The position numbers and the translations under genes were made by a program. Below, one piece after another: positions 1 through 64,000 of a DNA stretch of 64,000 bases (the stretch's first letter is position 1; each line of letters begins with the position of its first letter). Under the pieces are notes generated by a model, which ran no database searches, was not told the origin of the DNA, and saw only the letters and a list, made by a program, of their open reading frames with translations. Source of the DNA: Caballeronia concitans (GTDB taxonomy: Bacteria > Pseudomonadota > Gammaproteobacteria > Burkholderiales > Burkholderiaceae); NCBI RefSeq assembly GCF_001544615.1, contig NZ_FCNV02000002.1:62001-126000 (forward strand). Direction: 5' to 3'.

Positions 1-768
1 GTTGAACAGGAACAGGTTCAGATAGTTGAGCCACGCCTGATCGCCGGCCTTCACGCCGAACGCGTTGTACTCGAGCGGCACGAGCGCTTCGTTCGTCACG
101 GCCAGTTCCGGATCGAGCTTCGCCTGATACGCAAGGAAGTTGTTGTCTTCGATCATCGCATCGGCCTGGCCCTGCTTGACGGCGAGAATGGCCGCCTGCG
201 AGCTGTCGTATTCCTGAATCTTCACGGGGATGCCCATCGAGCGGACTTCGTCGCCATTGGTCGAGCCTTTCACCGTGGCGATGGTGCGCCCGCTCATGTC
301 CTTCGCCGACTGAATGCCGCTGCTCTTCTTCACGAGCATCGCTTCGCTGGCGACCACGTACGGCGAGGTGAACTCGACGACCTTCGCGCGTTCGAGGTTG
401 CGCGTGAAGTTGCAGAACACGACATCGACCTTGGCGGTTTGCAGGTTCGGGATGCGGTTCGCGCTCGTCGTGTTCACGACTTCGAGCTTCACGCCCATTT
501 GCTTCGCGAGTTCCTTGGCGAGGTCGACGTCGTAGCCGTCCGGGTTGCCGTCCTTATCGTAGAAGCCGAACGGCGCGAACGTGAGGCAGTCGCCCACGCG
601 CAGCGTGCCGCGCTGAAGCACGGCCTGAAGCGTCGATGCAGGCGCCGCTGCCGCTGGGCCCTGCTCGGGCGTCGCCACCTTCGTGCAGGCGGAGAGCGCG
701 AGGAGTCCGCTCACGGCAGTTGCGGCAAACAGCAAGGCGGCCTTGGCGCCCTTGGTGGCGAGCTTCAT
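1..768 (-). CDS. Amino-acid-type ABC transporter substrate-binding lipoprotein (3' end outside window)
   Basis: 256 residues are visible and the frame stays open to the window edge, so the C-terminus is missing. The N-terminus is a signal peptide ending in a lipobox (LSAC, Cys about residue 28), so this should be a lipid-anchored periplasmic protein. From about residue 54 it follows the family 3 (PBP2) fold of polar amino-acid receptors: a VGDCLTFAPFGFYD-type first strand, then DGYDVDLAKELAKQMG, and later DVVFCNFTRNLERAKVVEFTSPY. The ligand cannot be read from the sequence. A TGTCCG-N6-CGGACA dyad lies 32 bp upstream of the start. The permease and ATPase genes, if present, would lie left of the window. 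Confidence 0.9.
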   Translation of the reverse strand, partial: MKLATKGAKAALLFAATAVSGLLALSACTKVATPEQGPAAAAPASTLQAVLQRGTLRVGDCLTFAPFGFYDKDGNPDGYDVDLAKELAKQMGVKLEVVNTTSANRIPNLQTAKVDVVFCNFTRNLERAKVVEFTSPYVVASEAMLVKKSSGIQSAKDMSGRTIATVKGSTNGDEVRSMGIPVKIQEYDSSQAAILAVKQGQADAMIEDNNFLAYQAKLDPELAVTNEALVPLEYNAFGVKAGDQAWLNYLNLFLFN

Positions 769-800
769 GTTCAGATCCTGATCGAGGGTTGACACTCGGA

Positions 801-818
801 TGTCCGGTATATCGGACA
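801..818. promoter_or_regulatory. Dyad operator candidate upstream of the binding-protein gene
   Basis: TGTCCG at 801-806 and CGGACA at 813-818 form a perfect 6+6 dyad around GTATAT. It lies between two divergent genes, 32 bp from the start of the binding-protein gene (768) and 167 bp from the uspA-like start (986). The position suits repressor control of the binding-protein gene. I saw no second copy in the window and cannot name the regulator. Confidence 0.45.
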
Positions 819-942
819 GTTATCTGGCGAGCCGGATTGATGGCAAAGTGTTGGACGCTAAAAAGCGCCGCGCAAGCAGCCAGAACCCTAATTGCATCGG
901 GAATTTTGTTGTTCTATGAATGCCATCGCCTTATCGCATTTA

Positions 943-957
943 CATCACAGTGTGATA
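943..957. promoter_or_regulatory. Copy 1 of a four-copy dyad (TATCAC-N3-GTGATA family)
   Basis: CATCAC-AGT-GTGATA lies 28 bp upstream of the UspA start. It runs into TATATTGA, which could serve as a -10 element. The same 15-bp dyad recurs at 2008-2022, 11064-11078 and 11321-11335. Confidence 0.6.
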
Positions 958-985
958 TATTGAGAATCCCCGAGGCGGAGGCATC

Positions 986-1429
986 ATGGCCAGCTATCGT
1001 CGGATCCTGTTGTGTTACAACGCCACCGCCGAGGGGCGTTGCGCGCTTCGTCTCGGCGCTCAGCTCGCCCGCGAGCTTCACGCCCAAACACATCTTCTTG
1101 CCGTCCTCGACGACGCGGAGTGGACGCGAGGCCTCGAGGTCATTCCTGCCGTCCCCTTCGAACTCGAGCAGGAGACCGCGAAAGAGGTGCTGCGTGAAGG
1201 CGTGAGCAAGCTTGCGAATCTCGGCGTCGTCGCGCAGGGCCATCTGGCGATCGGCAATCCGATGATGCAGATTCCTTCGTTTGCGAAAGCGCTCGATATC
1301 GATCTCATCGTCGTCGGGCATCACCCGAGCGGTCTTCTCTACCGCTGGTGGACCGGTCAGGATGATGGCCGGTTGCTGGATCGCGTCTCCTGCAGCGTGC
1401 TCGTGGCGATGGAACCGCAAGAGCTATAA
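986..1429 (+). CDS. Universal stress protein, UspA family
   Basis: This is a 147-residue single Usp domain. The N-terminus YRRILLCYNATAEGRCALRLGAQLA is the usual first strand and helix, and the C-terminal half has the IDLIVVGHH strand and a closing SVLVAM strand. The classical G-x2-G-x9-G-S/T nucleotide loop is only partly kept (GHHPSGLLYRWWTGQDDGRLL), so ATP binding is uncertain. The ATG follows a GAGGCGGAGG-like ribosome-binding region. A DUF1840 gene starts 15 bp after its stop and looks co-transcribed. The dyad 28 bp upstream links it to the POX-GH15 operon and two other units, so stress or oxygen-related induction is an inference. Confidence 0.9.
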   Translation: MASYRRILLCYNATAEGRCALRLGAQLARELHAQTHLLAVLDDAEWTRGLEVIPAVPFELEQETAKEVLREGVSKLANLGVVAQGHLAIGNPMMQIPSFAKALDIDLIVVGHHPSGLLYRWWTGQDDGRLLDRVSCSVLVAMEPQEL

Positions 1430-1444
1430 GAAGGGAGCACGACC

Positions 1445-1765
1445 ATGCTAGTCAAATTTCATTCGAACGCCACGCCCGATGTCGTCATGCTGCGCGACCT
1501 CGCGGGCTATCTTCTGGGCATCATCGGCAAGCGTATTGGGTCTAGAGGCGTCATCCTGCATGACGAGGTAGGCACCGCCATTGATCGCCTGGAGACGGTC
1601 CTGAAGGAAGACGAGCGGATCGCCTACGAGCACGGTGCGGTCTATCATCCGCTGTCGCGTACGGCCGAGCCGAGCGGAATGGGGCTGCAGTCCCGCGCGC
1701 TTCCTTTCCTCGATATGTTGCGCGAAGCCAGGCGCAAGGACGCCGACATCATCTGGAGCGCGTAG
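1445..1765 (+). CDS. DUF1840 family protein
   Basis: 106 residues that begin MLVKFHSNATPDVVMLRDLAGYLL and continue with IGKRIGSRGVILHDEVGTAIDRLETVLK. This matches the layout of the small cytoplasmic DUF1840 family of beta-proteobacteria, whose function is unknown. A clear GGGAG sits just before the ATG. The 15-bp gap after the UspA gene suggests a two-gene transcript under the dyad at 943. Its stop is followed by the convergent small membrane protein gene at 1790. Confidence 0.8.
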   Translation: MLVKFHSNATPDVVMLRDLAGYLLGIIGKRIGSRGVILHDEVGTAIDRLETVLKEDERIAYEHGAVYHPLSRTAEPSGMGLQSRALPFLDMLREARRKDADIIWSA

Positions 1766-1789
1766 GAGCGCTAGTGCCGCGCGAGGCCG

Positions 1790-1975
1790 TTACAAGATGA
1801 TCGGCACGGCTTCGATCAGCGCAAGGCCGATCAGCGCGCCGAGCATCGCGCCGACCAGTCGCGGATGCCAGCGGTCGAGATGCAGCGTCGCGAACAGCGC
1901 TCCGACGAAGATAATCCCCAGCAGCGAAAAGACGACGATGAGATATCCGATTTCGAAATCGTTGTCGATCAACAT
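1790..1975 (-). CDS. Small two-helix membrane protein
   Basis: 61 residues with two hydrophobic segments, IGYLIVVFSLLGIIFVGALFA (about 9-29) and LVGAMLGALIGLALIEAVPIIL (about 40-61), joined by a short charged loop with His, Asp and Arg. I do not recognise a family. A GGGAGGTG sequence lies directly upstream of the ATG. A copy of the shared dyad is 32 bp upstream, followed by a TATATTGA sequence as for the UspA gene. This regulatory tie is the best argument that it is a real gene belonging to the same stress-like regulon. Confidence 0.7.
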   Translation of the reverse strand: MLIDNDFEIGYLIVVFSLLGIIFVGALFATLHLDRWHPRLVGAMLGALIGLALIEAVPIIL

Positions 1976-2007
1976 GGCACCTCCCGCTTCGACACTTCTT
2001 CAATATA

Positions 2008-2022
2008 TATCATGATGTGACA
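2008..2022. promoter_or_regulatory. Copy 2 of the four-copy dyad
   Basis: On the plus strand it reads TATCAT-GAT-GTGACA, with one mismatched arm base pair. On the minus strand it is followed at once by TATATTGA, the same arrangement as upstream of the UspA gene. It lies 32 bp before the small membrane protein start at 1975. Confidence 0.55.
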
Positions 2023-2086
2023 CATGCAAGCGATGACGCGAAAAGCGGTCCTCGCAGCGACGGATGTCGTTCCATCGACAATAAGT

Positions 2087-3862
2087 TCACCCGCCCCCTC
2101 GCTGCAATGTCCGCCCGCATAATCCAAGCGCCGTATTGACGACAGCAAGATGGCTGAGCGCCTGCGGGAAATTGCCGGCGAGTTCGCGGCGCTGTGCGTT
2201 GTATTGCTCCGAGAACAGGCCGACGTCATTGGCAGTAGCGAGCACGCGCTCGAATTGCTGCCGCGCGTCTTCGCTGCGTCCCTGAAGGTTGAGGCAGTCG
2301 GCCGTCCAGCATGAACACGCGAGGAAAGTGCCTTCGTTCGAATCGCCGGCATGCCGCTTGCGGCGTCGGATCAGCCCGTCCTCGCAGAGGTCGCGGCGAA
2401 TGCGCTCGATCGTCGAGGCCATGCGCGGATCATCGGCGGACAGGAATCCGACGAGCGGCATCAACAAGAGACTGGCATCGAACGCTTCGCTGCCGTAGTA
2501 CTGCGTGAAGCTGCCGAGCCCCGCGTTCCAGCCTTCGCGAAGCACTTCATCGCGGATATGCTCGCGCAGCGCGGCCATCCGTTCGACGAGCGGCGAAGGA
2601 CCGCCTTCGGCCGCGCGATGATTCAGGAAGCGGTCCAGCGCCACCCACAGCATCACGCGCGAATAGGTGTAGTGCCGCGGTTCGCCGCGCGATTCCCAGA
2701 TGCCCGCGCCGGGCAAACGCCACACCTTCTCGAGATGCTCCACGATGCGCGTTTCAATGAGGCCTTCGTGATCCGCGGGTGCGAGCCCGCCGCGCCGCGC
2801 GACGTCCAGACAGTCGATCACTTCGCCCAATACGTCGAGTTGATGCTGATGCGCCGCCGCATTGCCGACGCGCACGGGCTTCGCATATCGATGCCCCGGT
2901 AGCCAGTCCACGGTCCATTCGCGCAAATGACGCCCGCCGTCCACGCGATACATGATTCGGCTGTGTTCCGGCGCGGACGCGATGGTCCGCAACAGCCAGT
3001 CGCGCCATGCGCGCGCTTCTTCGTGGTACCCGGCGTTGAGCAGCGCGACCATCGCGAAACTCGTATCGCGCAGCCACGCATAGCGATAGTCCCAGTTGAG
3101 CCGTCCGCCGGGCGCTTCGGGGAGCGAAGTCGTCGGGGCGGCGACTATCGCGCCCGTGCGATGATGCATCAGCGCTTTCAGCGTCAGCAGCGAACGCCGC
3201 ACCGCCTGCGGCCACGCGGTCCGGTTGTCGTCGAACCGGGCGATCCAGTCGCGCCAGAAGCGTTGCGTGTCGCGCAGCGCGGGCAGCGCGTCGAGCGGTG
3301 CGGGAGGCGCTTCGTGCGCGCGCGCATAGCTCAGTGCGAAGCTGACGCATTCACCGGCCTTGACGATGAAACGCGCGTGCATCGCGCCGTTGCTCACGTC
3401 CATGCCGATGCCCGTTCGAAGCACCACGCGATCCGGTCCGATACACGCGTGCAATTCACCGCCGATGCGTTCGATCAACGGCTCGAGTTCGCCGTAGTTG
3501 AAGCGCAGCCGCAATTCCGAGCGCATATCGACGACGCCGCCCAAACCGGTCACGATGCGCACCAGCGAGCGGGGTCCGTCGCCGACGGGCATGAAGTCGG
3601 TCACGCGCACGGCGCCGCCATCGACTTCGAAGTCCGATTCGAGGACGAGCGTGTCCTCCTGATAACGGCGCGCCTGGCGCACGATGCGCCCGGCCGGTGC
3701 GATCGTCCAGCAGCCGTTATCGGACGTGCCGAGGAGCGCCGCGAAGCACGCGTCGTCGTCGAAGCGTGGCCAGCATAGCCAGTCGATGGAACCGTCGCGG
3801 CTGACGAGCGCAGCCGTGTTGCCGTCGCCAATGAGCGCATAGTCCTCGATGGGGCGGCTCAT
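2087..3862 (-). CDS. Glycoside hydrolase family 15 (glucoamylase/trehalase-like)
   Basis: 591 residues. The N-terminal domain begins IEDYALIGDGNTAALVSRDGS and carries WLCWPRFDDDACF, typical of bacterial GH15 proteins. The (alpha/alpha)6 barrel contains WDYRYAWLRD at 257-266 and a second acidic motif NEGTFLACSCW with Glu about 510, the expected general acid and base regions. No signal peptide is visible, so it should act in the cytoplasm on an alpha-linked glucoside; some relatives hydrolyse trehalose, but the substrate cannot be read here. It is the last gene of the seven-gene minus-strand operon, 5 bp after the SDR gene. A GH13 enzyme of the trehalose synthase type lies elsewhere in the window (41876). 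Confidence 0.88.
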   Translation of the reverse strand: MSRPIEDYALIGDGNTAALVSRDGSIDWLCWPRFDDDACFAALLGTSDNGCWTIAPAGRIVRQARRYQEDTLVLESDFEVDGGAVRVTDFMPVGDGPRSLVRIVTGLGGVVDMRSELRLRFNYGELEPLIERIGGELHACIGPDRVVLRTGIGMDVSNGAMHARFIVKAGECVSFALSYARAHEAPPAPLDALPALRDTQRFWRDWIARFDDNRTAWPQAVRRSLLTLKALMHHRTGAIVAAPTTSLPEAPGGRLNWDYRYAWLRDTSFAMVALLNAGYHEEARAWRDWLLRTIASAPEHSRIMYRVDGGRHLREWTVDWLPGHRYAKPVRVGNAAAHQHQLDVLGEVIDCLDVARRGGLAPADHEGLIETRIVEHLEKVWRLPGAGIWESRGEPRHYTYSRVMLWVALDRFLNHRAAEGGPSPLVERMAALREHIRDEVLREGWNAGLGSFTQYYGSEAFDASLLLMPLVGFLSADDPRMASTIERIRRDLCEDGLIRRRKRHAGDSNEGTFLACSCWTADCLNLQGRSEDARQQFERVLATANDVGLFSEQYNAQRRELAGNFPQALSHLAVVNTALGLCGRTLQRGGG

Positions 3863-3867
3863 TCCAC

Positions 3868-4869
3868 TCAGCTCCGCCGTTTGGCGGCAAGGCGCAGCAA
3901 GCCCACCGCGCCGATGCCCGCGAGTGCCCAGAAAACCGAGCGATGCCGGTCGGTGAACATCTCCCAGCTATGCTCTCGCGCTTCGTCGTCGAAGCGGCCG
4001 TGCGCGCCGAAGTCGCCGGGCACGGGATCGAACAGATTGCCGGCGGCATTGCGTTCGAGCGGCTCGTCGGTGAGCTGGCCTGCATAGCCTGCGCGCGCCA
4101 GATATCGGTCGATGAGCGCGGGCGCGATGCGATTCGCGAGAATCGCCTTCACGGTCGAGAAGCCGAGCCACACTTCGCGCCTGCGATGCGTCGCCGCGAA
4201 ATAGATCGCGCGCGCGGCCACTTCCGGCTGAAAGATCGGCGCGACGGGGCGGGCGCGCTTGCCGGTCTTGTTCATCGCCCAGTCGAATTGCGGCGTGTTC
4301 ATCGCGGGAAGTTCTACCACGGTCAGGTGAACGTTCAGCTTGTCGTGAATGATCTCGGATCGCAGTGAGTCCGTGAAGCCGCGAATGGCGAACTTCGCGC
4401 CGCAATACACCGATTGCAGCGGCACCGAGCGATACGCCAGCGCCGATCCGACATTGACGATGGTCCCGCGATTGCGCGTGCGCATGCGCGAGAGCGCCGA
4501 CATCATGCCGTGGACCTGACCGAGATACGTGACGCGCGTGCCGCGCTCGATTTCGTCGGCGGTGAGCGCGGAGACGGGCGCGAACGCGGTGGCCATCGCG
4601 ACATTGACCCAGACATCGATCGGGCCGAGCGTGTCTTCCACTTGCGAAGCCGCCGCCTCGACGGCGCGCGCATCGGCGACATCGGTGGGTATGGCAAGCG
4701 CGCGCACGCCGAAGCGCGCCTCGATCCGCGCGGCGGCTCGCGAAAGCCGTTCAGCATCGCGCGATAAAAGCGCGACGTCATAGCCGTGGCGGGCGAATTC
4801 ATCGGCAGCCGCGCGTCCGACACCCGCGCCCGCGCCGGTGATGACCGCGATTTTTCGTGTCTCGCTCAT
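3868..4869 (-). CDS. Short-chain dehydrogenase/reductase with C-terminal hydrophobic anchor
   Basis: 333 residues from the ATG at 4869. The upstream open frame is a shadow of the GMC gene and was trimmed. VITGAGAGVGRAAADEF (about 9-25) is the TGxxxGxG cofactor loop, and NVGSALAYRSVPLQSVYCGAKFA holds the catalytic Ser and YxxxK. The C-terminal half is longer than in classical SDRs and ends in FWALAGIGAVGLLRLAAKRRS, a possible membrane anchor. The start overlaps the GMC stop by four bases (ATGA), so translation should be coupled. Proteins of this type are often found beside GMC oxidoreductases; the substrate is unknown. Confidence 0.88.
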   Translation of the reverse strand: MSETRKIAVITGAGAGVGRAAADEFARHGYDVALLSRDAERLSRAAARIEARFGVRALAIPTDVADARAVEAAASQVEDTLGPIDVWVNVAMATAFAPVSALTADEIERGTRVTYLGQVHGMMSALSRMRTRNRGTIVNVGSALAYRSVPLQSVYCGAKFAIRGFTDSLRSEIIHDKLNVHLTVVELPAMNTPQFDWAMNKTGKRARPVAPIFQPEVAARAIYFAATHRRREVWLGFSTVKAILANRIAPALIDRYLARAGYAGQLTDEPLERNAAGNLFDPVPGDFGAHGRFDDEAREHSWEMFTDRHRSVFWALAGIGAVGLLRLAAKRRS

Positions 4870-6524
4870 CGGAGATCTCCACGCGCGGCGAGCGCCTCGA
4901 TGCGGTCGGCGGTGCGCAGCGCGATCGCCTGTATGGTCAGCGACGGATTCACACCGCCGACCGTCGGAAAGACGGAGCCGTCGCAAATCCACAAGTTGTC
5001 GATGTCCCAGCTTCGGCAATCGGCATTGACGACGCTCGTCGCGGGGTCGTCGCCCATGCGCGCGGTGCCGTTCAGGTGGCACGTGTCGTCGCTTTCGCGC
5101 CAGACGTCGCGCGCGCCGGCCGCTTCGAGCGCGAGGCTCATGAAGTCGAGCGAATGCGCGACGAGCCGCTTGTCGTTATCGCACAGGGAATACGTCACGC
5201 GCGCGACGGGCAGGCCGTACTGATCTTTCTCGTCGGCGAGCGTCACGCGGTTGCGCTCTTGCGGCATGGTCTCGCCCACGATCTTCAGCCCGGCTTGATG
5301 GTTGTACTTCCGCATCTCGTCGAGTAGCTGCTGCCCCCACAGACCTCGCCCGTTCTGCGTCGATGTCCACGCCACCGGCAGCGGTCCCTGGCTCATGTAG
5401 CAATAGCCGCCGAAGAAGTCCTTGCCCTTGTCCTCGTAATTCCAGTGCTCGGTCAGCGCAAGCGACGGCGGCCCCTTGTACCAGCGCACTTCTTCGTCCA
5501 TCGTGCCCCACGCGGCCTGATTGGTCTGCACCATCAGGTTCTTGCCGACGAGACCGGAGCGATTGGCGAGGCCATCGGGAAAACGGTCCGTCGCGGAGTT
5601 GAGCAACAGGCGCGGCGTTTCGATCGCGTATCCCGCGACCACGACATTGCGTGCGCGCTGAAACTGCCAGCGTCCTTCGCGGAAATATTCGACGCCGGTG
5701 GCGCGCCCGTCGTCGCCCATGACGATGCGGCCGACCATCGCGAGATCGCGGATCTCCGAGCCGGCGCGCACGGCGCGCGGTATCCACGTGACGAGCGCGC
5801 TTTGCTTCGCGTTGGTGGCGCAACCCGACACGCAAAAGCCGCGATACACGCACGGATGCGCCTCGCCGCGCGGTGCGGAGACCGTGGCGAGCGGCGTCGG
5901 CGCCCAGTCGATGCCGAGCGCTTCGCAGCCGCGCGCAAGCACGAGTGCCGCCGCGTTCAGCTCATGCGCGCGATACGGATAGCGCGGCCGCTTCGGTCCC
6001 CACGGATAGTTCACCGGCCCGGCGATCTTCAGCGCCTCTTCGACTTCGCCGTAATAGCGCCACATCTCGCGCCAGTCGATCGGCCAGTCCGCGCCGTAGC
6101 CGAGCAGCGTGCGCGACTTGAACCATTCCGGCCGGAAGCGCAGCGAGACCATCGCGAAGTGAACGGTGCTGCCGCCCACGGACTTGCCGCTGTTGTTGTT
6201 GCCGAGCTTGAGCGGATTGTCGCCGTCGCAGATGCGCTCGTCGGTCCAGAAGAGCTTGCCCTGATGCGTCTCGTCGGACGCGAACTCTTCGAGCGGACGC
6301 CACCACGCGCCGGCATCGAACGCAACGACCTTGAAGCCTTTCTCCGCGAGACGGCAGGCAAGCGTGCCGCCGCCCGCGCCCGTGCCGACGATCGCGAAGT
6401 CCACCGCTTCGTCCTGCGGATACTCGCGCATCGGAATCCATGCGCCGGGACGGAACACGTCGGGCGCGCGGCCGTTCTTGCCGCGCGGGACGTGCTGCGC
6501 GTCGTTGGGCGAATCAGCGGACAC
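4866..6524 (-). CDS. GMC-family oxidoreductase (gluconate dehydrogenase large-subunit type)
   Basis: 552 residues with a GTG start at 6524, chosen because AAGGAG lies eight bases upstream and the ATG alternatives cut into the protein. The FAD-binding strand is DFAIVGTGAGGGTLACRLAEKG near residue 43. A cysteine-bearing segment (YRGFCVSGCATNAKQ) and the C-terminal CHLNGTARMGDD, then DGSVFPTVGGVNPSLTIQA, fit the membrane-type alcohol and gluconate dehydrogenase branch. The His of HLNGTARMG is the expected active-site base. It overlaps the subunit-3 gene by 11 bp, so the two probably form one enzyme. No cytochrome subunit gene is visible, so the electron acceptor is open. Confidence 0.9.
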   Translation of the reverse strand: MSADSPNDAQHVPRGKNGRAPDVFRPGAWIPMREYPQDEAVDFAIVGTGAGGGTLACRLAEKGFKVVAFDAGAWWRPLEEFASDETHQGKLFWTDERICDGDNPLKLGNNNSGKSVGGSTVHFAMVSLRFRPEWFKSRTLLGYGADWPIDWREMWRYYGEVEEALKIAGPVNYPWGPKRPRYPYRAHELNAAALVLARGCEALGIDWAPTPLATVSAPRGEAHPCVYRGFCVSGCATNAKQSALVTWIPRAVRAGSEIRDLAMVGRIVMGDDGRATGVEYFREGRWQFQRARNVVVAGYAIETPRLLLNSATDRFPDGLANRSGLVGKNLMVQTNQAAWGTMDEEVRWYKGPPSLALTEHWNYEDKGKDFFGGYCYMSQGPLPVAWTSTQNGRGLWGQQLLDEMRKYNHQAGLKIVGETMPQERNRVTLADEKDQYGLPVARVTYSLCDNDKRLVAHSLDFMSLALEAAGARDVWRESDDTCHLNGTARMGDDPATSVVNADCRSWDIDNLWICDGSVFPTVGGVNPSLTIQAIALRTADRIEALAARGDLR

Positions 6525-7161
6525 GGCGATTCTCCTTCTGCGCGGCTTCCTCGTGGCCGGGTTTCGCTTCGGCCGCCTCCCACGGATCGCGCCTGTTCGC
6601 GACCATGCGCACGTAGCCACGCGGATTGGCCGGGCCGCCGAAGCCGATCTCGCTCCACACATGCGGATGCGCGTAGTACATCCCGCAGATGTCGTGCAGC
6701 ACGCGCTCCGCGAAGAAGAGCGCGGGCGGCATGCGTTTCCATTCGGCGTGGTCGAGCTTGCCTTGCTGCATGTCGATGAGAAGCGCATGACGCGCGTCAT
6801 CGTCGATGCTCGCGAACGGCAGTTCATGACGCGCACGGCTTTCCGCATCCAGCGCGCGAAGGCCGATGCGCCACGCATCGCGCATGGGCGGCAGACGCGC
6901 ATCGCGATAGCCGTCGCCGGTGTTCTTCGCGAGGCGCGCATCGACGAGCGCGGCGACGGGCACCGCTGGGCGCTGCCTGTCCTGCGGCACGATGCACGCG
7001 CACAGCGCGCAGAGCGCGCGCCATTCGACGGCATCGAGAAAGCGCGGGCCGTCGGGCGTCGCGAGCCGTTCGTCGATGACATGGCGCGTGACGTCGTCCC
7101 ATGAGGGCGTGTCGCGCTTGTTCATCACGTCATAGTCGGGATAGCGGGGCAGGTGCTTCAT
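6514..7161 (-). CDS. Gluconate 2-dehydrogenase subunit 3 family protein
   Basis: 215 residues from the ATG at 7161, whose first bases overlap the stop of the upstream membrane protein gene (ATGA). The body, for example LDAVEWRALCALCACIVPQDRQRPAVPVAALVDARL and the later HAEWKRMPPALFFAERVLHDICGMYYAHP, fits the small subunit that accompanies GMC-type dehydrogenases. No convincing Tat or Sec signal is visible at the chosen start, unlike the exported gluconate dehydrogenase small subunit. The complex may therefore be cytoplasmic or use a non-standard route. It is co-transcribed with the GMC partner. Confidence 0.82.
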   Translation of the reverse strand: MKHLPRYPDYDVMNKRDTPSWDDVTRHVIDERLATPDGPRFLDAVEWRALCALCACIVPQDRQRPAVPVAALVDARLAKNTGDGYRDARLPPMRDAWRIGLRALDAESRARHELPFASIDDDARHALLIDMQQGKLDHAEWKRMPPALFFAERVLHDICGMYYAHPHVWSEIGFGGPANPRGYVRMVANRRDPWEAAEAKPGHEEAAQKENRRVR

Positions 7162-8075
7162 TTCTTCTCGGTCTCCCGAAGACGCAGCGCCGCGAGTCCC
7201 GCGAGTGCGAGCGCCGAAAAACTCGGCGGTGCGGGCAGCGGCGGTCCGTTGAACAGATTCTGGCTCCAGTTGCGCCAGCCGCCGCGCGCGCGCGCGACGC
7301 CGCGTGCATGAAAGCCGACACCGATGAACCCGAGCGCCGTCGTCACGCGCAGCCATAGCCGCGTGAACCCGTGTTCGCGCGGACGGGCGAGGGCGGCATC
7401 GACGAGCAGCGCCGATGCGACCGGCGGAATGACGATCGGCGCGTACATGGCCGGGTTCTGGAACGCGCCGCGAAAATGCAGCAGCGCGACTTCACCGAGC
7501 GTGCCGAGCAGTCCGGCGCTCGTGACGAGCGCGAGCGCCTGTCCCGCCGGCATGCCGAAAAGACGCGGCTCGTGCGCGGGTTCGTCGCGCAGCCGTTCGG
7601 ATACCGCGCCGAGCGCGCCGGAGAGCAGCAAGGCCATCGGCGCGCCGATGGGCGCCGCATAGAAGAGGTTGTGCCAGCTCCATCCACCGGGGCGCTTCGT
7701 GATGTTGTACAGATGAAACCCCGTCCCGGCGACGCCCGCGAGCGCCGCGCCGACATATACCGCATCGCGCACCGGATGACGCGCGGGCTCGTGATCGGAG
7801 CCGCCGTGCAGGCCGGCGAACAGCGATAGCGTCGAGACGACGAGCGGCGTGTACATCGCGGGATTGTCGAAGGAGCCGCGATAGTGCTCCATTGCGCTGT
7901 CCGTCAGCACGGAAAGCGCGAGCAGCGCCGAGCTGCGATTGAACGTGCGCGCCGTATCGATATGCGTCTGCAGCGCCGGGCGATGCGCGTTGCGTCCGCC
8001 AAGACGCACGAGCGCGAGTCCCGCCGCAGCGATTCCGCAGCCGATGGCGATGTCGATGGTTCTGGTTTGCGTCAT
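7158..8075 (-). CDS. Multi-pass membrane protein built from two copies of one module
   Basis: 305 residues and strongly hydrophobic. The two halves match: EHYRGSFDNPAMYTPLV at about 63-79 mirrors LHFRGAFQNPAMYAPIV at about 199-215. GTGFHLYNITKRPGGW at about 117-132 mirrors GVGFHARGVARARGGW at about 252-267. The offset is about 135 residues in both cases, which shows an internal duplication. The conserved His, Arg and Asn residues at membrane edges could bind a quinone, heme or metal, but this is speculation. It sits between the enolase-superfamily gene (22 bp) and the dehydrogenase subunits (4-bp overlap). A membrane electron-transfer or anchoring role for the GMC enzyme is a reasonable guess. 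Confidence 0.75.
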   Translation of the reverse strand: MTQTRTIDIAIGCGIAAAGLALVRLGGRNAHRPALQTHIDTARTFNRSSALLALSVLTDSAMEHYRGSFDNPAMYTPLVVSTLSLFAGLHGGSDHEPARHPVRDAVYVGAALAGVAGTGFHLYNITKRPGGWSWHNLFYAAPIGAPMALLLSGALGAVSERLRDEPAHEPRLFGMPAGQALALVTSAGLLGTLGEVALLHFRGAFQNPAMYAPIVIPPVASALLVDAALARPREHGFTRLWLRVTTALGFIGVGFHARGVARARGGWRNWSQNLFNGPPLPAPPSFSALALAGLAALRLRETEKK

Positions 8076-8097
8076 GTCGTCCAATTTTCCGCGCGTC

Positions 8098-9204
8098 TCA
8101 GACCGCATACCGGTGGGCATCCGCATGTTTGAAATCCAGTCCGCAACCGGGCCGTGACCAGTCCGGCGAGATCGCGCCGTCGCGCGCATGCGGTGCGCCG
8201 TCGAAGAGCATCGACTCGATGCGGACGTGATCGTGAAACCATTCCTGATGCCGCAAACGCGGCGCGGCGCACGCCACATGCAGATGCAGCGCGGGCGCGC
8301 AGTGCGCGGACAGCGGCACATGAAACGCGTCGCACAGCGTGGCTGCGCGCAGAAAGCCCGTGATGCCGCCGCAGCGCGTGACATCGGCCTGGAGCACATC
8401 GACGGCCTGGTTCGCGAGCAGCGCGCGGAAGTCGTCGATCGTGAAGCCGTACTCGCCCGCCGCCAGTTCGATATGCGCGGGCAGCGCGTCGCGCAACGAT
8501 GCGAGGCCGGCGATATCGTCCGACGACACCGGCTCCTCGAACCACTCGGCACCGTATTGCGCGAACCGTTGCGCGTAAAAGAGCGCCCGCTTGCGATCGA
8601 GCGCGCCGTTGGCATCGACGAAAAGGCCGGCATCATGGCCAATAGCTTCGCGCGCGACGGCCACGCGATGCGGATCGCGCGACGGCTCCGTGCCGATCTT
8701 GATCTTGACCCAGCGGCATCCGTCTTCATGCACCCAGCTCGAGAGCTGGTCACGGATTTCGTCGTCGGTGTACGTGGTGAAGCCGCCACTGCCATAGAGC
8801 GGCACGCGGCTGCGCACGGCGCCGAGCAGACGCGCGAGAGGGATGTCGAGCAGCCGCGCCTTGACGTCCCACAACGCGCAATCCAGCGCCGATATCGCAC
8901 ACGCGGCGATGCCCGAGCGGCCGATGTTTCGCACGCGCTGCTGCATGCGCATCCAGAGCGCATCGATATTCCATGCGTCTTCATCGATGAGCGTCGGCGC
9001 GAGCGTCGATTCGATGAAACGCGCGGTGACTGCGTCGTTGTATGTATAGCCGATGCCCGTCTTGCCCGCCGCCGTGACTTCCGCGACGACGAGCGTGGTG
9101 GACGTCCAGGAGTAAGTGCCGTCGGCTTCGGGACGGTCGGTCGGGATGGTGTAGGCGCGTGCCCGAATGGCTTCGACCGGCGCTTCGCGTTTGGTCAGAT
9201 GCAT
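8098..9204 (-). CDS. Mandelate racemase/muconate lactonizing enzyme family protein
   Basis: 368 residues with the enolase-superfamily capping domain and barrel. The active-site set can be read: WVKIKIG gives the Lys-x-Lys pair (about 167/169), LFVDANG the first metal Asp (197), WFEEP the Glu (223), AAGEYG the third ligand (251) and SAHCAP the His (301). A KxK pair plus a His places it in the mandelate racemase subgroup, often acid-sugar dehydratases or racemases. The substrate is unknown. It follows the TPP-enzyme gene by 13 bp in the seven-gene operon, an unusual partner for a pyruvate-oxidase-like protein. Confidence 0.88.
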   Translation of the reverse strand: MHLTKREAPVEAIRARAYTIPTDRPEADGTYSWTSTTLVVAEVTAAGKTGIGYTYNDAVTARFIESTLAPTLIDEDAWNIDALWMRMQQRVRNIGRSGIAACAISALDCALWDVKARLLDIPLARLLGAVRSRVPLYGSGGFTTYTDDEIRDQLSSWVHEDGCRWVKIKIGTEPSRDPHRVAVAREAIGHDAGLFVDANGALDRKRALFYAQRFAQYGAEWFEEPVSSDDIAGLASLRDALPAHIELAAGEYGFTIDDFRALLANQAVDVLQADVTRCGGITGFLRAATLCDAFHVPLSAHCAPALHLHVACAAPRLRHQEWFHDHVRIESMLFDGAPHARDGAISPDWSRPGCGLDFKHADAHRYAV

Positions 9205-9217
9205 GGCGCGGCTTCGT

Positions 9218-11014
9218 TCATTTGTCTTTATGTACCGGCAATAATGCGCCGAGCACTTGCTTCGCGGTATCGACGATCACGTTGCCTTCGTTTGGATCGC
9301 CTTCGAACAGCGTCGTCGCGAACGCCTTCGCCTGTTGCAGCGTGATATGCGGCGGCAGCGGCGGCACGTTCGGATCGGCCTTCACCTCGATCACCACAGG
9401 GCGATCCGACGCCAGCGCTTCGCCCCACACGGCGGCCATGCGCTCGGCATCGTCGACATAGAAGCCGCGCAGTCCGATCATTTCCGCGAACCGGTGATAC
9501 GGCACCGACGGAATGTCCTGCGACGCTTCGAACTTGGGATCGCCGTTCATCACGCGCTGCTCCCACGTGACCTGATTCAGGTCTTCGTTATAGAGCACCA
9601 TGCAGATCCATCGCGGATCGGACCATTGTTTCCAGTACTTCGATACGGTGATGAGTTCGGCCATGTTGTTCATTTGCATGGCGCCATCGCCGACGAGCGC
9701 GATCACGGGCCGCTCGGGATGTGCGAACTTTGCCGCGATCGCATACGGCACCGCCGCGCCCATCGACGCAAGACCGCCCGACAAAGAGCACATCATGCCG
9801 CGCTTCACTTTGAGATCGCGTGCATACCAATTGGCGCATGATCCCGAATCACTGGTGACGATTGCGTTCGACGGCACGCGCGGCGACAGTTCCCATACCG
9901 TGCGTTGCGGATTCACGCCGGTCGTTCCCGATTCCAGCGCGCGTTTTTCGAGCTTCTTCCACCAGTCACCCATCCAGCCTTCGATGTCCTTGCGCCATGC
10001 GTGATCGGTCTTTTCCTCGAGCAGCGGAAGAAGCGCACGCAAGGTCTCGGCGCTATCGCCGACGAGATTCACTTCCATCGGATAACGGATGGACAACATG
10101 TCCGGCTTGATATCTATCTGCACGCCGCGCGCTTGTCCTTCCTTCGGCAGAAACTCGGAGTACGGAAAGGCCGAGCCGATCATCAATAGCGTGTCGCATT
10201 CGGTCATCAGCTTGTAGCTCGGCTCCGTGCCGAGCAGGCCGATCGATCCCGTCACGTATGGAAGATCGTCGGGCAACGCGGCCTTGCCGAGCAGCGCCTT
10301 CGCGACGCCCGCGCCCAACTTTTCGGCGACGGCGATGACTTCGTCAGTCGCCTGAAGCGCGCCCGCGCCGACGAGAACCGCGACCTTCTTGCCTGCGTTC
10401 AGCACATCGGCTGCGCGTTGCAAATCATCGGCGTAAGGCACGATCTTCGGCTCACGATAACCGACGCCCGAATGCAGCGTGCCATGCTTGCGCGGCGGCG
10501 GCTCGTACTCAAGCTCCTGCAAGTCGTTGGGAAACACGAGCGCCGTGACCTTGCGTTCGCCGATCGCCGTGCGCACCGCGCGATCGACCAGATGACGCAC
10601 CTGCGACGGCACGCTCGCCTGTTCCACGAAAGCGCCGGCGACGTCCTTGAACATCGACTGTAGATCGACTTCCTGCTGGTAATGCCCGCCGAGCGCCGCG
10701 CGCGCCTGTTGACCCGCGATGGCGAGCACGGGCATGTGATCGAGCCGTGCATCGTAGAGACCGGTGATGAGATGCGCGGCACCAGGGCCGGACGTCGCGA
10801 TGCACACGCCGAGTTCGCCGGTGAACTTCGCATGCGCGGACGCCATGAACGCGGCCATTTCCTCGTGCCGCGTCTGTATGAATTCGATCTTGCCCTTCGC
10901 GCGATTCAACGCGCCCAGGATGCCGTTGATGCCATCGCCGGGATAGCCGTAAATGCGGCGCACGCCCCAGGCGTGGAGACGGTCGACCAGAAAGTCGCCG
11001 ACAGTGGTAGACAT
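9218..11014 (-). CDS. Thiamine-pyrophosphate enzyme, pyruvate oxidase (PoxB) type
   Basis: 598 residues. The ATG at 11014 was chosen over an upstream in-frame start because GAGGAG precedes it. RHEEMAAFMA near residue 50 holds the cofactor-activating Glu. The central region has the Rossmann-like VGAGALQATDEV segment, and GDGAMQMNNMAELITVSKYW is the TPP/Mg motif GDG-x~27-NN in its PoxB form. The likely reaction is decarboxylation of a 2-oxo acid with electrons going to a flavin or quinone; pyruvate is the first candidate. I see no PoxB-like C-terminal lipid-binding extension that I can prove. It is the first gene of the operon, and a shared dyad lies 49 bp upstream of its start. Confidence 0.88.
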   Translation of the reverse strand: MSTTVGDFLVDRLHAWGVRRIYGYPGDGINGILGALNRAKGKIEFIQTRHEEMAAFMASAHAKFTGELGVCIATSGPGAAHLITGLYDARLDHMPVLAIAGQQARAALGGHYQQEVDLQSMFKDVAGAFVEQASVPSQVRHLVDRAVRTAIGERKVTALVFPNDLQELEYEPPPRKHGTLHSGVGYREPKIVPYADDLQRAADVLNAGKKVAVLVGAGALQATDEVIAVAEKLGAGVAKALLGKAALPDDLPYVTGSIGLLGTEPSYKLMTECDTLLMIGSAFPYSEFLPKEGQARGVQIDIKPDMLSIRYPMEVNLVGDSAETLRALLPLLEEKTDHAWRKDIEGWMGDWWKKLEKRALESGTTGVNPQRTVWELSPRVPSNAIVTSDSGSCANWYARDLKVKRGMMCSLSGGLASMGAAVPYAIAAKFAHPERPVIALVGDGAMQMNNMAELITVSKYWKQWSDPRWICMVLYNEDLNQVTWEQRVMNGDPKFEASQDIPSVPYHRFAEMIGLRGFYVDDAERMAAVWGEALASDRPVVIEVKADPNVPPLPPHITLQQAKAFATTLFEGDPNEGNVIVDTAKQVLGALLPVHKDK

Positions 11015-11063
11015 GGTTTGCTCCTCGAATGCTTCGACGAGAACTCCAGACAAGCTACGGATA

Positions 11064-11078
11064 TGTCACACCGTGACG
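11064..11078. promoter_or_regulatory. Copy 3 of the four-copy dyad
   Basis: TGTCAC-ACC-GTGACG lies 49 bp upstream of the TPP-enzyme start. On the minus strand it reads CGTCAC-GGT-GTGACA followed by TATCCG. It would control the whole seven-gene operon down to 2087. Confidence 0.6.
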
Positions 11079-11300
11079 CAACGCTCGTGCCGCGCCCACG
11101 CCCTTATTCGTTGCGAAAGCTCGGCGTGAGGAATGTCAGATGTCTGCAAGACACGGACGTCCTGATTTCGTTCAGATGCATGAAATTGGGCTTGTCCATA
11201 CGTCGTTCGCCTTTTCACTCGGGTGATTTCAACTCGCGCAGTCGTAATGCGCGAGCAAAGGAGCGATTCGCGTTTCGGTGCAACGTCCGCTTGGCAAGCT

Positions 11301-11316
11301 TTTCAAACGTTTGAAA
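11301..11316. promoter_or_regulatory. Perfect 16-bp palindrome
   Basis: TTTCAAACGTTTGAAA is its own reverse complement. It lies 4 bp before copy 4 of the dyad and 104 bp before the gene at 11421. The position suggests a second regulator at this promoter. It is followed by A residues on the plus strand, so it is not a plus-strand terminator. Confidence 0.4.
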
Positions 11317-11320
11317 AAAA

Positions 11321-11335
11321 TATCACGACGTGATA
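11321..11335. promoter_or_regulatory. Copy 4 of the four-copy dyad (perfect)
   Basis: TATCAC-GAC-GTGATA is the best example, with fully matching arms. It lies 85 bp before the gene at 11421 and is followed by CAAGTT. Confidence 0.65.
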
Positions 11336-11420
11336 CAAGTTCGCACGGGCCGATGCCTGGTCTATTCGAATACACACCCGTACGTCTCGATGAAACTGTC
11401 GCTATTCGCCGGAGGTTGTT

Positions 11421-11720
11421 GTGAAGAAGCCAAGCAACGGAAAACGCCCCAAACTGGTTTTCTTCCCGGCGCGAATGGTATCGCCGTCGCCCGGCGAGAC
11501 ACCGGACGACTTTCAAATCTATGCGTCGTATTACGGTTCGAGGGCGGCCGGGTTCTTCGGCAATCTGAAGGTCGTCAGGACCACGGACGGACGCATGTTA
11601 TTTCCGTACGACGGAGCGGAGAAGATCGGCCCCTTCTCGACTATCGACGAAGCGGTCACCGCAGCGCAGGCGCTCGGCGAGGGAATCGTTGCTGGCGACC
11701 TCCGGCATCCGGAGTTGTAG
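11421..11720 (+). CDS. Small conserved-type protein of unknown function
   Basis: 99 residues with a GTG start directly after GGAGGTTGTT, a strong ribosome-binding site. There is no signal peptide or membrane segment. The middle, YASYYGSRAAGFFGNLKVVRTTDGRMLFPYDG, looks like a compact beta-rich fold, and TIDEAVTAAQALGEGIVAGDL like a closing helix. It resembles short Burkholderia proteins annotated only as a DUF (possibly DUF6723, from memory). The perfect dyad and a second palindrome upstream place it in the same putative regulon as the UspA and TPP-enzyme genes. Confidence 0.7.
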   Translation: MKKPSNGKRPKLVFFPARMVSPSPGETPDDFQIYASYYGSRAAGFFGNLKVVRTTDGRMLFPYDGAEKIGPFSTIDEAVTAAQALGEGIVAGDLRHPEL

Positions 11721-11764
11721 TCGCGCACGTAACCCGCTCAGGGGAGACGGTGCGTCATGAACCA

Positions 11765-12484
11765 TCAGCCGGCATTGATGCGTTCACATGTATGCTTCGG
11801 CGTCCAGTCGTCTGCAGGCAATCCACGGGGCATCGTCGCATCCATCAGGATAAGCACCAGCCAGTGCCCTTGCTGCTCGCCGATTCCGGTGAGCAGCATC
11901 GGTTCATCCGGAGGAACGATGACCGGCGCGGCGCCCGGTCGACCGATCTGCTGGCCGTGCGGCGTTTCTAGGCACTGCGCGCCGCTGAGAACGAACCACG
12001 CTTCCGTGCCGGGATGCCGGTGAACGGTGGACTGCATCCCGGGTTTGAAGTTGCCTTCCATGTAGGTGGCCATCAAGGAACTGGCCCGGGGAAGCGCCAA
12101 TGGGCCGACATCCGCAACATGTTCTCCCGCCGATGGTCGCCAGGACTCTTCTGCGATCGTGAAGAGCCATACGTGTCCGAGAATTTCGACGACCGTTCCA
12201 TTCGCGCTTTTCGCTGCTTGCGCCGACGCGCGATCCGGGAACCGATCGATGTGCCAATAGACCGGCCCGGCAGGCGCTTCCTGAAGATGCTCTTCGGCAT
12301 GCACGAAGCAGCCGAATTCCGTTGTCCGTTCGCTCACGGGAATGCAGGCGCCGCCTGTTTGCGCGAGCAACTCACGCGGCGCGGCGAAACCTACTAGTAC
12401 GACGAACGCGATGCTCGTTGCGGCTGCAAACGCTTTGCCAACCCTTTTTCGGAAAGACACGAATGCTTCCATCGAGGCCCCCAT
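11765..12484 (-). CDS. Exported cupin-domain protein
   Basis: 239 residues, or 235 if the second Met at 12472 is used. A signal peptide is visible (AFAAATSIAFVVLVGFAAPRELLAQ, cut near residue 42). The mature part has a cupin core: KPGMQSTVHRHPGTEAWFVLSGAQCLETPHGQQ carries the two His and the Glu of metal-binding motif 1, and later PMLLTGIGEQQGHWLVLIL the second motif with a His. It should be a periplasmic or secreted protein; the substrate is unknown. It converges on the gene at 11421 and has its own upstream region. Confidence 0.78.
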   Translation of the reverse strand: MGASMEAFVSFRKRVGKAFAAATSIAFVVLVGFAAPRELLAQTGGACIPVSERTTEFGCFVHAEEHLQEAPAGPVYWHIDRFPDRASAQAAKSANGTVVEILGHVWLFTIAEESWRPSAGEHVADVGPLALPRASSLMATYMEGNFKPGMQSTVHRHPGTEAWFVLSGAQCLETPHGQQIGRPGAAPVIVPPDEPMLLTGIGEQQGHWLVLILMDATMPRGLPADDWTPKHTCERINAG

Positions 12485-12658
12485 CGAAGAAAACCGCGTG
12501 CTCGCTTGCCGTTTGAATCATAGACGGCGATGTGGCTTTCGCAAGTTACTCGAACGTGCGTGCATGGCGACGCGCGATAAACGATGCGCAGAGTAGTTCC
12601 TCTGTCACCGTCTCGTCGGCAGGGTTATCCCCCATCCATTTCGAACGAAAACATGTAA

Positions 12659-12670
12659 TCATATATATGA
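12659..12670. promoter_or_regulatory. AT-rich palindrome before the GntR gene
   Basis: TCATATATATGA is self-complementary and lies 19 bp upstream of the GntR start. It could be the regulator's own operator. AT-rich palindromes of this size arise easily, so support is weak. Confidence 0.3.
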
Positions 12671-12689
12671 ATTTGATGGAGAGACGATC

Positions 12690-13412
12690 ATGCAGGCAGA
12701 TGGCCGGTTACCCCGTTATCAGCGCCTGCGCGATGAAATGGTCGCCCTCATCGCGGCTCGTCATTGGCGTCCGGGCGAAGCGATTCCCACCGAGCAAGCG
12801 CTTTCCCAAAGCTACGGCCTGGCTGTCGGCACGGTCCGAAAGGCGGTCGATCTGCTCGTCGCGGAAGGCCTGCTCGAGCGCTTTCAGGGAAGAGGGACGT
12901 TCGTGCGCCGCGCGAACTTCGACGCTTCCCTGTTTCGCTTCTTCCGCTTTCAGACGCGGCAAGGCGAACGGCGCATTCCGGAGAGCCGCATATTGCGGCG
13001 CGAGGTGGTCGACGCGCCCTCGGCGGTCGCGGCAACACTGCAGATATCGCGCACGGCGCGCGTGATCCAGATGTCGCGTCTGCGGCTGATCGACGGCGTT
13101 CCGATGCTCGCCGAGGAGATCTGGCTGCCCTACGCGCGGTTTGCTGCCTTCGCGAAGATGGACCTGGATGAGGTCGGTGACCTCCTTTATCCGGTGTACG
13201 AGACGCATTGCAATCAGATCGTGGCGTCCGCCACGGAAACGCTCACCGTCGAAGCCATCGGCGCACGGCACGCGAGGCTCTTGAACATCGAACCGGGCAC
13301 GCCGGCGGTCGTCATCGAGCGTCTCGCATTCGGCTACGATCGCCAGCCGCTCGAATGGCGCCGTTCGCGCGGTCCCGCCAGCGAATTCATCTATCAAGCG
13401 GAGATCCGGTAG
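12690..13412 (+). CDS. GntR-family regulator, HutC (UTRA) subfamily
   Basis: 240 residues. The N-terminal winged helix is complete: LRDEMVALIAARHWRPGEAIPTEQALSQSYGLAVGTVRKAVDLLVAEGLLERFQGRGTFV (about 13-73). The C-terminal UTRA ligand domain ends with PAVVIERLAFGYDRQPLEWRRSRG, the usual effector-binding strand pair. It precedes an MFS importer, a lactonase-type hydrolase and a GntP permease on the same strand. It probably represses this cluster and responds to a carboxylate or sugar-acid intermediate. The 57-bp gap to the MFS gene allows co-transcription. Confidence 0.9.
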   Translation: MQADGRLPRYQRLRDEMVALIAARHWRPGEAIPTEQALSQSYGLAVGTVRKAVDLLVAEGLLERFQGRGTFVRRANFDASLFRFFRFQTRQGERRIPESRILRREVVDAPSAVAATLQISRTARVIQMSRLRLIDGVPMLAEEIWLPYARFAAFAKMDLDEVGDLLYPVYETHCNQIVASATETLTVEAIGARHARLLNIEPGTPAVVIERLAFGYDRQPLEWRRSRGPASEFIYQAEIR

Positions 13413-13469
13413 CCACTGAACGCTAACGGAAACACTCGATTCGAATTTAGAACCGCGACGGGAGACGGC

Positions 13470-14765
13470 ATGTTCAACTGGTTCAGGGAAATTTCGGGCA
13501 ATGAACGCCGGACGTTCTGGGCGTGCTTCGGCGGATGGGCGCTCGATTCGCTCGACGTGCAGATGTTCAGCCTCGTGATTCCCGCGATCATCGCCGAGTG
13601 GTCGATTAGCCGCACGCAAGCGGGTCTGGTCAGCGGCGTCACGCTGGTTGCGTCGGCGCTGGGCGGATGGATCGCGGGCATGCTGTCGGACCGCTTCGGA
13701 CGCGTCAAGACGCTGCAATGGACGGTCGCGTGCTTCTCCGTGTTCACCTTCCTGTGCGCGTTCGCGCAGAACTATCCGCAGTTTCTCGTGCTGAAGACGT
13801 TGCAGGGTTTCGGCTTCGGTGGGGAATGGGCCGCAGGCGCCGTGCTGATGGCCGAGACCATCCGCAACGAGCATCGCGGCAAGGCAATGGGCAGCGTGCA
13901 GAGCGCATGGTCGGTCGGCTGGGGCGCAGCCGTGTTGCTCTATGCGTTGATGTTCTCCCTGATGCCCGCGGCCACGGCATGGCGCGTGATGTTCGCAATC
14001 GGAATCGTGCCCGCGCTTCTCATTCTTTATGTTCGACGCGGCGTGCAGGAACCGGGCCCGTCGGCGCAATCGGCGCATTCGGCGCGAGTGCGTCGCACTG
14101 AGACAGCGCCTGGCGTGGTGGCCGGCATCTTTTCAGCGGGCATGCTTCGCATGACGTTGATCGGCGCGCTGCTGGGCGTCGGTGCGCACGGCGGTTACTA
14201 CGCGCTAATGACCTGGCTGCCGACGTTCCTGAAAAGCGAGCGACATCTTTCCGTGCTGAGTACCGGCGGCTATCTCGCTGTCGTGATCGTCGCGTTCTTT
14301 TGCGGATGTCTCGTGAGCGCGCAATTACTCGACCGTATCGGTCGTCGTAAAACCATCCTCACGTTTGCGATCTGTTGCGTGATAACGGTGGTCGCGTACC
14401 TGTTTCTTCCGCTCGGCGATACCGCAATGCTGTTCTTCGGCTTTCCGCTAGGTTTCTTTGCGGCGGGCATTCCGGCGAGCATGGGGGCGTTGTTCAACGA
14501 ACTGTATCCGCGCGGGATGCGCGGCACGGGTGTCGGGTTTTGCTACAACTTCGGTCGCGTCGTATCAGCAGGATTTCCGGTGCTGGTCGGGCATATGTCC
14601 ACGAATATGTCGCTTGGAACGGCAATCGGCATCGATGCGGGTCTCGCATACGCAATCGTCGTGCTGTCCGTGCTGATGCTGCCGGAAACAAGAGGCCGCG
14701 TGCTGGGCGAAGCTGCCCCCGATACAGCGGACGCAGGCCCGCTTGCTCACGCGCGAAGGCATTGA
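13470..14765 (+). CDS. MFS transporter, organic/aromatic acid:H+ symporter type
   Basis: 431 residues with twelve predicted membrane segments. GMLSDRFGRVKTL after helix 2 is the MFS signature loop, and the central loop ends near GVQEPGPSAQSAHSARVRR. GFGFGGEWAAGAVLMAETIR is the helix-5 region typical of the sialate/aromatic-acid branch. The start is supported by GGGAG upstream. The product should import a small carboxylate for the hydrolase encoded 54 bp downstream. It is related in style to the MFS protein at 58714. Confidence 0.88.
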   Translation: MFNWFREISGNERRTFWACFGGWALDSLDVQMFSLVIPAIIAEWSISRTQAGLVSGVTLVASALGGWIAGMLSDRFGRVKTLQWTVACFSVFTFLCAFAQNYPQFLVLKTLQGFGFGGEWAAGAVLMAETIRNEHRGKAMGSVQSAWSVGWGAAVLLYALMFSLMPAATAWRVMFAIGIVPALLILYVRRGVQEPGPSAQSAHSARVRRTETAPGVVAGIFSAGMLRMTLIGALLGVGAHGGYYALMTWLPTFLKSERHLSVLSTGGYLAVVIVAFFCGCLVSAQLLDRIGRRKTILTFAICCVITVVAYLFLPLGDTAMLFFGFPLGFFAAGIPASMGALFNELYPRGMRGTGVGFCYNFGRVVSAGFPVLVGHMSTNMSLGTAIGIDAGLAYAIVVLSVLMLPETRGRVLGEAAPDTADAGPLAHARRH

Positions 14766-14819
14766 CGGGCCGGCGCTTCGCTTGCGGCCCGGTGCAACCA
14801 TTGATGGAGAAATGATTCA

Positions 14820-15674
14820 ATGCTCTCTGAGCCGGGGACAGACGCGAGTAGTCAGAAGGATGCGCGTCGTATCGATACGCATGCTCATGTGTTCAGGCGT
14901 GGCCTTCCGCTTGCGAAGTATCGCCGGTATGCGCCGGATTACGACGCGCCGCTCGATGCATACTTCGCGCAACTCGATGCGCACCGGATAGCACGCGGCG
15001 TGCTCGTGCAGCCCAGCTTTCTCGGCACCGATTGCGGCTATCTGCTGGATGCGTTGAGCGGCGCGCGTGACAGGTTGCGTGGCGTTGCCGTGATCGAGCG
15101 CGATTGCGGGCAGGACATGCTGAGCGACATGGCTGAAGCGGGCATCGTGGGAATCCGGCTAAATCTGATCGGAAGGGCCGATCACCCGCTCGACCACTGG
15201 GTAAGCGCCCGCACGCTGGCTCATGTTCGCGAACTCGGATGGCATGTTGAAGTGCACGCGGAAGCAACGAGACTGCACGGCATTGTCGCGCCGCTTGTGG
15301 ATGCGGGAGTCAATGTCGTCGTCGATCATTTCGGCAGGCCCGATCCCGCTCTCGGTGCGAGCGACCCAGGCTTTCGCCGCCTTCTCGAGTTTGGTCGATC
15401 AGAGCGCGTCTGGGTCAAGATATCCGGGGCATATCGGAACTGGCCGGATAACCGCGTGCGTGACGACGAGGCCCGCAAGGCATTCGATCTTTTGAAGGAA
15501 GCCTTCGGCATGCATCGACTCATGTGGGGCAGTGACTGGCCTCATACGCAGTTCGAGAGATCCGATCAATTCACGAGATCGCTGGAACTGTTGCACGCGC
15601 TAGTTTCAGACCAGAAAGAACGCGACGTCGTCATGGCGGACACGCCAGCGAGCCTCTATATGTTCGATGATTAA
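14820..15674 (+). CDS. Amidohydrolase-superfamily lactonase (2-pyrone-4,6-dicarboxylate hydrolase-like)
   Basis: 284 residues. RIDTHAHVF near residue 20-28 is the HxH metal motif of the amidohydrolase barrel, VEVHAE and VVDHFGRPD supply later His residues, and LMWGSDWPHTQF has the final catalytic Asp. The length fits the PDC-lactonase and sugar-lactonase (COG3618) families. Hydrolysis of a lactone of an organic or sugar acid is likely; the exact substrate is not readable. It sits between two importers and under the GntR regulator at 12690. Confidence 0.85.
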   Translation: MLSEPGTDASSQKDARRIDTHAHVFRRGLPLAKYRRYAPDYDAPLDAYFAQLDAHRIARGVLVQPSFLGTDCGYLLDALSGARDRLRGVAVIERDCGQDMLSDMAEAGIVGIRLNLIGRADHPLDHWVSARTLAHVRELGWHVEVHAEATRLHGIVAPLVDAGVNVVVDHFGRPDPALGASDPGFRRLLEFGRSERVWVKISGAYRNWPDNRVRDDEARKAFDLLKEAFGMHRLMWGSDWPHTQFERSDQFTRSLELLHALVSDQKERDVVMADTPASLYMFDD

Positions 15675-15731
15675 GCGGCAACGCATCGACAAGTACCCGC
15701 AGCAAAGTATTTCAAACCAAAGATACCTTTC

Positions 15732-17117
15732 ATGACCACTCTAGATATTGATTTGTTGCTGACCGCGCTGATCAGCGTGTTGGTGCTAGTCGCGCTCATC
15801 GTGTCGCGCATCAAGATGCATCCGCTGCTCGCCTTGCTCGTCGTTTCCATTGGCGTGGGTTTCGCAACCGGCATGGAGCCGGGCAGTATCGTCAAGCACC
15901 TGACCAACGGCGCGGGCAAGACGTTGGGCGCGGTGGGAGTGGTTATCGCTCTTGGTGCGATGCTCGGCAAGATACTCGCCGATGCGGGTATCACCGAGCA
16001 AATCGCCGAAGCCATTCTAAAGCGTGCCTCTGACCGGATGATCCCATGGGCCATGACGCTCGTGGCGTTTGTCGTGGGCATTCCGATGTTCTTCGAAGTG
16101 GGGCTGGTCGTCATGCTGCCTCTCATCTTCAGCGTGGCGCGCAAGCTGGAAAGCCACGCGCGCTTCAAAGGCTCGGCTTATGTGTACGTCGGGGTGCCCG
16201 TGATTTCGGCGCTCGCCGCGATGCACGGCATGGTGCCGCCGCATCCGGGTCCTTTGACGGCGATCGCCACGCTCAAGACTTCGGTTGGTCCTACCATGCT
16301 GTATGGCTTTCTGGCGGCCATTCCGGCAATGATTCTCGGCGGTCCGCTCTATGGCGCGTTCATTGCGCCGCGTATGAGCACCAGACCTGACCAAAACTTA
16401 CTCGATCAATTCACCGTCGTCGAACAGGCCGATAGTGGCCCGCGACCGGGCGTCGGTCTCGGTGTGCTCGCGGCCTTGCTGCCCGCCATCCTGATGCTGG
16501 TTCATGCTGTCGCGGAGATGGTGTTGCCGAAGGGCGCACCGATGCTGCATGTCGCGAGCTTCCTGGGCAATCCGCTGATCGCCATGCTGCTGGGCGTGTT
16601 GTTTGCCGTTGTCGCGTTGGTCCTCGCCCGTGGCGGCGATGCCGAGAGGCTGCGTCACGCGCTTGGCACCAGTCTCAAGCCGATCGCCTCCATCATCATG
16701 ATCATCGCCGGGGGCGGCGCCTTCCAGGAAATGCTGACGAGTGCAAAGGTGGGCGAGGCCATCGTGCATCTGACGCAGCACTTTGCCTTTCCCCCGCTGA
16801 TCCTGGGATGGCTGATCGCCATGTTGCTGTCGGTCTCGACCGGATCGGCCACTGTGGGCATCGTGGGCGCGGCGGGTTTGCTGGCCCCGCTGGCCGGTGC
16901 CGATCCCAGCCTCAACTTGCCGTTGCTGGCCTTGTCGATTGGCTGCGGGTCGCTGTTCTTCAACTATGCAAACCATGCCGGCTTCTGGATGGTCAAGGAA
17001 TCGTTCGGCATGACGATGGGCGAAGCCACGAAGACCATCTCGGTAGTTCAATCCATCGTGGCTGTGGTTGGGCTGATCATGGCGCTTGTTTTCAACGCGG
17101 CGATCCACGTTCACTGA
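15732..17117 (+). CDS. Gluconate:H+ symporter family (GntP) permease
   Basis: 461 residues, highly hydrophobic. The GntP hallmarks are present: GKTLGAVGVVIALGAMLGKILADAG near residue 60, GIPMFFEVGLVVMLP, HGMVPPHPGP near 166-175, and the C-terminal STGSATVGIVGAAGLLAP. The protein should import gluconate or a related sugar acid or hydroxy acid. It follows the lactonase gene by 57 bp on the same strand and completes the GntR cluster. Having both an MFS and a GntP importer suggests two related substrates. Confidence 0.9.
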   Translation: MTTLDIDLLLTALISVLVLVALIVSRIKMHPLLALLVVSIGVGFATGMEPGSIVKHLTNGAGKTLGAVGVVIALGAMLGKILADAGITEQIAEAILKRASDRMIPWAMTLVAFVVGIPMFFEVGLVVMLPLIFSVARKLESHARFKGSAYVYVGVPVISALAAMHGMVPPHPGPLTAIATLKTSVGPTMLYGFLAAIPAMILGGPLYGAFIAPRMSTRPDQNLLDQFTVVEQADSGPRPGVGLGVLAALLPAILMLVHAVAEMVLPKGAPMLHVASFLGNPLIAMLLGVLFAVVALVLARGGDAERLRHALGTSLKPIASIIMIIAGGGAFQEMLTSAKVGEAIVHLTQHFAFPPLILGWLIAMLLSVSTGSATVGIVGAAGLLAPLAGADPSLNLPLLALSIGCGSLFFNYANHAGFWMVKESFGMTMGEATKTISVVQSIVAVVGLIMALVFNAAIHVH

Positions 17118-17666
17118 GTCCGACTTCTGAAACGAAGCACCAATCGTCTTGCGTTCCGAACGACGAGCGAAGGCGAGCGGTGCGCATCGTCCGGCACTGC
17201 GAGCGTCTTCGAAGCGGCTACGTTTCAGCAGCGTGCGCTGTATATCGCCGATCAACGGCAGCATGTCATCACGAAGCGCAACGTACTCCATTTGGACCTT
17301 CGGAGTTCGTGAATTACACTGTGTTTGCTATGCGACCTTTATGCGTAGCAGACCTATCAAGTCATTCTCGTCGGACGTTCGTGCAGCGCTTCTGCGCGCG
17401 TCCGCCAACGCCAGGCCACAACCCACTGCCTGGCGAAAGTGTTTCGCCGTTCGTCATGGCCTGCACGCTTGTTTCTCGTCTGGCACTGCATAAAACGCAG
17501 GCTTCCTGACGGCCATCACCATCTCGCATTTGCTCAGTCACGCGGCGGCAGTCGAGCTGCATTGCCGCCTCGTCGCTTTCAATCTGGGTCGGGTGCCGGA
17601 GAGCCGGGCAGGAACCCGCTCGGACGTACCCAGTCGCGCACTCGATTCGCTGGCAAGGAGACGACC
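17118..17666. other. Intergenic region without a convincing gene
   Basis: About 550 bp between the GntP permease gene and the exported protein at 17667. Open frames here have Arg/Ser-rich, unstructured translations and no ribosome-binding site. It should hold the 3' end of the upstream transcript and the promoter for 17667. I see no clear hairpin. Confidence 0.5.
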
Positions 17667-18236
17667 ATGAACACCAAGCATTTAAGCATTGCGTCGGCAG
17701 CAGTCGTTGCGCTTCTCGCGTTCAGTGATGTCGCGCAGGCAGGTGGGCATTGTTCGAACGAAACACTAAGGGGTCCGTTTGCTTTTATCGGTCACGGGGA
17801 AATCCTCGGACTCATTGGCCCCGATGGCAAGTTGCATCCGTACCCGGCTCCATCGATCCTCGACGACGTTGCACTGGTGACGTTCGACGGAATGGGTCAT
17901 TTCTTGCGTACCGACTTCGGTATGATCGGCGGGCTACCGAAAGGAGGAAAGACGACATTCAATCCTTTCCAGAGCGGCACGTACGCCGTGAACCCCGACT
18001 GCACCGGCACGATGCGAATTGTTTATGAAGCCGGCGGAGCGGTGCCTGCCGGCGTCGAGACGGACCTCAACATCGTCGTGGCAGCCGAAGGCACGCTCGT
18101 CGAGTCGGTCGTGTACCGGGCCGTGACCGCAGGAGGGTCGAGTGCGGATGGGAAGGTATCGTGCCCGCCGCATTGTGAGCAAGGCGTCCAAGAGAGCTTT
18201 GAGGGAAGGAAGGTTTCTTTCTACGGTTATCGTTAG
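17667..18236 (+). CDS. Exported protein of unknown function
   Basis: 189 residues from the ATG at 17667, preceded by AAGGAG. A signal peptide ends after ALLAFSDVAQA (about residue 23). The mature part contains GGHCSNETLRGPFAFIGHGEILG, FDGMGHFLRTDFGMIGG, YAVNPDCTGTMRIVYEAGG and SCPPHCEQGVQ. These short Gly-rich strands and several Cys residues fit a compact beta-barrel or beta-sandwich that may have disulfides. I do not recognise a named family. It has its own promoter region and no clear operon partner. Confidence 0.75.
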   Translation: MNTKHLSIASAAVVALLAFSDVAQAGGHCSNETLRGPFAFIGHGEILGLIGPDGKLHPYPAPSILDDVALVTFDGMGHFLRTDFGMIGGLPKGGKTTFNPFQSGTYAVNPDCTGTMRIVYEAGGAVPAGVETDLNIVVAAEGTLVESVVYRAVTAGGSSADGKVSCPPHCEQGVQESFEGRKVSFYGYR

Positions 18237-18472
18237 TCAGCCTTACTGCGCCCGGTCCGCTCGACAATATAAACGACCGCGCATGTCCAGCACTTTCGGG
18301 TATCTTCAAGCAGAAGCTGTCATGGCGCGATGCATGCGTTCCATTGTGCGTCGCGCCGATCGACTTTCATTCTCTACCGTATCGAAGTTGAAGGGTTGGG
18401 CGCATAGACTTCCATTGCCAGCAGCCGAGCCTCGAATCAGAGAACCGACCTGGCATTCTTTAGGAGGTCGTC

Positions 18473-18793
18473 ATGAAATCATTTGCGATGATGCTCGCTA
18501 CGGCGGCGCTGTCTTTACCGCTTGCCGCGCTCGCCCAGACGGATTCCCCACTGACGCGTGCTCAAGTACGCGCCGATTTGCAGCAGCTGGAACGGGCCGG
18601 CTATGCACCGTCCAAAGGAGAGGATCCGTATTATCCGCAGGACATCCAGGCTGCGGAAGCACGCGTGAGCGCCTCGAGTGGCGCGACTTCCTATGGCGGC
18701 GTGCCGTCGGGTGCAACGCAATCCGGCTCTCGCGTCATCACACGTGCGGCCTCGCCAGAGGAAATGAAGCAACTCTATTTCGGCGGACAGTAG
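18473..18793 (+). CDS. DUF4148 exported protein
   Basis: 106 residues. The signal peptide is MKSFAMMLATAALSLPLAALAQ. The mature start LTRAQVRADLQQLERAGYAPSKGEDPYYPQDIQAAEARV is the recognisable DUF4148 signature of Burkholderia and relatives. TAGGAGGTCGTC is a near-ideal ribosome-binding site. The function is unknown; many paralogues usually exist per genome. It is a stand-alone gene. Confidence 0.88.
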   Translation: MKSFAMMLATAALSLPLAALAQTDSPLTRAQVRADLQQLERAGYAPSKGEDPYYPQDIQAAEARVSASSGATSYGGVPSGATQSGSRVITRAASPEEMKQLYFGGQ

Positions 18794-19041
18794 CAGCGTG
18801 ACGATGCTCGCTCGTTTGCCGAAGCGGAAGTAATGGCCGGTGCATTCGATATACCCGTGTGGGCAGCGCCACTTATGTAGCGTGTTACCTGCACCACGAA
18901 TCGACGGATATTGTTGAAGCGTGGCCTCCCGATGTGTTTCGTAGCGTTGAGCTTCTTTGAAGACATGCACTTTCGACGGAACGGGCCGCCCGGCATATTT
19001 GCAGGCGGCTCATACCGCGAAGCGTCACAGTCAGCCCGCGC

Positions 19042-19587
19042 TCACTGCATTCTTGGGTAGCCTACGTAGTAGATACCGATGACGGCTCCGCTCGAATCGT
19101 GTATCGGTTCATAGCCCGTCACGTAGGGTTTGCCCAGAATGTCAGCATCGCCATAGTAGGCGCCGCCGCTGCGAATGGCGGCAATCGCCTTGCCCTTCGG
19201 ATCGAGGACGGTCCCGATGGCCCTCGCGCCGTCGCTTTTCTGCACGTTGGTTGCCACGCGAACGAAGTCATCGCCGCTTTTCACGAACAACGTCGCAGTG
19301 CCGCCCACCGCTTGCTTGACCTCATCGACCACAGTGAAGTTGTTATTCATCTTCGTTGCACCGAAGTACAACGCGGGAGCCGGCTTTCCGGCAACCGCGT
19401 CCTCGCCCTTTACGACCGGTGCGCCCAATTCTGCCGTCTTACTCTTGAGCAAAGCCATGGCTTGCTTAACGGACTCTGGTGATTGCGCACGACTACCCGT
19501 ATGGAATAAGAAAACGGATGTTGCCATTAAGTACATGGCCACAAGAAGCATGCGCAAAAGAAACGTTCTACCTGTCCTGGTTTCCAT
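19042..19587 (-). CDS. Secreted single Cache-domain protein
   Basis: 181 residues from the ATG at 19587, with GGAG seven bases upstream; a TTG five codons earlier is less likely. The N-terminal hydrophobic segment (LLVAMYLMATSVFLFHTGSRAQ) is a signal peptide or anchor. The rest is one Cache-type fold: YFGATKMNNNFTVVDEVKQAVGGTATLFVKSGDDFVRVATNV, then a conserved-looking GGAYYGDADILGKPYVTGYEPIHDSSGAVIGIYYVGYP. No kinase, methyl-accepting or cyclase domain follows, so it is a free sensor domain. It might pass a ligand to a chemoreceptor such as that at 30530, but nothing in the sequence shows this. Confidence 0.78.
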   Translation of the reverse strand: METRTGRTFLLRMLLVAMYLMATSVFLFHTGSRAQSPESVKQAMALLKSKTAELGAPVVKGEDAVAGKPAPALYFGATKMNNNFTVVDEVKQAVGGTATLFVKSGDDFVRVATNVQKSDGARAIGTVLDPKGKAIAAIRSGGAYYGDADILGKPYVTGYEPIHDSSGAVIGIYYVGYPRMQ

Positions 19588-20310
19588 GATGTCGTTCTCC
19601 AATTGGAGTTACGGATCCGTGAGGCGGAGACCTGCCCATGCCGGGCAGTCAATCTATTGAGTGCTCGAAGTTTTCCAAAGGCTTTGATCTTTATCAGTCG
19701 ATGCGAGCCTCAATCGAAATTTACTTCGCGGTGCAAATGGGTTTTGTTTCTGCGCATGAGATTGTGATGGCGCGACCGCTGGTAGAGGTTCGGTTTAGCT
19801 CACTGACCCAACTGTGCAACTAGATCTTGTACGCCGCTTTCATGCAGAGAAGGGCAGGTCCGGCAGCCGCGTGACGAGGCGTGCGTTAGACTCATCCGCC
19901 CGCCGCGAAGCATCGAACGCAACCTGGTTGACGTGGATCAATCGACGTGTCGAAGGGGCGTGTAATGTCAGTGAGAACCTGCATGGAAGCGCTCTGAAAA
20001 GAGTTCATCATGTTCTCGCCCTCGTGTGCTCATGCGCCGTCTGCTCGGCTAAATTGTTGGCGGCCGCTGATTCCGCGGGATGAGAAAGGCACGCTCAGCA
20101 CAATACGCGACGGATTCGCATTGACTTCCCTATGCAACGAGCGTTTGTCTGATACGCCCGCTCGCTTCAAATCCCACCGAATCGCTCGAACACCTATCCA
20201 GTCGAAACGAACGTTCACGTATCGCGCGCTGATTTCGATGGCAAGGCTGTGTCGCAACCTCCCACGAAATAAATGGCGCCCTGAGCACCAAGGCCTCGAA
20301 GGAGAGAGCC
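19588..20310. other. Intergenic region without a convincing gene
   Basis: About 720 bp between the divergent Cache-domain and DUF3455 genes. Short open frames such as 19638-19823 lack a ribosome-binding site and family-like sequence. The base composition is lower in GC than the flanking genes. Promoters for both flanking genes should lie here. Confidence 0.5.
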
Positions 20311-20823
20311 ATGTTAATGAATCGCTTGCACGCTTACTTCTCTATCTTCGTGTCATCGATGCTGGCGGCTTGTGCGACGGGGCCAGAAGGCCCAGCGAAT
20401 TCTTCCATCGACCCGCCTCAGGCCGAGCGCGTCATGACGCTGGTAGCGACTGGCGTACAGACTTATTCGTGTGAGTTCGACGCGCAGCATCAACTGGGTT
20501 GGGTGTTCAGAAGCCCGCAGGCGACGCTGTACGATGCGAGCGGCCGCGCGGCAGTCTGGCACATCGCTGGACCGACCTGGGGAGCGCAAGATGGAAGCCG
20601 GATCGTAGGGCAGGTGGTCGCGCAGCGTGCCAGCGAAACGCCGGCGAGCATACCGCAGCTCTTGCTCGAAGCTCATAGCACGTCGGGCATGGGCATGCTG
20701 TCCGTTGTCCGGTATGTTCAGCGAGTGCACACCGTTGGTGGATTGATGCCGACCGCGCCGTGTCTGACTGAGCACGAAAACGGTAGCTCGCCTTATTTTG
20801 CCGATTATGTTTTCTATCGGTAG
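20311..20823 (+). CDS. DUF3455 lipoprotein
   Basis: 170 residues. A signal sequence ends at a lipobox, MLAAC, with Cys about residue 20. The mature part, ERVMTLVATGVQTYSCEF, GWVFRSPQATLYDASGRAAVWHIAGPTW and MLSVVRYVQRVHTVGGLMPTAPC, is the DUF3455 pattern. GAAGGAGAGAGCC lies directly upstream of the start. Function is unknown. Two Cys residues in the mature part may form a disulfide. It converges on the glutamate dehydrogenase gene. Confidence 0.85.
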   Translation: MLMNRLHAYFSIFVSSMLAACATGPEGPANSSIDPPQAERVMTLVATGVQTYSCEFDAQHQLGWVFRSPQATLYDASGRAAVWHIAGPTWGAQDGSRIVGQVVAQRASETPASIPQLLLEAHSTSGMGMLSVVRYVQRVHTVGGLMPTAPCLTEHENGSSPYFADYVFYR

Positions 20824-20949
20824 CGGCACGCGCTTTCTGCAGGCATCGAGCCGCGATGGCGTCGGCCTGTCACTCAAGCGCTGAGTGCATCAGATCACCA
20901 CTATTCGAACGGACTTCAGCGACGGCGGCGCGCGTGGTCGCTGAACCGC

Positions 20950-23900
20950 CTAGGCCCGTTCCAGCACGGCCATCTCGCGCACCACCACCAGCAGCATCGA
21001 AAGACTCGCAGCGCCGCTTGCGCGCAGTTCCGCAAGCAGGCGCGTATAGCGATCGAGCGCATCTTGCCGCTTGGCGCGCCAGCTTTCGACGATCACATCC
21101 GCCGCATCGATGCCGCGCGATTCTTCGAGCGCATTCACCGTCAACGCGCGTTTGAGACGCGCCAGTTCTTCGAGCGCCGCAGCACGCGCCAGCAGGTCCC
21201 AGTGCGTCGAGATCGGCAGCGCCATCGCGCGCTCGGCGATGCCGCGATAATCCAGCAGCGTGCCGATGCCGAAGTACACGCTCGCCACAAGCTCCAGACT
21301 GCGCCCGGAGCATGCCGCGACTTCCGCGCTGTCCAGCACCGCCGTCGCGATCTCGCCGCTCGCCACGCGCGCCGCGATGCCGCTTTCGACGCCCGCATCC
21401 TCCAGCTCGCGCCGCCGTCCATACCATGCGTCGAGTTGCGCCGCAGGCAGAAGCGCCGGCAATTGCGGCGTGAGCCGCTGCGCCGCCTCGCGGCAACGCG
21501 CGAGCAGGCCCTTCGCTTCCTGTGCGCCGGCGCCGCCGCGCTTGGGTTGCCGCAGGAACCACAGCGACGTTTCATCGAGCAGACGCACGACATCGACGAA
21601 CATGCGGGCCTGCACTTCGTCCGCGACGATATTGTCCAGCGCGTCGATAGAGCGCCACAGGTCGTCGAGATCGAAGACATCGCGTGACATCAGCGCGGCA
21701 CGCACGATATCGCTCGGGCGCGCATCCGTTTCTTCCATCAGCCGATGCACGAACGTGCAGCCCACGCGATTCACGAGCGCATTGGTCAGATGCGTCGCGA
21801 GAATCTCGCGCTTGAGCGGATGCCGCTGCATCGCCTGGCTATAGCGCTGCTGCAAGGGCTTCGGAAAGTAATCGGGCAGCATGTCGGCGACGAGCGCGTC
21901 TTCCGGCACGTCGGATTCCAGCAGTTCGTCGTAGAGCCACATCTTTCCGTAGGCGAGCAGCACCGCGCGTTCGGGCGATGTCAGCCCCGACTTCGCCGCC
22001 GCGCGCTCGGCGATCTCATCGTCGTTCGGCAGAAACTCGATGCGCCGCTTGAGCCGCCCCGCGCGTTCGAGATAGCGCATCATGCGCGCTTCGGCATCGA
22101 GCGTTTCGGCGACATGGCGCTTCGCGATGGAAAGCGCCTGCGTCTGCGCGTAGTTGTCCTTCAGCACCAGCAGGCCGACTTCATCGGTCATCTCGGCGAG
22201 CAGCGCGTTGCGTTGCTTCTCGGTCATCTCGCCGTCCGCCAGCACGAGGCCGAGCAGAATCTTGATGTTGACCTCGTGATCCGAACAGTCGACGCCTGCC
22301 GAGTTATCGATCGCGTCCGTGTTGATGCGCCCGCCGTGCTGCGCGAACTCGATGCGCCCCAGTTGCGTCAGGCCGAGATTGCCGCCTTCCGCGACGACCT
22401 TCACGCGCAGTTCCGCGCCGTTCACGCGCACGCCGTCGTTCGTGCGGTCGCCGACTTGCTGATGCGTCTCCGCGCTCGACTTCACATACGTGCCGACACC
22501 GCCGTTATAGAGCAGGTCCGCTTGCGCGAGCAGGATCGCGCGAATCAGTTCGTTCGGCGCGAGCACGGATGCGTTGATGCCCAGCGCCGCCTGCACTTGC
22601 GGCGACACCGGAATGGACTTCGCGGTGCGCGGATACACGCCGCCGCCCGTCGAAATGAGCGCGGCGTCGTAATCGGCCCAGCTGGAGCGCGGCAATGCGA
22701 AGAGGCGCGCGCGTTCCTCGAAGCTCGTCGCCGCATCGGGCGTCGGATCGAGAAACACATGCCGATGATCGAACGCCGCGATCAGCCTGATATGGCGCGA
22801 AAGCAGCATGCCGTTGCCGAACACGTCGCCGGACATGTCGCCTATGCCGACCACGGTGAAGTCGGTGGTCTGCGTATCGAAGTTCATCTCGCGGAAGTGG
22901 CGCTTCACGGACTCCCACGCGCCGCGCGCGGTGATGCCCATCTTCTTGTGGTCGTAGCCCACCGAACCGCCGGACGCGAAGGCATCGTCGAGCCAGAAGC
23001 CGTATTCATGCGCGATCGCGTTGGCGTAGTCGGAGAACGTGGCCGTCCCCTTGTCCGCGGCGACCACGAGATACGGATCGTCGGGATCGTGGCGCACGAC
23101 ATCGGGCGGCGGCACGATGCCGTCGGGCGTGCGGTTGTCGGTCACGTCGAGCAGGCCGCGCAGGAACATCCGATAGCACGCGACGCCTTCGGCGAGAAAC
23201 GCTTCGCGGTCCGTCACGGGCGGCGGATTCTTCACGACGAAGCCGCCTTTCGATCCCACCGGCACGATCACCGTGTTCTTCACCATTTGCGCCTTCATCA
23301 GGCCGAGCACTTCCGTGCGGAAATCCTCGCGCCGGTCCGACCAGCGCAGCCCGCCGCGCGCCACGCGCCCGCCGCGCAAATGCACGCCTTCCACGCGCGG
23401 CGCGTAGACCCAGATCTCGAACATCGGCTTCGGTTCGGGCAGGCCCGGCACTTTCGACGGATCGAGCTTGAACGACACATACGGAAGCGGCTGCCCGTTC
23501 GCATCGCGATGAAAATGATTCGTGCGCACCGTCGCCGTGATGACGCCGAGAAACTGCCGCAGGATGCGGTCCTCGTCGAGGTTCGGCACCTGATCGAGCG
23601 CCGCTTCGATATCCGCGAGCACGCGTTCGGCGGCCTTGTCGCGATCTTCGGCGGACCCGCCGCGCGCAGGATCGAAGCGCATCATGAACAATTGCAGCAG
23701 CTTCTTCGCGATCAGCGGATTGCCGATCAGCGCGCGTTCGATATACGCGTCGCTGAACGTGGAGCCGACCTGGCGCAGATACTTCGCGTACGCGCGCATG
23801 ATGGTCACGTCGCGCGAGCCGAACTCCGCGCGCAGCACGAGCCGGTTGAAATCGTCGTTCTCTATCTCGCCCGACCACACGCTCGCGAAGGCGTTTTCGA

Positions 23901-25815
23901 ACAGCGGCTTCACGCGGTCGATATCGAAATCGACATCGTCCTGCAATTCGAGGCCGAAGTCGTGAATCCAGGCGTTCGGCGCGCCGGTCGGCTCAATCAG
24001 ATACGGCCGCTCTTCGTCCACGCGCACGCCGAGATGTTCGAGCATCGGCAGGCTGTGCGACAGCGCGATCGGATCGCCCGCGCGATACACCTTGAAGCGA
24101 AACGCGCGCCGTCCCGCTTCGATCGGGCGATACAGACTCATCGACAAGCCGCCGGGCCGCGTGTGCGCCGCCTCGATCAATTCGATGTCGCGCACCGCCG
24201 TGCGCGCCGGATAATCCTCGCGGTAACCTGCCGGGAATGAATCGGCGTAGCGTTGCAGCAGGCGATTGCCCGCTTCTTCGCCGTGACTGTCGATGAGCGC
24301 ATCGGCGAGATCGTCCTGCCAGCGGCGCGCCACCTGCACGATGCGCGTTTCGAGTTCGCGCGTATCGACTTCGGGCATGGTGCCGCGATCCGCGCGCACG
24401 ACGATATGAATGCGCGCGAGCGGCGACTCGGACAGCAGCGGCGTGAACTCGATGCTCTTGCCATTGAACGCGTCCATCAACACCTTGCTGATGCGCCGCC
24501 GCAGGTCGGTGTTGAACTTGTCGCGCGGCACGAAGACGAGACAGGACACGAAGCGGTCGAAGCGGTCGCGCCGCACGAACAGGCGCGTGCGTTGGTGTTC
24601 CTGCAAACGCAGCACGCCGAGCGCGATTTCGAAGAGCACGTCTTCGTCGGCCTGAAAGAGTTCGTCGCGCGGATATTGCTCCAGCACCGTGATCAGCGAT
24701 TTCGCGAGATGGCCTTTTTCGAGGAAGCCCGCGCGCCGCACGATGTTCGCGCACTTGCGCCGCACGATCGGTATTTCCGATGTCGGCACGAGATACGCAG
24801 TCGAGGTGTATAGCCCGAGAAAGCGCCGCTCGCCTGTCACCTTGCCGTCCGGCGACGTGCGCTTCACGCCGACATAGTCGAGATAGCCCGGCCGATGCAC
24901 CGTTGCGCGCGAATTGGCCTTGGTCAGAAAGATCGGCGACGCGCTTTCAATGATCGAGGCCGCGCCCGCGGGCAGCGGCGTGAGATCGCCGGGCGGCGTC
25001 GGCCGCAAATTCTCGCGCAGGATGCCGGTTCCGGAGCCGGGCACGCCGCGCAGCGCAAAGCCGCCTTCGTGTTCGACGAGATCGTAATCGCGGCTGCCGA
25101 GGAAGGTGAAATGGTCCGCGACCATCCATTCGAGGAACGCGCGCGATTCGATGCCGTCGGGCGTGGTATCGCGCGCCTTCAGTTCGCCGATGGCGGCGCG
25201 CGCGGCGTCGATCACCTTCGGCCAGTCCTCGACCGCCGCGCGCACATCGCCCAGCACGCGCGCGATGTTGTCGCGCACTTCGTCGAGGCGCTCGGCGTCG
25301 CTGCATCGATCCACTTCGAAATGAATGAACGATTCGAGTTCGGAATTGCCGTCGCCCGCTTCGGCGTGGCCTTGCCCGATGCGCTCGATCTCGCCCGCAT
25401 GCGCGCCCTTGGCTGAACGCCACACGCGGAACACCGGATGAATCGCCGAATGCAGCGCGAGTCCGAGGCGGTTCAGCTCCATCGTCACCGAATCGACGAG
25501 AAACGGCATGTCGTCGTTGACGATTTCCACCACCGTGTGATCCGAATGCCAGCCGTGCTGCTCCAGATTCGGGTTATAGACGCGCAGCACCTCGCGCCCG
25601 CGCACGAACTTCTGCGCCGTCTGCCAGTGCGCCATGGCGGCGCCGTAGAGATCGGCGACATCGCGGCTCGCGATGTCTTCGACATCGACCTGTTCGTAGT
25701 AATAGCGCAGCAGCGGCTCGATGACCTGGAAGGCCGGCTCGGGCAATCGCCCGCGTGCGAAGTCCAGGAGATCGTTGATGAGGTGTTCGACTCGCGCTTC
25801 GTTCCTGACCAGCAT
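20950..25815 (-). CDS. NAD-dependent glutamate dehydrogenase, large (about 180 kDa) type
   Basis: 1621 residues, the usual size of the L-GDH180 class that deaminates glutamate to 2-oxoglutarate with NAD. The N-terminal third has ACT-like segments (VVEIVNDDMPFLVDSVTMELNRLGLALHSAIHPVF near residue 90). The catalytic domain carries RGGLRWSDRREDFRTEVLGLMKAQMVKNTVIVPVGSKGGFV, with the substrate Lys, then DKGTATFSDYAN and VGIGDMSGDVFGNGMLLS (NAD domain), and CSDHEVNIKILLG. The ATG is preceded by GGAGG. It stands alone between convergent and tandem neighbours, as is common, and should feed amino-acid nitrogen and carbon into the TCA cycle. Confidence 0.96.
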   Translation of the reverse strand: MLVRNEARVEHLINDLLDFARGRLPEPAFQVIEPLLRYYYEQVDVEDIASRDVADLYGAAMAHWQTAQKFVRGREVLRVYNPNLEQHGWHSDHTVVEIVNDDMPFLVDSVTMELNRLGLALHSAIHPVFRVWRSAKGAHAGEIERIGQGHAEAGDGNSELESFIHFEVDRCSDAERLDEVRDNIARVLGDVRAAVEDWPKVIDAARAAIGELKARDTTPDGIESRAFLEWMVADHFTFLGSRDYDLVEHEGGFALRGVPGSGTGILRENLRPTPPGDLTPLPAGAASIIESASPIFLTKANSRATVHRPGYLDYVGVKRTSPDGKVTGERRFLGLYTSTAYLVPTSEIPIVRRKCANIVRRAGFLEKGHLAKSLITVLEQYPRDELFQADEDVLFEIALGVLRLQEHQRTRLFVRRDRFDRFVSCLVFVPRDKFNTDLRRRISKVLMDAFNGKSIEFTPLLSESPLARIHIVVRADRGTMPEVDTRELETRIVQVARRWQDDLADALIDSHGEEAGNRLLQRYADSFPAGYREDYPARTAVRDIELIEAAHTRPGGLSMSLYRPIEAGRRAFRFKVYRAGDPIALSHSLPMLEHLGVRVDEERPYLIEPTGAPNAWIHDFGLELQDDVDFDIDRVKPLFENAFASVWSGEIENDDFNRLVLRAEFGSRDVTIMRAYAKYLRQVGSTFSDAYIERALIGNPLIAKKLLQLFMMRFDPARGGSAEDRDKAAERVLADIEAALDQVPNLDEDRILRQFLGVITATVRTNHFHRDANGQPLPYVSFKLDPSKVPGLPEPKPMFEIWVYAPRVEGVHLRGGRVARGGLRWSDRREDFRTEVLGLMKAQMVKNTVIVPVGSKGGFVVKNPPPVTDREAFLAEGVACYRMFLRGLLDVTDNRTPDGIVPPPDVVRHDPDDPYLVVAADKGTATFSDYANAIAHEYGFWLDDAFASGGSVGYDHKKMGITARGAWESVKRHFREMNFDTQTTDFTVVGIGDMSGDVFGNGMLLSRHIRLIAAFDHRHVFLDPTPDAATSFEERARLFALPRSSWADYDAALISTGGGVYPRTAKSIPVSPQVQAALGINASVLAPNELIRAILLAQADLLYNGGVGTYVKSSAETHQQVGDRTNDGVRVNGAELRVKVVAEGGNLGLTQLGRIEFAQHGGRINTDAIDNSAGVDCSDHEVNIKILLGLVLADGEMTEKQRNALLAEMTDEVGLLVLKDNYAQTQALSIAKRHVAETLDAEARMMRYLERAGRLKRRIEFLPNDDEIAERAAAKSGLTSPERAVLLAYGKMWLYDELLESDVPEDALVADMLPDYFPKPLQQRYSQAMQRHPLKREILATHLTNALVNRVGCTFVHRLMEETDARPSDIVRAALMSRDVFDLDDLWRSIDALDNIVADEVQARMFVDVVRLLDETSLWFLRQPKRGGAGAQEAKGLLARCREAAQRLTPQLPALLPAAQLDAWYGRRRELEDAGVESGIAARVASGEIATAVLDSAEVAACSGRSLELVASVYFGIGTLLDYRGIAERAMALPISTHWDLLARAAALEELARLKRALTVNALEESRGIDAADVIVESWRAKRQDALDRYTRLLAELRASGAASLSMLLVVVREMAVLERA

Positions 25816-26048
25816 GATGTCCTCCCGAGGCTTGGCGCTTCATTAGGGCCTTGCGTGCTTCGAGTGCATGCTGATTATGCGCCGCGCGGCGCGTTTGGCC
25901 TTGCGATGGCCATGTGCGTTTGCACAACGGGAGGGCGTCGCGAATGCTGTCCGTGCCGGCGAATTCGCGTATTGATGCGGATAGATGATTCGCGCGATGA
26001 ACGCAGCGGACGTATCCGCCGCGCCCATCCGTTCCAACGCTGTTGCTG

Positions 26049-27206
26049 TTACTCGTTCGGCACGTTGCCTTGCGGATCGGCGGGCGTCGCCGGGTCCGCA
26101 CTCGCGGCAGCCGGCGCGTAGCTGATCACGTTCGGCAGTTGCGGATTGCTCGTATCCGTGCTGTCGAGAATGCGCGACTGGATCGTCGTGTTGTCGGTCA
26201 CGCCCCAGAAATTGTTCGAGAAGTCGAGCGTGTGGAGGGTCGAAGCCGAGTAGATGCCGTGAGCCGCGATCACCATGCGGTTCGTATTGGGCGAATTCTG
26301 CTTGAACAGGAAAGAATTGTTCTTCGCGATGCCGGTCGGCGCGCCGCTGGCCGGGAAATCGTCGATGAGCACGAGCGAATCGACCATGTTGACGAACAGA
26401 TTGTTCTGCATGACCACCGAAGGATCGAAGGCGAAAGAAGCCGAATCGACGAACGTGTTGAACTTGAGCGTCGAGTTCTTGAAGCTCGGATAGCCGTTCG
26501 TTCCCGCCTGGTACGTGGTCACGCCGGCGCGAACGATGGGCGTCACGTTGAGACGGTAAGCCTGGCTGTAGGTCATCGAGAACGGCGCGGCGGGACTGAT
26601 CTGCACGAACGCGTCTTCCAGATGCGCATGCTGGATGCTCACCGTGCCGCCGCCCACGTTGGCGTCCACGTTGCTGACCGTCACCCCGAGGAGCTGGACC
26701 TGATCGGTGCCGCCCACGTTCAGTTGCCCGGCGACGTCGATGATGCCGGTGGTCGGAATCTTCCCGATGCAGTCGGACGTGCACGGCACGGGCTTCAATC
26801 CCTCCACGGTGACGCCGTCCGGAATCGTGAGGGTAGCGCCCTTGGCGACCTGCACGGTGCCGGCAAGGTAATACGGCGAACCGCTGGCCGGCCACGTCGT
26901 GTCGGACGAGATGACGGTGCCATCGGGAATCACCGTCTGCGGTTGCGCGTAGACGTAGGCGGTGACGACCTTGCCGGATGCGTCGGAGCAGACCTTCGTC
27001 GCGTCCGTCGTGAAGGGACCGCCCGAACATACGACGGCAGTCGAACCCGATGCGGGCGTGGCCGATGCCGGCGTAGCCGACGCTGCGGGCGCCGAACTCG
27101 ACGCGGGCGCGGCCGATGCCGCGGACGTCGAACTCGTGCCGCCGCCACCGCCGCCGCCGCATGCAGCCAGCACAACGCTCAATGCAACCGCCATCCGTGA
27201 TTTCAT
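26049..27206 (-). CDS. Lipoprotein with low-complexity linker and beta-helix-like body
   Basis: 385 residues. The signal ends at VVLAAC with Cys about 16, followed by a seven-Gly run and about 35 residues of Ala/Ser/Pro/Thr with repeated ATPAS units, which is a flexible spacer from the membrane. The body has many short strands with regular Asn and Val (NNLFVNMVDSLVLIDDFP, AKNNSFLFKQNSPNTNRMVIAAHG, LDFSNNFWGVTDNTTIQSRILDS), as in right-handed parallel beta-helix surface proteins. No catalytic motif is recognised. A role on the cell surface in adhesion or polysaccharide contact is an inference. Confidence 0.78.
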   Translation of the reverse strand: MKSRMAVALSVVLAACGGGGGGGTSSTSAASAAPASSSAPAASATPASATPASGSTAVVCSGGPFTTDATKVCSDASGKVVTAYVYAQPQTVIPDGTVISSDTTWPASGSPYYLAGTVQVAKGATLTIPDGVTVEGLKPVPCTSDCIGKIPTTGIIDVAGQLNVGGTDQVQLLGVTVSNVDANVGGGTVSIQHAHLEDAFVQISPAAPFSMTYSQAYRLNVTPIVRAGVTTYQAGTNGYPSFKNSTLKFNTFVDSASFAFDPSVVMQNNLFVNMVDSLVLIDDFPASGAPTGIAKNNSFLFKQNSPNTNRMVIAAHGIYSASTLHTLDFSNNFWGVTDNTTIQSRILDSTDTSNPQLPNVISYAPAAASADPATPADPQGNVPNE

Positions 27207-27468
27207 GTCTTTCCCCGTAGTTTTTGGCCGTGACTCGCCTGCTGTCGAGGCGATGAGGCCTGAGGTTATCGAATGGGACGCGAAGCGAGTGTGCGATGGT
27301 CAACTTATCGCGGTGAATTTGTCTAATGTTTCGAAATCCGCCTTCGTGCGTATGGGACGGCTGCCGCCTTGGAGCCGGGTGTCGACCGCGGAGTTACATA
27401 AGTCACACATTCCTTGTGCACGAGCCGTGGGTTAGCCGCGTTATGTGCTCACTGTCAAAGGAGCCGAC

Positions 27469-27840
27469 ATGGCCAACATTGAAAACGCGCACTCGACATC
27501 CCGCGCAAAACGCATCTCCGGTTCGCTTGCCGTCGCACTCGCGGTCGGTCTCTCTTTCGCGCACGCCGATGCGTCCGCTCACGTGAGCGTGGGTATCGGG
27601 TTCGGTTTCGCGCCGCCGGTGTATGCGCCGGCGCCTGTGTATGTCGCGCCGCCGCCTCCGCCGCCGGTCTACTATGCGCCGCCTCCGCCGCCCGCCGTCG
27701 TGTATGAAACGGTGCCCGCGCCCGTCGTCTATGGCGAGGACTGGCGCGAGCGCGCGTGGCGAGAGCACGAGTGGCGCGAGCGAAGGGAATGGCGTGAGCG
27801 CCAGGAGTACGAGCGTCGGCGCGCCTACTACGGGTATTGA
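27469..27840 (+). CDS. PXPV-repeat exported protein
   Basis: 123 residues from the ATG at 27469, which has AAAGGAG upstream; an earlier in-frame start at 27445 has none. The signal peptide ends near SFAHADASAH. The mature part begins with a Gly/Phe strand, then proline-rich repeats (YAPAPVYVAPPPP and similar), and ends in repeated WRERAWREHEWRERR-type units that are highly charged. This fits the PXPV-repeat proteins of Burkholderia, whose function is unknown. The tail may bind a polyanion or form a single amphipathic helix. Confidence 0.8.
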   Translation: MANIENAHSTSRAKRISGSLAVALAVGLSFAHADASAHVSVGIGFGFAPPVYAPAPVYVAPPPPPPVYYAPPPPPAVVYETVPAPVVYGEDWRERAWREHEWRERREWRERQEYERRRAYYGY

Positions 27841-28255
27841 ACCGGAAGTGCTTCGCCTGCCTTCGACGAAAAGAAAGCGCTGGCTTTCGGCGATGCTTGC
27901 CTGTCATCGATATGCGAAATGCCTTACGGCAAGCTCACGATTGCCGATGGCATTCGATATCCAATCCGGTCTCATTTCTCCGGTTCATTACACCATTCCA
28001 ATGCCGTTAAGCGTTTCATAAGAAGCGCTTACCGCCGCTATTCACCGCCGCGCGCGCGACGCGGTCAAAACGAAACGCCGTGCAACGCGGCCTGAACGCA
28101 ACTCGTTCTCGTGCGTCAGCGAAGCGCAGGCGTTTCGCAATCGAATCTTCCAACCAGCGTCATCGTCTGTTTCTAAGGTGCTCCCGGTAATGCGCGGTAA
28201 CGAATGAAAGCCGCATTACAAGCGAAATCAAACGGCAAGTTCGCAAGGAGCTCCC
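27841..28255. other. Intergenic region without a convincing gene
   Basis: About 415 bp before the phosphoesterase gene. An inverted repeat, TAAGCG at 28008-28013 and CGCTTA at 28026-28031, is a weak hairpin candidate for the end of the PXPV transcript. AAGGAGC just before 28256 is the ribosome-binding site of the next gene. I see nothing else. Confidence 0.45.
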
Positions 28256-30310
28256 ATGAACGTAGAAAGAGACAGGCTTTCGCTGGGCCGCTGCGCATTG
28301 AGCGTCGCCGGCCTTGCCTCGACGATCGCACTCGCGGTCCACCCGGGCCTCGCAAGCAGTCAGTCGCCGATGCCCGATGCGTCGATGGACACGGCATCGC
28401 CCATCAAGCACGTGATCGTCATCGTCGGAGAGAACCGGACCTTCGACCATGTATTCGGTGCATACAAGCCGCGCCACGGTCAGAGCGTGTCCAATCTGCT
28501 GTCCAAGGGCATCGTCACGGAAGACGGCAAGCCCGGCCCCAACTTCTCGCTCGCCGCGCAGTACACGGCGGTTGCGCAAAACCCGAATCGCTTCGATCTG
28601 AGCCCGCGCGATAAGCGCCTTTACAGCGTGCTGCCCGCGCCGAATACCGGCTCGACGGCGACCAGGGCAAGCGATACGCCCACCACCGCCGACACGAGCC
28701 CGCCGCCCTTCGCGACCTACGCGGCGGCGCAGCAGCGGGAAGGCGCCGTGCTCTATCCGGACGACATCAAGCAATTGACCTACGGGGCGACAGGGTTGCC
28801 GCAGAAGGTTCCGGACACGCGTTTCGGCGCCAACACGTTCGCGCTTCCCAATGGGCCGTATCAGATCTCCCGTGTCGGTCCTGACTACAACCAGTACATG
28901 AACAGCCCCGTGCACCGCTTCTATCAGAACTGGCAGCAGTCGGATTGCAACGTGGCGCATGCGACCCGCGACAACCCGAGCGGATGCAAGATGGATCTCT
29001 TCGCGTGGGTCGAAACGTCGGCAGGCGCGGGATCGAACGGCCGCCCGATACCGGCCAACTTCACGGATCAGTCGACGGGCGAGGGCGCGACCGCGCTCGG
29101 CTACTACAACGTGAATACGGGCGACATGCCGTACTTCTATCAACTCGCGCGTGAATACACGATCAGCGACAACTACCATCAACCGGTGATGGGCGGCACG
29201 GGCGCGAACAGCATCATGATCGGCACGGCGGACGCGCTCTACTACACCGACGGAAAAGGGAACGCCGCGCGGCCACCGCAGCTTCAGATCGAGAATCCGC
29301 GCCCGCAGGCGAATACCAACAACTGGTACACGCAAGACGGCTATTCCGGCGGCTCGTACAGCAACTGCTCCGACAGGGGCCAGCCGGGCGTCGGCGCGGT
29401 GCGTCGCTATCTGGATTCGCTGCCGTATCATCCGGATGCGAATTGCTCGCCGGGCAAGTGGTATCTGCTCAACAACTACAACCCGGGCTATAACGGCAAC
29501 GGCAGCGTGAACACGAGCGAATTCACGATCCCGCCGTCGCCTGTGCGCACCATCGGCGATACGCTGCTCGAAAAGAGCATCTCCTGGAAGTACTACGGTG
29601 AAGGATGGCAGACGTTCGCCGCGCAATCGCCGACCAGCGTGTATTGCAACATCTGCAATCCGTTCCTGTATGAATCGGCGATCATGACGAAGCCCGATAT
29701 CGTGAAGGCGCATCTTCAGGACACGAGCGATCTCTATGCGGACATCTCGAAGGGCGTCTTGCCCGCGGTGTCGTTCGTGAAACCCGGCGGTTTGCTCGAC
29801 GGCCATCCGGAATCGTCCAAGTTCGGTCTCTTCGAAGCCTTCACGCACAAGCTCGTCGATGCCGTGAAGAGCAACCCGGCGTTGTGGGCATCCACGGCGA
29901 TTTTCATCACGACGGACGAGGGCGGCGGCTACTACGACTCGGGCTACATCCAGCCGGTCGATTTCTTCGGCGACGGCCCGCGCATTCCGTTGATCGTCGT
30001 GTCGCCCTATTCGCGCGGCGGGCGGGTGGTTCACGAGTATGCGGATCATGCGTCGATCGTGAAGTTCATCGACCGCAACTGGAAGCTTTCGCCGATCACA
30101 TCGCGCAGCCGCGACAACCTGCCGAATCCCGTGCAGCAGCCGGATAGTCCTTATGTTCCGGTCAATGCCCCCGCAATAGGCGATCTGTTCCAGTCCTTCC
30201 GATTCGACCATGACCACCGTCACGACGACGACGACCACGGCCACGGCCACGGCCATGATTCGAAGGACGATGACGACGCGCCGGGCAGCAAGGGCATGAT
30301 GCCGTTCTGA
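28256..30310 (+). CDS. Secreted phosphoesterase (phospholipase C/acid phosphatase family) with metal-binding tail
   Basis: 684 residues. The N-terminus has a signal peptide (about 1-35). IKHVIVIVGENRTFDHVFG near residue 43-61 is the family's active-site motif with the metal-binding Glu-Asn. Further metal or phosphate residues are in QPVMGGTGANSIMIGTADAL, ITTDEGGGYYDSGY and IPLIVVSPYSRGGRVVHEYADHASIVKFID. The last 35 residues contain HDHRHDDDDHGHGHGHD, a His/Asp run likely to bind divalent metal. The protein should release phosphate or phosphoalcohols outside the cytoplasm. The ribosome-binding site is AAGGAGC. Confidence 0.88.
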   Translation: MNVERDRLSLGRCALSVAGLASTIALAVHPGLASSQSPMPDASMDTASPIKHVIVIVGENRTFDHVFGAYKPRHGQSVSNLLSKGIVTEDGKPGPNFSLAAQYTAVAQNPNRFDLSPRDKRLYSVLPAPNTGSTATRASDTPTTADTSPPPFATYAAAQQREGAVLYPDDIKQLTYGATGLPQKVPDTRFGANTFALPNGPYQISRVGPDYNQYMNSPVHRFYQNWQQSDCNVAHATRDNPSGCKMDLFAWVETSAGAGSNGRPIPANFTDQSTGEGATALGYYNVNTGDMPYFYQLAREYTISDNYHQPVMGGTGANSIMIGTADALYYTDGKGNAARPPQLQIENPRPQANTNNWYTQDGYSGGSYSNCSDRGQPGVGAVRRYLDSLPYHPDANCSPGKWYLLNNYNPGYNGNGSVNTSEFTIPPSPVRTIGDTLLEKSISWKYYGEGWQTFAAQSPTSVYCNICNPFLYESAIMTKPDIVKAHLQDTSDLYADISKGVLPAVSFVKPGGLLDGHPESSKFGLFEAFTHKLVDAVKSNPALWASTAIFITTDEGGGYYDSGYIQPVDFFGDGPRIPLIVVSPYSRGGRVVHEYADHASIVKFIDRNWKLSPITSRSRDNLPNPVQQPDSPYVPVNAPAIGDLFQSFRFDHDHRHDDDDHGHGHGHDSKDDDDAPGSKGMMPF

Positions 30311-30529
30311 GTCGCGCAACCGGTCGGGGCCGCTTCGGTGGCCCTGATTCGCCGCATGCGTTACTTACGGTTCTGAAAGGAGATGAATGGTAGTCCTCGG
30401 TTCTTCGGGATTCGGGCGATTTCGCGCGCAAATACGTCCGCGATAGAGCGGCTTTGAATAACGGCACTCAAGAATTTCTGCAGTACGTCGTTAAAAGCCG
30501 AGAGACGCAACGACATGACCGGAGACACC

Positions 30530-32080
30530 GTGAAACTGACCTTCAGCCAGAAACTCTGGCTTCCCCTTATCCTGAGCATCGTGCTCGCCGCTTCAGTCAC
30601 TTTGATCGACGCATACCGCCTTCGGCAAGTGCGCTTCGATGAGCGCAAGAACGACCTCGTTCACGCCACGCAAGTCGGCCTCTCGACCGTGAAGGCCTTC
30701 GCGGACCAAGCCGCTGCGGGAAAGATCACTGAAGACGAGGCCAAGGCCCGCGCCCTCGATGCGATCAAAGGCACGCGCTACGGACAAGGCGGCACGGGCT
30801 ATTTCACGGTGATGAACTTCGAGCCTGTGATCCTGATGCACCCGTTCCATCCGGAACTGGTGGGCAAGAACCAGGATAGCTATACCGACCCCAACGGCGT
30901 CGCGCTTTATCACGACACGGTCGCCCGCGTGAAAAACGACGGCGGCGGATTCGTGAACTACTCGTTCACCAAGCCCGGACTCTCCGGCGTGTTCCCGAAA
31001 ACGGCCTACGCCGCGAGCTACGCACCGTGGGGCTGGATTCTGCAAACGGGCGCTTATGTCGATGACATCGACGCTGCATTCCGCACGTCGCTGTATCAGA
31101 GCGTGGCCGTGCTGCTGCTCGCGGCTGCCGCGATGGCCGCCATCGTCGTGTGGATCAATCGCGGCATCCTGCGTTCGCTGGGCGGCGATCCGGCATACGC
31201 AGCGCAGATCGCCAGCCGCATTGCGGATAACGACCTGACCGTGGTGGTCGAAACGGCTTCGACCGATCAAAGCAGCCTCTTGCATTCGATGAAACGCATG
31301 CAGCAGCAATTGCAAGCGATGATCCGCGAAATCCATGTGTCGAGCGAGTCCATCGTCTCGGCGGTATCGCAGATTGCGGCGGGCAATCAGGACCTGTCGC
31401 AGCGCACCGAAGAGCAGGCGGCATCGCTCGAGGAAACCGCTTCGAGCATGGAAGAACTGACCTCGACCGTGAAGAACAACGCGGAAAGCGCCAAGCAGGC
31501 GAGCCATATCGCCACGACGGCGATGGAGACCGCGCAGCGCGGCGGCGGCGTCGTGCAGCAGGTGGTCGAAACGATGGACGGCATCAACGCGAGTTCGGAC
31601 CGTATCGCCGAGATCGTCGGCACCATCGAGAGCATTGCGTTCCAGACGAATATCCTCGCGCTGAATGCCGCCGTCGAAGCGGCGCGCGCCGGTGAAGAAG
31701 GGCGCGGCTTCGCGGTGGTCGCCTCTGAGGTCCGGTCGCTCGCGCAACGCAGCGCGGCGGCATCGAAGGAAATCAAGGCATTGATCGACGATTCGGTGAA
31801 CCGCGTGAAGGCGGGCTCCGGCTACGTGGATGTCGCCGGTGCGACCATGGAAGAGATCCTGCAATCGGTCAAGCGCGTGACGGATATCGTAAGCGAGATC
31901 GCCGCCGCCTCCGCCGAGCAAAGCAAGGGCATCGGCGAAGTCAATCTGGCTGTCACCCAGATGGACGCGGTCACCCAGCAGAACGCGGCGCTCGTGGAGC
32001 AGGTATCGGCTGCCGCGTTTTCGATGAAGTCTCAGGCCGACGAACTGAGTTCGAAGGTGAAGCGATTCAAGGTCCAGTAA
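30530..32080 (+). CDS. Methyl-accepting chemotaxis protein with single Cache sensor
   Basis: 516 residues from a GTG at 30530, chosen because GGAG lies at the right distance and the protein then starts MKLTFSQKLWLPLILS, a common start for this family; an ATG at 30515 is possible. TM1 is about 11-26. The periplasmic single Cache domain, about 30-185, contains GTRYGQGGTGYFTVMNFEPVILMHP and YAPWGWILQTGAYVDDID. TM2 is about 190-210, followed by HAMP and the signalling helix hairpin EEGRGFAVVASEVRSLAQRSA. The C-terminus lacks a CheR-binding pentapeptide. This Cache type often senses small carboxylates; the ligand is not readable. Confidence 0.93.
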   Translation: MKLTFSQKLWLPLILSIVLAASVTLIDAYRLRQVRFDERKNDLVHATQVGLSTVKAFADQAAAGKITEDEAKARALDAIKGTRYGQGGTGYFTVMNFEPVILMHPFHPELVGKNQDSYTDPNGVALYHDTVARVKNDGGGFVNYSFTKPGLSGVFPKTAYAASYAPWGWILQTGAYVDDIDAAFRTSLYQSVAVLLLAAAAMAAIVVWINRGILRSLGGDPAYAAQIASRIADNDLTVVVETASTDQSSLLHSMKRMQQQLQAMIREIHVSSESIVSAVSQIAAGNQDLSQRTEEQAASLEETASSMEELTSTVKNNAESAKQASHIATTAMETAQRGGGVVQQVVETMDGINASSDRIAEIVGTIESIAFQTNILALNAAVEAARAGEEGRGFAVVASEVRSLAQRSAAASKEIKALIDDSVNRVKAGSGYVDVAGATMEEILQSVKRVTDIVSEIAAASAEQSKGIGEVNLAVTQMDAVTQQNAALVEQVSAAAFSMKSQADELSSKVKRFKVQ

Positions 32081-32098
32081 GAAGTAGCAGCGACCACC

Positions 32099-32129
32099 GC
32101 AAAAGTCCGCGCATGTCGCGGACTTTTGC
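32099..32129. terminator. Bidirectional rho-independent terminator
   Basis: A 13-bp perfect stem (GCAAAAGTCCGCG, loop CATGT, CGCGGACTTTTGC) lies between the convergent chemoreceptor and AtuA-type genes. The T and A runs within the stem ends give a U-tract in both directions. Confidence 0.85.
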
Positions 32130-32163
32130 ATGGCGTGGCCCGTTTTGCGACGGCTCACGCGAC

Positions 32164-32481
32164 TCAATCCGCGACCGGCGCCTCGATGTCGATATCGAGC
32201 AGCGCCGAGCTCATCGACTTGCCGTGCGCGTCGAGCGCGAGCGAGCGCGTGACGCCGCCGCCGAGCGCATGACCGAGCACGAAGTTGAAAGCATCGAGCA
32301 GCGGCAACTCGTAACGCACGACATCGCCTTTCACGACATCGGCGAGATGCGCCTTCACGCGTTCGGGCGTCAGTTGCGCGCGCAAATGCGCGTAGTGCTT
32401 CGCGTCGAAGCAGATCACCGAGACATTCAGCGTGTTGCCCTTGTCGCCGGTGCGGCCGTGCGCCAGTTCACGCAGTTTCAT
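32164..32481 (-). CDS. AtuA-associated small protein
   Basis: 105 residues beginning MKLRELAHGRTGDKGNTLNVSVICFD. This is the pattern of the small domain that in many genomes is fused to, or encoded directly after, AtuA-family (DUF1446) proteins. Its start overlaps the AtuA-type stop by 14 bp, so translation is probably coupled. It likely forms a complex with the larger protein. The reaction is not established. Confidence 0.82.
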   Translation of the reverse strand: MKLRELAHGRTGDKGNTLNVSVICFDAKHYAHLRAQLTPERVKAHLADVVKGDVVRYELPLLDAFNFVLGHALGGGVTRSLALDAHGKSMSSALLDIDIEAPVAD

Positions 32482-33826
32482 CGTTGACCTCCACGAATTC
32501 GAAAACGGGCTTTACATGCTCGCGCGCGAGCAGCACGGATTGCACGGCGATGACTTCGCGCGTCGTCCTGCTCACGCCGCCGCCGCCCGCCGGGCCGTTG
32601 GTATAGAGCGTTTCGACTTCATTGCCGATGCGCGCCGCCTCCTTCGCATTCGATGTGCGCCCCGTCACGCGCACGCGGACTTCCGAAGGCTCGTTGCTGC
32701 GGGAAGCGAGCGCATCGCCATAAAGCGCATTCACGCCGATCAGATCGAAGCGCAACTCGCTCGTATCGACGCCCGTTATCGCGAGACGTTCACGCACGAT
32801 ATCGAGCGCGAGCCGCGCACGCGCCACCGCGCCCGGTCCGCCATAGGAAATCTGTCCTTCGCCGATATAGCCGTCGGCATACGCGACCGAAACTTTCAGC
32901 GTATTCGTGCGCGCATGGCCGCGTCCGCCTGACACGCGCACGCGGTCATGCGCCTCCTGCATCACGCGCACCTGCGAGAAGTCCGCCACCACATCGGGCT
33001 GGTAGTAACGCGCCGGATCGTGAATTTCGTAGAGCAGTTGTTCCTTGCACGTCGCCTCGGTCACAGAGCCGCCCGCATGCGGCACCTTCGTCACGACGAC
33101 CGCGCCGTTCGCGCTCACCTCGCCGATAGGAAAACCTAAGCGCGCGAGATTGCCGACGTCCTTGTATCCGGGATCGGCGAAATAGCCGCCCGTCACCTGT
33201 CCCGCGCACTCGAGCAAATGACCGACGACGGTCGCTTGCCCGAGCGTGTTCCAGTCGTCCATGCGCCAGCCGAATTCGTGGATGAGCGGCGCCGTGAACA
33301 GCGACGGGTCCGCGACGCGTCCGGTCAGCACGATATCCGCGCCGGCCGCGAGCGCATCGACGATGGGCGTCGCGCCGAGATACGCATTCGCGGACACGAT
33401 CCGATCCGCATATGCGGCCACGTCGTCGCCGGATTCCTCGAAACGCATGGCCGAGCGCAGGACGACATCGAGCACGTCGTCGCCCGTCACGGCTGCGATC
33501 TTCAATCCGTGCAGGCCCAGTTCTCGCGCGATCTGCGCCGTCTTTCTGGCCGCCGCCCGCGGATTGGCCGCGCCCATGTTCGATATGATCCGCACGCCGT
33601 TCTTCGCCGCGACCGGCAGCACGGCACGCATGCGCGCTTCGAGCAGAGGATCGTAACCAAGCGAAGGATCGCCGCGCCGCGCCTGCTGCGCGATGGCGAT
33701 CGTGCGTTCGGCGAGGCACTCGAACACGAGATAGTCGAGCGCGCCGTGCTCGGCGAGTTCGACGGCAGGCTCGATGCGATCGCCCGAATAACCCGCGCCC
33801 GCGCCGATTCTGATGGTGTCTTTCAT
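32468..33826 (-). CDS. AtuA/DUF1446 family protein
   Basis: 452 residues. The N-terminus MKDTIRIGAGAGYSGDRIEPAVELAEHGALDYLVFECLAERTIA is diagnostic of the family, and NMGAANPRAAARKTAQIARELG, then ADIVLTGRVADPSLFTAPLIHEFGW, continue it. Named for acyclic terpene utilisation in Pseudomonas, the family also occurs beside many carboxylate catabolic genes, and its chemistry is not settled. Here it follows a CitMHS permease gene by 12 bp, which points to a di- or tricarboxylate substrate rather than a terpene. The divergent LysR gene at 35244 is the likely regulator. Confidence 0.9.
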   Translation of the reverse strand: MKDTIRIGAGAGYSGDRIEPAVELAEHGALDYLVFECLAERTIAIAQQARRGDPSLGYDPLLEARMRAVLPVAAKNGVRIISNMGAANPRAAARKTAQIARELGLHGLKIAAVTGDDVLDVVLRSAMRFEESGDDVAAYADRIVSANAYLGATPIVDALAAGADIVLTGRVADPSLFTAPLIHEFGWRMDDWNTLGQATVVGHLLECAGQVTGGYFADPGYKDVGNLARLGFPIGEVSANGAVVVTKVPHAGGSVTEATCKEQLLYEIHDPARYYQPDVVADFSQVRVMQEAHDRVRVSGGRGHARTNTLKVSVAYADGYIGEGQISYGGPGAVARARLALDIVRERLAITGVDTSELRFDLIGVNALYGDALASRSNEPSEVRVRVTGRTSNAKEAARIGNEVETLYTNGPAGGGGVSRTTREVIAVQSVLLAREHVKPVFEFVEVNDETA

Positions 33827-33838
33827 GATGCTTTTCCT

Positions 33839-35143
33839 TTACAACGGAAACACGCCCAGCACGACGCACGCAATCGTCATGACGATCGACGCGCCGAACA
33901 GCAGCGGGAACGTGAACTTCTGATGATCCGCGAGATCGATGCCGCATAGGCCGACGACGAGAAACGTCGCGGGCGTGAGCGGACTCACGGGGAAGCCGGT
34001 CGTCATCTGGCCGAGCAGTGCGGCCTGGCCGACATGCACCGCCGGCACGCCCAGTTGCGACGCCACTTCGGCAATGACCGGCAGCACGCCGAAATAGAAC
34101 GAATCGGGATCGAAGAGCATGGAGAGCGGCATCGACAGAAGGCCGAGCGCAACCGGAATGTGGCCCGCCATCGCGGGCGGCACGAAGCCGACGGCCGCCT
34201 GCGCCATCGCCTTCAGCATGCCGCTGCCTTGCATGATGCCGGTGAACACGCCCGCCGCGAGCAGAATGCCGGCCATCATCAGCGCGGCGCGCGCGTGGGC
34301 GTCGATGCGCTTGCGCTGCATGTCGACGTTCGGGTAATTCACCATCAGCGCGATGCACAATCCGACCATGAACATGATCGCGGGCGGAATCTTCTCGCCC
34401 ATCACGACCATCGTGCCGAGCACGACGATCGTCAGCACGATGTTGAACCAGAAGTTCTGCGGGCGGCGCAGCGCCTGTTCCTCCGGCGTGAGTTCGCGCT
34501 TCGGAACGGGAATCGCGCCGCTCGCGCTCGAATAACCGAGGCGCTTTTCCTCGCGGCGGCCGAGCCTCCACGCCATGCCGAACACGAACACGAGGCCGAT
34601 GGCCTGCACCGGAATCAGCGGATTGAACAGCGATGAAATCGGCAGATGCAGCGAGGCAGACGCGCGGATCATCGGCCCGGTCCACGGCAGGAAGTTGATG
34701 CCCGCCGCCATCGAAACGGCCGCCGCGAGCACGCGCTTGTCCATCTTGAGGCGATCGTAGAGCGGCAGCATCGCGGGAATCGTCACGAGAAAGCACACGG
34801 CGCCGGAGCCGTCGAGATGGATGAGCAGCGCGAGCAGCGTCGTGCCCATCACGATGCGCGTCGGTTTCGTGCCGACCGCGCGCAGGATGCGGTCGATGAT
34901 CGGATCGAGCGTGCCCGCGTCCGTGATCGTGCCGAAATAGAGAATCGCGAACACGAACATGCCGACGACGGGCGCGAGACTCTTCAGTCCGTCAATGACG
35001 AACTTGCTCGTGTGCAAGCCGAAGCCGCCGATCAGCGACGCCGCGATCGGCACGATGATGAGCGCGACGAGCGGCGACATGCGCTTCGAAAGGATCGCCC
35101 CGAGCAGGACGACGATGGTGGCCAAGCCGAGCAACGGCAGCAT
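33839..35143 (-). CDS. CitMHS-family citrate/metal-citrate-type transporter
   Basis: 434 residues from the ATG at 35143. A much longer open frame running upstream to 36097 is antisense to the LysR gene and was discarded. Predicted membrane segments alternate with LLIHLDGSGAVCFLVTIPAMLPLYDRL, GINFLPWTGPMIRASASLHL and the C-terminal TTGFPVSPLTPATFLVVGLCGIDLADHQKF, which are typical of the CitMHS family. It should import a citrate-like anion, perhaps with a divalent cation. It is the first gene of a three-gene operon with the AtuA-type pair. Confidence 0.92.
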   Translation of the reverse strand: MLPLLGLATIVVLLGAILSKRMSPLVALIIVPIAASLIGGFGLHTSKFVIDGLKSLAPVVGMFVFAILYFGTITDAGTLDPIIDRILRAVGTKPTRIVMGTTLLALLIHLDGSGAVCFLVTIPAMLPLYDRLKMDKRVLAAAVSMAAGINFLPWTGPMIRASASLHLPISSLFNPLIPVQAIGLVFVFGMAWRLGRREEKRLGYSSASGAIPVPKRELTPEEQALRRPQNFWFNIVLTIVVLGTMVVMGEKIPPAIMFMVGLCIALMVNYPNVDMQRKRIDAHARAALMMAGILLAAGVFTGIMQGSGMLKAMAQAAVGFVPPAMAGHIPVALGLLSMPLSMLFDPDSFYFGVLPVIAEVASQLGVPAVHVGQAALLGQMTTGFPVSPLTPATFLVVGLCGIDLADHQKFTFPLLFGASIVMTIACVVLGVFPL

Positions 35144-35243
35144 GAGTCTGTCTCCGAATCTTGTTTTTTGATGTAGCCGAGAGTAAGTTCGATGCGGCGA
35201 TAACACAATTGAAATGATTTGATCGCAGCTATCACGAACCATA

Positions 35244-36137
35244 ATGGATCTGAATCTTCGCGATATTCGCGCGCTCGTCGCCGTGGCCGAGGCGGGCAGC
35301 TTCACGCGCGCGGCCGAGCGGCTGCATCTGTCGCAGCCGGCGCTCACGGTGCAGATACGCCGGCTGGAGGAGGCGGTCGGCGCACGGCTTTTCGATCGCA
35401 ACAGCCGCAATGTCGCGCTGACGCCGACGGGCCGCGAGCTGCTGCCGCTCCTGCGCAAATCGCTGCGCGACATGGAAAGCGTGCTGCGCGATGCGCGCGC
35501 GTTGGGCATCGGCGAGAGCGGCACGATTCGCATCGCGTGCCTGCCGACGTTCGCGGCGAGCGTGTTGCCCGAACTGATCATCGACATGAAACGCGACGTG
35601 CCGCGCGTGGTGTTCCAGATTCGCGATGTCGTGGCGAGCACCGTCAATGCGCTCGTGCGCGACGAGGAAGCGGACATCGGCCTCACCGGCGGCGAAGTGC
35701 TCGACCCGATGCTCGAAGTGCTGCATGCGGGCGTGGACCGGCTCGTTGCGGTCTGTCCGAAGGAACATCCGCTTGCGAGGAAGCGTCGCATCGGCCTGAG
35801 CGATCTGGCGCGGCTGCCGCTCGTGCTCACCGCGCCGGGAACGAGCGTGCGGGCGGTCGTCGATGCGGCGCTCAGCCAGTCGAGCGGGCCGCTCGATATC
35901 GCGTGCGAACCCACGTACATGATGACCGCCGTGGCGATGGTGCGCGCCGGTCTGGGCGTGACCATCCTGCCGGAGACCGCGCGCGAGGTGGGCGCAGAAC
36001 CGGGACTCGTCGTGAAGAAGATCGACCATCCGGCGTTCGTGCGGTCGATCGCGATCGTGAAGAAAAGGGGCAGGACCTTGCCGGCGATCACCGACAAGTT
36101 CGTACAGCGGATGCGTCAGGGCGTCAGGACGCGGTGA
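35244..36137 (+). CDS. LysR-family regulator of the CitMHS-AtuA operon
   Basis: 297 residues. The winged helix-turn-helix is MDLNLRDIRALVAVAEAGSFTRAAERLHLSQPALTVQIRRLEEAVGARLFDR (1-52), followed by a linker helix and a periplasmic-binding-like effector domain (TIRIACLPTFAASVLPELI onward). It is divergent from the CitMHS gene with a 100-bp AT-richer shared region (35144-35243), the classical LysR arrangement. It probably activates the transporter operon in response to its substrate. I could not define a convincing T-N11-A box by eye. Confidence 0.92.
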   Translation: MDLNLRDIRALVAVAEAGSFTRAAERLHLSQPALTVQIRRLEEAVGARLFDRNSRNVALTPTGRELLPLLRKSLRDMESVLRDARALGIGESGTIRIACLPTFAASVLPELIIDMKRDVPRVVFQIRDVVASTVNALVRDEEADIGLTGGEVLDPMLEVLHAGVDRLVAVCPKEHPLARKRRIGLSDLARLPLVLTAPGTSVRAVVDAALSQSSGPLDIACEPTYMMTAVAMVRAGLGVTILPETAREVGAEPGLVVKKIDHPAFVRSIAIVKKRGRTLPAITDKFVQRMRQGVRTR

Positions 36138-36166
36138 GCCTGGCGCGGGTACGAAATGGACCGCAA

Positions 36167-36184
36167 AATGATTGCGGAATCATT
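36167..36184. promoter_or_regulatory. Second LacI-type operator-like site (or terminator) between convergent genes
   Basis: AATGATT-GCGG-AATCATT differs by one base from the perfect palindrome at 37380. It lies after the LysR stop (36137) and just before the LacI stop (36195) rather than at a promoter. With the flanking A and T residues it could also fold as an AAAATGATT/AATCATTTT hairpin with a U-tract, so a bidirectional terminator role is possible. Confidence 0.5.
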
Positions 36185-36194
36185 TTTGCCAGCC

Positions 36195-37238
36195 TCAGGT
36201 GCTTTCCCGGTCGATGATCGTGAAACCTGTATCGATCTTCACGCGTGCCGGTTTTTGACTGCCGCGGTCTTGCGAAAAGCGTGAGAGAAGTGCGTCGGCG
36301 GCCTTCATGCCGATGGTCGCGCCATCGACTCGCACCGTCGAGAGCGCGGGGTACACGTGCGCGGCCGTGCTGAGATCGCCGAATCCCATTACCGCGATAT
36401 CGCCTGGAACCTTCATCTTCCGGCTCGCGGCTTCGGCGAGAACGCCTTGCGCCAGCGTATCGGAACTGCATACGACGACGCGCGGCCAGCGGGCCTTCAG
36501 AAGACGGGCGACGCCTTCGCGGCCCGCCTGCAAGGTCGCCGGGGCGGGAAGCACTTCGAACGGCACGTCGTCGATGCCCTGACGGCCCAGCTCCGCGATG
36601 AGACTCTTGCAGCGGCGCAGGCCGCGCGGATCGTCGACGGACAGTACGCCGAAGTCGCGGTATCCCTTTTCGACGAGATGCTGCGCGACGCGCTTGCCGA
36701 CCTCTTCGTGCGAGAAGCCGATGACCGTGTCGATGGGCTTGTTGGTCAAATCCCAGATTTCGATGACAGGAATGTTCGCGCGCTGGAGCCGGTCGATCGT
36801 CGGCTTCGCATGCGTGGCGCCCGCAAGCACGATGCCGTCCGGACGGCGACCGAGAATCGCTTCGACGAGCGCCTCCTCCCGCGCGGCCGAATAAGCGGTC
36901 AAGCCGAGCAGGGTCTGATAGCCCGATGCCGTGAGCCGGTCGACGAGCGCCTGCACGGTATCGGCGAAGATCGAATTGGCGATGGTCGGAAGGAGAATGG
37001 CCACGAGCCGGCTCTTGCTGCTCGCAAGCCCGCCGGCCAGCATGTTCGGCACATAGCCCGTGGCGCGCACGGCCTCCAGCACTTTCTTCTGTGTCGCGCT
37101 GCGCACGAGATCGGGGCGGTTCAGGGCGCGCGACACGGTCATCGGCGCAACGCCCGCCACGCGTGCAACGTCGATCAGCGTGACGCTCTGCGTCTCGCCA
37201 GCTTCGGATGAGGAAGTGCCGCCGTTCTTCTTTGCCAT
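36195..37238 (-). CDS. LacI-family regulator of the galactarate/talarate module
   Basis: 347 residues. After a charged 17-residue lead comes the helix-turn-helix with hinge, VTLIDVARVAGVAPMTVSRALNRPDLVRSATQKKVLEAVRATGYVPN (about 19-65), then the ribose-binding-protein-like effector domain (LVAILLPTIANSIFADTVQALVDRLTASGYQTLL onward). It resembles regulators of sugar-acid genes of the GntR/IdnR type. It is divergent from an MFS and dehydratase pair. The palindrome AATGATTGCGCAATCATT inside that promoter is its likely operator. The effector is probably the hexarate or its keto-deoxy product. Confidence 0.92.
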   Translation of the reverse strand: MAKKNGGTSSSEAGETQSVTLIDVARVAGVAPMTVSRALNRPDLVRSATQKKVLEAVRATGYVPNMLAGGLASSKSRLVAILLPTIANSIFADTVQALVDRLTASGYQTLLGLTAYSAAREEALVEAILGRRPDGIVLAGATHAKPTIDRLQRANIPVIEIWDLTNKPIDTVIGFSHEEVGKRVAQHLVEKGYRDFGVLSVDDPRGLRRCKSLIAELGRQGIDDVPFEVLPAPATLQAGREGVARLLKARWPRVVVCSSDTLAQGVLAEAASRKMKVPGDIAVMGFGDLSTAAHVYPALSTVRVDGATIGMKAADALLSRFSQDRGSQKPARVKIDTGFTIIDREST

Positions 37239-37376
37239 ATCGCTGAAATCTGGGTGCCGGGGTGATCGTCGTCGTTCGCGACATCCGAATTAGACCATGA
37301 ACGGCGGCGACGTCAGCGGCACGCGGCCGCTCGTCCAATCGGTGTAAACCACAGCATCGGCTCCGGCACGAAGCGC

Positions 37377-37404
37377 TTGAATGATTGCGCAATCATTGTA
37401 TGAT
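37377..37404 (+). promoter_or_regulatory. Sigma-70 promoter with LacI operator in the spacer
   Basis: TTGAAT at 37377-37382 and TATGAT at 37399-37404 are separated by 16 bp. The perfect 18-bp palindrome AATGATTGCGCAATCATT (37380-37397) fills the spacer. A bound LacI-family protein would block RNA polymerase directly. The downstream gene starts at 37429. Confidence 0.7.
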
Positions 37405-37428
37405 CGAGTCACGCGACAGGAGACATCG

Positions 37429-38799
37429 ATGGTTCTAAAACCGGATTCACAAACAGGCGGCAAGCGCACGAACGTCCGCTGGTTCATCCTGGCGATGATC
37501 TTCATCGTCACGGTCTTCAACTATGTGGACCGCGCGACGCTTTCCATCGCCGCGCCCAGCATGCGGCACGAACTCGGCTTCGATGCGCTGACGATGGGCA
37601 TCGCGTTTTCCGCCTTCGGCTGGGCGTACACCGCGATGCAAATACCGGGCGGCCTCGTGCTCGATCGTTTCGGCGCGCGCATGGTGCTCGGCGTGAGCCT
37701 CATCCTGTGGTCCGCGCTCACGTTTTTGCAGGGCTTCGTGCATCTGTTCGCGTCCGCATTCATTGCGCTCTTCGCGCTGCGCTTTCTGATGGGCATTGCG
37801 GAATCGCCCGCGTTTCCCTGCAACAGCCGCCTCACGGTGATGTGGTTCCCGAGCGCCGAGCGCGGGCTTGCCACTTCGGTCTTTCAACTGGCGCAGTACT
37901 TCGCGCTGGCCGTCTTCACGCCGATCATGACGTTCACCGTCAGCGCGTGGGGCTGGCATTACGTGTTCTTCACGACGGGCGCGGTCGGGATCGTGCTCGG
38001 CTTCCTGTGGCTGCGGTCGGTGCGCGAACCGCAGCGCGACCATCGCGTGAGCCGGGCCGAACTGGACTACATCGCGTCGGGCGGCGGACTGCCCACGATG
38101 GGCGACAGCCCTCAGCCGTTCCGCTGGAGCCAGGTCGGCGCGATCGCGGCCAACCGCATGATGATCGGCATCTACATCGGCCAGTTCTGTCTCACGTCGA
38201 TCACCTGGTTCTTTCTTACCTGGTTCCCGACTTACCTGATCGAAGCGAAGGGCATGTCGATCCTGAAGGTCGGGCTGGTGGCGGCGGTGCCTGCGGTGGC
38301 CGGCTGCGTCGGCGGGCTCATCGGCGGCCTGTGGTCCGACTGGATGCTCAAGCGCGGCTTCAGCCTGACGGCGGCGCGCAAGACGCCGATCATCTGCGGG
38401 CTCGTGCTGTCGAGCACCATCGTCGTCGCGAACTATGTTCATTCGACCGCCGTCGTCATTCTGGTGATGTCGGTCGCGTTCTTCGCGAAGGGCGTCGGCA
38501 ATCTCGGCTGGTGCATCGTCGGCGATGTGTCGCCGAAGCACGCGATGGGCATCAGCGGCGGCATCTTCAATCTGTGCGGGAATCTCGCCAGCATCGTGAC
38601 GCCGCTCGCCATCGGCTGGATGATCAAGAGCACCGGCTCCTTCGAAATCGCGCTGACGTATATCGGCGGGCTGTCGCTGCTGGGCGCGGCCGCGTATCTG
38701 CTGATCGTCGGAAAACTGCAGCGCCTCGATCTCGATGATCCCGGCAGCGCGCCGCGAGAAGAAACCTCACCGCATCTGAAACCGCGTCACGGCAACTGA
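37429..38799 (+). CDS. MFS sugar-acid (hexarate/hexonate) transporter
   Basis: 456 residues from the ATG at 37429, preceded by CAGGAGA; a start at 37381 would lie inside the operator. FNYVDRATLSIAAPSMRHELGFDALTMGIAFSAFGWAYTAMQIPGGLVLDRFGARMVLG is the signature N-terminus of the anion:cation symporter branch (GudP/GarP/DgoT-like). It should import galactarate, glucarate or a related acid sugar by proton symport. The dehydratase gene follows after 35 bp, so the two form one LacI-controlled transcript. Confidence 0.92.
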   Translation: MVLKPDSQTGGKRTNVRWFILAMIFIVTVFNYVDRATLSIAAPSMRHELGFDALTMGIAFSAFGWAYTAMQIPGGLVLDRFGARMVLGVSLILWSALTFLQGFVHLFASAFIALFALRFLMGIAESPAFPCNSRLTVMWFPSAERGLATSVFQLAQYFALAVFTPIMTFTVSAWGWHYVFFTTGAVGIVLGFLWLRSVREPQRDHRVSRAELDYIASGGGLPTMGDSPQPFRWSQVGAIAANRMMIGIYIGQFCLTSITWFFLTWFPTYLIEAKGMSILKVGLVAAVPAVAGCVGGLIGGLWSDWMLKRGFSLTAARKTPIICGLVLSSTIVVANYVHSTAVVILVMSVAFFAKGVGNLGWCIVGDVSPKHAMGISGGIFNLCGNLASIVTPLAIGWMIKSTGSFEIALTYIGGLSLLGAAAYLLIVGKLQRLDLDDPGSAPREETSPHLKPRHGN

Positions 38800-38834
38800 C
38801 TGCCGCCCAGACCGTTCATTCAAGGAAGTCCATC

Positions 38835-39995
38835 ATGCAAGCAACGTCATCGCTCATCGCCGGAACATCGAACGATTCGATCAAATGGGTGCGCGTCGCC
38901 TCGACCTTTCTGCCGCTCGCCAATCCGATCAGCGACGCGAAGGTCCTGACCGGCCGTCAGAAGCCGATGACCGAGATCGCCATTCTGTTCGTCGAGATCG
39001 AAACGGCGGACGGTCATCGTGGGCTGGGATTCAGCTATTCGAAGCGCGCGGGCGGCCCCGGCCAGTTCGCGCATGCGAAGGAGATTGCGCCGGTGCTGAT
39101 CGGCGAAGACCCGAGCGACATCGCGCGCCTGTGGGACAAACTCGCGTGGGCCGGCGCGTCGGTGGGGCGCAGCGGGATGGCGGCGCAGGCGATCGGCGCG
39201 TTCGATGTCGCGCTCTGGGATCTGAAGGCGAAGCGGGCGAACCTGTCGCTGGCGAAGCTGATCGGCGCGCAACGGGACTCGGTGCGTTGCTACAACACGT
39301 CCGGCGGCTTCCTGCATACGCCGCTCGATCAACTGCTCGTGAACACGGATGCATCGCGCGAGAAGGGCATCGGCGGGATCAAGCTCAAGGTCGGGCAGCC
39401 GGATTGCGCGCTGGACATCCATCGCGTCGAGACGGTGCGCAAGCATCTCGGCGACAGCTTCCCGCTGATGGTCGATGCAAACCAGCAATGGGATCGCCCG
39501 ACTGCGCAGCGCATGTGCCGCACCTTCGAGCAGTTCAATCTCGTGTGGATCGAAGAGCCGCTCGATTGCTACGACGCCGAGGGCCACGCGGCGCTCGCCG
39601 CGCAGTTCGATACGCCCATCGCGACGGGCGAAATGCTGACGAGCGTATCGGAGCATTGGGAATTCATTCGTCAGCGCGGGGCGGACTATCTGATGCCGGA
39701 CGCGCCGCGCGTCGGCGGCATCACGCCGTTCCTCAAGGTGGCGACGCTCGCCGATCACGCCGGCCTGATGCTGGCGCCTCACTTCGCGATGGAGCTGCAT
39801 GTCCATCTTGCCGCCTGTTATTCGCGCGAGCCGTGGGTGGAGCACTTCGAATGGCTGGAGCCGCTTTTCAACGAGCGGCTCGAGACGAGCAATGGACGGA
39901 TGATCGTGCCGACGCGTCCGGGCCTGGGGCTGACGCTCAGCGATCGGGTCGCCGGATGGACCGCGCAGGAGGCGGAGTGCGGCGTGCGGGCTTGA
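38835..39995 (+). CDS. L-talarate/galactarate dehydratase-type enolase superfamily enzyme
   Basis: 386 residues. The active-site set is complete: GIKLKVGQPD with Lys183 and Lys185, VDANQQWD with Asp214, WIEEPLD with Glu240, ATGEMLTS with Glu266 and APHFAME with His316. The segment contexts and spacing closely resemble, from memory, the Salmonella TalrD/GalrD enzyme, with a constant offset of 12 residues. The reaction would be removal of water from L-talarate or galactarate to give a 5-keto-4-deoxy-hexarate. It is paired with the MFS importer under LacI control. No matching aldolase or KDG dehydratase gene follows directly; the DapA-family protein at 53522 could serve. Confidence 0.88.
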   Translation: MQATSSLIAGTSNDSIKWVRVASTFLPLANPISDAKVLTGRQKPMTEIAILFVEIETADGHRGLGFSYSKRAGGPGQFAHAKEIAPVLIGEDPSDIARLWDKLAWAGASVGRSGMAAQAIGAFDVALWDLKAKRANLSLAKLIGAQRDSVRCYNTSGGFLHTPLDQLLVNTDASREKGIGGIKLKVGQPDCALDIHRVETVRKHLGDSFPLMVDANQQWDRPTAQRMCRTFEQFNLVWIEEPLDCYDAEGHAALAAQFDTPIATGEMLTSVSEHWEFIRQRGADYLMPDAPRVGGITPFLKVATLADHAGLMLAPHFAMELHVHLAACYSREPWVEHFEWLEPLFNERLETSNGRMIVPTRPGLGLTLSDRVAGWTAQEAECGVRA

Positions 39996-40076
39996 GGGCT
40001 GGCGAACCCGCCGATGGCATTCGGAAGGCGACCTTCAACGGCTCGAACAAGGCGGCGTAACCGGATAGGCCGCTTC

Positions 40077-41222
40077 CTAGCGCCGACCATCATCCCCTTC
40101 GTAAGCCAGCGTCGCGGGATCGGTCCTGAAGAAGCTGAGGTAGAACGGCGCCGTGAGCTTGCCCAATGGCTGAACGATCGTCCAATAGCCTTTGGTTACG
40201 ACATCGTATTTGCGCACCTCGCCGTTCTGCAGAATCGCGACGTAGAGATAACCGCCCGGACCGAACACGAGCGCCTGCGTCGACGTGCGCGGCTGACCCG
40301 GGGCATCGAGTGGAATGAAGTCGAGCTGCGGCGCGGAACGTCGATAAATGCGATCTTCAGCGCGAAGGATCAGTATCCGGTCGATGTCGGCGTCCACGGT
40401 GGAGTTCTTGAAGCTCGTGACGAACAGGTCGCCATTCGGTGCGAACGCGAGCCCCTCGGGCCGGTTCAAATGGTTGGCGTCCTTGCTGCAATCGGGCGAG
40501 TTCGACAACACGGTGTCCTTGTACGCGAGTGTCGCTGGGTTGAACCGCACGACCTTGCCGCCGCAACCGCCGGGAAGATACGCGAGTGTGACCCAGAGAT
40601 AGCCATCCGGTCCAATCACCAGCCCGCGCGGCCGGAATTGCGTGCCAAGGGCATCGGTCTTCGGATTCATGTCAGCCACGAATGTGGCTTTGCCGTGCCT
40701 GACATCGAAGACCAGCAGCTTGCCGTTGACGTTGTTGTTCGGATCGCCCATATCGGCGATGAACAGCCGCTTGCCACTGCCGCGCTGCACGAGCACGATG
40801 CCCCGCGGGGCGAGCGGCGCATGGGGATCGTCGCGAGAAACCAGCGGCGTGCCGGGTTCGATACCCCGTCCGTACTGCAGCACTTCGCCATTGAAGGGCA
40901 GATTGACGTTCTGATTGGCGACGATCATCCGGCCATCATCGAAGACAATGCCTGTCGGGCCCGCCAGGCCGCCGCTCGCGTCCGGCAATTGATAAAGAAG
41001 CTTGCCCGAGCGCGCGTCGAAGAACTTGACCGTGGAGTGCTGCGGCGGCGCGTTCGGATCGTCGGACGGTCCGGCGTCGCCGATCGCGAGCACGTCGTTG
41101 CCTGCCTGATGAGCGTATTGCGCGTTCTTGTCGTCCGATCGCGCGTGGAAAGCTGAAAGAAGGGCAGCCGCGCATAACGCGACGCTCGTGAACATCCGGA
41201 TCTGACTCGTGTTCTTCTTCAT
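40077..41222 (-). CDS. Exported beta-propeller protein (SMP-30/NHL-like)
   Basis: 381 residues from the ATG at 41222 with CAGGAG upstream; an earlier start at 41258 adds 12 residues without one. The signal peptide is MFTSVALCAAALLSAFHARS. The mature part repeats blades with GPTGIVFDDGRMIVANQ, PRGLVIGPDGYLWVTLAY, RPEGLAFAPNGDLFVTSF and TQALVFGPGGYLYVAI, typical of six-bladed NHL or gluconolactonase-like propellers. It should be periplasmic. A lactonase role is possible but the metal-binding residues are not obvious. It converges on the dehydratase gene. Confidence 0.83.
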   Translation of the reverse strand: MKKNTSQIRMFTSVALCAAALLSAFHARSDDKNAQYAHQAGNDVLAIGDAGPSDDPNAPPQHSTVKFFDARSGKLLYQLPDASGGLAGPTGIVFDDGRMIVANQNVNLPFNGEVLQYGRGIEPGTPLVSRDDPHAPLAPRGIVLVQRGSGKRLFIADMGDPNNNVNGKLLVFDVRHGKATFVADMNPKTDALGTQFRPRGLVIGPDGYLWVTLAYLPGGCGGKVVRFNPATLAYKDTVLSNSPDCSKDANHLNRPEGLAFAPNGDLFVTSFKNSTVDADIDRILILRAEDRIYRRSAPQLDFIPLDAPGQPRTSTQALVFGPGGYLYVAILQNGEVRKYDVVTKGYWTIVQPLGKLTAPFYLSFFRTDPATLAYEGDDGRR

Positions 41223-41875
41223 AACGGACTCCTGATTGATCTGAACTTCAGAAATCACTCGGACGACGCTATTCGACGATATGTGCCGCTCGAACGCCGT
41301 CCATCCGACGAATCAAATGATGGACCGACGTGCGGCATGAGGATGGCGGGCCGGGGCCGGACGAGAAGGCCTGGAGAATACGACTCGCGCGCCGCGCTTG
41401 TTGGGCAGGCATACGATCCTCCGGACTGTGAAGTGAATGAAGCGCCGCGTGAAGTCGCGCGTTTCGCGAGTTACCTCTTGCGGGATGAGACATTGCACTC
41501 ACCAATGTAGATGGAATTTGTGTCGTTTGCACTCCAAATCGAGTGATTCGATTTTGCCGTGGATTCACATCGGTTGAGCAAACCGATTGGTGCAAGTTGT
41601 CGCACGACCGTTTCGTTCATTTCAGCGCTGGGGCCACGCTCGGGCGTGTGAGTAGTGCAAACGCTCCCTCATCGACGGAACGCTGAACGCGACCGGACGC
41701 TTTTGCCTGATCAATCCGCAAGATGTACGTGCGCGACGAGCGTGGATACCGGGGTAATCGGGCGAGTTACGGTCCGGCAGTTACAGGCAGAGCGAGGAGC
41801 ATCGCGCGATGCGAGCGGGTCGTGCATCGCGGATACGTCGTGCTTTTCGCGTCGAACCGACTGTTCCAGCGCCGC
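41223..41875. other. Intergenic region with a dyad, no convincing gene
   Basis: About 650 bp upstream of the beta-propeller gene and downstream of the GH13 gene. It holds an inverted repeat, AAATCGA at 41536-41542 and TCGATTT at 41548-41554, followed by T, which may be an operator or a weak hairpin. Base composition is lower in GC than around it. The open frames here do not look like proteins. Confidence 0.45.
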
Positions 41876-43540
41876 TCACACTTCGCTTCGCTTGAGCAGA
41901 TAGTCGAGACCGCCGGACCGGAACCACCGATACCCGTACGGCTCCAGCACGACGGTGTGCTGTCCTTTCGCGTTGCCCTGGCTGTGATCGTCCGACAGCA
42001 GGTTCACGAGCGTGGCGCTCTCGCCGGTATCCGGGCGGACCTGAAACTTCACCGTGCAGGCGGTCGCGCTGAAGTTGTGCAGGCAGACGACCGAGTTGTT
42101 GCGCCACGCGTAGCGCAGCGCGAGCACGTCGTCGCGCGAGGTGCGCAGGATGTCGAAGTCGCCCCAGCTTATTTCCGGCACTTCCTTGCGCATGCGGATC
42201 ATGCGCTCCATCCAGTTCAGCAGCGAGTTCGGCTCGCGCCGCTGACTCGCGACGTTCACGCGCTCGAAGCCATATGGTCCGCCCGAAATCACCGGACACA
42301 CCGGACGCGCATGTTTCGTGAAGCCGGCGTGCGGCTCGGTGGACCATTGCATCGGCGTGCGGACGCTTTCGCGCTCGGGCAGGCGCAGGTCGTCGCCCAT
42401 GCCGATCTCATCGCCGTAGCGCACGACGGGCGTGCCCGGCAGCGTCAGCATCAGGCTGTACGCCAGTTCCAGCCGATGACGGTCGCCATCGAGCATCGGC
42501 GCAAGACGCCGGCGAATGCCGCGCTCGTAAAGCTGCATGTCCGGTTCGGGGGCGAACGCGGCGAATACGGTTTCGCGCTGCTTGAGCGTCAGCCGGCCGA
42601 GATCGAGTTCATCGTGGTTTCTCAGGAACACGCCCCACTGAGCCGATGCCGCTCGCGCCTTGGTCGCCTCCAGGGCTTTCTTCAGCGGAGCCGTGTCCGC
42701 GCTTGCGAGCGCATAGAACGTGTTCTGATTGACCTGGAAGTTGAACATCATCTGCAGCCGCTCCCCTGCATCGCCGAAGTACTTCATGTCGGCGTCGGGC
42801 AGCACGTTGGCTTCGGCGAGAATGATCGCGTCGCCTTCGCGCCATTGCAGAAACTCGCGGAACATGCGCAGCATGTCGTACTGCTCGACCGGCCGTTTTA
42901 CCTGAGCGCCCTTGGTCGCGATGACGAATGGCACGGCATCCATGCGAAATCCCGAGACGCCGAGCTGGGTCCAGAAGCCCATGATCTTCAGCAACTCGGC
43001 CTGCACGAAAGGGTTGGCCGTGTTCAGGTCGGGCTGGAAGTCGTAGAAGCGGTGGAAGTACCACATGCGCGCTTCCTTGTCGTACGTCCAGGTCGACTTC
43101 TGCACGCCGGGAAACACGACGCCGTCATCCGCGCGGGCCGGCCGTTTCTTCGACCACACATACCAGTCGCGATATTTCGATGCCGGGTCCCGCCGCGCCT
43201 CCTTGAACCACGGATGCTGGTCCGAGGTGTGGTTGACGACGAGATCGATCATGACGCGAAGTCCGCGCTGGCGGCACGCGTGCGTGAACTCCGTGAAGTC
43301 GCCGAGCGTGCCGTAGCGCGGATCGACGTTGTAGTAATCGGAGATGTCGTAGCCGTTGTCGCGGCCCGGCGATGGCTGAAAAGGCATCAGCCATAGGGTG
43401 GTGATGCCGAGACCTTGAAGATAGTCGAGACGGCGCACGAGACCCTGGAAATCGCCGATGCCGTCGCCGTTCGCGTCCATGAATACGCCCACGGACAGGC
43501 AGTAGATGACGGCGTTCTTGTACCAGAGGTCGTTGACCAT
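41876..43540 (-). CDS. Glycoside hydrolase family 13, trehalose synthase-like alpha-glucosidase/transferase
   Basis: 554 residues. The four GH13 regions are present: MIDLVVNHTSDQHPWF, GFRMDAVPF with nucleophile Asp201, ILAEANV with acid/base Glu243, and FLRNHDELDL with Asp310. The start WYKNAVIYCLSVGVFMDANGDGIGDFQGL is the pattern of maltose-trehalose isomerases and related enzymes. It lacks the maltokinase domain sometimes fused to TreS. A cytoplasmic role in trehalose or maltose interconversion is likely. With the GH15 enzyme at 2087 it suggests compatible-solute turnover, although the genes are far apart. No strong ribosome-binding site is visible. Confidence 0.87.
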   Translation of the reverse strand: MVNDLWYKNAVIYCLSVGVFMDANGDGIGDFQGLVRRLDYLQGLGITTLWLMPFQPSPGRDNGYDISDYYNVDPRYGTLGDFTEFTHACRQRGLRVMIDLVVNHTSDQHPWFKEARRDPASKYRDWYVWSKKRPARADDGVVFPGVQKSTWTYDKEARMWYFHRFYDFQPDLNTANPFVQAELLKIMGFWTQLGVSGFRMDAVPFVIATKGAQVKRPVEQYDMLRMFREFLQWREGDAIILAEANVLPDADMKYFGDAGERLQMMFNFQVNQNTFYALASADTAPLKKALEATKARAASAQWGVFLRNHDELDLGRLTLKQRETVFAAFAPEPDMQLYERGIRRRLAPMLDGDRHRLELAYSLMLTLPGTPVVRYGDEIGMGDDLRLPERESVRTPMQWSTEPHAGFTKHARPVCPVISGGPYGFERVNVASQRREPNSLLNWMERMIRMRKEVPEISWGDFDILRTSRDDVLALRYAWRNNSVVCLHNFSATACTVKFQVRPDTGESATLVNLLSDDHSQGNAKGQHTVVLEPYGYRWFRSGGLDYLLKRSEV

Positions 43541-43741
43541 GCGCGTTGATCGAAGGCCGGTTGGTGAGCGGACGATCGCGCTGGCAGGCCGTCCGGCGCG
43601 GAAGATTCAGTGTAATCGTCAACCGCCGGGCACGACAACTTGAGGCAAGTCCCTAGCGGATCGTTTGCGGCGAATGTCGGCCGCGCGGGAGAGCGCCGTA
43701 GTGCGTCGTTCACTGCCGACGTCTCTCCCTGCCGGGCGTCG

Positions 43742-44854
43742 TCAATGCGCGGGAACGCCTTTGCGCCACGCGCCCCAGTGCGTGACGATTTCCTTCACGA
43801 CCGGGCCGCCGGTCAAGTACAGGTTCTGAATGGCGGGCGCGAAGCCGCCCTGTGCGGAATAGTTCAAGAGATTGTCCGCGGCCGTCTGCCCCTGATACGG
43901 CCGGTCGAAGTCCGAGCCGGCCCGGAGCACGGCGACGCGCGACAGATCCACCCGCTTCGCGCTCGCCGCACGCTTGAGCGCTTCGTATGTCGCATTGTCT
44001 TCCTGCTGCGTCGTGCAATAGACGCCTTTGCCGTCGGTCAAAAGACGCGTCCAGTCACGCGCGCGTTCGCCGATGAATTTGCCGGACCACCAGGTGTCGC
44101 CTGCAAGCGTGTCGCACTGGATGACAGCGGGCGGCTGATTCGCCGGCGCATAGTTGAACTTCGCGCGCGCGACTTTCGCCTCGTCACTGTCGGACAACTT
44201 GACGTTGCGGGAGATGCTGTACGCGGCATCCGCGAGCGATGCGTTCAGCGCGAAAACCTCCGTGCGGTAATCGAGCGGCGGCTTCTCCGTTGGGTTTTTC
44301 GTATTGATGCCGAGGAACCCGGTGGGCCAGTCGGCGGGCTTCTCGCGCGCGTCGAGTTCCCACTGGATGCCGAAATCGACGAGATACTTCGCCCATGCCG
44401 CCGAACCGAGCGTCCCGCGAGCCGGATCGATCCCCGCGATTCCCGCGACCAGGAAATAGGTGTGCCGCAGATCGAACTGCTCGGAGAAGCCCAGCGCCAT
44501 GATGGACGCCGCCGCGTTCGCGTGGCCCATGCCGGTGGTCATCACGCAGACGTCGTCGCGATTGCAATTGACATTGGGATAGTCCGGTGACAGCCCCGGC
44601 ACCTTCACGGTTTGCCACGGGCCGAGATTGTCCAGCCAGACCTGGCCTTCGGGGCCGAACATCGAAATGATCATCACTTTGACGTGCCGGCCGCCATCGC
44701 CGTGCCGCCCGGAGTCGTGGTCGTTGTCGTCCTGCGCATACGCGCAAGCAGTGAACAGTGAGACGCTCGCCAGGGCGGCGGCCAAAACGCGTGGATAGAA
44801 GATGCGGGCAGCGGAATTCGGTCGAGACGCGGCAGCTTTGGTCATGGCAGGCAT
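43742..44854 (-). CDS. Purine nucleoside permease (NUP)-like exported protein
   Basis: 370 residues if the second ATG (44854) of an ATGATG start after ACGAGG is used. A signal peptide ends at about residue 40 (LASVSLFTACAYAQ). The mature protein has VKVMIISMFGPEGQVWLDNLGPW, CVMTTGMGHANAAASIMALG, TYFLVAGIAGIDPARGTLGSAAWAKYLVDFGI and VLRAGSDFDRPYQGQTAAD. This matches the NUP family, whose fungal founder is linked to nucleoside uptake and whose fold is phosphorylase-like. In bacteria it is exported and the function is unproven. It could bind or cleave nucleosides in the periplasm. Confidence 0.85.
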   Translation of the reverse strand: MPAMTKAAASRPNSAARIFYPRVLAAALASVSLFTACAYAQDDNDHDSGRHGDGGRHVKVMIISMFGPEGQVWLDNLGPWQTVKVPGLSPDYPNVNCNRDDVCVMTTGMGHANAAASIMALGFSEQFDLRHTYFLVAGIAGIDPARGTLGSAAWAKYLVDFGIQWELDAREKPADWPTGFLGINTKNPTEKPPLDYRTEVFALNASLADAAYSISRNVKLSDSDEAKVARAKFNYAPANQPPAVIQCDTLAGDTWWSGKFIGERARDWTRLLTDGKGVYCTTQQEDNATYEALKRAASAKRVDLSRVAVLRAGSDFDRPYQGQTAADNLLNYSAQGGFAPAIQNLYLTGGPVVKEIVTHWGAWRKGVPAH

Positions 44855-45059
44855 CATCCTCGTAAAGGTTCGAACCTCGAAGGAAGGCCGCACGCGTCGG
44901 ACGACCCGTGCGGCCACCGAGACCGATTATAGTGGCCACGAGACGGGCGTCGATGATGCCGGCGCGCATCCGTGATGGCACGGCTTTTTGCCTTTTCCAT
45001 CGCGAAGTCGCGCCTGACTCATGCTTAAATAACGCGTCCGCCTTCCTTCCGATCGCAAC

Positions 45060-45920
45060 GTGCCCACCTTCGACCAACTCGCCGCCGCCATTCGCGACCG
45101 CTTCCCCGATCTGAGCCCGCAGTTCCAGGCCGGCGCCGCGTTCCTTCTCGACTATCCCGACGAAGTCGCCGTCCTCTCGATGCGCAAGGTCGCCGAGCGC
45201 GCGAAGGTCCAGCCCGCCGCGATGGTGCGTCTTTCGCAGCAGCTCGGTTTCCCCGGCTGGAACGAGTTGCGCGATGTTTTCGTGAGCCGGGTGCGCACGC
45301 GTCCCGAACCGCTGACGACGCGCGCCCGCTCGCTCGTGAAAGGCGGTGCCGACAATCATCTGAGCCGCGATCTCGCGCAGGCTCAATTGCACAATCTCGA
45401 ACTCACGCTCGCGCAGAACGCTGCGAGCGTCGTCGACACGGCGAAGACGTTGAAAAAGGCGCCGCAAGTCCACGTCGCCGGTTTCCGGTCGTGCTATCCG
45501 GTTGCGTTCGGTTTGCTCTACGGATATCGCCTCTTTCGTCCGTCGGTGAGTCTCGTCAGCGGCGAGGCCGGCACGCTGGAAATGCAGTTGCGCTGCATCG
45601 AAAAAAAGCACGCCGTGGTGGTCGTCAGCTTCGCGCCGTATTCCGTCGAAGCGGTGCGCGTCGCGCAGGCGGCCGTCGAGCGCGGCGCGAAACTCATCGC
45701 GCTGACCGATAGCGCCGTGTCGCCCATTGCGCTGAACGCGGATCACACGCTCGTCTTCTCGCATGAATCGCCGTCGTTCTTCCCGTCGCTCGTGGCGGCT
45801 TCCGCGCTCGCGGAAATGCTCGTCGCGCACCTGCTCGCGCTCGAAGGCAAGGACGCGATCGCGAATCTGGAACAAGCCGAAGCCGCGCTTCATTCGAACG
45901 GCGCCTACGCGGCGAGCTGA
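45060..45920 (+). CDS. RpiR/MurR-family regulator with SIS domain
   Basis: 286 residues with a GTG start and no strong ribosome-binding site. The N-terminal helix-turn-helix domain is the RpiR type (KVAERAKVQPAAMVRLSQQLGFPGWNELRDVFVSRVR, about 43-79). The SIS domain begins near residue 130 (QVHVAGFRSCYPVAFGLLYGYRLF) and contains VVVSFAPYSVEAVRVAQAAVERGAKLIALTDS. The gene precedes an aminotransferase and a CMD-family gene on the same strand. The ACAAATGTTG element downstream of it and before the binding protein at 48876 is its likely target. Confidence 0.9.
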   Translation: MPTFDQLAAAIRDRFPDLSPQFQAGAAFLLDYPDEVAVLSMRKVAERAKVQPAAMVRLSQQLGFPGWNELRDVFVSRVRTRPEPLTTRARSLVKGGADNHLSRDLAQAQLHNLELTLAQNAASVVDTAKTLKKAPQVHVAGFRSCYPVAFGLLYGYRLFRPSVSLVSGEAGTLEMQLRCIEKKHAVVVVSFAPYSVEAVRVAQAAVERGAKLIALTDSAVSPIALNADHTLVFSHESPSFFPSLVAASALAEMLVAHLLALEGKDAIANLEQAEAALHSNGAYAAS

Positions 45921-45945
45921 ACATCGCATCACGGCGCAGGAGTGC

Positions 45946-45961
45946 AACAACAAATGTTGTT
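45946..45961. promoter_or_regulatory. RpiR operator candidate before the aminotransferase gene
   Basis: AACAACA-AA-TGTTGTT is a perfect 7+7 dyad 52 bp upstream of the aminotransferase ATG. Its core ACAAATGTTG recurs at 48905 upstream of the binding-protein gene, next to the inverted variant ACATATGTTG. Confidence 0.6.
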
Positions 45962-46013
45962 TCGATGCTAATATCGAACATCGCGTGTTGCACGCACTCA
46001 ACGGGCAGTGACC

Positions 46014-47357
46014 ATGACCACGGTATTTCATCGCGCGCCGCGCGCGAGGCTTCCTGTCGCCGTGCTCGGCGACGGCATCGAAATCGTCGATTCCACCGGC
46101 AAGCGCTATATCGACGCGTGCGGTGGCGCGGCCGTCTCGTGTCTCGGACACAGCCATCCGCGCGTGATCGAAGCCATCCAGCGACAAGTCCAGCAGCTGC
46201 CCTACGCGCACACATCGTTCTTCACCACGGAACCCGCGGAAGATCTCGCGAACCTGCTCGTCGATGCCGCGCCGAAGAACCTCGGTCACGTGTACTTCGT
46301 GTCCGGCGGCTCCGAAGCGATGGAAGCCGCGCTCAAGCTCGCGCGCCAGTACTTCGTCGAGAAAGGGCAGCCCGGGCGCCGGCATTTCATCGCGCGCCGG
46401 CAGAGCTATCACGGCAACACGCTCGGCGCGCTGGCTATCGGTGGCAACGCATGGCGGCGCGAGCCGTTCCTGCCGATTCTGATCGAAGCGCATCATGTCT
46501 CGCCGTGCTTCGCGTATCGCGAGCAGCAGGCGGGCGAAACCGACGAAGCCTTCGCGCAACGTCTCGCGGACGAACTCGAAGCGAAGATTCTCGAACTCGG
46601 CGCGGAGTCGGTGGCGGCGTTCGTCGCCGAAACGGTCGTCGGCGCGACGGCGGGCGCGGTGCCGCCCGTGCGCGACTATTTTCGCAAGATTCGCGCGGTC
46701 TGCGACAAGTACGGCGTGCTGCTGATCCTCGACGAAGTCATGTCCGGCATGGGCCGCACGGGCTATCTCTTCGCGTGCGAGGAAGACGGCGTTGAGCCCG
46801 ACATTCTCGCGATCGCGAAGGGCCTCGGCGCGGGCTATCAGCCGATCGGCGCGACGCTCGTCAGCAACGAGATATTCGATACGATCGTCGGCGGTTCGGG
46901 CTTCTTCCAGCACGGCCACACCTATATCGGTCACGCGACGGCGTGCGCGGCGGCGCTCGAAGTGCAGAAGGTCATCGCAGAAGACAAGCTGCTCGACAAC
47001 GTGAAGGCGCGCGGCGAGCAACTGCGCGCGGCGTTGCGCGAGCGGCACGCGGATCATCCGTTCATCGGCAACGTTCGCGGGCGCGGTCTCTTCACCGGCG
47101 TCGAGCTGGTGCAGGATCGCGCGAGCAAGACGCCGTTCGATCCGAAGCACAAGCTGCACGCGGTCATCAAGAGCGAGGCGATGAAGCGCGGCCTCATGGT
47201 CTATCCGATGGGCGGCACCGTCGATGGCCGCATCGGCGATCATGTGCTCATCGCACCGCCGTTCATCACGACGAGCGCGCAGATCGAAACCATCGTCGAG
47301 CGGCTTTCCGATGCCATCGACGGTGCGCTGTCGGCCATCGGCGCGAAGGCGGCATGA
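46014..47357 (+). CDS. Class III PLP-dependent aminotransferase
   Basis: 447 residues from the ATG at 46014; a GTG two codons earlier is possible. GGAAVSCLGHSHPRVIEAIQRQ, YFVSGGSEAMEAALKLARQY and SYHGNTLGAL form the cofactor phosphate region, ILDEVMSGMGRTG has the PLP-ring Asp, and LAIAKGLGAGYQPIGATLVS holds the Schiff-base Lys. These enzymes usually act on omega-amino groups (beta-alanine, GABA, taurine, diamines). The neighbours, an RpiR regulator, a CMD-family protein and an amino-acid binding protein, suggest catabolism of an amino compound. The exact substrate is unknown. Confidence 0.9.
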   Translation: MTTVFHRAPRARLPVAVLGDGIEIVDSTGKRYIDACGGAAVSCLGHSHPRVIEAIQRQVQQLPYAHTSFFTTEPAEDLANLLVDAAPKNLGHVYFVSGGSEAMEAALKLARQYFVEKGQPGRRHFIARRQSYHGNTLGALAIGGNAWRREPFLPILIEAHHVSPCFAYREQQAGETDEAFAQRLADELEAKILELGAESVAAFVAETVVGATAGAVPPVRDYFRKIRAVCDKYGVLLILDEVMSGMGRTGYLFACEEDGVEPDILAIAKGLGAGYQPIGATLVSNEIFDTIVGGSGFFQHGHTYIGHATACAAALEVQKVIAEDKLLDNVKARGEQLRAALRERHADHPFIGNVRGRGLFTGVELVQDRASKTPFDPKHKLHAVIKSEAMKRGLMVYPMGGTVDGRIGDHVLIAPPFITTSAQIETIVERLSDAIDGALSAIGAKAA

Positions 47358-47406
47358 GCGAGGCGACGCGACGCTTCACCAACACTCAACGAACATCGAT
47401 TCCGAC

Positions 47407-47961
47407 ATGAGCAAGCGACTTCCCGACTTCAACGCCGCCACCGCATCCGATGAACAGAAAGCCGTGTTGCAGGACATTCTGAGCGGCCCGCGCGGCAATC
47501 TCAATGGCCCGTTTCTCGGCTGGATTTTCAGTCCGGAACTCGCGCAGAACGCGCAAAAGCTCGGCGCGTTCTGCCGCTACCAAACGGGCCTGCCGCTGCG
47601 GCTTTCGGAACTCGCCATTCTCGTGACGGCGGCGCGCTGGCGCTCGCAGGCGGAGTGGCATATCCATCATCCCATCGCGCTCGATGCCGGCGTGCCCGCC
47701 GATGTCGCCGAAGCGCTGCGCACGGGCCAGACGCCAACTTTCGCCGATGCCGACGACAAGCTCATCGTCGATTTCGCGACCGAGCTATACGAAACGAAGC
47801 GCGTCAGCGATGCCACCTACGGCGCCGCCGTCGCGCGCTTCGGCCATACGGTCGTGGTGAATCTCGTCGGGCTGCTGGGCTATTACGCGCTCGTTGCCAT
47901 GACGCTCAATACGTTCGATATGCGCGCGGAAGGGCAGACCGATCTGCCCTTCGACGAGTAA
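47407..47961 (+). CDS. Carboxymuconolactone decarboxylase (CMD/AhpD) family protein
   Basis: 184 residues from the ATG at 47407. The region RLSELAILVTAARWRSQAEWHIHHPIALDAGVPADVAEALRTGQ is the CMD fold. The motif is E-W-H-I-H-H rather than the AhpD CxxC, so it is not a thiol peroxidase partner but closer to the lactone or quinone-acting members. It follows the aminotransferase gene by 49 bp, so the two are probably one transcript. Its role in the pathway is not known. Confidence 0.85.
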   Translation: MSKRLPDFNAATASDEQKAVLQDILSGPRGNLNGPFLGWIFSPELAQNAQKLGAFCRYQTGLPLRLSELAILVTAARWRSQAEWHIHHPIALDAGVPADVAEALRTGQTPTFADADDKLIVDFATELYETKRVSDATYGAAVARFGHTVVVNLVGLLGYYALVAMTLNTFDMRAEGQTDLPFDE

Positions 47962-47970
47962 GTTACGTCG

Positions 47971-48876
47971 TCATTCGAGCGCCTTGTCGTTCGGGTCGGC
48001 GTAGAGCTTCTTCACCGTGTCGCTCATCGGGAACTCGAAGTTGATGTTCTTCGGCGGCACGGGTTTCATGAACCACTTGTCGTACATCGCGTTGATTTCG
48101 CCGCTTTTCATCGCCTGACTCATCGCATCGTCCACGAGCTTCTTGAACTCCGGATCGTCCTTTCTCAGCATGAAGCCGTACGCCTCCGACGATTGCGGCG
48201 TGCCGACCAGCACCCAGTCCGAAGGCTTCGCGGTGAGCGAACGCGTTCCCGCGAGCAGCACGTCGTCCATCATGTAGGCCACCGCGCGGCCGGTTTCCAG
48301 CGTCACGCGGCCTTCGCCGTAGTCCTTCGCGCTGATGATGCTCATGTTCATCTTCTTCTCTTCGTTCATCTTGCGAAGAATGCGCTCGGACGTCGTGCCC
48401 TGATTCGTCACGACCGTCTTGCCCGCGAGATCGGGGAAGTCCTTGATGCCGGAATCCTTCTTCGTCAAGAGGCGCGTCGTGGCGACGAAGAAGGTATCGG
48501 AGAACGCGACCTGATTCTGACGCGACGTGAGATTGGTGGTCACGCCGCATTCGAGATCGACGGTGCCGTTCTGCACGAGCGGAATGCGGTTTTGCGACGT
48601 CACCGGAATGAAGCGCACGCGCAGGTCCGGATGCTTCGTTCTGGCTTTGACCGCGTCGATGATCTTGTTGCACAGGTCCTGCGAAAAGCCGATGACTTCG
48701 TTGTTCGCGCCGACGTACGAGAACGGCACCGATGTCTCGCGATGCCCGATTGCAATCATGTTGGCGCTCTGAATCTTCGCGAGCGTCGGCTGGCCGTCCT
48801 GGCCGTAGCTTGCTCCCGTGACGAGCGACAGCGCGGCAAGCGCGACAGACGATGCGAACAGCGATGTGGTCTTCAT
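47971..48876 (-). CDS. Amino-acid ABC transporter periplasmic binding protein (GltI-like), orphan
   Basis: 301 residues. The signal peptide is MKTTSLFASSVALAALSLVTGASYG. The mature part follows the glutamate/aspartate receptor pattern: IAIGHRETSVPFSYVGANNEVIGFSQDLCNKIIDAVKARTK, GTVDLECGVTTNLTSRQNQVAFSDTFF and GKTVVTNQGTTSERILRKMNEEKK. AAAGGACGTC precedes the ATG. No permease or ATPase gene lies beside it. It converges on the CMD gene with a 9-bp gap, and its promoter carries two copies of the ACAAATGTTG element. It is therefore probably co-regulated with the RpiR cluster and supplies its substrate. Confidence 0.9.
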   Translation of the reverse strand: MKTTSLFASSVALAALSLVTGASYGQDGQPTLAKIQSANMIAIGHRETSVPFSYVGANNEVIGFSQDLCNKIIDAVKARTKHPDLRVRFIPVTSQNRIPLVQNGTVDLECGVTTNLTSRQNQVAFSDTFFVATTRLLTKKDSGIKDFPDLAGKTVVTNQGTTSERILRKMNEEKKMNMSIISAKDYGEGRVTLETGRAVAYMMDDVLLAGTRSLTAKPSDWVLVGTPQSSEAYGFMLRKDDPEFKKLVDDAMSQAMKSGEINAMYDKWFMKPVPPKNINFEFPMSDTVKKLYADPNDKALE

Positions 48877-49441
48877 GACGTCCTTTATTCTCCGGTTGAG
48901 TGATACAAATGTTGCCACGCCAATATTAATCGCAACATATGTAATCACCCTAGGGCGAACGCCGGCGCGTTGCATCGGCGCGCCAGTGAGGGACGACTCG
49001 CGCAGGCGGGCGATCCGTGCAGGAGCGTGATCCAGCGATACATCCGGAGATCGCTCCGTCGGTGACGAGGCGCGCCGCGCCCGTTTCCCCGTCGATGCGA
49101 TAGATCGAACCCGGCGCAACATGCGATTACTGGGGATGTCGCCAGACAGAAGAAAGCGGCCATCGCCGAATCACACCGGACCTTCGGTGAAACGAAAGCC
49201 GGTTGCAAGCCGCTCGATCGCCGAGATAGCGTTCGGTCTGCTGCCAATGGGTCTGTCTCCTGCGTTGCTGTCCATGCTTAAGCCCGCGGATCAAGCGCTC
49301 AAACGATAAAAATCCTTGCTTCTCAAGCAAGCCATAGCAGTTCCCCGATCCGTATGATGGGCGCATCGAGCGATCTCCATTCGATTCCCACACATCTCAC
49401 GGCGCGCACTCGCTGCGCCTTTGTCTCAAGCGAAAACTCAC
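48877..49441. other. Intergenic region: RpiR sites and a dyad, no gene seen
   Basis: About 565 bp between the divergent binding-protein and UxaA/GarD-type genes. Besides the RpiR elements it has CTTGCTT at 49315-49321 and AAGCAAG at 49325-49331, a 7+7 dyad with a 3-bp gap, 110 bp before the dehydratase start. This may be an operator. The open frames on either strand (for example 49127-49393) have no recognisable product. Confidence 0.5.
48905..48942. promoter_or_regulatory. Paired RpiR elements before the binding-protein gene
   Basis: ACAAATGTTGC at 48905-48915 and GCAACATATGT at 48932-48942 are inverted copies with 16 bp between them, 28 bp upstream of the start. The first shares ten bases with the dyad at 45946. 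Confidence 0.6.
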
Positions 49442-50989
49442 ATGATCGAGCAGTCCGAAAAGCGTGTAGCCGGCCCGGTGATCCGTTTGCATTCGAACGA
49501 TAACGTCGTCATCGCCCGCATGGATGTGGGGATCGGCACGCGCGTGGACGCCGAAGATTTCGTCAGCCGCAGCCAGGTGAGCGCCGGCTACAAGATCGCG
49601 GCGCGCCCGATCAGCCAGGGCGAGCCGATTCGCAAATACAACGTGGTCATCGGCTTTGCCGCGACGGATATCCCGGCGGGCACGCTCGTTCACGGACACA
49701 ACGTCGAATTTCGCGACTTCGATCGCGACTATGCGCATGGCGCGGACTATCGCCCGGTCGAGTTGCTTCCCGCCGAGAAGCGCGCGACGTTTCAGGGCAT
49801 CGTGCGCGCGGACGGCGCGGTGGCGACGCGCAACTACATCGGCATTCTGTCGACGGTGAATTGCTCGGCCACGGTCGTGCACAGGATCGCGGAATGGTTC
49901 ACGCCCGAGCGTCTCGCGGATTATCCGAACGTCGATGGCGTGGTTGCGTTCAGTCATTCGATCGGCTGCGGCATGGAGATGAGCGGCGAGCCGATGCAGC
50001 TTCTGCGCCGCACGATGGCGGGCTATGCGCGGCACGCGAATCTCGCGGCGGCGCTGATCGTCGGACTCGGCTGCGAGCGCAATCAACTGCAAGGGCTGCT
50101 CGATCAGGAAGGCCTGAGCGAAAGTTCGCGGCTGCATACCTTCACCATGCAGGACACCGGCGGCACGCGCAAGACGATCGAGGCGGGCATCGAGGCCGTG
50201 AAGGCGCTGCTGCCGCGCGCGAACGACGTGACGCGCAGCACCGTCGATGCAAGCCATCTGAAGATCGGCCTGCAATGCGGCGGCTCGGACGGATTCTCGT
50301 CGATCAGCGCGAATCCCGCGCTCGGCGCGGCGATGGATATCCTCGTGCGCCACGGCGGCACCGCGATTCTGTCGGAGACGCCCGAGGTCTATGGCGTCGA
50401 ACACACGCTGACGCGCCGCGCGCAAAGCCGTGCGGTGGGCGAGAAGCTCGTCGAACGCATCCGCTGGTGGAAGGAAGAGTATTCGGTCGGGCGCGACGTG
50501 CAGATCAATGGAAAGGTCAGTCCCGGCAATCAGGCCGGCGGTCTCGCGAACATCTTCGAGAAGTCGATCGGCTCGTCGATGAAAGGCGGCACCACGCCGT
50601 TGATGGAGGTGTATCGGTACGCCGAACCGGTGACGCAGCGCGGCCTCGTGTTCATGGATACGCCGGGCTTCGATCCGGTGTCCGCGACCGGTCAGATCGC
50701 GGGCGGCGCGAATCTCATCGCCTTCACCACGGGACGCGGCTCGATGTTCGGCGCGAAGCCCGTGCCCTCGATCAAGCTCGCGACCAATACGCCGATGTAC
50801 CGTCGTCTTGCCGAGGACATGGACCTGAACTGCGGCGCGATCCTCGACGGCGAGGCGAGCATCGAGAGCATGGGGCAGGCGATCTTCGATGCGTTGCTCG
50901 CAACCGCATCGGGCCAGCGCAGCAAGAGCGAACTCCTCGGGCTGGGCGACCACGAATTCGTGCCGTGGCAGATCGGCATCATGAGTTGA
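49442..50989 (+). CDS. UxaA/GarD-family altronate or galactarate dehydratase
   Basis: 515 residues from the ATG at 49442; a TTG seven codons earlier was rejected. An N-terminal SAF domain (VIRLHSNDNVVIARMDVGIGTRV to GEPIRKYNVVIGFAATDIPAGTLV) is followed by the main domain with GIVRADGAVATRNYIGILSTVNCSATVV, VAFSHSIGCGM, GLGCERNQLQGLL, GLQCGGSDGFSSISANPALGAA and a C-terminal FTTGRGSMFGAKPVPSIKLATNTP. The length fits one-chain dehydratases with both domains. It would remove water from altronate or galactarate to a 2-keto-3-deoxy acid. Given the hexarate genes nearby, galactarate is a good candidate, but the sequence does not settle this. Confidence 0.88.
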   Translation: MIEQSEKRVAGPVIRLHSNDNVVIARMDVGIGTRVDAEDFVSRSQVSAGYKIAARPISQGEPIRKYNVVIGFAATDIPAGTLVHGHNVEFRDFDRDYAHGADYRPVELLPAEKRATFQGIVRADGAVATRNYIGILSTVNCSATVVHRIAEWFTPERLADYPNVDGVVAFSHSIGCGMEMSGEPMQLLRRTMAGYARHANLAAALIVGLGCERNQLQGLLDQEGLSESSRLHTFTMQDTGGTRKTIEAGIEAVKALLPRANDVTRSTVDASHLKIGLQCGGSDGFSSISANPALGAAMDILVRHGGTAILSETPEVYGVEHTLTRRAQSRAVGEKLVERIRWWKEEYSVGRDVQINGKVSPGNQAGGLANIFEKSIGSSMKGGTTPLMEVYRYAEPVTQRGLVFMDTPGFDPVSATGQIAGGANLIAFTTGRGSMFGAKPVPSIKLATNTPMYRRLAEDMDLNCGAILDGEASIESMGQAIFDALLATASGQRSKSELLGLGDHEFVPWQIGIMS

Positions 50990-50999
50990 GCGAGAACAG

Positions 51000-51188
51000 G
51001 TTCGACGCATCCGTACACGGCAGGCGATCGTCCGCGGCCGATGGCTCGAACGGTATCGAGGCCGCTTCATAGAAGTGTCAAGAAGAGATACGAAGACCGG
51101 CAAATACCGCTATGTCCGTGACGGCCCGCTATTCACCGCGGGCGCGATCAGCTACATGGACCGCGCGGCGCTAAAGAAGATCGAGTGA
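51000..51188 (+). pseudogene. Possible C-terminal remnant of a lost gene
   Basis: The frame ending at the TGA at 51186-51188 is open back into the 3' end of the dehydratase gene. It reads like protein: RGRWLERYRGRFIEVSRR, then DTKTGKYRYVRDGPLFTAGA and ISYMDRAALKKIE. Third positions are mostly G or C, as in real genes here. The only internal start is a GTG at 51075 without a ribosome-binding site. I do not recognise the family. It may be a fragment left by a deletion, or a 37-residue gene. Confidence 0.35.
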
Positions 51189-51230
51189 AATGCGTTGTCT
51201 CTGGAATTCCAGCACGCACGCCGTCTGCAC

Positions 51231-52157
51231 TTACTCGACCACGGTTATCCCTTTTCCCGTTTCAAACACGGCCAGGACATTGTCGATCATGAGTCGCGCC
51301 ATCGCGAGGCGCGTCTCGTGCGTCGCGCTGCCGATATGCGGACTCAGCACGACCTGCTCGAAGCCGCATAACGGCGAATCCGCGAGCGGCTCATGCTCGA
51401 ATACGTCGAGCGCGGCGCCTGCAATCGCGTTGCGCGCGAGCGCCGTCACCAGCGCCGCTTCATCGACCACCGAGCCGCGCGCGATGTTCACGAGCATTCC
51501 GTTCGGACCGAGCGCATCGAGCACCGCGGCATCGATCAGATGACGCGTCTCGCGTCCGCCCGGACAACTCGCGATCAGCACGTCCGACCATCCCGCAAGT
51601 TCGATCACATCGGAGAAGTAGGGGAAGTCGAGCGCCTGCCGCGAGCGCCCGAAGTACGCAATGGACACATCGAACGGCATCAGCCGCCGCGCGATCTCGC
51701 GCCCGATACGCCCCATTCCGACGATGCCGACACGCTTGCCCGCAAGACTCGATCCGAGCGGAAACGCGCCCCTGGTCCATGCGCCCGAACGCGTGAAGCG
51801 GTCCGCCATCGGCAACCGGCGCAGCAGCGCGAGCATCAGGCCGATGGTCAGCTCAGCGACCGCCGCGTTCAGCAGGTCCGGCGTGTTCGTGACGACGACG
51901 CCACGCTCGCGCGCGTACGCCACCGGTATCCGGTCGAAGCCGACGCCGCTCGTCGCGACGATCCGCAGCGACGGCAAGCGCGCGATCAGCGCTTCGTCGA
52001 TGTCGTAATTCGATCGCGTGACGATCGCGCCGATACGCGCGCGCAGCGCATCGTCGGCATCGACTTCGGCGAGCGTACGAAGCGCGAAGCGCTCGCCGAT
52101 CATCGTCTGGACGGCGGCGGGAAACTCGCCGATCTGCAATACGGGAGGCATGGTCAT
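51231..52157 (-). CDS. D-isomer-specific 2-hydroxyacid dehydrogenase
   Basis: 308 residues, the usual length of this family. The NAD(P) site is KRVGIVGMGRIGREIARRLMPF near residue 146. VSIAYFGRS follows as the cofactor-specificity strand, and VLSPHIGSATHETR holds the catalytic His. ARGSVVDEAALVTAL carries the catalytic Arg region. It would reduce a 2-keto acid such as hydroxypyruvate, glyoxylate or pyruvate, a plausible end product of sugar-acid cleavage by the DapA-family enzyme at 53522. It starts 10 bp after the MFS stop and is the last gene of that group. Confidence 0.9.
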   Translation of the reverse strand: MTMPPVLQIGEFPAAVQTMIGERFALRTLAEVDADDALRARIGAIVTRSNYDIDEALIARLPSLRIVATSGVGFDRIPVAYARERGVVVTNTPDLLNAAVAELTIGLMLALLRRLPMADRFTRSGAWTRGAFPLGSSLAGKRVGIVGMGRIGREIARRLMPFDVSIAYFGRSRQALDFPYFSDVIELAGWSDVLIASCPGGRETRHLIDAAVLDALGPNGMLVNIARGSVVDEAALVTALARNAIAGAALDVFEHEPLADSPLCGFEQVVLSPHIGSATHETRLAMARLMIDNVLAVFETGKGITVVE

Positions 52158-52167
52158 CGTCGGATGC

Positions 52168-53475
52168 TCACTTGTTGACGAGCTTCGCCGGCACGAAGAC
52201 GAGAATCAGCAACGCCGACACCGCCAGCGACGCCGCCACCACGAACAACCCCGACGACAGCGAATGCGTGAGCGTCTTGAGCCAGCCGATCACGGCAGGG
52301 CTGATGAAGCCCGCGAGATTCCCCGTGCAGTTGATGAGCGCGATGCCCGCCGCCGCGCCCGTGCCGCCGAGAAACGCGGTCGGCAGCGCCCAGAACATCG
52401 GCAACGCGGTGATGACGCCCGCCGTGGCCAGCGTGAGTCCCGCGACCGAAATCGCCGATGACGAGCCGAACAGCGCGCACAGCACGAAGCCCGCGCCCGC
52501 GAGCAACGCAGGCAGCGCGACGTGCCAGCGCCGCTCGCGCGTGCGGTCCGCGTGCTTGCCCACGACGATCATCGAGACGAGCGCGACCGAGTAGGGAATC
52601 ATCGTCAGAAGGCCGATCACGAACGCGTCCTCGATGCCCGTCGAACGCAGGATGGTCGGCTGCCAGAAGCCGATCGCGTACGAGCCCATCACGATGCCGA
52701 AGAGGATCAGGCACATCAGGTACACGCGCGCGGACGTGAACACGGCGCGCACCGAGCCGTGCGTCTGCGTCGCGGCGTCGGCGGCGATCTCGTCCTGGAT
52801 TACGCGCTTCTCGTGCGGGGAGAGCCACGCCGCATCCGCGACGCGATCGTCGAGATGCTTCAGGATCACGATGCCCAGCAGGATCGACGGCAGCGCCTCG
52901 ATGATGAAGAGCCACTGCCAGCCCGCGAGTCCGGCCATGCCGCCCATCGAATGCATGATCCATCCGGAAGCCGGACCGCCCACGAGCCCCGAGACGGGAT
53001 TGCCCGCCATCAGCAGCGCCACCATCTTGCCGCGCCGATGCGAGGGAAACCAGTACGTCAGATAAAGCACCATGCCCGGAAAGAAGCCCGCTTCCGCGAC
53101 GCCCAGCATGAAGCGCACGACGTAGAACTGCATCGGCGTCGAGACCCAGGCGGTCGCCATCGAGAGGATCGCCCATGTAATCATGATCCGCGCGATCCAG
53201 CGCCGCGCGCCGATCCGGTGCAACAGCAGATTGCTCGGCACCTCGAAGAAGAAATAGCCGACGAAGAACAGTCCCGCGCCGAGGCCATACACGGCTTCGC
53301 TCAGATGCAGCGAATTGAGCATCTGCAGCTTCGCGAAGCCGACGTTCACGCGGTCCAGATACGCCACCACGTAGCCGACGAACAGCAGCGGCATGAAGCG
53401 CCACGCCACGCGGTGAAACAGGGCATTGGCATCGTCTCTTTCGATCGACGCGGGAATCGAGGTGCTGTCGTACAA
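52168..53475 (-). CDS. MFS transporter, anion:cation symporter (tartrate/glucarate) type
   Basis: 435 residues with a TTG start at 53475: GGAGACGACC lies directly upstream, and the first ATG would remove part of helix 1. RFMPLLFVGYVVAYLDRVNVGFAKLQMLNSLHLSEAVYGLGAGLFFVGYFFFEVPSNLLLHRIGARRW is the N-terminal signature of this branch, as are FYVVRFMLGVAEAGFFPGMVLYLTYWFP and the loop SHRRGKMVA. It should import a sugar acid for the IlvD/DapA-type enzymes. It is 46 bp after the DapA-family gene and 10 bp before the dehydrogenase gene. Confidence 0.9.
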   Translation of the reverse strand: MYDSTSIPASIERDDANALFHRVAWRFMPLLFVGYVVAYLDRVNVGFAKLQMLNSLHLSEAVYGLGAGLFFVGYFFFEVPSNLLLHRIGARRWIARIMITWAILSMATAWVSTPMQFYVVRFMLGVAEAGFFPGMVLYLTYWFPSHRRGKMVALLMAGNPVSGLVGGPASGWIMHSMGGMAGLAGWQWLFIIEALPSILLGIVILKHLDDRVADAAWLSPHEKRVIQDEIAADAATQTHGSVRAVFTSARVYLMCLILFGIVMGSYAIGFWQPTILRSTGIEDAFVIGLLTMIPYSVALVSMIVVGKHADRTRERRWHVALPALLAGAGFVLCALFGSSSAISVAGLTLATAGVITALPMFWALPTAFLGGTGAAAGIALINCTGNLAGFISPAVIGWLKTLTHSLSSGLFVVAASLAVSALLILVFVPAKLVNK

Positions 53476-53521
53476 GGTCGTCTCCGGTTCTTATCGAGTT
53501 ATGTGTGCGTACGGCGAGCGA

Positions 53522-54466
53522 TCAGTGCGCGGCTTCCGTGCGCAACGCGAGCTGCGCGGCATGCGGCATGCGAAAGCCGATCGCGTCCAGCGCGCTTTCG
53601 AGCTGCGCGCGCTGCCCCGCGCCGAGTTCCACCAGCGGCGGGCGCAGGTTGGCCCAGCCTTCGTCGCCCGATTGCCACGCAATCGCCGCCTTCATCGCCG
53701 CGATCATCGGGAAGCGCTGGAACACCGCGCGCACTTCGTCGAGACGGCGTTGTTGCGCGACTGCATCCGCGCTCGGCCACTCGCGTGCGAGCCTCGCGAT
53801 TGCCGCCGCGTTCACGTTCCCCGTCGCGGTGATGCAGCCCGCGCCGCCCGCCTCGAGCGTGCGCAGCAGGAACGTCTCGCTGCCCGCGAACACCTCGAAT
53901 CCCGTCGATGCGAACGCATCGATCACCGCCGACGTGTTGTTCCAGTCGCCCGAACTGTCCTTGATGCCCGCGACCGTGCCGGGATACGCCTTCAGCAGGC
54001 GCTCGATCAGCGCGAGGCTGAGCGGCACCTGTGCGACCGGCGGAATGTGATAGAGATAGACCTTGAGCCGCGCATCGCCGACGGCTTCGATCACGCTCGC
54101 AAAGGCGCGAAACAGGCCTTCGTCGCTCACGCCCTTGTAATAGAACGGCGGCAGCATCAGCACGCCGCCGCAGCCGCGCGTGACCGCATGACGCGTCAGT
54201 TCGATCGTGTCGGGCAGGGCGCATGCGCCGGTGCCGGGCATCATGCGCGCGGCGGGCAGTCCGGCGTCGATGAGCGCGTCGAGCAGCACGCGCTTTTCCG
54301 CGACCGACATGGAATTGGCCTCGGAGTTGGTGCCGAACACGGCCAGGCCGACGTCATCGTTCAAGAGTGCGCGGCAGTGACGCACGAGACGTTCCGCCGA
54401 TGGCGCGCCGTCGTCGTCGAAAGGCGTGAGGACCGGCGACAGCGCGCCGTGAAAGGTCGTGGACAT
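53522..54466 (-). CDS. DapA (dihydrodipicolinate synthase)-family lyase
   Basis: 314 residues. The family features are GALSPVLTPFDDDGAPSAERLVRHCRALL, GTNSEANSMSVAEKRVLLDALI, YLYHIPPVAQVPLSLALIERL with the active-site Tyr, and VAGIKDSSGDWNNTSAVI with the Schiff-base Lys near residue 166. The context (two dehydratases, an importer and a LysR regulator) points to an aldolase or dehydratase acting on a 2-keto-3-deoxy sugar acid, not lysine biosynthesis. The shared LysR-type motif lies 78 bp upstream of the start, so it has its own regulated promoter despite the IlvD gene upstream. Confidence 0.9.
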   Translation of the reverse strand: MSTTFHGALSPVLTPFDDDGAPSAERLVRHCRALLNDDVGLAVFGTNSEANSMSVAEKRVLLDALIDAGLPAARMMPGTGACALPDTIELTRHAVTRGCGGVLMLPPFYYKGVSDEGLFRAFASVIEAVGDARLKVYLYHIPPVAQVPLSLALIERLLKAYPGTVAGIKDSSGDWNNTSAVIDAFASTGFEVFAGSETFLLRTLEAGGAGCITATGNVNAAAIARLAREWPSADAVAQQRRLDEVRAVFQRFPMIAAMKAAIAWQSGDEGWANLRPPLVELGAGQRAQLESALDAIGFRMPHAAQLALRTEAAH

Positions 54467-54544
54467 GGGCAGGCGTCTCCTGAGGTTGTGCGGGGCGCGC
54501 CCAGTATGGCCGTCGGCCGGAGCGCGAAGTACAGACGTGCGCTT

Positions 54545-54567
54545 GCTTCAAAGGCAAAAATTTTTTG
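54545..54567 (+). promoter_or_regulatory. Copy A of the shared LysR-type motif
   Basis: The plus strand begins GCTTCAAAGGCAAAAATTTT and continues TTG. It is 78 bp upstream of the DapA-family start and reads opposite to that gene. It matches 56480-56502 at 18 of 23 positions. Confidence 0.6.
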
Positions 54568-54600
54568 TGTCCGGCGCGGTATCGATGCACGAATGAAATA

Positions 54601-54618
54601 GGCCGCTCGAAAGCGGCC
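54601..54618 (-). terminator. Hairpin after the IlvD/Edd-type gene
   Basis: GGCCGCT, loop CGAA, AGCGGCC lies 28 bp beyond the IlvD-type stop on the minus strand. The sequence after it on that strand (TATTTCATTC) is only partly T-rich, so termination may be incomplete. Confidence 0.55.
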
Positions 54619-54646
54619 TTGAGTTGCTATGCAGCGCACGTCGCGC

Positions 54647-56407
54647 CTAGCTTCGCGGCGTGGTCCCGCGATGCTCCGTCGCGCGCAGAAAATCGAAGTC
54701 CACGCCCTTGTCCGCCTGCGTGACCGTGTCGAAGAAGAGCTTGCGATATCCGCGGTCGGCGGCCGGTATCGTCACCGGATGACGTTGCGCGCGCGCGCTC
54801 AGTTCGGCATCGTCGACGAGCAAACTGATCTCGCGCTTCGACACGCTGAGCCGGATGCGGTCGCCGTGCTGCACGAACGCGAGCGGCCCGCCCACCGCCG
54901 ATTCGGGCGTCACGTGCAGCACGATGGTGCCGAACGCGGTGCCGCTCATGCGGCCATCGGAGATCCGCACCATGTCCTTCACGCCCGCCGTCGCGAGCTT
55001 GCGCGGAATCGGGATATAGCCCGCTTCGGGCATCCCCGGCGCGCCTTTCGGACCGATGTTCTTCAGCACGAGAATGTCGTCGGCGTTGACGTCGAGATCG
55101 TCGGCATCGATGCGCGCGGCCAGGTCCGCCGCGTTCTCGAACACCACCGCGCGGCCTTCGTGCTCCATGAGCTGCGCATTCGCCGCCGATTGCTTGATGA
55201 TCGCGCCGCCCGGCGCGAGATTGCCCTGCAACACCGCGATGCCGCCTTGCGGAAAGATCGGCCGGTCGAAGGGACGCACCACGTCTTGCTCGAAAGCCGG
55301 ACCCGCCGCTTCGATTTCCTCGCCGAGCGTGCGGCCCGTGACCGTCAGCGCATCGAGGTTGAGCAGCGGCTTCAGTTCGCGCAGCAGCGTCGCCATGCCG
55401 CCCGCCTTGTGAAAGTCCTCCATGTAATGCGCGCCGGACGGCTTGAGATCGACCAGCACCGGCGTCTCGCGGCCCATGCGATCGAGCGCCTTCAGATCGA
55501 CGTCGTAGCCCATGCGCCCGGCGATCGCCGTCAGATGCACGATGCCGTTGGTCGATCCGCCGATGGCGAGCAGCACGCGCATCGCGTTCTCGAAGGCTTC
55601 GGCGGTCAGGATCTTGTCGATGGTGAGACCGTCGCGGGCCATCTGCACCGCCTGCGTGCCCGTGAGTTCGGCAATGCGCATGCGGTCCGACGTCACCGCC
55701 GGCGGCGACGCGCAGCCCGGCACCGTCATGCCGAGCGCCTCGGCGATGCAGGCCATCGTGCTCGCGGTGCCCATCACCGAGCAGGTGCCAACGCTCGCGA
55801 CGAGCTGATTGTTCACCGCCGAGATTTCCGTCTCGTCGATTTCCTCGGCACGAAAGCGCGCCCAGTAACGCCGGCAATCGGTGCACGCGCCCACGCGCTC
55901 GCCGCGATGCGCGCCCGTCAGCATCGAACCGGTGATGAGCTGAATGGTCGGGATGTTCGCGGACGCCGCGCCCATCAGCTGCGCGGGCACCGTCTTGTCG
56001 CAGCCGCCGATCAGCACGACGGCGTCCATCGGCTGCGCGCGAATCATTTCCTCCGTATCCATCGACATGAGGTTGCGCAGATACATGCTGGTCGGCTGCG
56101 AGAACGATTCGGCGATGGAGATGGTCGGGAAGTCCATCGGCAAGCCGCCCGCGAGCATCACGCCGCGCTTGACCGCCTCGATCAGTTGCGGCGCGTTGCC
56201 GTGGCACGGGTTGTACGCGCTGCCCGTATTGACGATGCCGATCACCGGCCGGTCGAGCGCGCTGTCGGTATAGCCCGCGCCCTTGATGAACGCCTTGCGC
56301 AGAAACAGCGAGAAGCCGTTGTCGCCGTAGTTCGCGAGCGACTTGCGCAGGCCGCTCGGTGGCGCGGCCGCATCGCTCGCGGGCTTCTTCTTGAATGTGT
56401 CGCTCAT
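54647..56407 (-). CDS. IlvD/Edd-family sugar-acid dehydratase
   Basis: 586 residues. The iron-sulfur cluster ligands are readable: PCHGN (Cys68), GGCDKT (Cys136, with the adjacent Lys138 that is carbamylated in relatives) and GTCSVMGTASTM (Cys209). The C-terminal DGRMSGTAFGTIVLHVTPE holds the other substrate and metal residues. The protein is closer in layout to pentonate dehydratases such as L-arabinonate dehydratase than to the biosynthetic IlvD, and the neighbours agree. It would give a 2-keto-3-deoxy acid for the DapA-family enzyme. The shared LysR-type motif is 72 bp upstream. Confidence 0.92.
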   Translation of the reverse strand: MSDTFKKKPASDAAAPPSGLRKSLANYGDNGFSLFLRKAFIKGAGYTDSALDRPVIGIVNTGSAYNPCHGNAPQLIEAVKRGVMLAGGLPMDFPTISIAESFSQPTSMYLRNLMSMDTEEMIRAQPMDAVVLIGGCDKTVPAQLMGAASANIPTIQLITGSMLTGAHRGERVGACTDCRRYWARFRAEEIDETEISAVNNQLVASVGTCSVMGTASTMACIAEALGMTVPGCASPPAVTSDRMRIAELTGTQAVQMARDGLTIDKILTAEAFENAMRVLLAIGGSTNGIVHLTAIAGRMGYDVDLKALDRMGRETPVLVDLKPSGAHYMEDFHKAGGMATLLRELKPLLNLDALTVTGRTLGEEIEAAGPAFEQDVVRPFDRPIFPQGGIAVLQGNLAPGGAIIKQSAANAQLMEHEGRAVVFENAADLAARIDADDLDVNADDILVLKNIGPKGAPGMPEAGYIPIPRKLATAGVKDMVRISDGRMSGTAFGTIVLHVTPESAVGGPLAFVQHGDRIRLSVSKREISLLVDDAELSARAQRHPVTIPAADRGYRKLFFDTVTQADKGVDFDFLRATEHRGTTPRS

Positions 56408-56479
56408 GTCGGGGGCGTCTCCTGTGGGGTTACGTGCATTATCGCCAGTGCGTGCGGATGCCGCGACGGGTTCCCGCTA

Positions 56480-56502
56480 GCTTCAAAGCATAGAAGTTTT
56501 TG
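56480..56502 (+). promoter_or_regulatory. Copy B of the shared LysR-type motif
   Basis: The plus strand begins GCTTCAAAGCATAGAAGTTT and continues TTG. It is 72 bp upstream of the IlvD-type start and reads opposite to that gene, as copy A does for its gene. Confidence 0.6.
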
Positions 56503-56526
56503 CTTCCGGAAGTGAGCAACGCCCGT

Positions 56527-57429
56527 CTATCGCTTCGGTTTCGGCTGCGCCTGCCGCGCCCGTTCGATGGATTCCGCCGCGTCGAGGAAGGCGTGCACGA
56601 GCCGGATGCGTGCGCAGGAGCGGCCCCAGATCAGGCCGACGAGCCGCTTCGGCGCGACATGCGGCAACGCCCACTTGCGCACCGAAACGCCGGCGTACTC
56701 GGTCGGCGCCCAGTCCGGCACCAGCGATACGCCCAGCCCGCGGTCCACCAGCGTCGCGATGGCCGCGAGACCGTCCAGCTCGCAGCGCTGATGCGGCTTG
56801 ATGCCATGCTGACGCAGATAGGCATCGGCGAGCTGACCGCCGACGACATCGCGGTCGTAACGAATGAAAGGTTCTGACAGCAGCGTGGCGTGAACGTCGG
56901 TGACGTGCATCGACGCCGGTGAAAGCAGCACCAGCGGTTCGCTGCGGAAGGTGTGCCAGTCGCAACTCTTCGGCAGGTTGAAGAGCGGCTGCGCGATCAC
57001 GGCGGCGTCGAGATCGCCGCTCGTCACCTTGCGATAGAGATCGAGCGAGGTGCCCGGCTCGAGATAGAAGTCCATGCGCGGATGGCGATCGAGCAGCACC
57101 GCGAGCGCATCGGGAATGAGGCTGCCCATCATCGTCGCCATGCCGCCCAGGCGCAATTGCCCGCCCAGTTGCCCCGTTTCCTCGATGTCCGAGCGCAGGT
57201 CGCGGATGTCGTGCAGCACCGCGCGCGCCCGCGCGAGGATGCGCTCGCCGGCTTCGGTCGCGCCGACCGTGCGGCCCGAGCGCCGCACGAGCGTCGTGCC
57301 CAGTTCGGCCTCCAGCATCTTCACGCGCTGCGCGACGGCCGCAGGCGTGAGATCGAGTCTGCGTGCCGCTTCGGCGATGGAACCGAGTTCGACGACGAAC
57401 ACGAAGCTCTGCAGATAGCGCGAGTCCAT
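56527..57429 (-). CDS. LysR-family regulator of the sugar-acid cluster
   Basis: 300 residues. The helix-turn-helix is MDSRYLQSFVFVVELGSIAEAARRLDLTPAAVAQRVKMLEAELGTTLVRRSGRTV, followed by the effector domain (LGGQLRLGGMATMMGSLIPDAL onward). The C-terminus ends in a basic stretch, QAQPKPKR. It is divergent from the enolase-superfamily gene with 102 bp between starts. The motif at 57431-57453 begins one base upstream of its own ATG, so it would be autorepressed when the protein is bound. It probably activates the enolase-, IlvD- and DapA-type genes. Confidence 0.92.
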   Translation of the reverse strand: MDSRYLQSFVFVVELGSIAEAARRLDLTPAAVAQRVKMLEAELGTTLVRRSGRTVGATEAGERILARARAVLHDIRDLRSDIEETGQLGGQLRLGGMATMMGSLIPDALAVLLDRHPRMDFYLEPGTSLDLYRKVTSGDLDAAVIAQPLFNLPKSCDWHTFRSEPLVLLSPASMHVTDVHATLLSEPFIRYDRDVVGGQLADAYLRQHGIKPHQRCELDGLAAIATLVDRGLGVSLVPDWAPTEYAGVSVRKWALPHVAPKRLVGLIWGRSCARIRLVHAFLDAAESIERARQAQPKPKR

Positions 57430-57430
57430 C

Positions 57431-57453
57431 GATAAAATCTTTTGGGTTTGAAG
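57431..57453 (-). promoter_or_regulatory. Copy C of the shared LysR-type motif
   Basis: On the minus strand it starts CTTCAAACCCAAAAGATTTT and continues ATC. It lies 78 bp upstream of the enolase-superfamily start (57532), again reading opposite to the gene. It also covers the translation start region of the LysR gene. Confidence 0.6.
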
Positions 57454-57531
57454 AAGCCAAAGGATACTTCCACTCGAACGCGCATGTCATCACACTGAAG
57501 CAATCACCATAGCGACAGGGAGACGACCGGC

Positions 57532-58656
57532 ATGCCCATCATCGAATCGATCGACGTCTGCGCGGCCGCGGTGCCGCTCGATCGCGTCACGTCCTTCTCG
57601 ACGCGCACCGTATCCACCCGGCACTACGGGCTCGTCAAGGTGCGCTCGACCGACGGCGTCGAAGGCATCGGCTTCTGCTACGTCGGCAGCGCGGCGGGCG
57701 AATTGCTGACGGTGGCCGTCGAGCAATTGCTCGCGCCGGTGCTGATCGGACGCGACTCGTATGCAATCGAAGGACTCTGGCAGGCCATGTACGACGAGGC
57801 GCTGCTGCAAGGCCGCGCGGGTACGGTCATGCGCGCGCTCTCGATCCTCGATATCGCCCTGTGGGACCTCAACGCGCGCACGCACGGCGTGCCGCTGCAC
57901 AAGTATCTCGGCGCGGTGGAACTGGAGACGGTGCCCGCGTACGCGAGCGGCGGCTATTACCTCGAAGGCAAGACGCCGGAGAAGCTCGGTGAGGAAATGG
58001 CGCGCTACGTCGAGATGGGATTCGGCGCGGTGAAGATGAAGGGCGGCCGCCTGTCGCCGCAGGAAGAGGAACGCCGCGTGAAGGCGGCGCGCGAGGCGGT
58101 CGGTCCGGATGTCGAACTGATGATCGACATGAACAACGGCTGGCGCGATCTCACGCAGGCGTTGCAGCATGTGCGGCGCTTCGAGCAATACGATCCGTAT
58201 TTCATCGAAGAGCCGTTTTCTCCCGACGATGTCGACAATCACGCGCGCCTTGCACAAGCCACGCGCATTCCGATTGCGACGGGCGAGATCGGCTACGGCC
58301 GCTGGTATCACAAGGAGTTGCTCGACAAGCGCGCGGCCGCGATTCTGCAGACGGATGCGGCGGTGTGCGGCGGCATCACCGAATGGCGGAGGATCGCGGC
58401 GACGGCGGCGAGTTACGGCGTGGTGATGTGCCCGCACTGGTTCCACGACCTGCATGCGCCGCTGGTCGCGGCGACGCCGAATGCGCGTTACGTCGAATAT
58501 TTCTGGGACGATCAGGTGCTCAACTTCCGGCGTCTGGTCGACCGGCAACTGGCGCATCGCAACGGCCGTGTCGTGCTGCACGATTCCCCGGGCCTGGGCT
58601 TTTCGTTCGATGAAGCGCAGGTCGCGAAAGTCGGCAAGTGGACGCGCGTCGTCTAG
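57532..58656 (+). CDS. Mandelate racemase-type enolase superfamily dehydratase
   Basis: 374 residues, preceded by GGGAG. The active site can be read: AVKMKGG with Lys168 and Lys170, LMIDMNNGW with Asp199, FIEEPFSPDD with Glu226, ATGEIGYG with Glu252 and CPHWFHD with His302. This Lys-x-Lys plus His arrangement is used by acid-sugar dehydratases and racemases. It is divergent from the LysR gene. Within this locus it may dehydrate a hexonate or hexarate that differs from the IlvD-type substrate, or supply an epimer to it. The substrate is not readable. Confidence 0.9.
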   Translation: MPIIESIDVCAAAVPLDRVTSFSTRTVSTRHYGLVKVRSTDGVEGIGFCYVGSAAGELLTVAVEQLLAPVLIGRDSYAIEGLWQAMYDEALLQGRAGTVMRALSILDIALWDLNARTHGVPLHKYLGAVELETVPAYASGGYYLEGKTPEKLGEEMARYVEMGFGAVKMKGGRLSPQEEERRVKAAREAVGPDVELMIDMNNGWRDLTQALQHVRRFEQYDPYFIEEPFSPDDVDNHARLAQATRIPIATGEIGYGRWYHKELLDKRAAAILQTDAAVCGGITEWRRIAATAASYGVVMCPHWFHDLHAPLVAATPNARYVEYFWDDQVLNFRRLVDRQLAHRNGRVVLHDSPGLGFSFDEAQVAKVGKWTRVV

Positions 58657-58662
58657 CAAAAA

Positions 58663-58690
58663 AGCGGCCCTCGCAATGGCGAAGGCCGCT
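58663..58690. terminator. Bidirectional terminator
   Basis: AGCGGCC-C-TCGC, loop AAT, GCGA-A-GGCCGCT forms an 11-bp stem with one internal mismatch, located between convergent genes. An A run before it gives the U-tract for minus-strand transcripts from the MFS gene. Confidence 0.75.
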
Positions 58691-58713
58691 CGCGTGAGAA
58701 CAAGTCCAATGTG

Positions 58714-60036
58714 TCAGTTCGGCAGTTCTTGCCCCTTCGTCTCGGGCGCGAACGGGATCACCGCGAGGCCGATCAGGAACGCAATCGCCGTGAGCGCGAT
58801 GGGCACGCCGAGCGTCTTCATGTTGAGCACCATTGCGCCGATGCCGAAGTTCACGATCGCGCCGAAGAAGCGTCCCACCGACGTGCAGAATGCGAACGCG
58901 GTCGCACGCACGCGGGTTTCGAACTGCTCGGGCAGCCACAGCGAAAAGAGCGCGAAGTTGCCGCCGAAGAAGCCCAGCACGACGAGCAGCGCGATGAACG
59001 GCACGAGCCCGTTCGGCAGATAGAACGCCCAGCCGAACGCGAGCGCGATCGATGCCGCCATGCCGACGAAGTACACCGCGAGCGTCTTTCTGCGGCCGAT
59101 CTTTTCGGCCATCGGCGGCAGCGCGAGACAGCCGACGATCGTGCCGATCGACAACAGACCGGTGGCGATCGACGCCATGCGCGCGGCGCCCGCCTTGTCC
59201 ATGCCGGCCTTCGCCGCGAGCTGGATGACCGCCGACGGCTCGTACACCGCGCCCGCCCACAGACCGATGATCGCCACCGTCAGCAGCACGGCCGCGACGA
59301 TCGTGCGCTTGCGGTACTGCGCGTTGAAGATCGCCTTGAGCGGGCTCTGGTGCTTCACGTGAGCGATATGCGGCTCGGCTGCTTCAGCGCGTTCCCACTT
59401 GTCGGTTTCCTTCACGCGCAACAGCACGAGGATCGAAATGACGACCGGGAACAGCCCGACGAGGAACATCGCGCGCCAGCCGAACGCCGCGCCGATGGTG
59501 TAGTTCAGCGCGGCGGCAAGAAAGAAGCCCGCGTAGTAGCCGGTCTGCAGATAGCCCGCGCCCATCTTGCGGCGATCTTCCGGCCACGCTTCCGCGACAT
59601 ACGTTCCCGCGAGCGCCCATTCCCCGCCGATGCCCACGCCCGCGAAGAACCGGTAGATGCCGAGTTCCCACACCGTGTGCGCGGTCGCGGCGAGACCCGT
59701 GAAGATCGCGAACGTGAAGATGGTCGCGGCGAGCACCTTGGTGCGGCCGAAGCGGTCGGCAAGCGGCCCCCAGATGAACGACAGCCCCCATCCCACCAGA
59801 AACAGCGCGAACAGGATCGACCCCGCGAGACCGACATTCGCGGGCGTCGCCGCGTAGCCCGAGCGCGGCAGCAACTCGGTGAGCGCCGGCGCGAGCACGA
59901 GCGCGTAGATGAACGAATCCATGCCGTCGAGCGTCCAGCCGGCCCACGCGCCCCAGAAGCCCGTGATTTGCGAGCGGTTGAGCGGTGTCTTGGTAGTGCG
60001 CGTGGCGCTTATCTGTCGATCCAGTGTTGTCGGCAT
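58714..60036 (-). CDS. MFS transporter divergent from the malonate decarboxylase operon
   Basis: 440 residues from the ATG at 60036; an ATG two codons earlier sits too close to the ribosome-binding site. Twelve segments are expected. FWGAWAGWTLDGMDSFIYALVLAPALTELL, GPLADRFGRTKVLA and FFAGVGIGGEWALAGTYVAEAWPEDRRKMGAGYLQTGYYAGF match the sialate/lactate/aromatic-acid branch of the MFS. The 142-bp divergent region shared with the GntR-mdc operon suggests it is the malonate importer here, in place of the MadLM or MdcLM systems. That assignment is an inference. Confidence 0.88.
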   Translation of the reverse strand: MPTTLDRQISATRTTKTPLNRSQITGFWGAWAGWTLDGMDSFIYALVLAPALTELLPRSGYAATPANVGLAGSILFALFLVGWGLSFIWGPLADRFGRTKVLAATIFTFAIFTGLAATAHTVWELGIYRFFAGVGIGGEWALAGTYVAEAWPEDRRKMGAGYLQTGYYAGFFLAAALNYTIGAAFGWRAMFLVGLFPVVISILVLLRVKETDKWERAEAAEPHIAHVKHQSPLKAIFNAQYRKRTIVAAVLLTVAIIGLWAGAVYEPSAVIQLAAKAGMDKAGAARMASIATGLLSIGTIVGCLALPPMAEKIGRRKTLAVYFVGMAASIALAFGWAFYLPNGLVPFIALLVVLGFFGGNFALFSLWLPEQFETRVRATAFAFCTSVGRFFGAIVNFGIGAMVLNMKTLGVPIALTAIAFLIGLAVIPFAPETKGQELPN

Positions 60037-60178
60037 GGCCATGTCTCCGCAGATGAAATAACGACGCGCGGTACGAATGTTTGTTATGGCGTCTAGGGAA
60101 AGCACCGGGGTTCCGTGTGCCGTTTTATATATAATATTTGAACAACACCCCACGACAACTCCGCACTTTCACCTAGCC

Positions 60179-60949
60179 ATGCCGACAGATCTCTCCGCCG
60201 TGTCGCATCCGGCTTCATTCCGCGATGCGCAGTTCGAACCGCGTCAGAGCACGTCGCGTTTCATCGCGGATGCGCTGCGCGCCGCCATCGTCGAAGGTTC
60301 GCTGCTGCCGGGCGAGCCGCTGCGCCAGGACGCGATCGCGCGGCAGTTCTCGGTGAGCGCCATTCCGGTGCGTGAAGCGTTCCGCCAGCTCGAAAGCGAG
60401 GGCTGGGTGATGATCGAGCCGAATCGCGGCGCGGCCGTCAGCTTGCAATCCGCCGACGAGGCGCGCGAGATCTATGAGATCCGCGCGTCGCTGGAGAGCC
60501 TGGCGATCGGCATTGCGATCGGGCATCACACGCCCGAGACGCTCGCCGAATCGAAGCGCTTGCTCGAAGCCGCCGAGAACGAACCCGATCCCACGCTCTA
60601 CGTGGTGCGCAACGAGCAGTTCCATATGAGCCTCTACGCGCCCGCGAACCGGCCGCGCCTGATGGAACTGATCGGCCAGATGCATCGGCGCGGCGAGCGC
60701 TATCTGCGTCTGAAGCTCGGGCTGCCGATTCACAAGGATTCGTCCGACGCCGAGCATCGCGCCATCTTCGATGCACTCGTCGCGCGCGATATCGAACAGG
60801 CGCAGACGCTCGTCGCGCGTCATCTGCTCGCGACGGGCGAACTGATCCACCGCTTTCTCGCCGATGCGCAAGCGCTCGCGCAGTCGAGCCACGTCAAGAA
60901 GAAGCGCCGCGCATCGAACCGAACGAAAACTCCGAAGGCCGACCAATGA
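60179..60949 (+). CDS. GntR-family regulator, FCD (FadR) subfamily
   Basis: 256 residues from the ATG at 60179; the open frame continues upstream without a start signal. The winged helix is FIADALRAAIVEGSLLPGEPLRQDAIARQFSVSAIPVREAFRQLESEGWVMIEPNRGAAV (about 28-87). The all-helical FCD domain has EIYEIRASLESLAIG and conserved His residues (NEQFHMSLY, DAEHRAIFDALVARD) that bind metal in relatives. Its stop overlaps the mdcA start (ATGA), so it is the first gene of the operon. It probably senses malonate or malonyl-CoA. A TATAAT lies at 60130-60135. Confidence 0.9.
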   Translation: MPTDLSAVSHPASFRDAQFEPRQSTSRFIADALRAAIVEGSLLPGEPLRQDAIARQFSVSAIPVREAFRQLESEGWVMIEPNRGAAVSLQSADEAREIYEIRASLESLAIGIAIGHHTPETLAESKRLLEAAENEPDPTLYVVRNEQFHMSLYAPANRPRLMELIGQMHRRGERYLRLKLGLPIHKDSSDAEHRAIFDALVARDIEQAQTLVARHLLATGELIHRFLADAQALAQSSHVKKKRRASNRTKTPKADQ

Positions 60950-62607
60950 ACGACGTCATCGCTGAAACCCGGAACTGGAACACGCGCGCACAGGAAAAGG
61001 CGCGGCGTCTGAAGCTGATCGAGCCGTGGCTGACCGGCTCCGTGCTCGATTCCGCGCGCATCGTCGATGCGTTGAGCGCGCTGATCGTCACCGGCGACCG
61101 CGTCGCGCTCGAAGGCAACAACCAGAAGCAGGCCGACTTCCTTTCGCGCGCGTTCGCGAAGCTCGATCCCGAGCGCGTGCACGACATCCATCTGCTCATC
61201 TCGAGCATCAGCCGGCCGGAGCATCTCGCGCTCTTCGAGCAAGGCATCGCGCACAAGGTCGATTTCGCGTACGCCGGGCCGCAGAGTCTGCGCGTCGCGC
61301 AACTGCTCGAAGACGGCAAGCTGGAGATCGGCGCGATCTATACGTACATCGAACTGTATGCGCGCATGTTCATCGATCTCACGCCGCAGGTCGCGCTGGT
61401 GTGCGCGGTGCAGGCGGACCGTCACGGCAATCTCTATACCGGCGCGAACACCGAGGACACGCCGACCATCGTCGAGGCCACCGCGTTCCGGCATGGCATC
61501 GTGGTCGCGCAGGTGAACGAGATCGTCGATGAGCTGCCGCGCGTCGATATTCCCGGCTCGTGGGTCGATGTCGTCGTGCAGTCGGATCGCCCGTTCGCGG
61601 TGGAGCCGCTTTTCACGCGCGATCCGCGTCACATCGGCGAATTGCAGATCCTGATGGCGATGATGACCATACGCGGCATCTACGACCGTTACGGCGTCAC
61701 GTCGCTCAATCACGGCATCGGCTTCGATACCGCCGCGATCGAGCTGCTCCTGCCGACGTACGGCGAATCGCTCGGACTGAAAGGCAAGATCTGCACGAAC
61801 TGGGCGCTCAATCCGCATCCGACGCTCATTCCAGCGATCGAGTCCGGCTGGGTGCAGAGCGTGCATTGCTTCGGCAGCGAAGTCGGCATGGAGGACTACA
61901 TCGCGGCGCGCTCCGACGTGTTCTTCACCGGACGCGACGGCAGCCTGCGCTCGAATCGCGTGTTCTGTCAGCTTGCGGGGCAATACGGCGTCGATCTCTT
62001 CATCGGCTCGACGCTGCAGATGGATGCCGACGCGAATTCGTCGACGGTCACGCTCGGGCGGCTCGCGGGCTTCGGCGGCGCGCCGAACATGGGACACGAT
62101 CCGCGCGGCCGACGCCATTCGAGCGAAGCGTGGCTGAAGCTGCTGAAAGACGACGGCCCGAATCCGAAGATCGCGCGCGGCCACAAACTCGTGGTGCAGA
62201 CCGCCGAGACGTACAAGAAGGGCGGCGAGCCGACCATTGTCGATGCGCTCGATGCCATCGCAGTCGGCGAGAAAAGCGGCATGCCGATCGCGCCCGTCAT
62301 GATCTACGGCGACGACGTCACGCACGTCGTGACCGAGGAGGGCATCGCGAATCTGCATGCGGCCGAAGGCGTCGATGAACGGCGCGCGGCGCTCGCGGCG
62401 GTCGCGGGCGTGACGCCCATCGGCATGCGCGCGAATCCTGCGAAGACGGAAGAGCTGAGACGGCGCGGCATCGTCGCGTATCCGGAAGACCTGGGCGTGC
62501 GGCGCGGCGAAGCGAAGCGCTCGCTGCTGGCGGCGCGCAGCATCGACGATCTCGTTTCGTGGTCGGGCGGGCTCTACGCGCCGCCCGCGCGCTTCAGAAG
62601 CTGGTGA
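60946..62607 (+). CDS. mdcA: Malonate decarboxylase alpha subunit (acetyl-S-ACP:malonate ACP transferase)
   Basis: 553 residues, the normal MdcA length. Diagnostic segments are RVALEGNNQKQADFLSRAFAKLDPERVHDIHLLISSISRPEHLALFE, YIELYARMFIDLTPQVALVCAVQADRHGNLYTGANTEDTPTIVEATAF, and GRLAGFGGAPNMGHDPRGRRHSSEAW. The subunit swaps the acetyl group on the prosthetic group of MdcC for malonyl. Its start overlaps the GntR stop by four bases, and mdcB follows within a few bases. The order mdcA-mdcB-mdcC-mdcD is that of biotin-independent systems. Confidence 0.96.
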   Translation: MNDVIAETRNWNTRAQEKARRLKLIEPWLTGSVLDSARIVDALSALIVTGDRVALEGNNQKQADFLSRAFAKLDPERVHDIHLLISSISRPEHLALFEQGIAHKVDFAYAGPQSLRVAQLLEDGKLEIGAIYTYIELYARMFIDLTPQVALVCAVQADRHGNLYTGANTEDTPTIVEATAFRHGIVVAQVNEIVDELPRVDIPGSWVDVVVQSDRPFAVEPLFTRDPRHIGELQILMAMMTIRGIYDRYGVTSLNHGIGFDTAAIELLLPTYGESLGLKGKICTNWALNPHPTLIPAIESGWVQSVHCFGSEVGMEDYIAARSDVFFTGRDGSLRSNRVFCQLAGQYGVDLFIGSTLQMDADANSSTVTLGRLAGFGGAPNMGHDPRGRRHSSEAWLKLLKDDGPNPKIARGHKLVVQTAETYKKGGEPTIVDALDAIAVGEKSGMPIAPVMIYGDDVTHVVTEEGIANLHAAEGVDERRAALAAVAGVTPIGMRANPAKTEELRRRGIVAYPEDLGVRRGEAKRSLLAARSIDDLVSWSGGLYAPPARFRSW

Positions 62608-62612
62608 TCGCG

Positions 62613-63479
62613 ATGAACGCCATTTCCCTTTTGCGCCGCGACGCCGAAGCATTCGTCGCGCCGCCGCTGACCATCGCGACACACGCCGTCGATGCGCTCG
62701 TCGCCGAGGCGCGTCTTACGCCCAAGCCCGCGCTCGTCGATGAACGCGGCAGCGGCGCGCATCGCGATCTCAATCTCGACACGATGCTGCGCTCCGCGCA
62801 TGCGCTGCAACCGACCTTCCTCGCGATCGCGCGCGCCGCGTGCGGCGTGCAGCCTTCGCAGGCGTTGCGCGAGCAGCTGGCGCGCATCGGCCGCGAAGGC
62901 GAATGTTCGATGATGCGCGCGACGAACGGCAGCAACGCGCATCGCGGCGCGATCTGGATCGTCGGCCTGCTCTGCGCGGGCGCGGCGATGCACGCACCGG
63001 ACGACAGCGACGCGATCTGCACATCCGCCGCCGCGATTGCGCAGTACGACGACCGCTACGCGCCCGCGTCCGTCGCGACGAGTCACGGCGCGCGCGTGAG
63101 CGAACGTTATCGCGTGGCGGGCGCGCGTGGCGAAGCGCGCGAGGGCTTTCCGCATGCGCGGCTTGTCGGCCTGCCCGCGCTCGATAACGCCCGCGCGCGC
63201 GGCCTCGCCGAATCCGATGCGCGGCTCGATGCGCTGATCGCGATCATCGCGTCGCTGGACGATACATGCCTGCTGCATCGCGGCGGAACGACGGCGCTCA
63301 CCACGGCGCAACGCGGCGCGAAGCGCGTGATGCGCGCAGGCGGCGCCGGCACGAACGAGGGCCGCGCCGCGCTCGCACGGCTCGACGCCGAATTGCTGGC
63401 GCTGAACGCATCGCCGGGCGGCGCCGCCGACCTGCTCGCCGCGACGCTCTTTCTCGACAGTCTCAGGCGCCTCGCCTGA
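62613..63479 (+). CDS. mdcB: Triphosphoribosyl-dephospho-CoA synthase
   Basis: 288 residues from the ATG at 62613. A GTG at 62604 overlaps the mdcA stop as GTGA and is an equally plausible coupled start. LTPKPALVDERGSGAHRDLNLDTMLRSAHALQPTF is the CitG/MdcB signature, with REQLARIGREGECSMMRATNGSNAHRGAIWIVGLLCAGAA and LIAIIASLDDTCLLHRGG following. It makes the 2'-(5''-triphosphoribosyl)-3'-dephospho-CoA precursor of the MdcC prosthetic group from ATP and dephospho-CoA. It lies between mdcA and mdcC, 35 bp before the latter. Confidence 0.93.
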   Translation: MNAISLLRRDAEAFVAPPLTIATHAVDALVAEARLTPKPALVDERGSGAHRDLNLDTMLRSAHALQPTFLAIARAACGVQPSQALREQLARIGREGECSMMRATNGSNAHRGAIWIVGLLCAGAAMHAPDDSDAICTSAAAIAQYDDRYAPASVATSHGARVSERYRVAGARGEAREGFPHARLVGLPALDNARARGLAESDARLDALIAIIASLDDTCLLHRGGTTALTTAQRGAKRVMRAGGAGTNEGRAALARLDAELLALNASPGGAADLLAATLFLDSLRRLA

Positions 63480-63514
63480 AAGGCACCACGAAGCGCATCG
63501 AAGAGGAACGAACG

Positions 63515-63817
63515 ATGGAAAACATGCGATACGAATACCCGGCCAAACGGCCCGTCACGCGCCGCGCGCATGTGGGCGTGGTCGGCTCGGGCGATCTCGA
63601 AGTGCTGCTCTCGCCCTCGCAGACGGCGAACGCGGAAGTGGTGATCCGCACGAGCGTCGATGGCTACGGTCATGTGTGGAAGAGCGTGCTGGACCGCTTC
63701 TTTCAGCGCTACGACGGCGCCGCGAAAATCGAACTCAACGACTTCGGCGCGACGCCCGGCGTCGTGATGCTGCGCCTCAACGAAGCGGTGGAAGCGAGCG
63801 AAGGAGACACGGCATGA
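63515..63817 (+). CDS. mdcC: Malonate decarboxylase acyl carrier protein (delta subunit)
   Basis: 100 residues from the ATG at 63515. HVGVVGSGDLEVLLSP contains the Ser25 to which the phosphoribosyl-dephospho-CoA group is attached. DGYGHVWKSVLDRFFQRYDGAAKIELNDFGATPGVVMLRLNEA fits the citrate-lyase-gamma-like fold of MdcC. It carries the acetyl and malonyl thioesters between MdcA and the decarboxylase. Its stop overlaps the mdcD start (ATGA). Confidence 0.93.
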   Translation: MENMRYEYPAKRPVTRRAHVGVVGSGDLEVLLSPSQTANAEVVIRTSVDGYGHVWKSVLDRFFQRYDGAAKIELNDFGATPGVVMLRLNEAVEASEGDTA

Positions 63818-64000
63818 ACGCGCACGACACTTTTCTCGCGCGGCACAGCTTCATCGAGCTGACGGCGCGCGAACGCGCACGCGCGCTCTTGGACAAGGGA
63901 ACCTTCCGCGAATTGCTCGGGCCGTTCGACAAGCTCGAATCGCCGTGGCTCGCGATGCAGAACATCGTCTGCCAGGCCGACGACGGCGCGGTGATCGCGC
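63814..64000 (+). CDS. mdcD: Malonate decarboxylase beta subunit (5' part, runs off the window)
   Basis: 62 residues are visible from the ATG at 63814, which overlaps the mdcC stop by four bases. DTFLARHSFIELTARERARALLDKGTFRELLGPFDKLESPWL is the start of the MdcD carboxyltransferase-like subunit that, with MdcE, decarboxylates malonyl-S-ACP. mdcE and the remaining mdc genes should follow to the right of the window. AAGGAG lies upstream of the start. Confidence 0.88.
   Translation, partial: MNAHDTFLARHSFIELTARERARALLDKGTFRELLGPFDKLESPWLAMQNIVCQADDGAVIA

Follow-up and report, generated by a model that had tools for sequence, protein, structure and literature searches.

What recognises the 15-bp dyad TATCAC-N3-GTGATA that recurs in front of a group of stress-like genes in Caballeronia concitans? 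The window, which is the whole 64,000-nucleotide stretch of DNA that we have analysed, contains four copies of it, and these accompany the following genes:

943..957, + strand: putative operator copy 1, CATCACAGTGTGATA, at the usp-DUF1840 promoter (profile R1 own-genome match, E 3.5e-4)
986..1429, + strand: Usp-family gene (Pfam Usp, E 4.2e-16)
1445..1765, + strand: DUF1840 gene, downstream of usp (Pfam DUF1840, E 1.1e-23)
1790..1975, - strand: gene for a membrane protein of 61 residues, with two helices by sequence reading
2008..2022, - strand: putative operator copy 2, TATCATGATGTGACA, at the promoter of the gene encoding the two-helix membrane protein (R1 E 8.0e-4)
2087..9204, - strand: remainder of the TPP operon (enolase-like protein, membrane protein, gluconate-2-DH subunit-3-like protein, GMC oxidoreductase, SDR, GH15/trehalase-like protein)
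9218..11014, - strand: TPP-requiring enzyme (tpp; pyruvate-oxidase relative, PRK08273 family; NCBIfam NF006129), first gene of the operon
11064..11078, - strand: putative operator copy 3, TGTCACACCGTGACG, at the TPP operon promoter (R1 E only 1.07)
11321..11335, + strand: putative operator copy 4, TATCACGACGTGATA, a perfect dyad that today faces the DUF6723 gene
11421..11720, + strand: DUF6723 gene (Pfam DUF6723)

The TPP enzyme matches NF006129 with 1118.5 bits (cut-off 724) and the gene order downstream of it is kept in several relatives (e.g. L024, L029, L031 and L033), while the 61-residue protein has no match in Pfam or NCBIfam. All four copies lie where the preliminary description had placed them, but only copy 4 is exact, and copies 1, 2 and 3 depart from TATCAC-N3-GTGATA at one, two and three positions respectively. 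A search of the window with up to two mismatches thus recovers three of the four, copy 3 having one mismatch too many (shuffled sequences give a mean of 0.66, and 1 of 100 shuffles equals the count). The degenerate form TRTCAC-N3-GTGAYA gives eight matches at the same tolerance (shuffle mean 3.49, again equalled in 1 of 100), and at zero or one mismatch it finds the four copies only. In the 6.17-Mb genome as a whole, it occurs at 13 places with no more than one mismatch, four of them in the island, as compared with three for the reversed pattern. The full form of the dyad is about ATAYRTCAC-NNN-GTGAYRTAT.

Conservation at orthologous promoters had been set beforehand as a check, and it is found for two of the genes, with few or none of the loci of the others showing it. 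With our own loci (L104, L134) and repeats (L137, L160) removed beforehand, a dyad with at most two mismatches lies upstream of the Usp gene at 12 of 13 relatives' loci, and upstream of the two-helix gene at 25 of 28, for homologues with at least 50% identity; the site in L117, where the two-helix gene precedes usp, is counted in both groups. More distant homologues with less than 50% identity have none (0/19 for Usp, 0/3 for the two-helix protein), and the reversed control gives zero in every row. At the tpp loci of Burkholderiaceae a site of score 18 is present within 500 bp in only 5 of 32, and none of the 27 usable 350-bp upstream stretches of DUF6723 homologues contains the dyad (at a 28th locus, L191, the contig ends too soon to leave a usable one). 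That copy 4 belongs with the gene at 11421 is thus not confirmed; these homologous loci together with the ancestry of the region, described below, do not support it as an ancestral element of that gene, and DUF6723 is probably a bystander.

The dyad had also been described as occupying the spacer between the -35 and -10 elements, and this stands for the two-helix promoters. Among 39 aligned sites, which include our own copies 1 and 2 (31 of the 39 are in the model, the others being repeats or near-repeats), there are 27 of the two-helix group, in which the dyad fills a 16-bp spacer and the -10 is TATAAT, near consensus. The Usp promoters have a less regular -10-like stretch, and no clear -35 can be made out in them. 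The sequence TATATTGA does follow both copies 1 and 2, but its offset from the dyad differs by 2 bp: read toward the two-helix gene, copy 2 gives TGTCACATCATGATA-TATATTGA, and at copy 1 TATATT begins two bases inside the right end of the dyad, and may be the -10 of the usp-DUF1840 promoter. Of the two kinds of regulator proposed from this promoter-centred position, a repressor is suggested, because the dyad sits at core promoters, and a MerR-like activator is not, given the 16-bp spacer.

A single kind of regulator encoded outside the window had been predicted, and this is supported; the candidate is the marR gene of an hpp-marR-clc operon elsewhere in the genome (G000:C14, marR at 428297-428704). 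When 150 of 671 first-look candidates were scored in our own genome with profile R1 at E up to 10, eight matches at five places were obtained, four of these places being the island copies and the fifth the hpp-marR-clc promoter (genes were called here with a crude script, so that placements inside or upstream of a gene are approximate); because this promoter bears a further copy of the dyad, autoregulation of marR is probable. With a weight matrix built from the Usp and two-helix sites only, 29 of 30 marR loci, our own included, score at least 15 at the promoter of hpp or marR, and the thirtieth (L288) scores 14.9; the reversed control gives 0/30. Across 61 genomes an R1 match (E up to 1) is present in 36 of 38 with a close marR, versus 3 of 23 without (Fisher 5.7e-11), and outside the genus in 4 of 4 versus 2 of 20 (P 0.0014), where 'close' is E below 1e-40, a cut that we chose, and the tests treat genomes regardless of relatedness. 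In the two genomes that have a close marR and were missed by R1 (G003, G016), a site is visible on reading the stretch.

The association extends to other families and to plasmids. The site is directly upstream of marR in G067, G068, G074 and G080, and on a Klebsiella pneumoniae plasmid a perfect ATATATCACAATGTGATATAT begins 69 bp upstream of a marR homologue of 62.5% identity; in 361 kb, R1 finds no other place with E up to 5. Among 16 plasmid-collection loci, hand-picked from 40 matches listed of 213 records, 11 have a site at score 17, and five (L311, L319, L321, L322 and L326) have no site of that score. In a Burkholderia cenocepacia replicon of 3.2 Mb, searched with stricter filters, the marR promoter is the only place that R1 picks up with E up to 5, and within the 40 kb that were read there the matrix adds the hpp promoter.

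The marR product matches Pfam MarR_2 (E 2.1e-16; 60.3 bits against a cut-off of 27); its best NCBIfam score is 33 bits, far under the cut-off of 200, and the nearest solved chain by sequence has an E value of 4.6e-7. A four-sequence model of the MarR of a relative (L043), predicted as a monomer, has a mean pLDDT of 85.1, with helices and a two-strand wing in winged-helix order. One cysteine, which lies inside predicted helix 72-84, is conserved in 44 of 46 aligned homologues. Autoregulated MarR-family repressors include MarR, OhrR and HpaR, and the system described here resembles these in having a MarR_2 winged-helix protein, by domain match and predicted fold, and a palindromic site, by sequence, at its own promoter and at neighbouring genes. 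Neither the operator letters nor the marR-hpp-clc theme was found in open-literature searches.

The region upstream of the TPP operon contains three additional features:

11078..11091, - strand: sigma-54-type -24/-12 element of the TPP operon, GGCACGAGCGTTGC
11155..11223, limits approximate, - strand: marR2 remnant, lying between copies 3 and 4 (the 3' portion of a second marR gene, placed by alignment)
11300..11317, + strand: palindrome A, a second palindrome, TTTTCAAACGTTTGAAAA, 3 bp from copy 4

The sigma-54 consensus shows no excess over chance within the window alone; across relatives, with a pattern that was fixed only after some of the loci had been viewed, such an element precedes tpp at 30 of 32 Burkholderiaceae loci (1/32 in the reversed control) and at 9 of 48 in other families (reversed 2/48). 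Copy 3 touches the -12 element and covers the presumed start region of this promoter, an arrangement that recurs in L024, L245, L246, L249 and L325. The marR2 remnant aligns with L245, where the frame is open, and with L246, L249 and L024. Our first idea for the composite of dyad and palindrome A, that of an upstream activating site for a sigma-54 enhancer-binding protein, was set aside, since L245, L246, L249 and L325 have marR2 in the interval from the composite to tpp, and the composite reads better as the ancestral coxB/marR2 promoter region. By ancestry, as judged from these alignments, copy 4 is part of the coxB-marR2 intervening region. Copies 3 and 4 once stood on either side of a second marR gene, since lost from this lineage, and the decay of marR2 with both operators retained would give a clear example of operators being taken over once their local regulator is gone. 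At the marR2-like paralogues of L307 (in our own genome), L031 and L033, no site reaches score 13, and only half-matching stretches are seen.

We consider it likely that the dyad is the binding site and operator of an autoregulated MarR-family repressor and its paralogues. A MarR dimer would fill the -35/-10 spacer at the sigma-70-type promoters of the Usp gene, the two-helix gene and the marR operon, and on copy 3 would cover the -12 and start region of the sigma-54-type promoter; in either position it would be expected to block RNA polymerase, until a signal frees it from the dyad.

Several other readings must be weighed against this. That MarR acts on the dyad as an activator or dual regulator, with copy 4 an upstream site for the sigma-54-type promoter, seems unlikely to us: sigma-54 promoters do require an activator, and copy 4, some 230 bp upstream of the element, was retained after marR2 was lost, but copy 3 and the sites within the spacers share sequence with the core promoter elements, the classical position for repression, and the near-consensus -10 of the two-helix group also argues against activation. 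We think it quite improbable that the dyad belongs to some other regulator (e.g. a response regulator, LysR or Rrf2), with the marR operon merely one target. The site-rich clusters of Caballeronia sp. SBC1 do contain Rrf2, LysR, a response regulator and a sigma factor, and several marR homologues are without a site; against this, the neighbour that the dyad has in common on the Klebsiella plasmids, on the B. cenocepacia replicon and in the four genomes of other families is marR, and few genomes without a close marR have an R1 match.

A MerR-type activator site, already disfavoured, would account for the location within the spacer, but it is very improbable, in that MerR-type promoters have spacers of 19-20 bp rather than 16 and the co-occurring gene encodes a MarR_2 protein. 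Nor do we give any appreciable weight to chance repeats of a short palindrome. Of the 13 own-genome places nine are outside the island, five of these (L004, L005, L016, L020 and L023) lying under long reading frames and three (L019, L021, L022) being ambiguous; this reading is already refuted by conservation at orthologous promoters, and 1.58 Mb of relatives' DNA has 14 sites of score at least 18 as compared with none in the reversed sequence. The view that this is not a CRP or FNR box (TGTGA-N6-TCACA or TTGAT-N4-ATCAA) proved sound: the dyad has an odd length of 15 bp, its half-sites face the opposite way, and the island contains no TTGAT-N4-ATCAA at up to one mismatch. The FNR/Anr box TTGAT-N4-ATCAA of B. 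cenocepacia H111 (PMC9104464) differs in its letters and is an even-length dyad.

With the MarR reading preferred, a MarR-type regulator appears, from sequence comparison, to control stress and respiration genes in Burkholderia relatives; low-oxygen control of the island genes is suggested by gene content. As a tentative and rather doubtful extension, MarR proteins of a subfamily that shares one conserved cysteine in the predicted recognition helix could respond to redox state or nitrogen oxides and act as the master switch of a scattered regulon for survival at low oxygen in Burkholderiales (Usp, alternative oxidases, hemerythrin, HiPIP, TPP oxidase, HPP and ClC channels); their paralogues would spread on plasmids and decay, leaving their operators to the remaining copy. 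The low-oxygen-activated (lxa) locus of B. cenocepacia (BCAM0275-BCAM0323) clusters Usp and stress genes (PMC6127331), and the dyad-rich stretch of SBC1 similarly has Usp, hemerythrin and oxidase genes; however, neither the literature consulted nor the single B. cenocepacia replicon, with its R1 match only at the marR promoter, supports a link of the dyad to lxa. From sequence alone, an uncharacterised regulator and the DNA site that it likely recognises are matched throughout a bacterial family, a vague stress island becomes a testable regulon, and the dyad serves as a tag that locates respiration and survival gene clusters in several genomes of the genus.

Palindrome A itself occurs at one place in our own genome at up to two mismatches (reversed control zero), and in the tpp-linked relatives a similar palindrome is next to the dyad, as palindrome A is beside copy 4.

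The preliminary description placed one 15-bp dyad, TATCAC-N3-GTGATA, at four promoters of the island. Its positions are exact, but the four copies are not equal, departing from TATCAC-N3-GTGATA at one, two, three and no positions in copies 1 to 4 respectively:

943-957, plus strand: copy 1, at the usp-DUF1840 promoter
2008-2022, minus strand: copy 2, at the gene for a two-helix membrane protein
11064-11078, minus strand: copy 3, at the TPP operon (tpp)
11321-11335, plus strand: copy 4, facing DUF6723

A window search for TATCAC-N3-GTGATA with up to two mismatches recovers three of the four, while TRTCAC-N3-GTGAYA with at most one mismatch matches all four and nothing else in the window. In the organism's own genome (6.17 Mb, 47 contigs) the latter search finds 13 places, as against 3 for the reversed pattern, and 4 of the 13 lie within 10.4 kb; rough arithmetic puts the chance of this under random placement at about 1e-8, for a region preselected for having copies. 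Among the nine places beyond the island, L004, L005, L016, L020 and L023 are covered by long reading frames, L019, L021 and L022 have an ambiguous context, and L003 is the promoter of an hpp-marR-clc operon.

Conservation at orthologous promoters, the preliminary description's own test, holds for two of the four copies, those of the Usp and two-helix promoters. Relatives of the Usp, two-helix and DUF6723 genes were collected and 350 bp upstream of each scanned for the dyad with no more than two mismatches; within these limits it is present in 12 of 13 Usp loci of 51–89% identity (absent in L113) and 25 of 28 two-helix loci of 64–86% identity (absent in L105, L136 and L156), and was found in none of 19 Usp and none of three two-helix loci below 50% identity, nor in any of 27 usable DUF6723 loci of 51–66% identity. 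The reversed pattern has no match in any upstream stretch scanned for the three genes. A gapless alignment of 39 distinct Usp and two-helix sites reads TA-YRTCACAAYGTGAYA-TATAAT. Among its 27 two-helix sites the dyad is followed at once by a TATAAT-like −10, and 16 bp separate this −10 from the end of a TTGAAT-like −35; among its 12 Usp sites the −10-like stretch varies more and no −35 is discernible. The two-helix protein itself (1790-1975) is a membrane protein of 61 residues belonging to no family; a search of 101 genomes found it in 53, all of them in one genus.

Scored on 150 of 671 first-look candidates in the own genome, a sequence profile built from 31 sites (R1) gives eight matches at five places at E up to 10. 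Four of these places are the island copies; the fifth, C14:427009, lies 94 bp upstream of an operon whose products are an HPP-CBS membrane protein, a MarR_2 regulator and a ClC-CBS channel. Across 61 genomes, R1 matches occur in at least 39 at E up to 1, under stricter filters and with part of the candidates scored, and number up to 27 in one genome, both strands counted. Beside sites of score at least 18 in the window and in 40 stretches selected around R1 matches, the commonest families are HPP (10), TPP enzyme (8), marR (6), two-helix (6) and Usp (4), of which marR is the regulator; in L241, L251, L263 and L264 the dyad centre lies about 40 bp from marR.

When marR was sought across this set of 61, 38 genomes had a close marR (E below 1e-40), and 36 of them have an R1 match, versus 3 of the 23 lacking a close marR; outside the genus the counts are 4 of 4 versus 2 of 20; the two genomes with a close marR that R1 missed have the site on direct reading (L303, L304). 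A weight matrix trained on Usp and two-helix sites only reaches at least 15 at one of the two promoters, hpp or marR, in 29 of 30 marR loci (14.9 in the remaining one) and finds nothing on their reversed sequence. Four genomes belonging to further families within the order have the site immediately before marR. Counting against the marR-dyad pairing, no site reaches score 13 at the genes of a second type, marR2, in L307 (own genome), L031 and L033. Besides the marR of the hpp-marR-clc operon, the own genome carries a paralogue (58%) at C14:50428.

MarR repressors that regulate their own expression through palindromic operators form a known class. The sites, their positions, their conservation and the co-occurrence with marR are observed, and the MarR fold is predicted; we infer MarR binding to the dyad, and likewise the sign of regulation, the signal and the assignment of paralogues to sites. 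A dimer of MarR bound there would block the sigma-70-type promoters from inside the spacer and a sigma-54-type promoter at −12, and autorepression of hpp-marR-clc would set the MarR level. A signal would lift repression, possibly via a single cysteine that is conserved in 44 of 46 aligned MarR homologues and falls in helix 72-84 of the predicted fold. This marR subfamily fits no curated NCBIfam equivalog, and sequence comparison yields no closely related solved structure; neither the operator letters nor the marR-hpp-clc theme turned up in searches of an open-access library that takes in a minority of subscription papers.

Of 32 Burkholderiaceae tpp loci, 30 carry the sigma-54-type element, GG-N10-GC, upstream of the gene, among them loci that lack the dyad, and the reversed control gives 1; for 48 other loci the corresponding counts are 9 and 2. 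In the window it occupies 11091-11078, and because its last base is the first base of copy 3, a bound protein would cover −12 and the start region. Such elements are not in excess in the window taken alone.

On a plasmid of Caballeronia sp. SBC1, all 11 sites of score at least 18 in 50 kb of annotated sequence fall outside annotated genes; about 60% of these 50 kb is annotated as coding, in an incomplete gene table. The nearest genes reading away are ctaD, two-helix (twice, once before usp), marR-clc, DUF1840 (twice), HiPIP, yaaH-acs, an sdhB-like gene and a response regulator at 450 bp, and one site has no gene within 600 bp. Elsewhere a molybdopterin oxidoreductase gene (L247, L270) and, once, a flavohaemoglobin gene (L234) lie downstream of a site. 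These neighbours suggest a regulon that may serve respiration and survival when oxygen is low or nitrogen oxides are present.

A marR with 62.5% identity, carried by a Klebsiella plasmid, is preceded by ATATATCACAATGTGATATAT, a perfect 21-bp palindrome that starts 69 bp upstream; at E up to 5, R1 has no other place in 361 kb. At that threshold the marR promoter is also the only R1 place in a B. cenocepacia replicon (3.2 Mb), where the matrix adds the hpp promoter. A site of score at least 17 is present in 11 of 16 plasmid-collection loci read (L309, L310, L312, L313, L314, L320, L323, L324, L325, L327 and L328; in L320 it is 820 bp away) and no site of score 17 in L311, L319, L321, L322 and L326; reversed controls for the 16 gave none. 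In L310 and L312, conjugative Klebsiella plasmids, the marR homologue has a perfect or near-perfect dyad and is divergent from a flavin reductase gene. The Rhodococcus plasmid homologue (L326, 51% identity) lacks the dyad and has TATCGTATGACGATA about 70 bp upstream of 2501, with identical spacing and different inner letters.

Copy 4 stands beside a second palindrome, A (11300-11317, a perfect 18-bp TTTTCAAACGTTTGAAAA), which has a single place in the own genome at two or fewer mismatches. In some relatives that have the TPP operon, a composite of the dyad and A (approximately TTTTCAAANNTTTGAAAA) lies about 250–480 bp upstream of tpp, without an adjacent DUF6723. Five of 32 Burkholderiaceae loci (L024, L025, L026, L028 and L029) have a dyad of score 18 no more than 500 bp from tpp, and L031 and L033 have weaker dyads near it. 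L245 has marR2 as an open frame (57% identity) between this composite and another dyad, at tpp; the frame contains a stop in L246 and insertions and deletions that compensate one another in L249, and nothing but pieces is left in L024 and in the window (11155-11223), while both dyads persist. In this series marR2 decays stepwise and both flanking putative operators are kept. The annotated order in Caballeronia sp. Lep1P3 is coxB (divergent), marR, tpp, enolase; from this order and the place of marR2 between the two dyads, copy 4 is by ancestry the putative operator of the coxB/marR2 region and copy 3 that of tpp. Many genomes of the genus encode several paralogues of DUF6723 (11421-11720).
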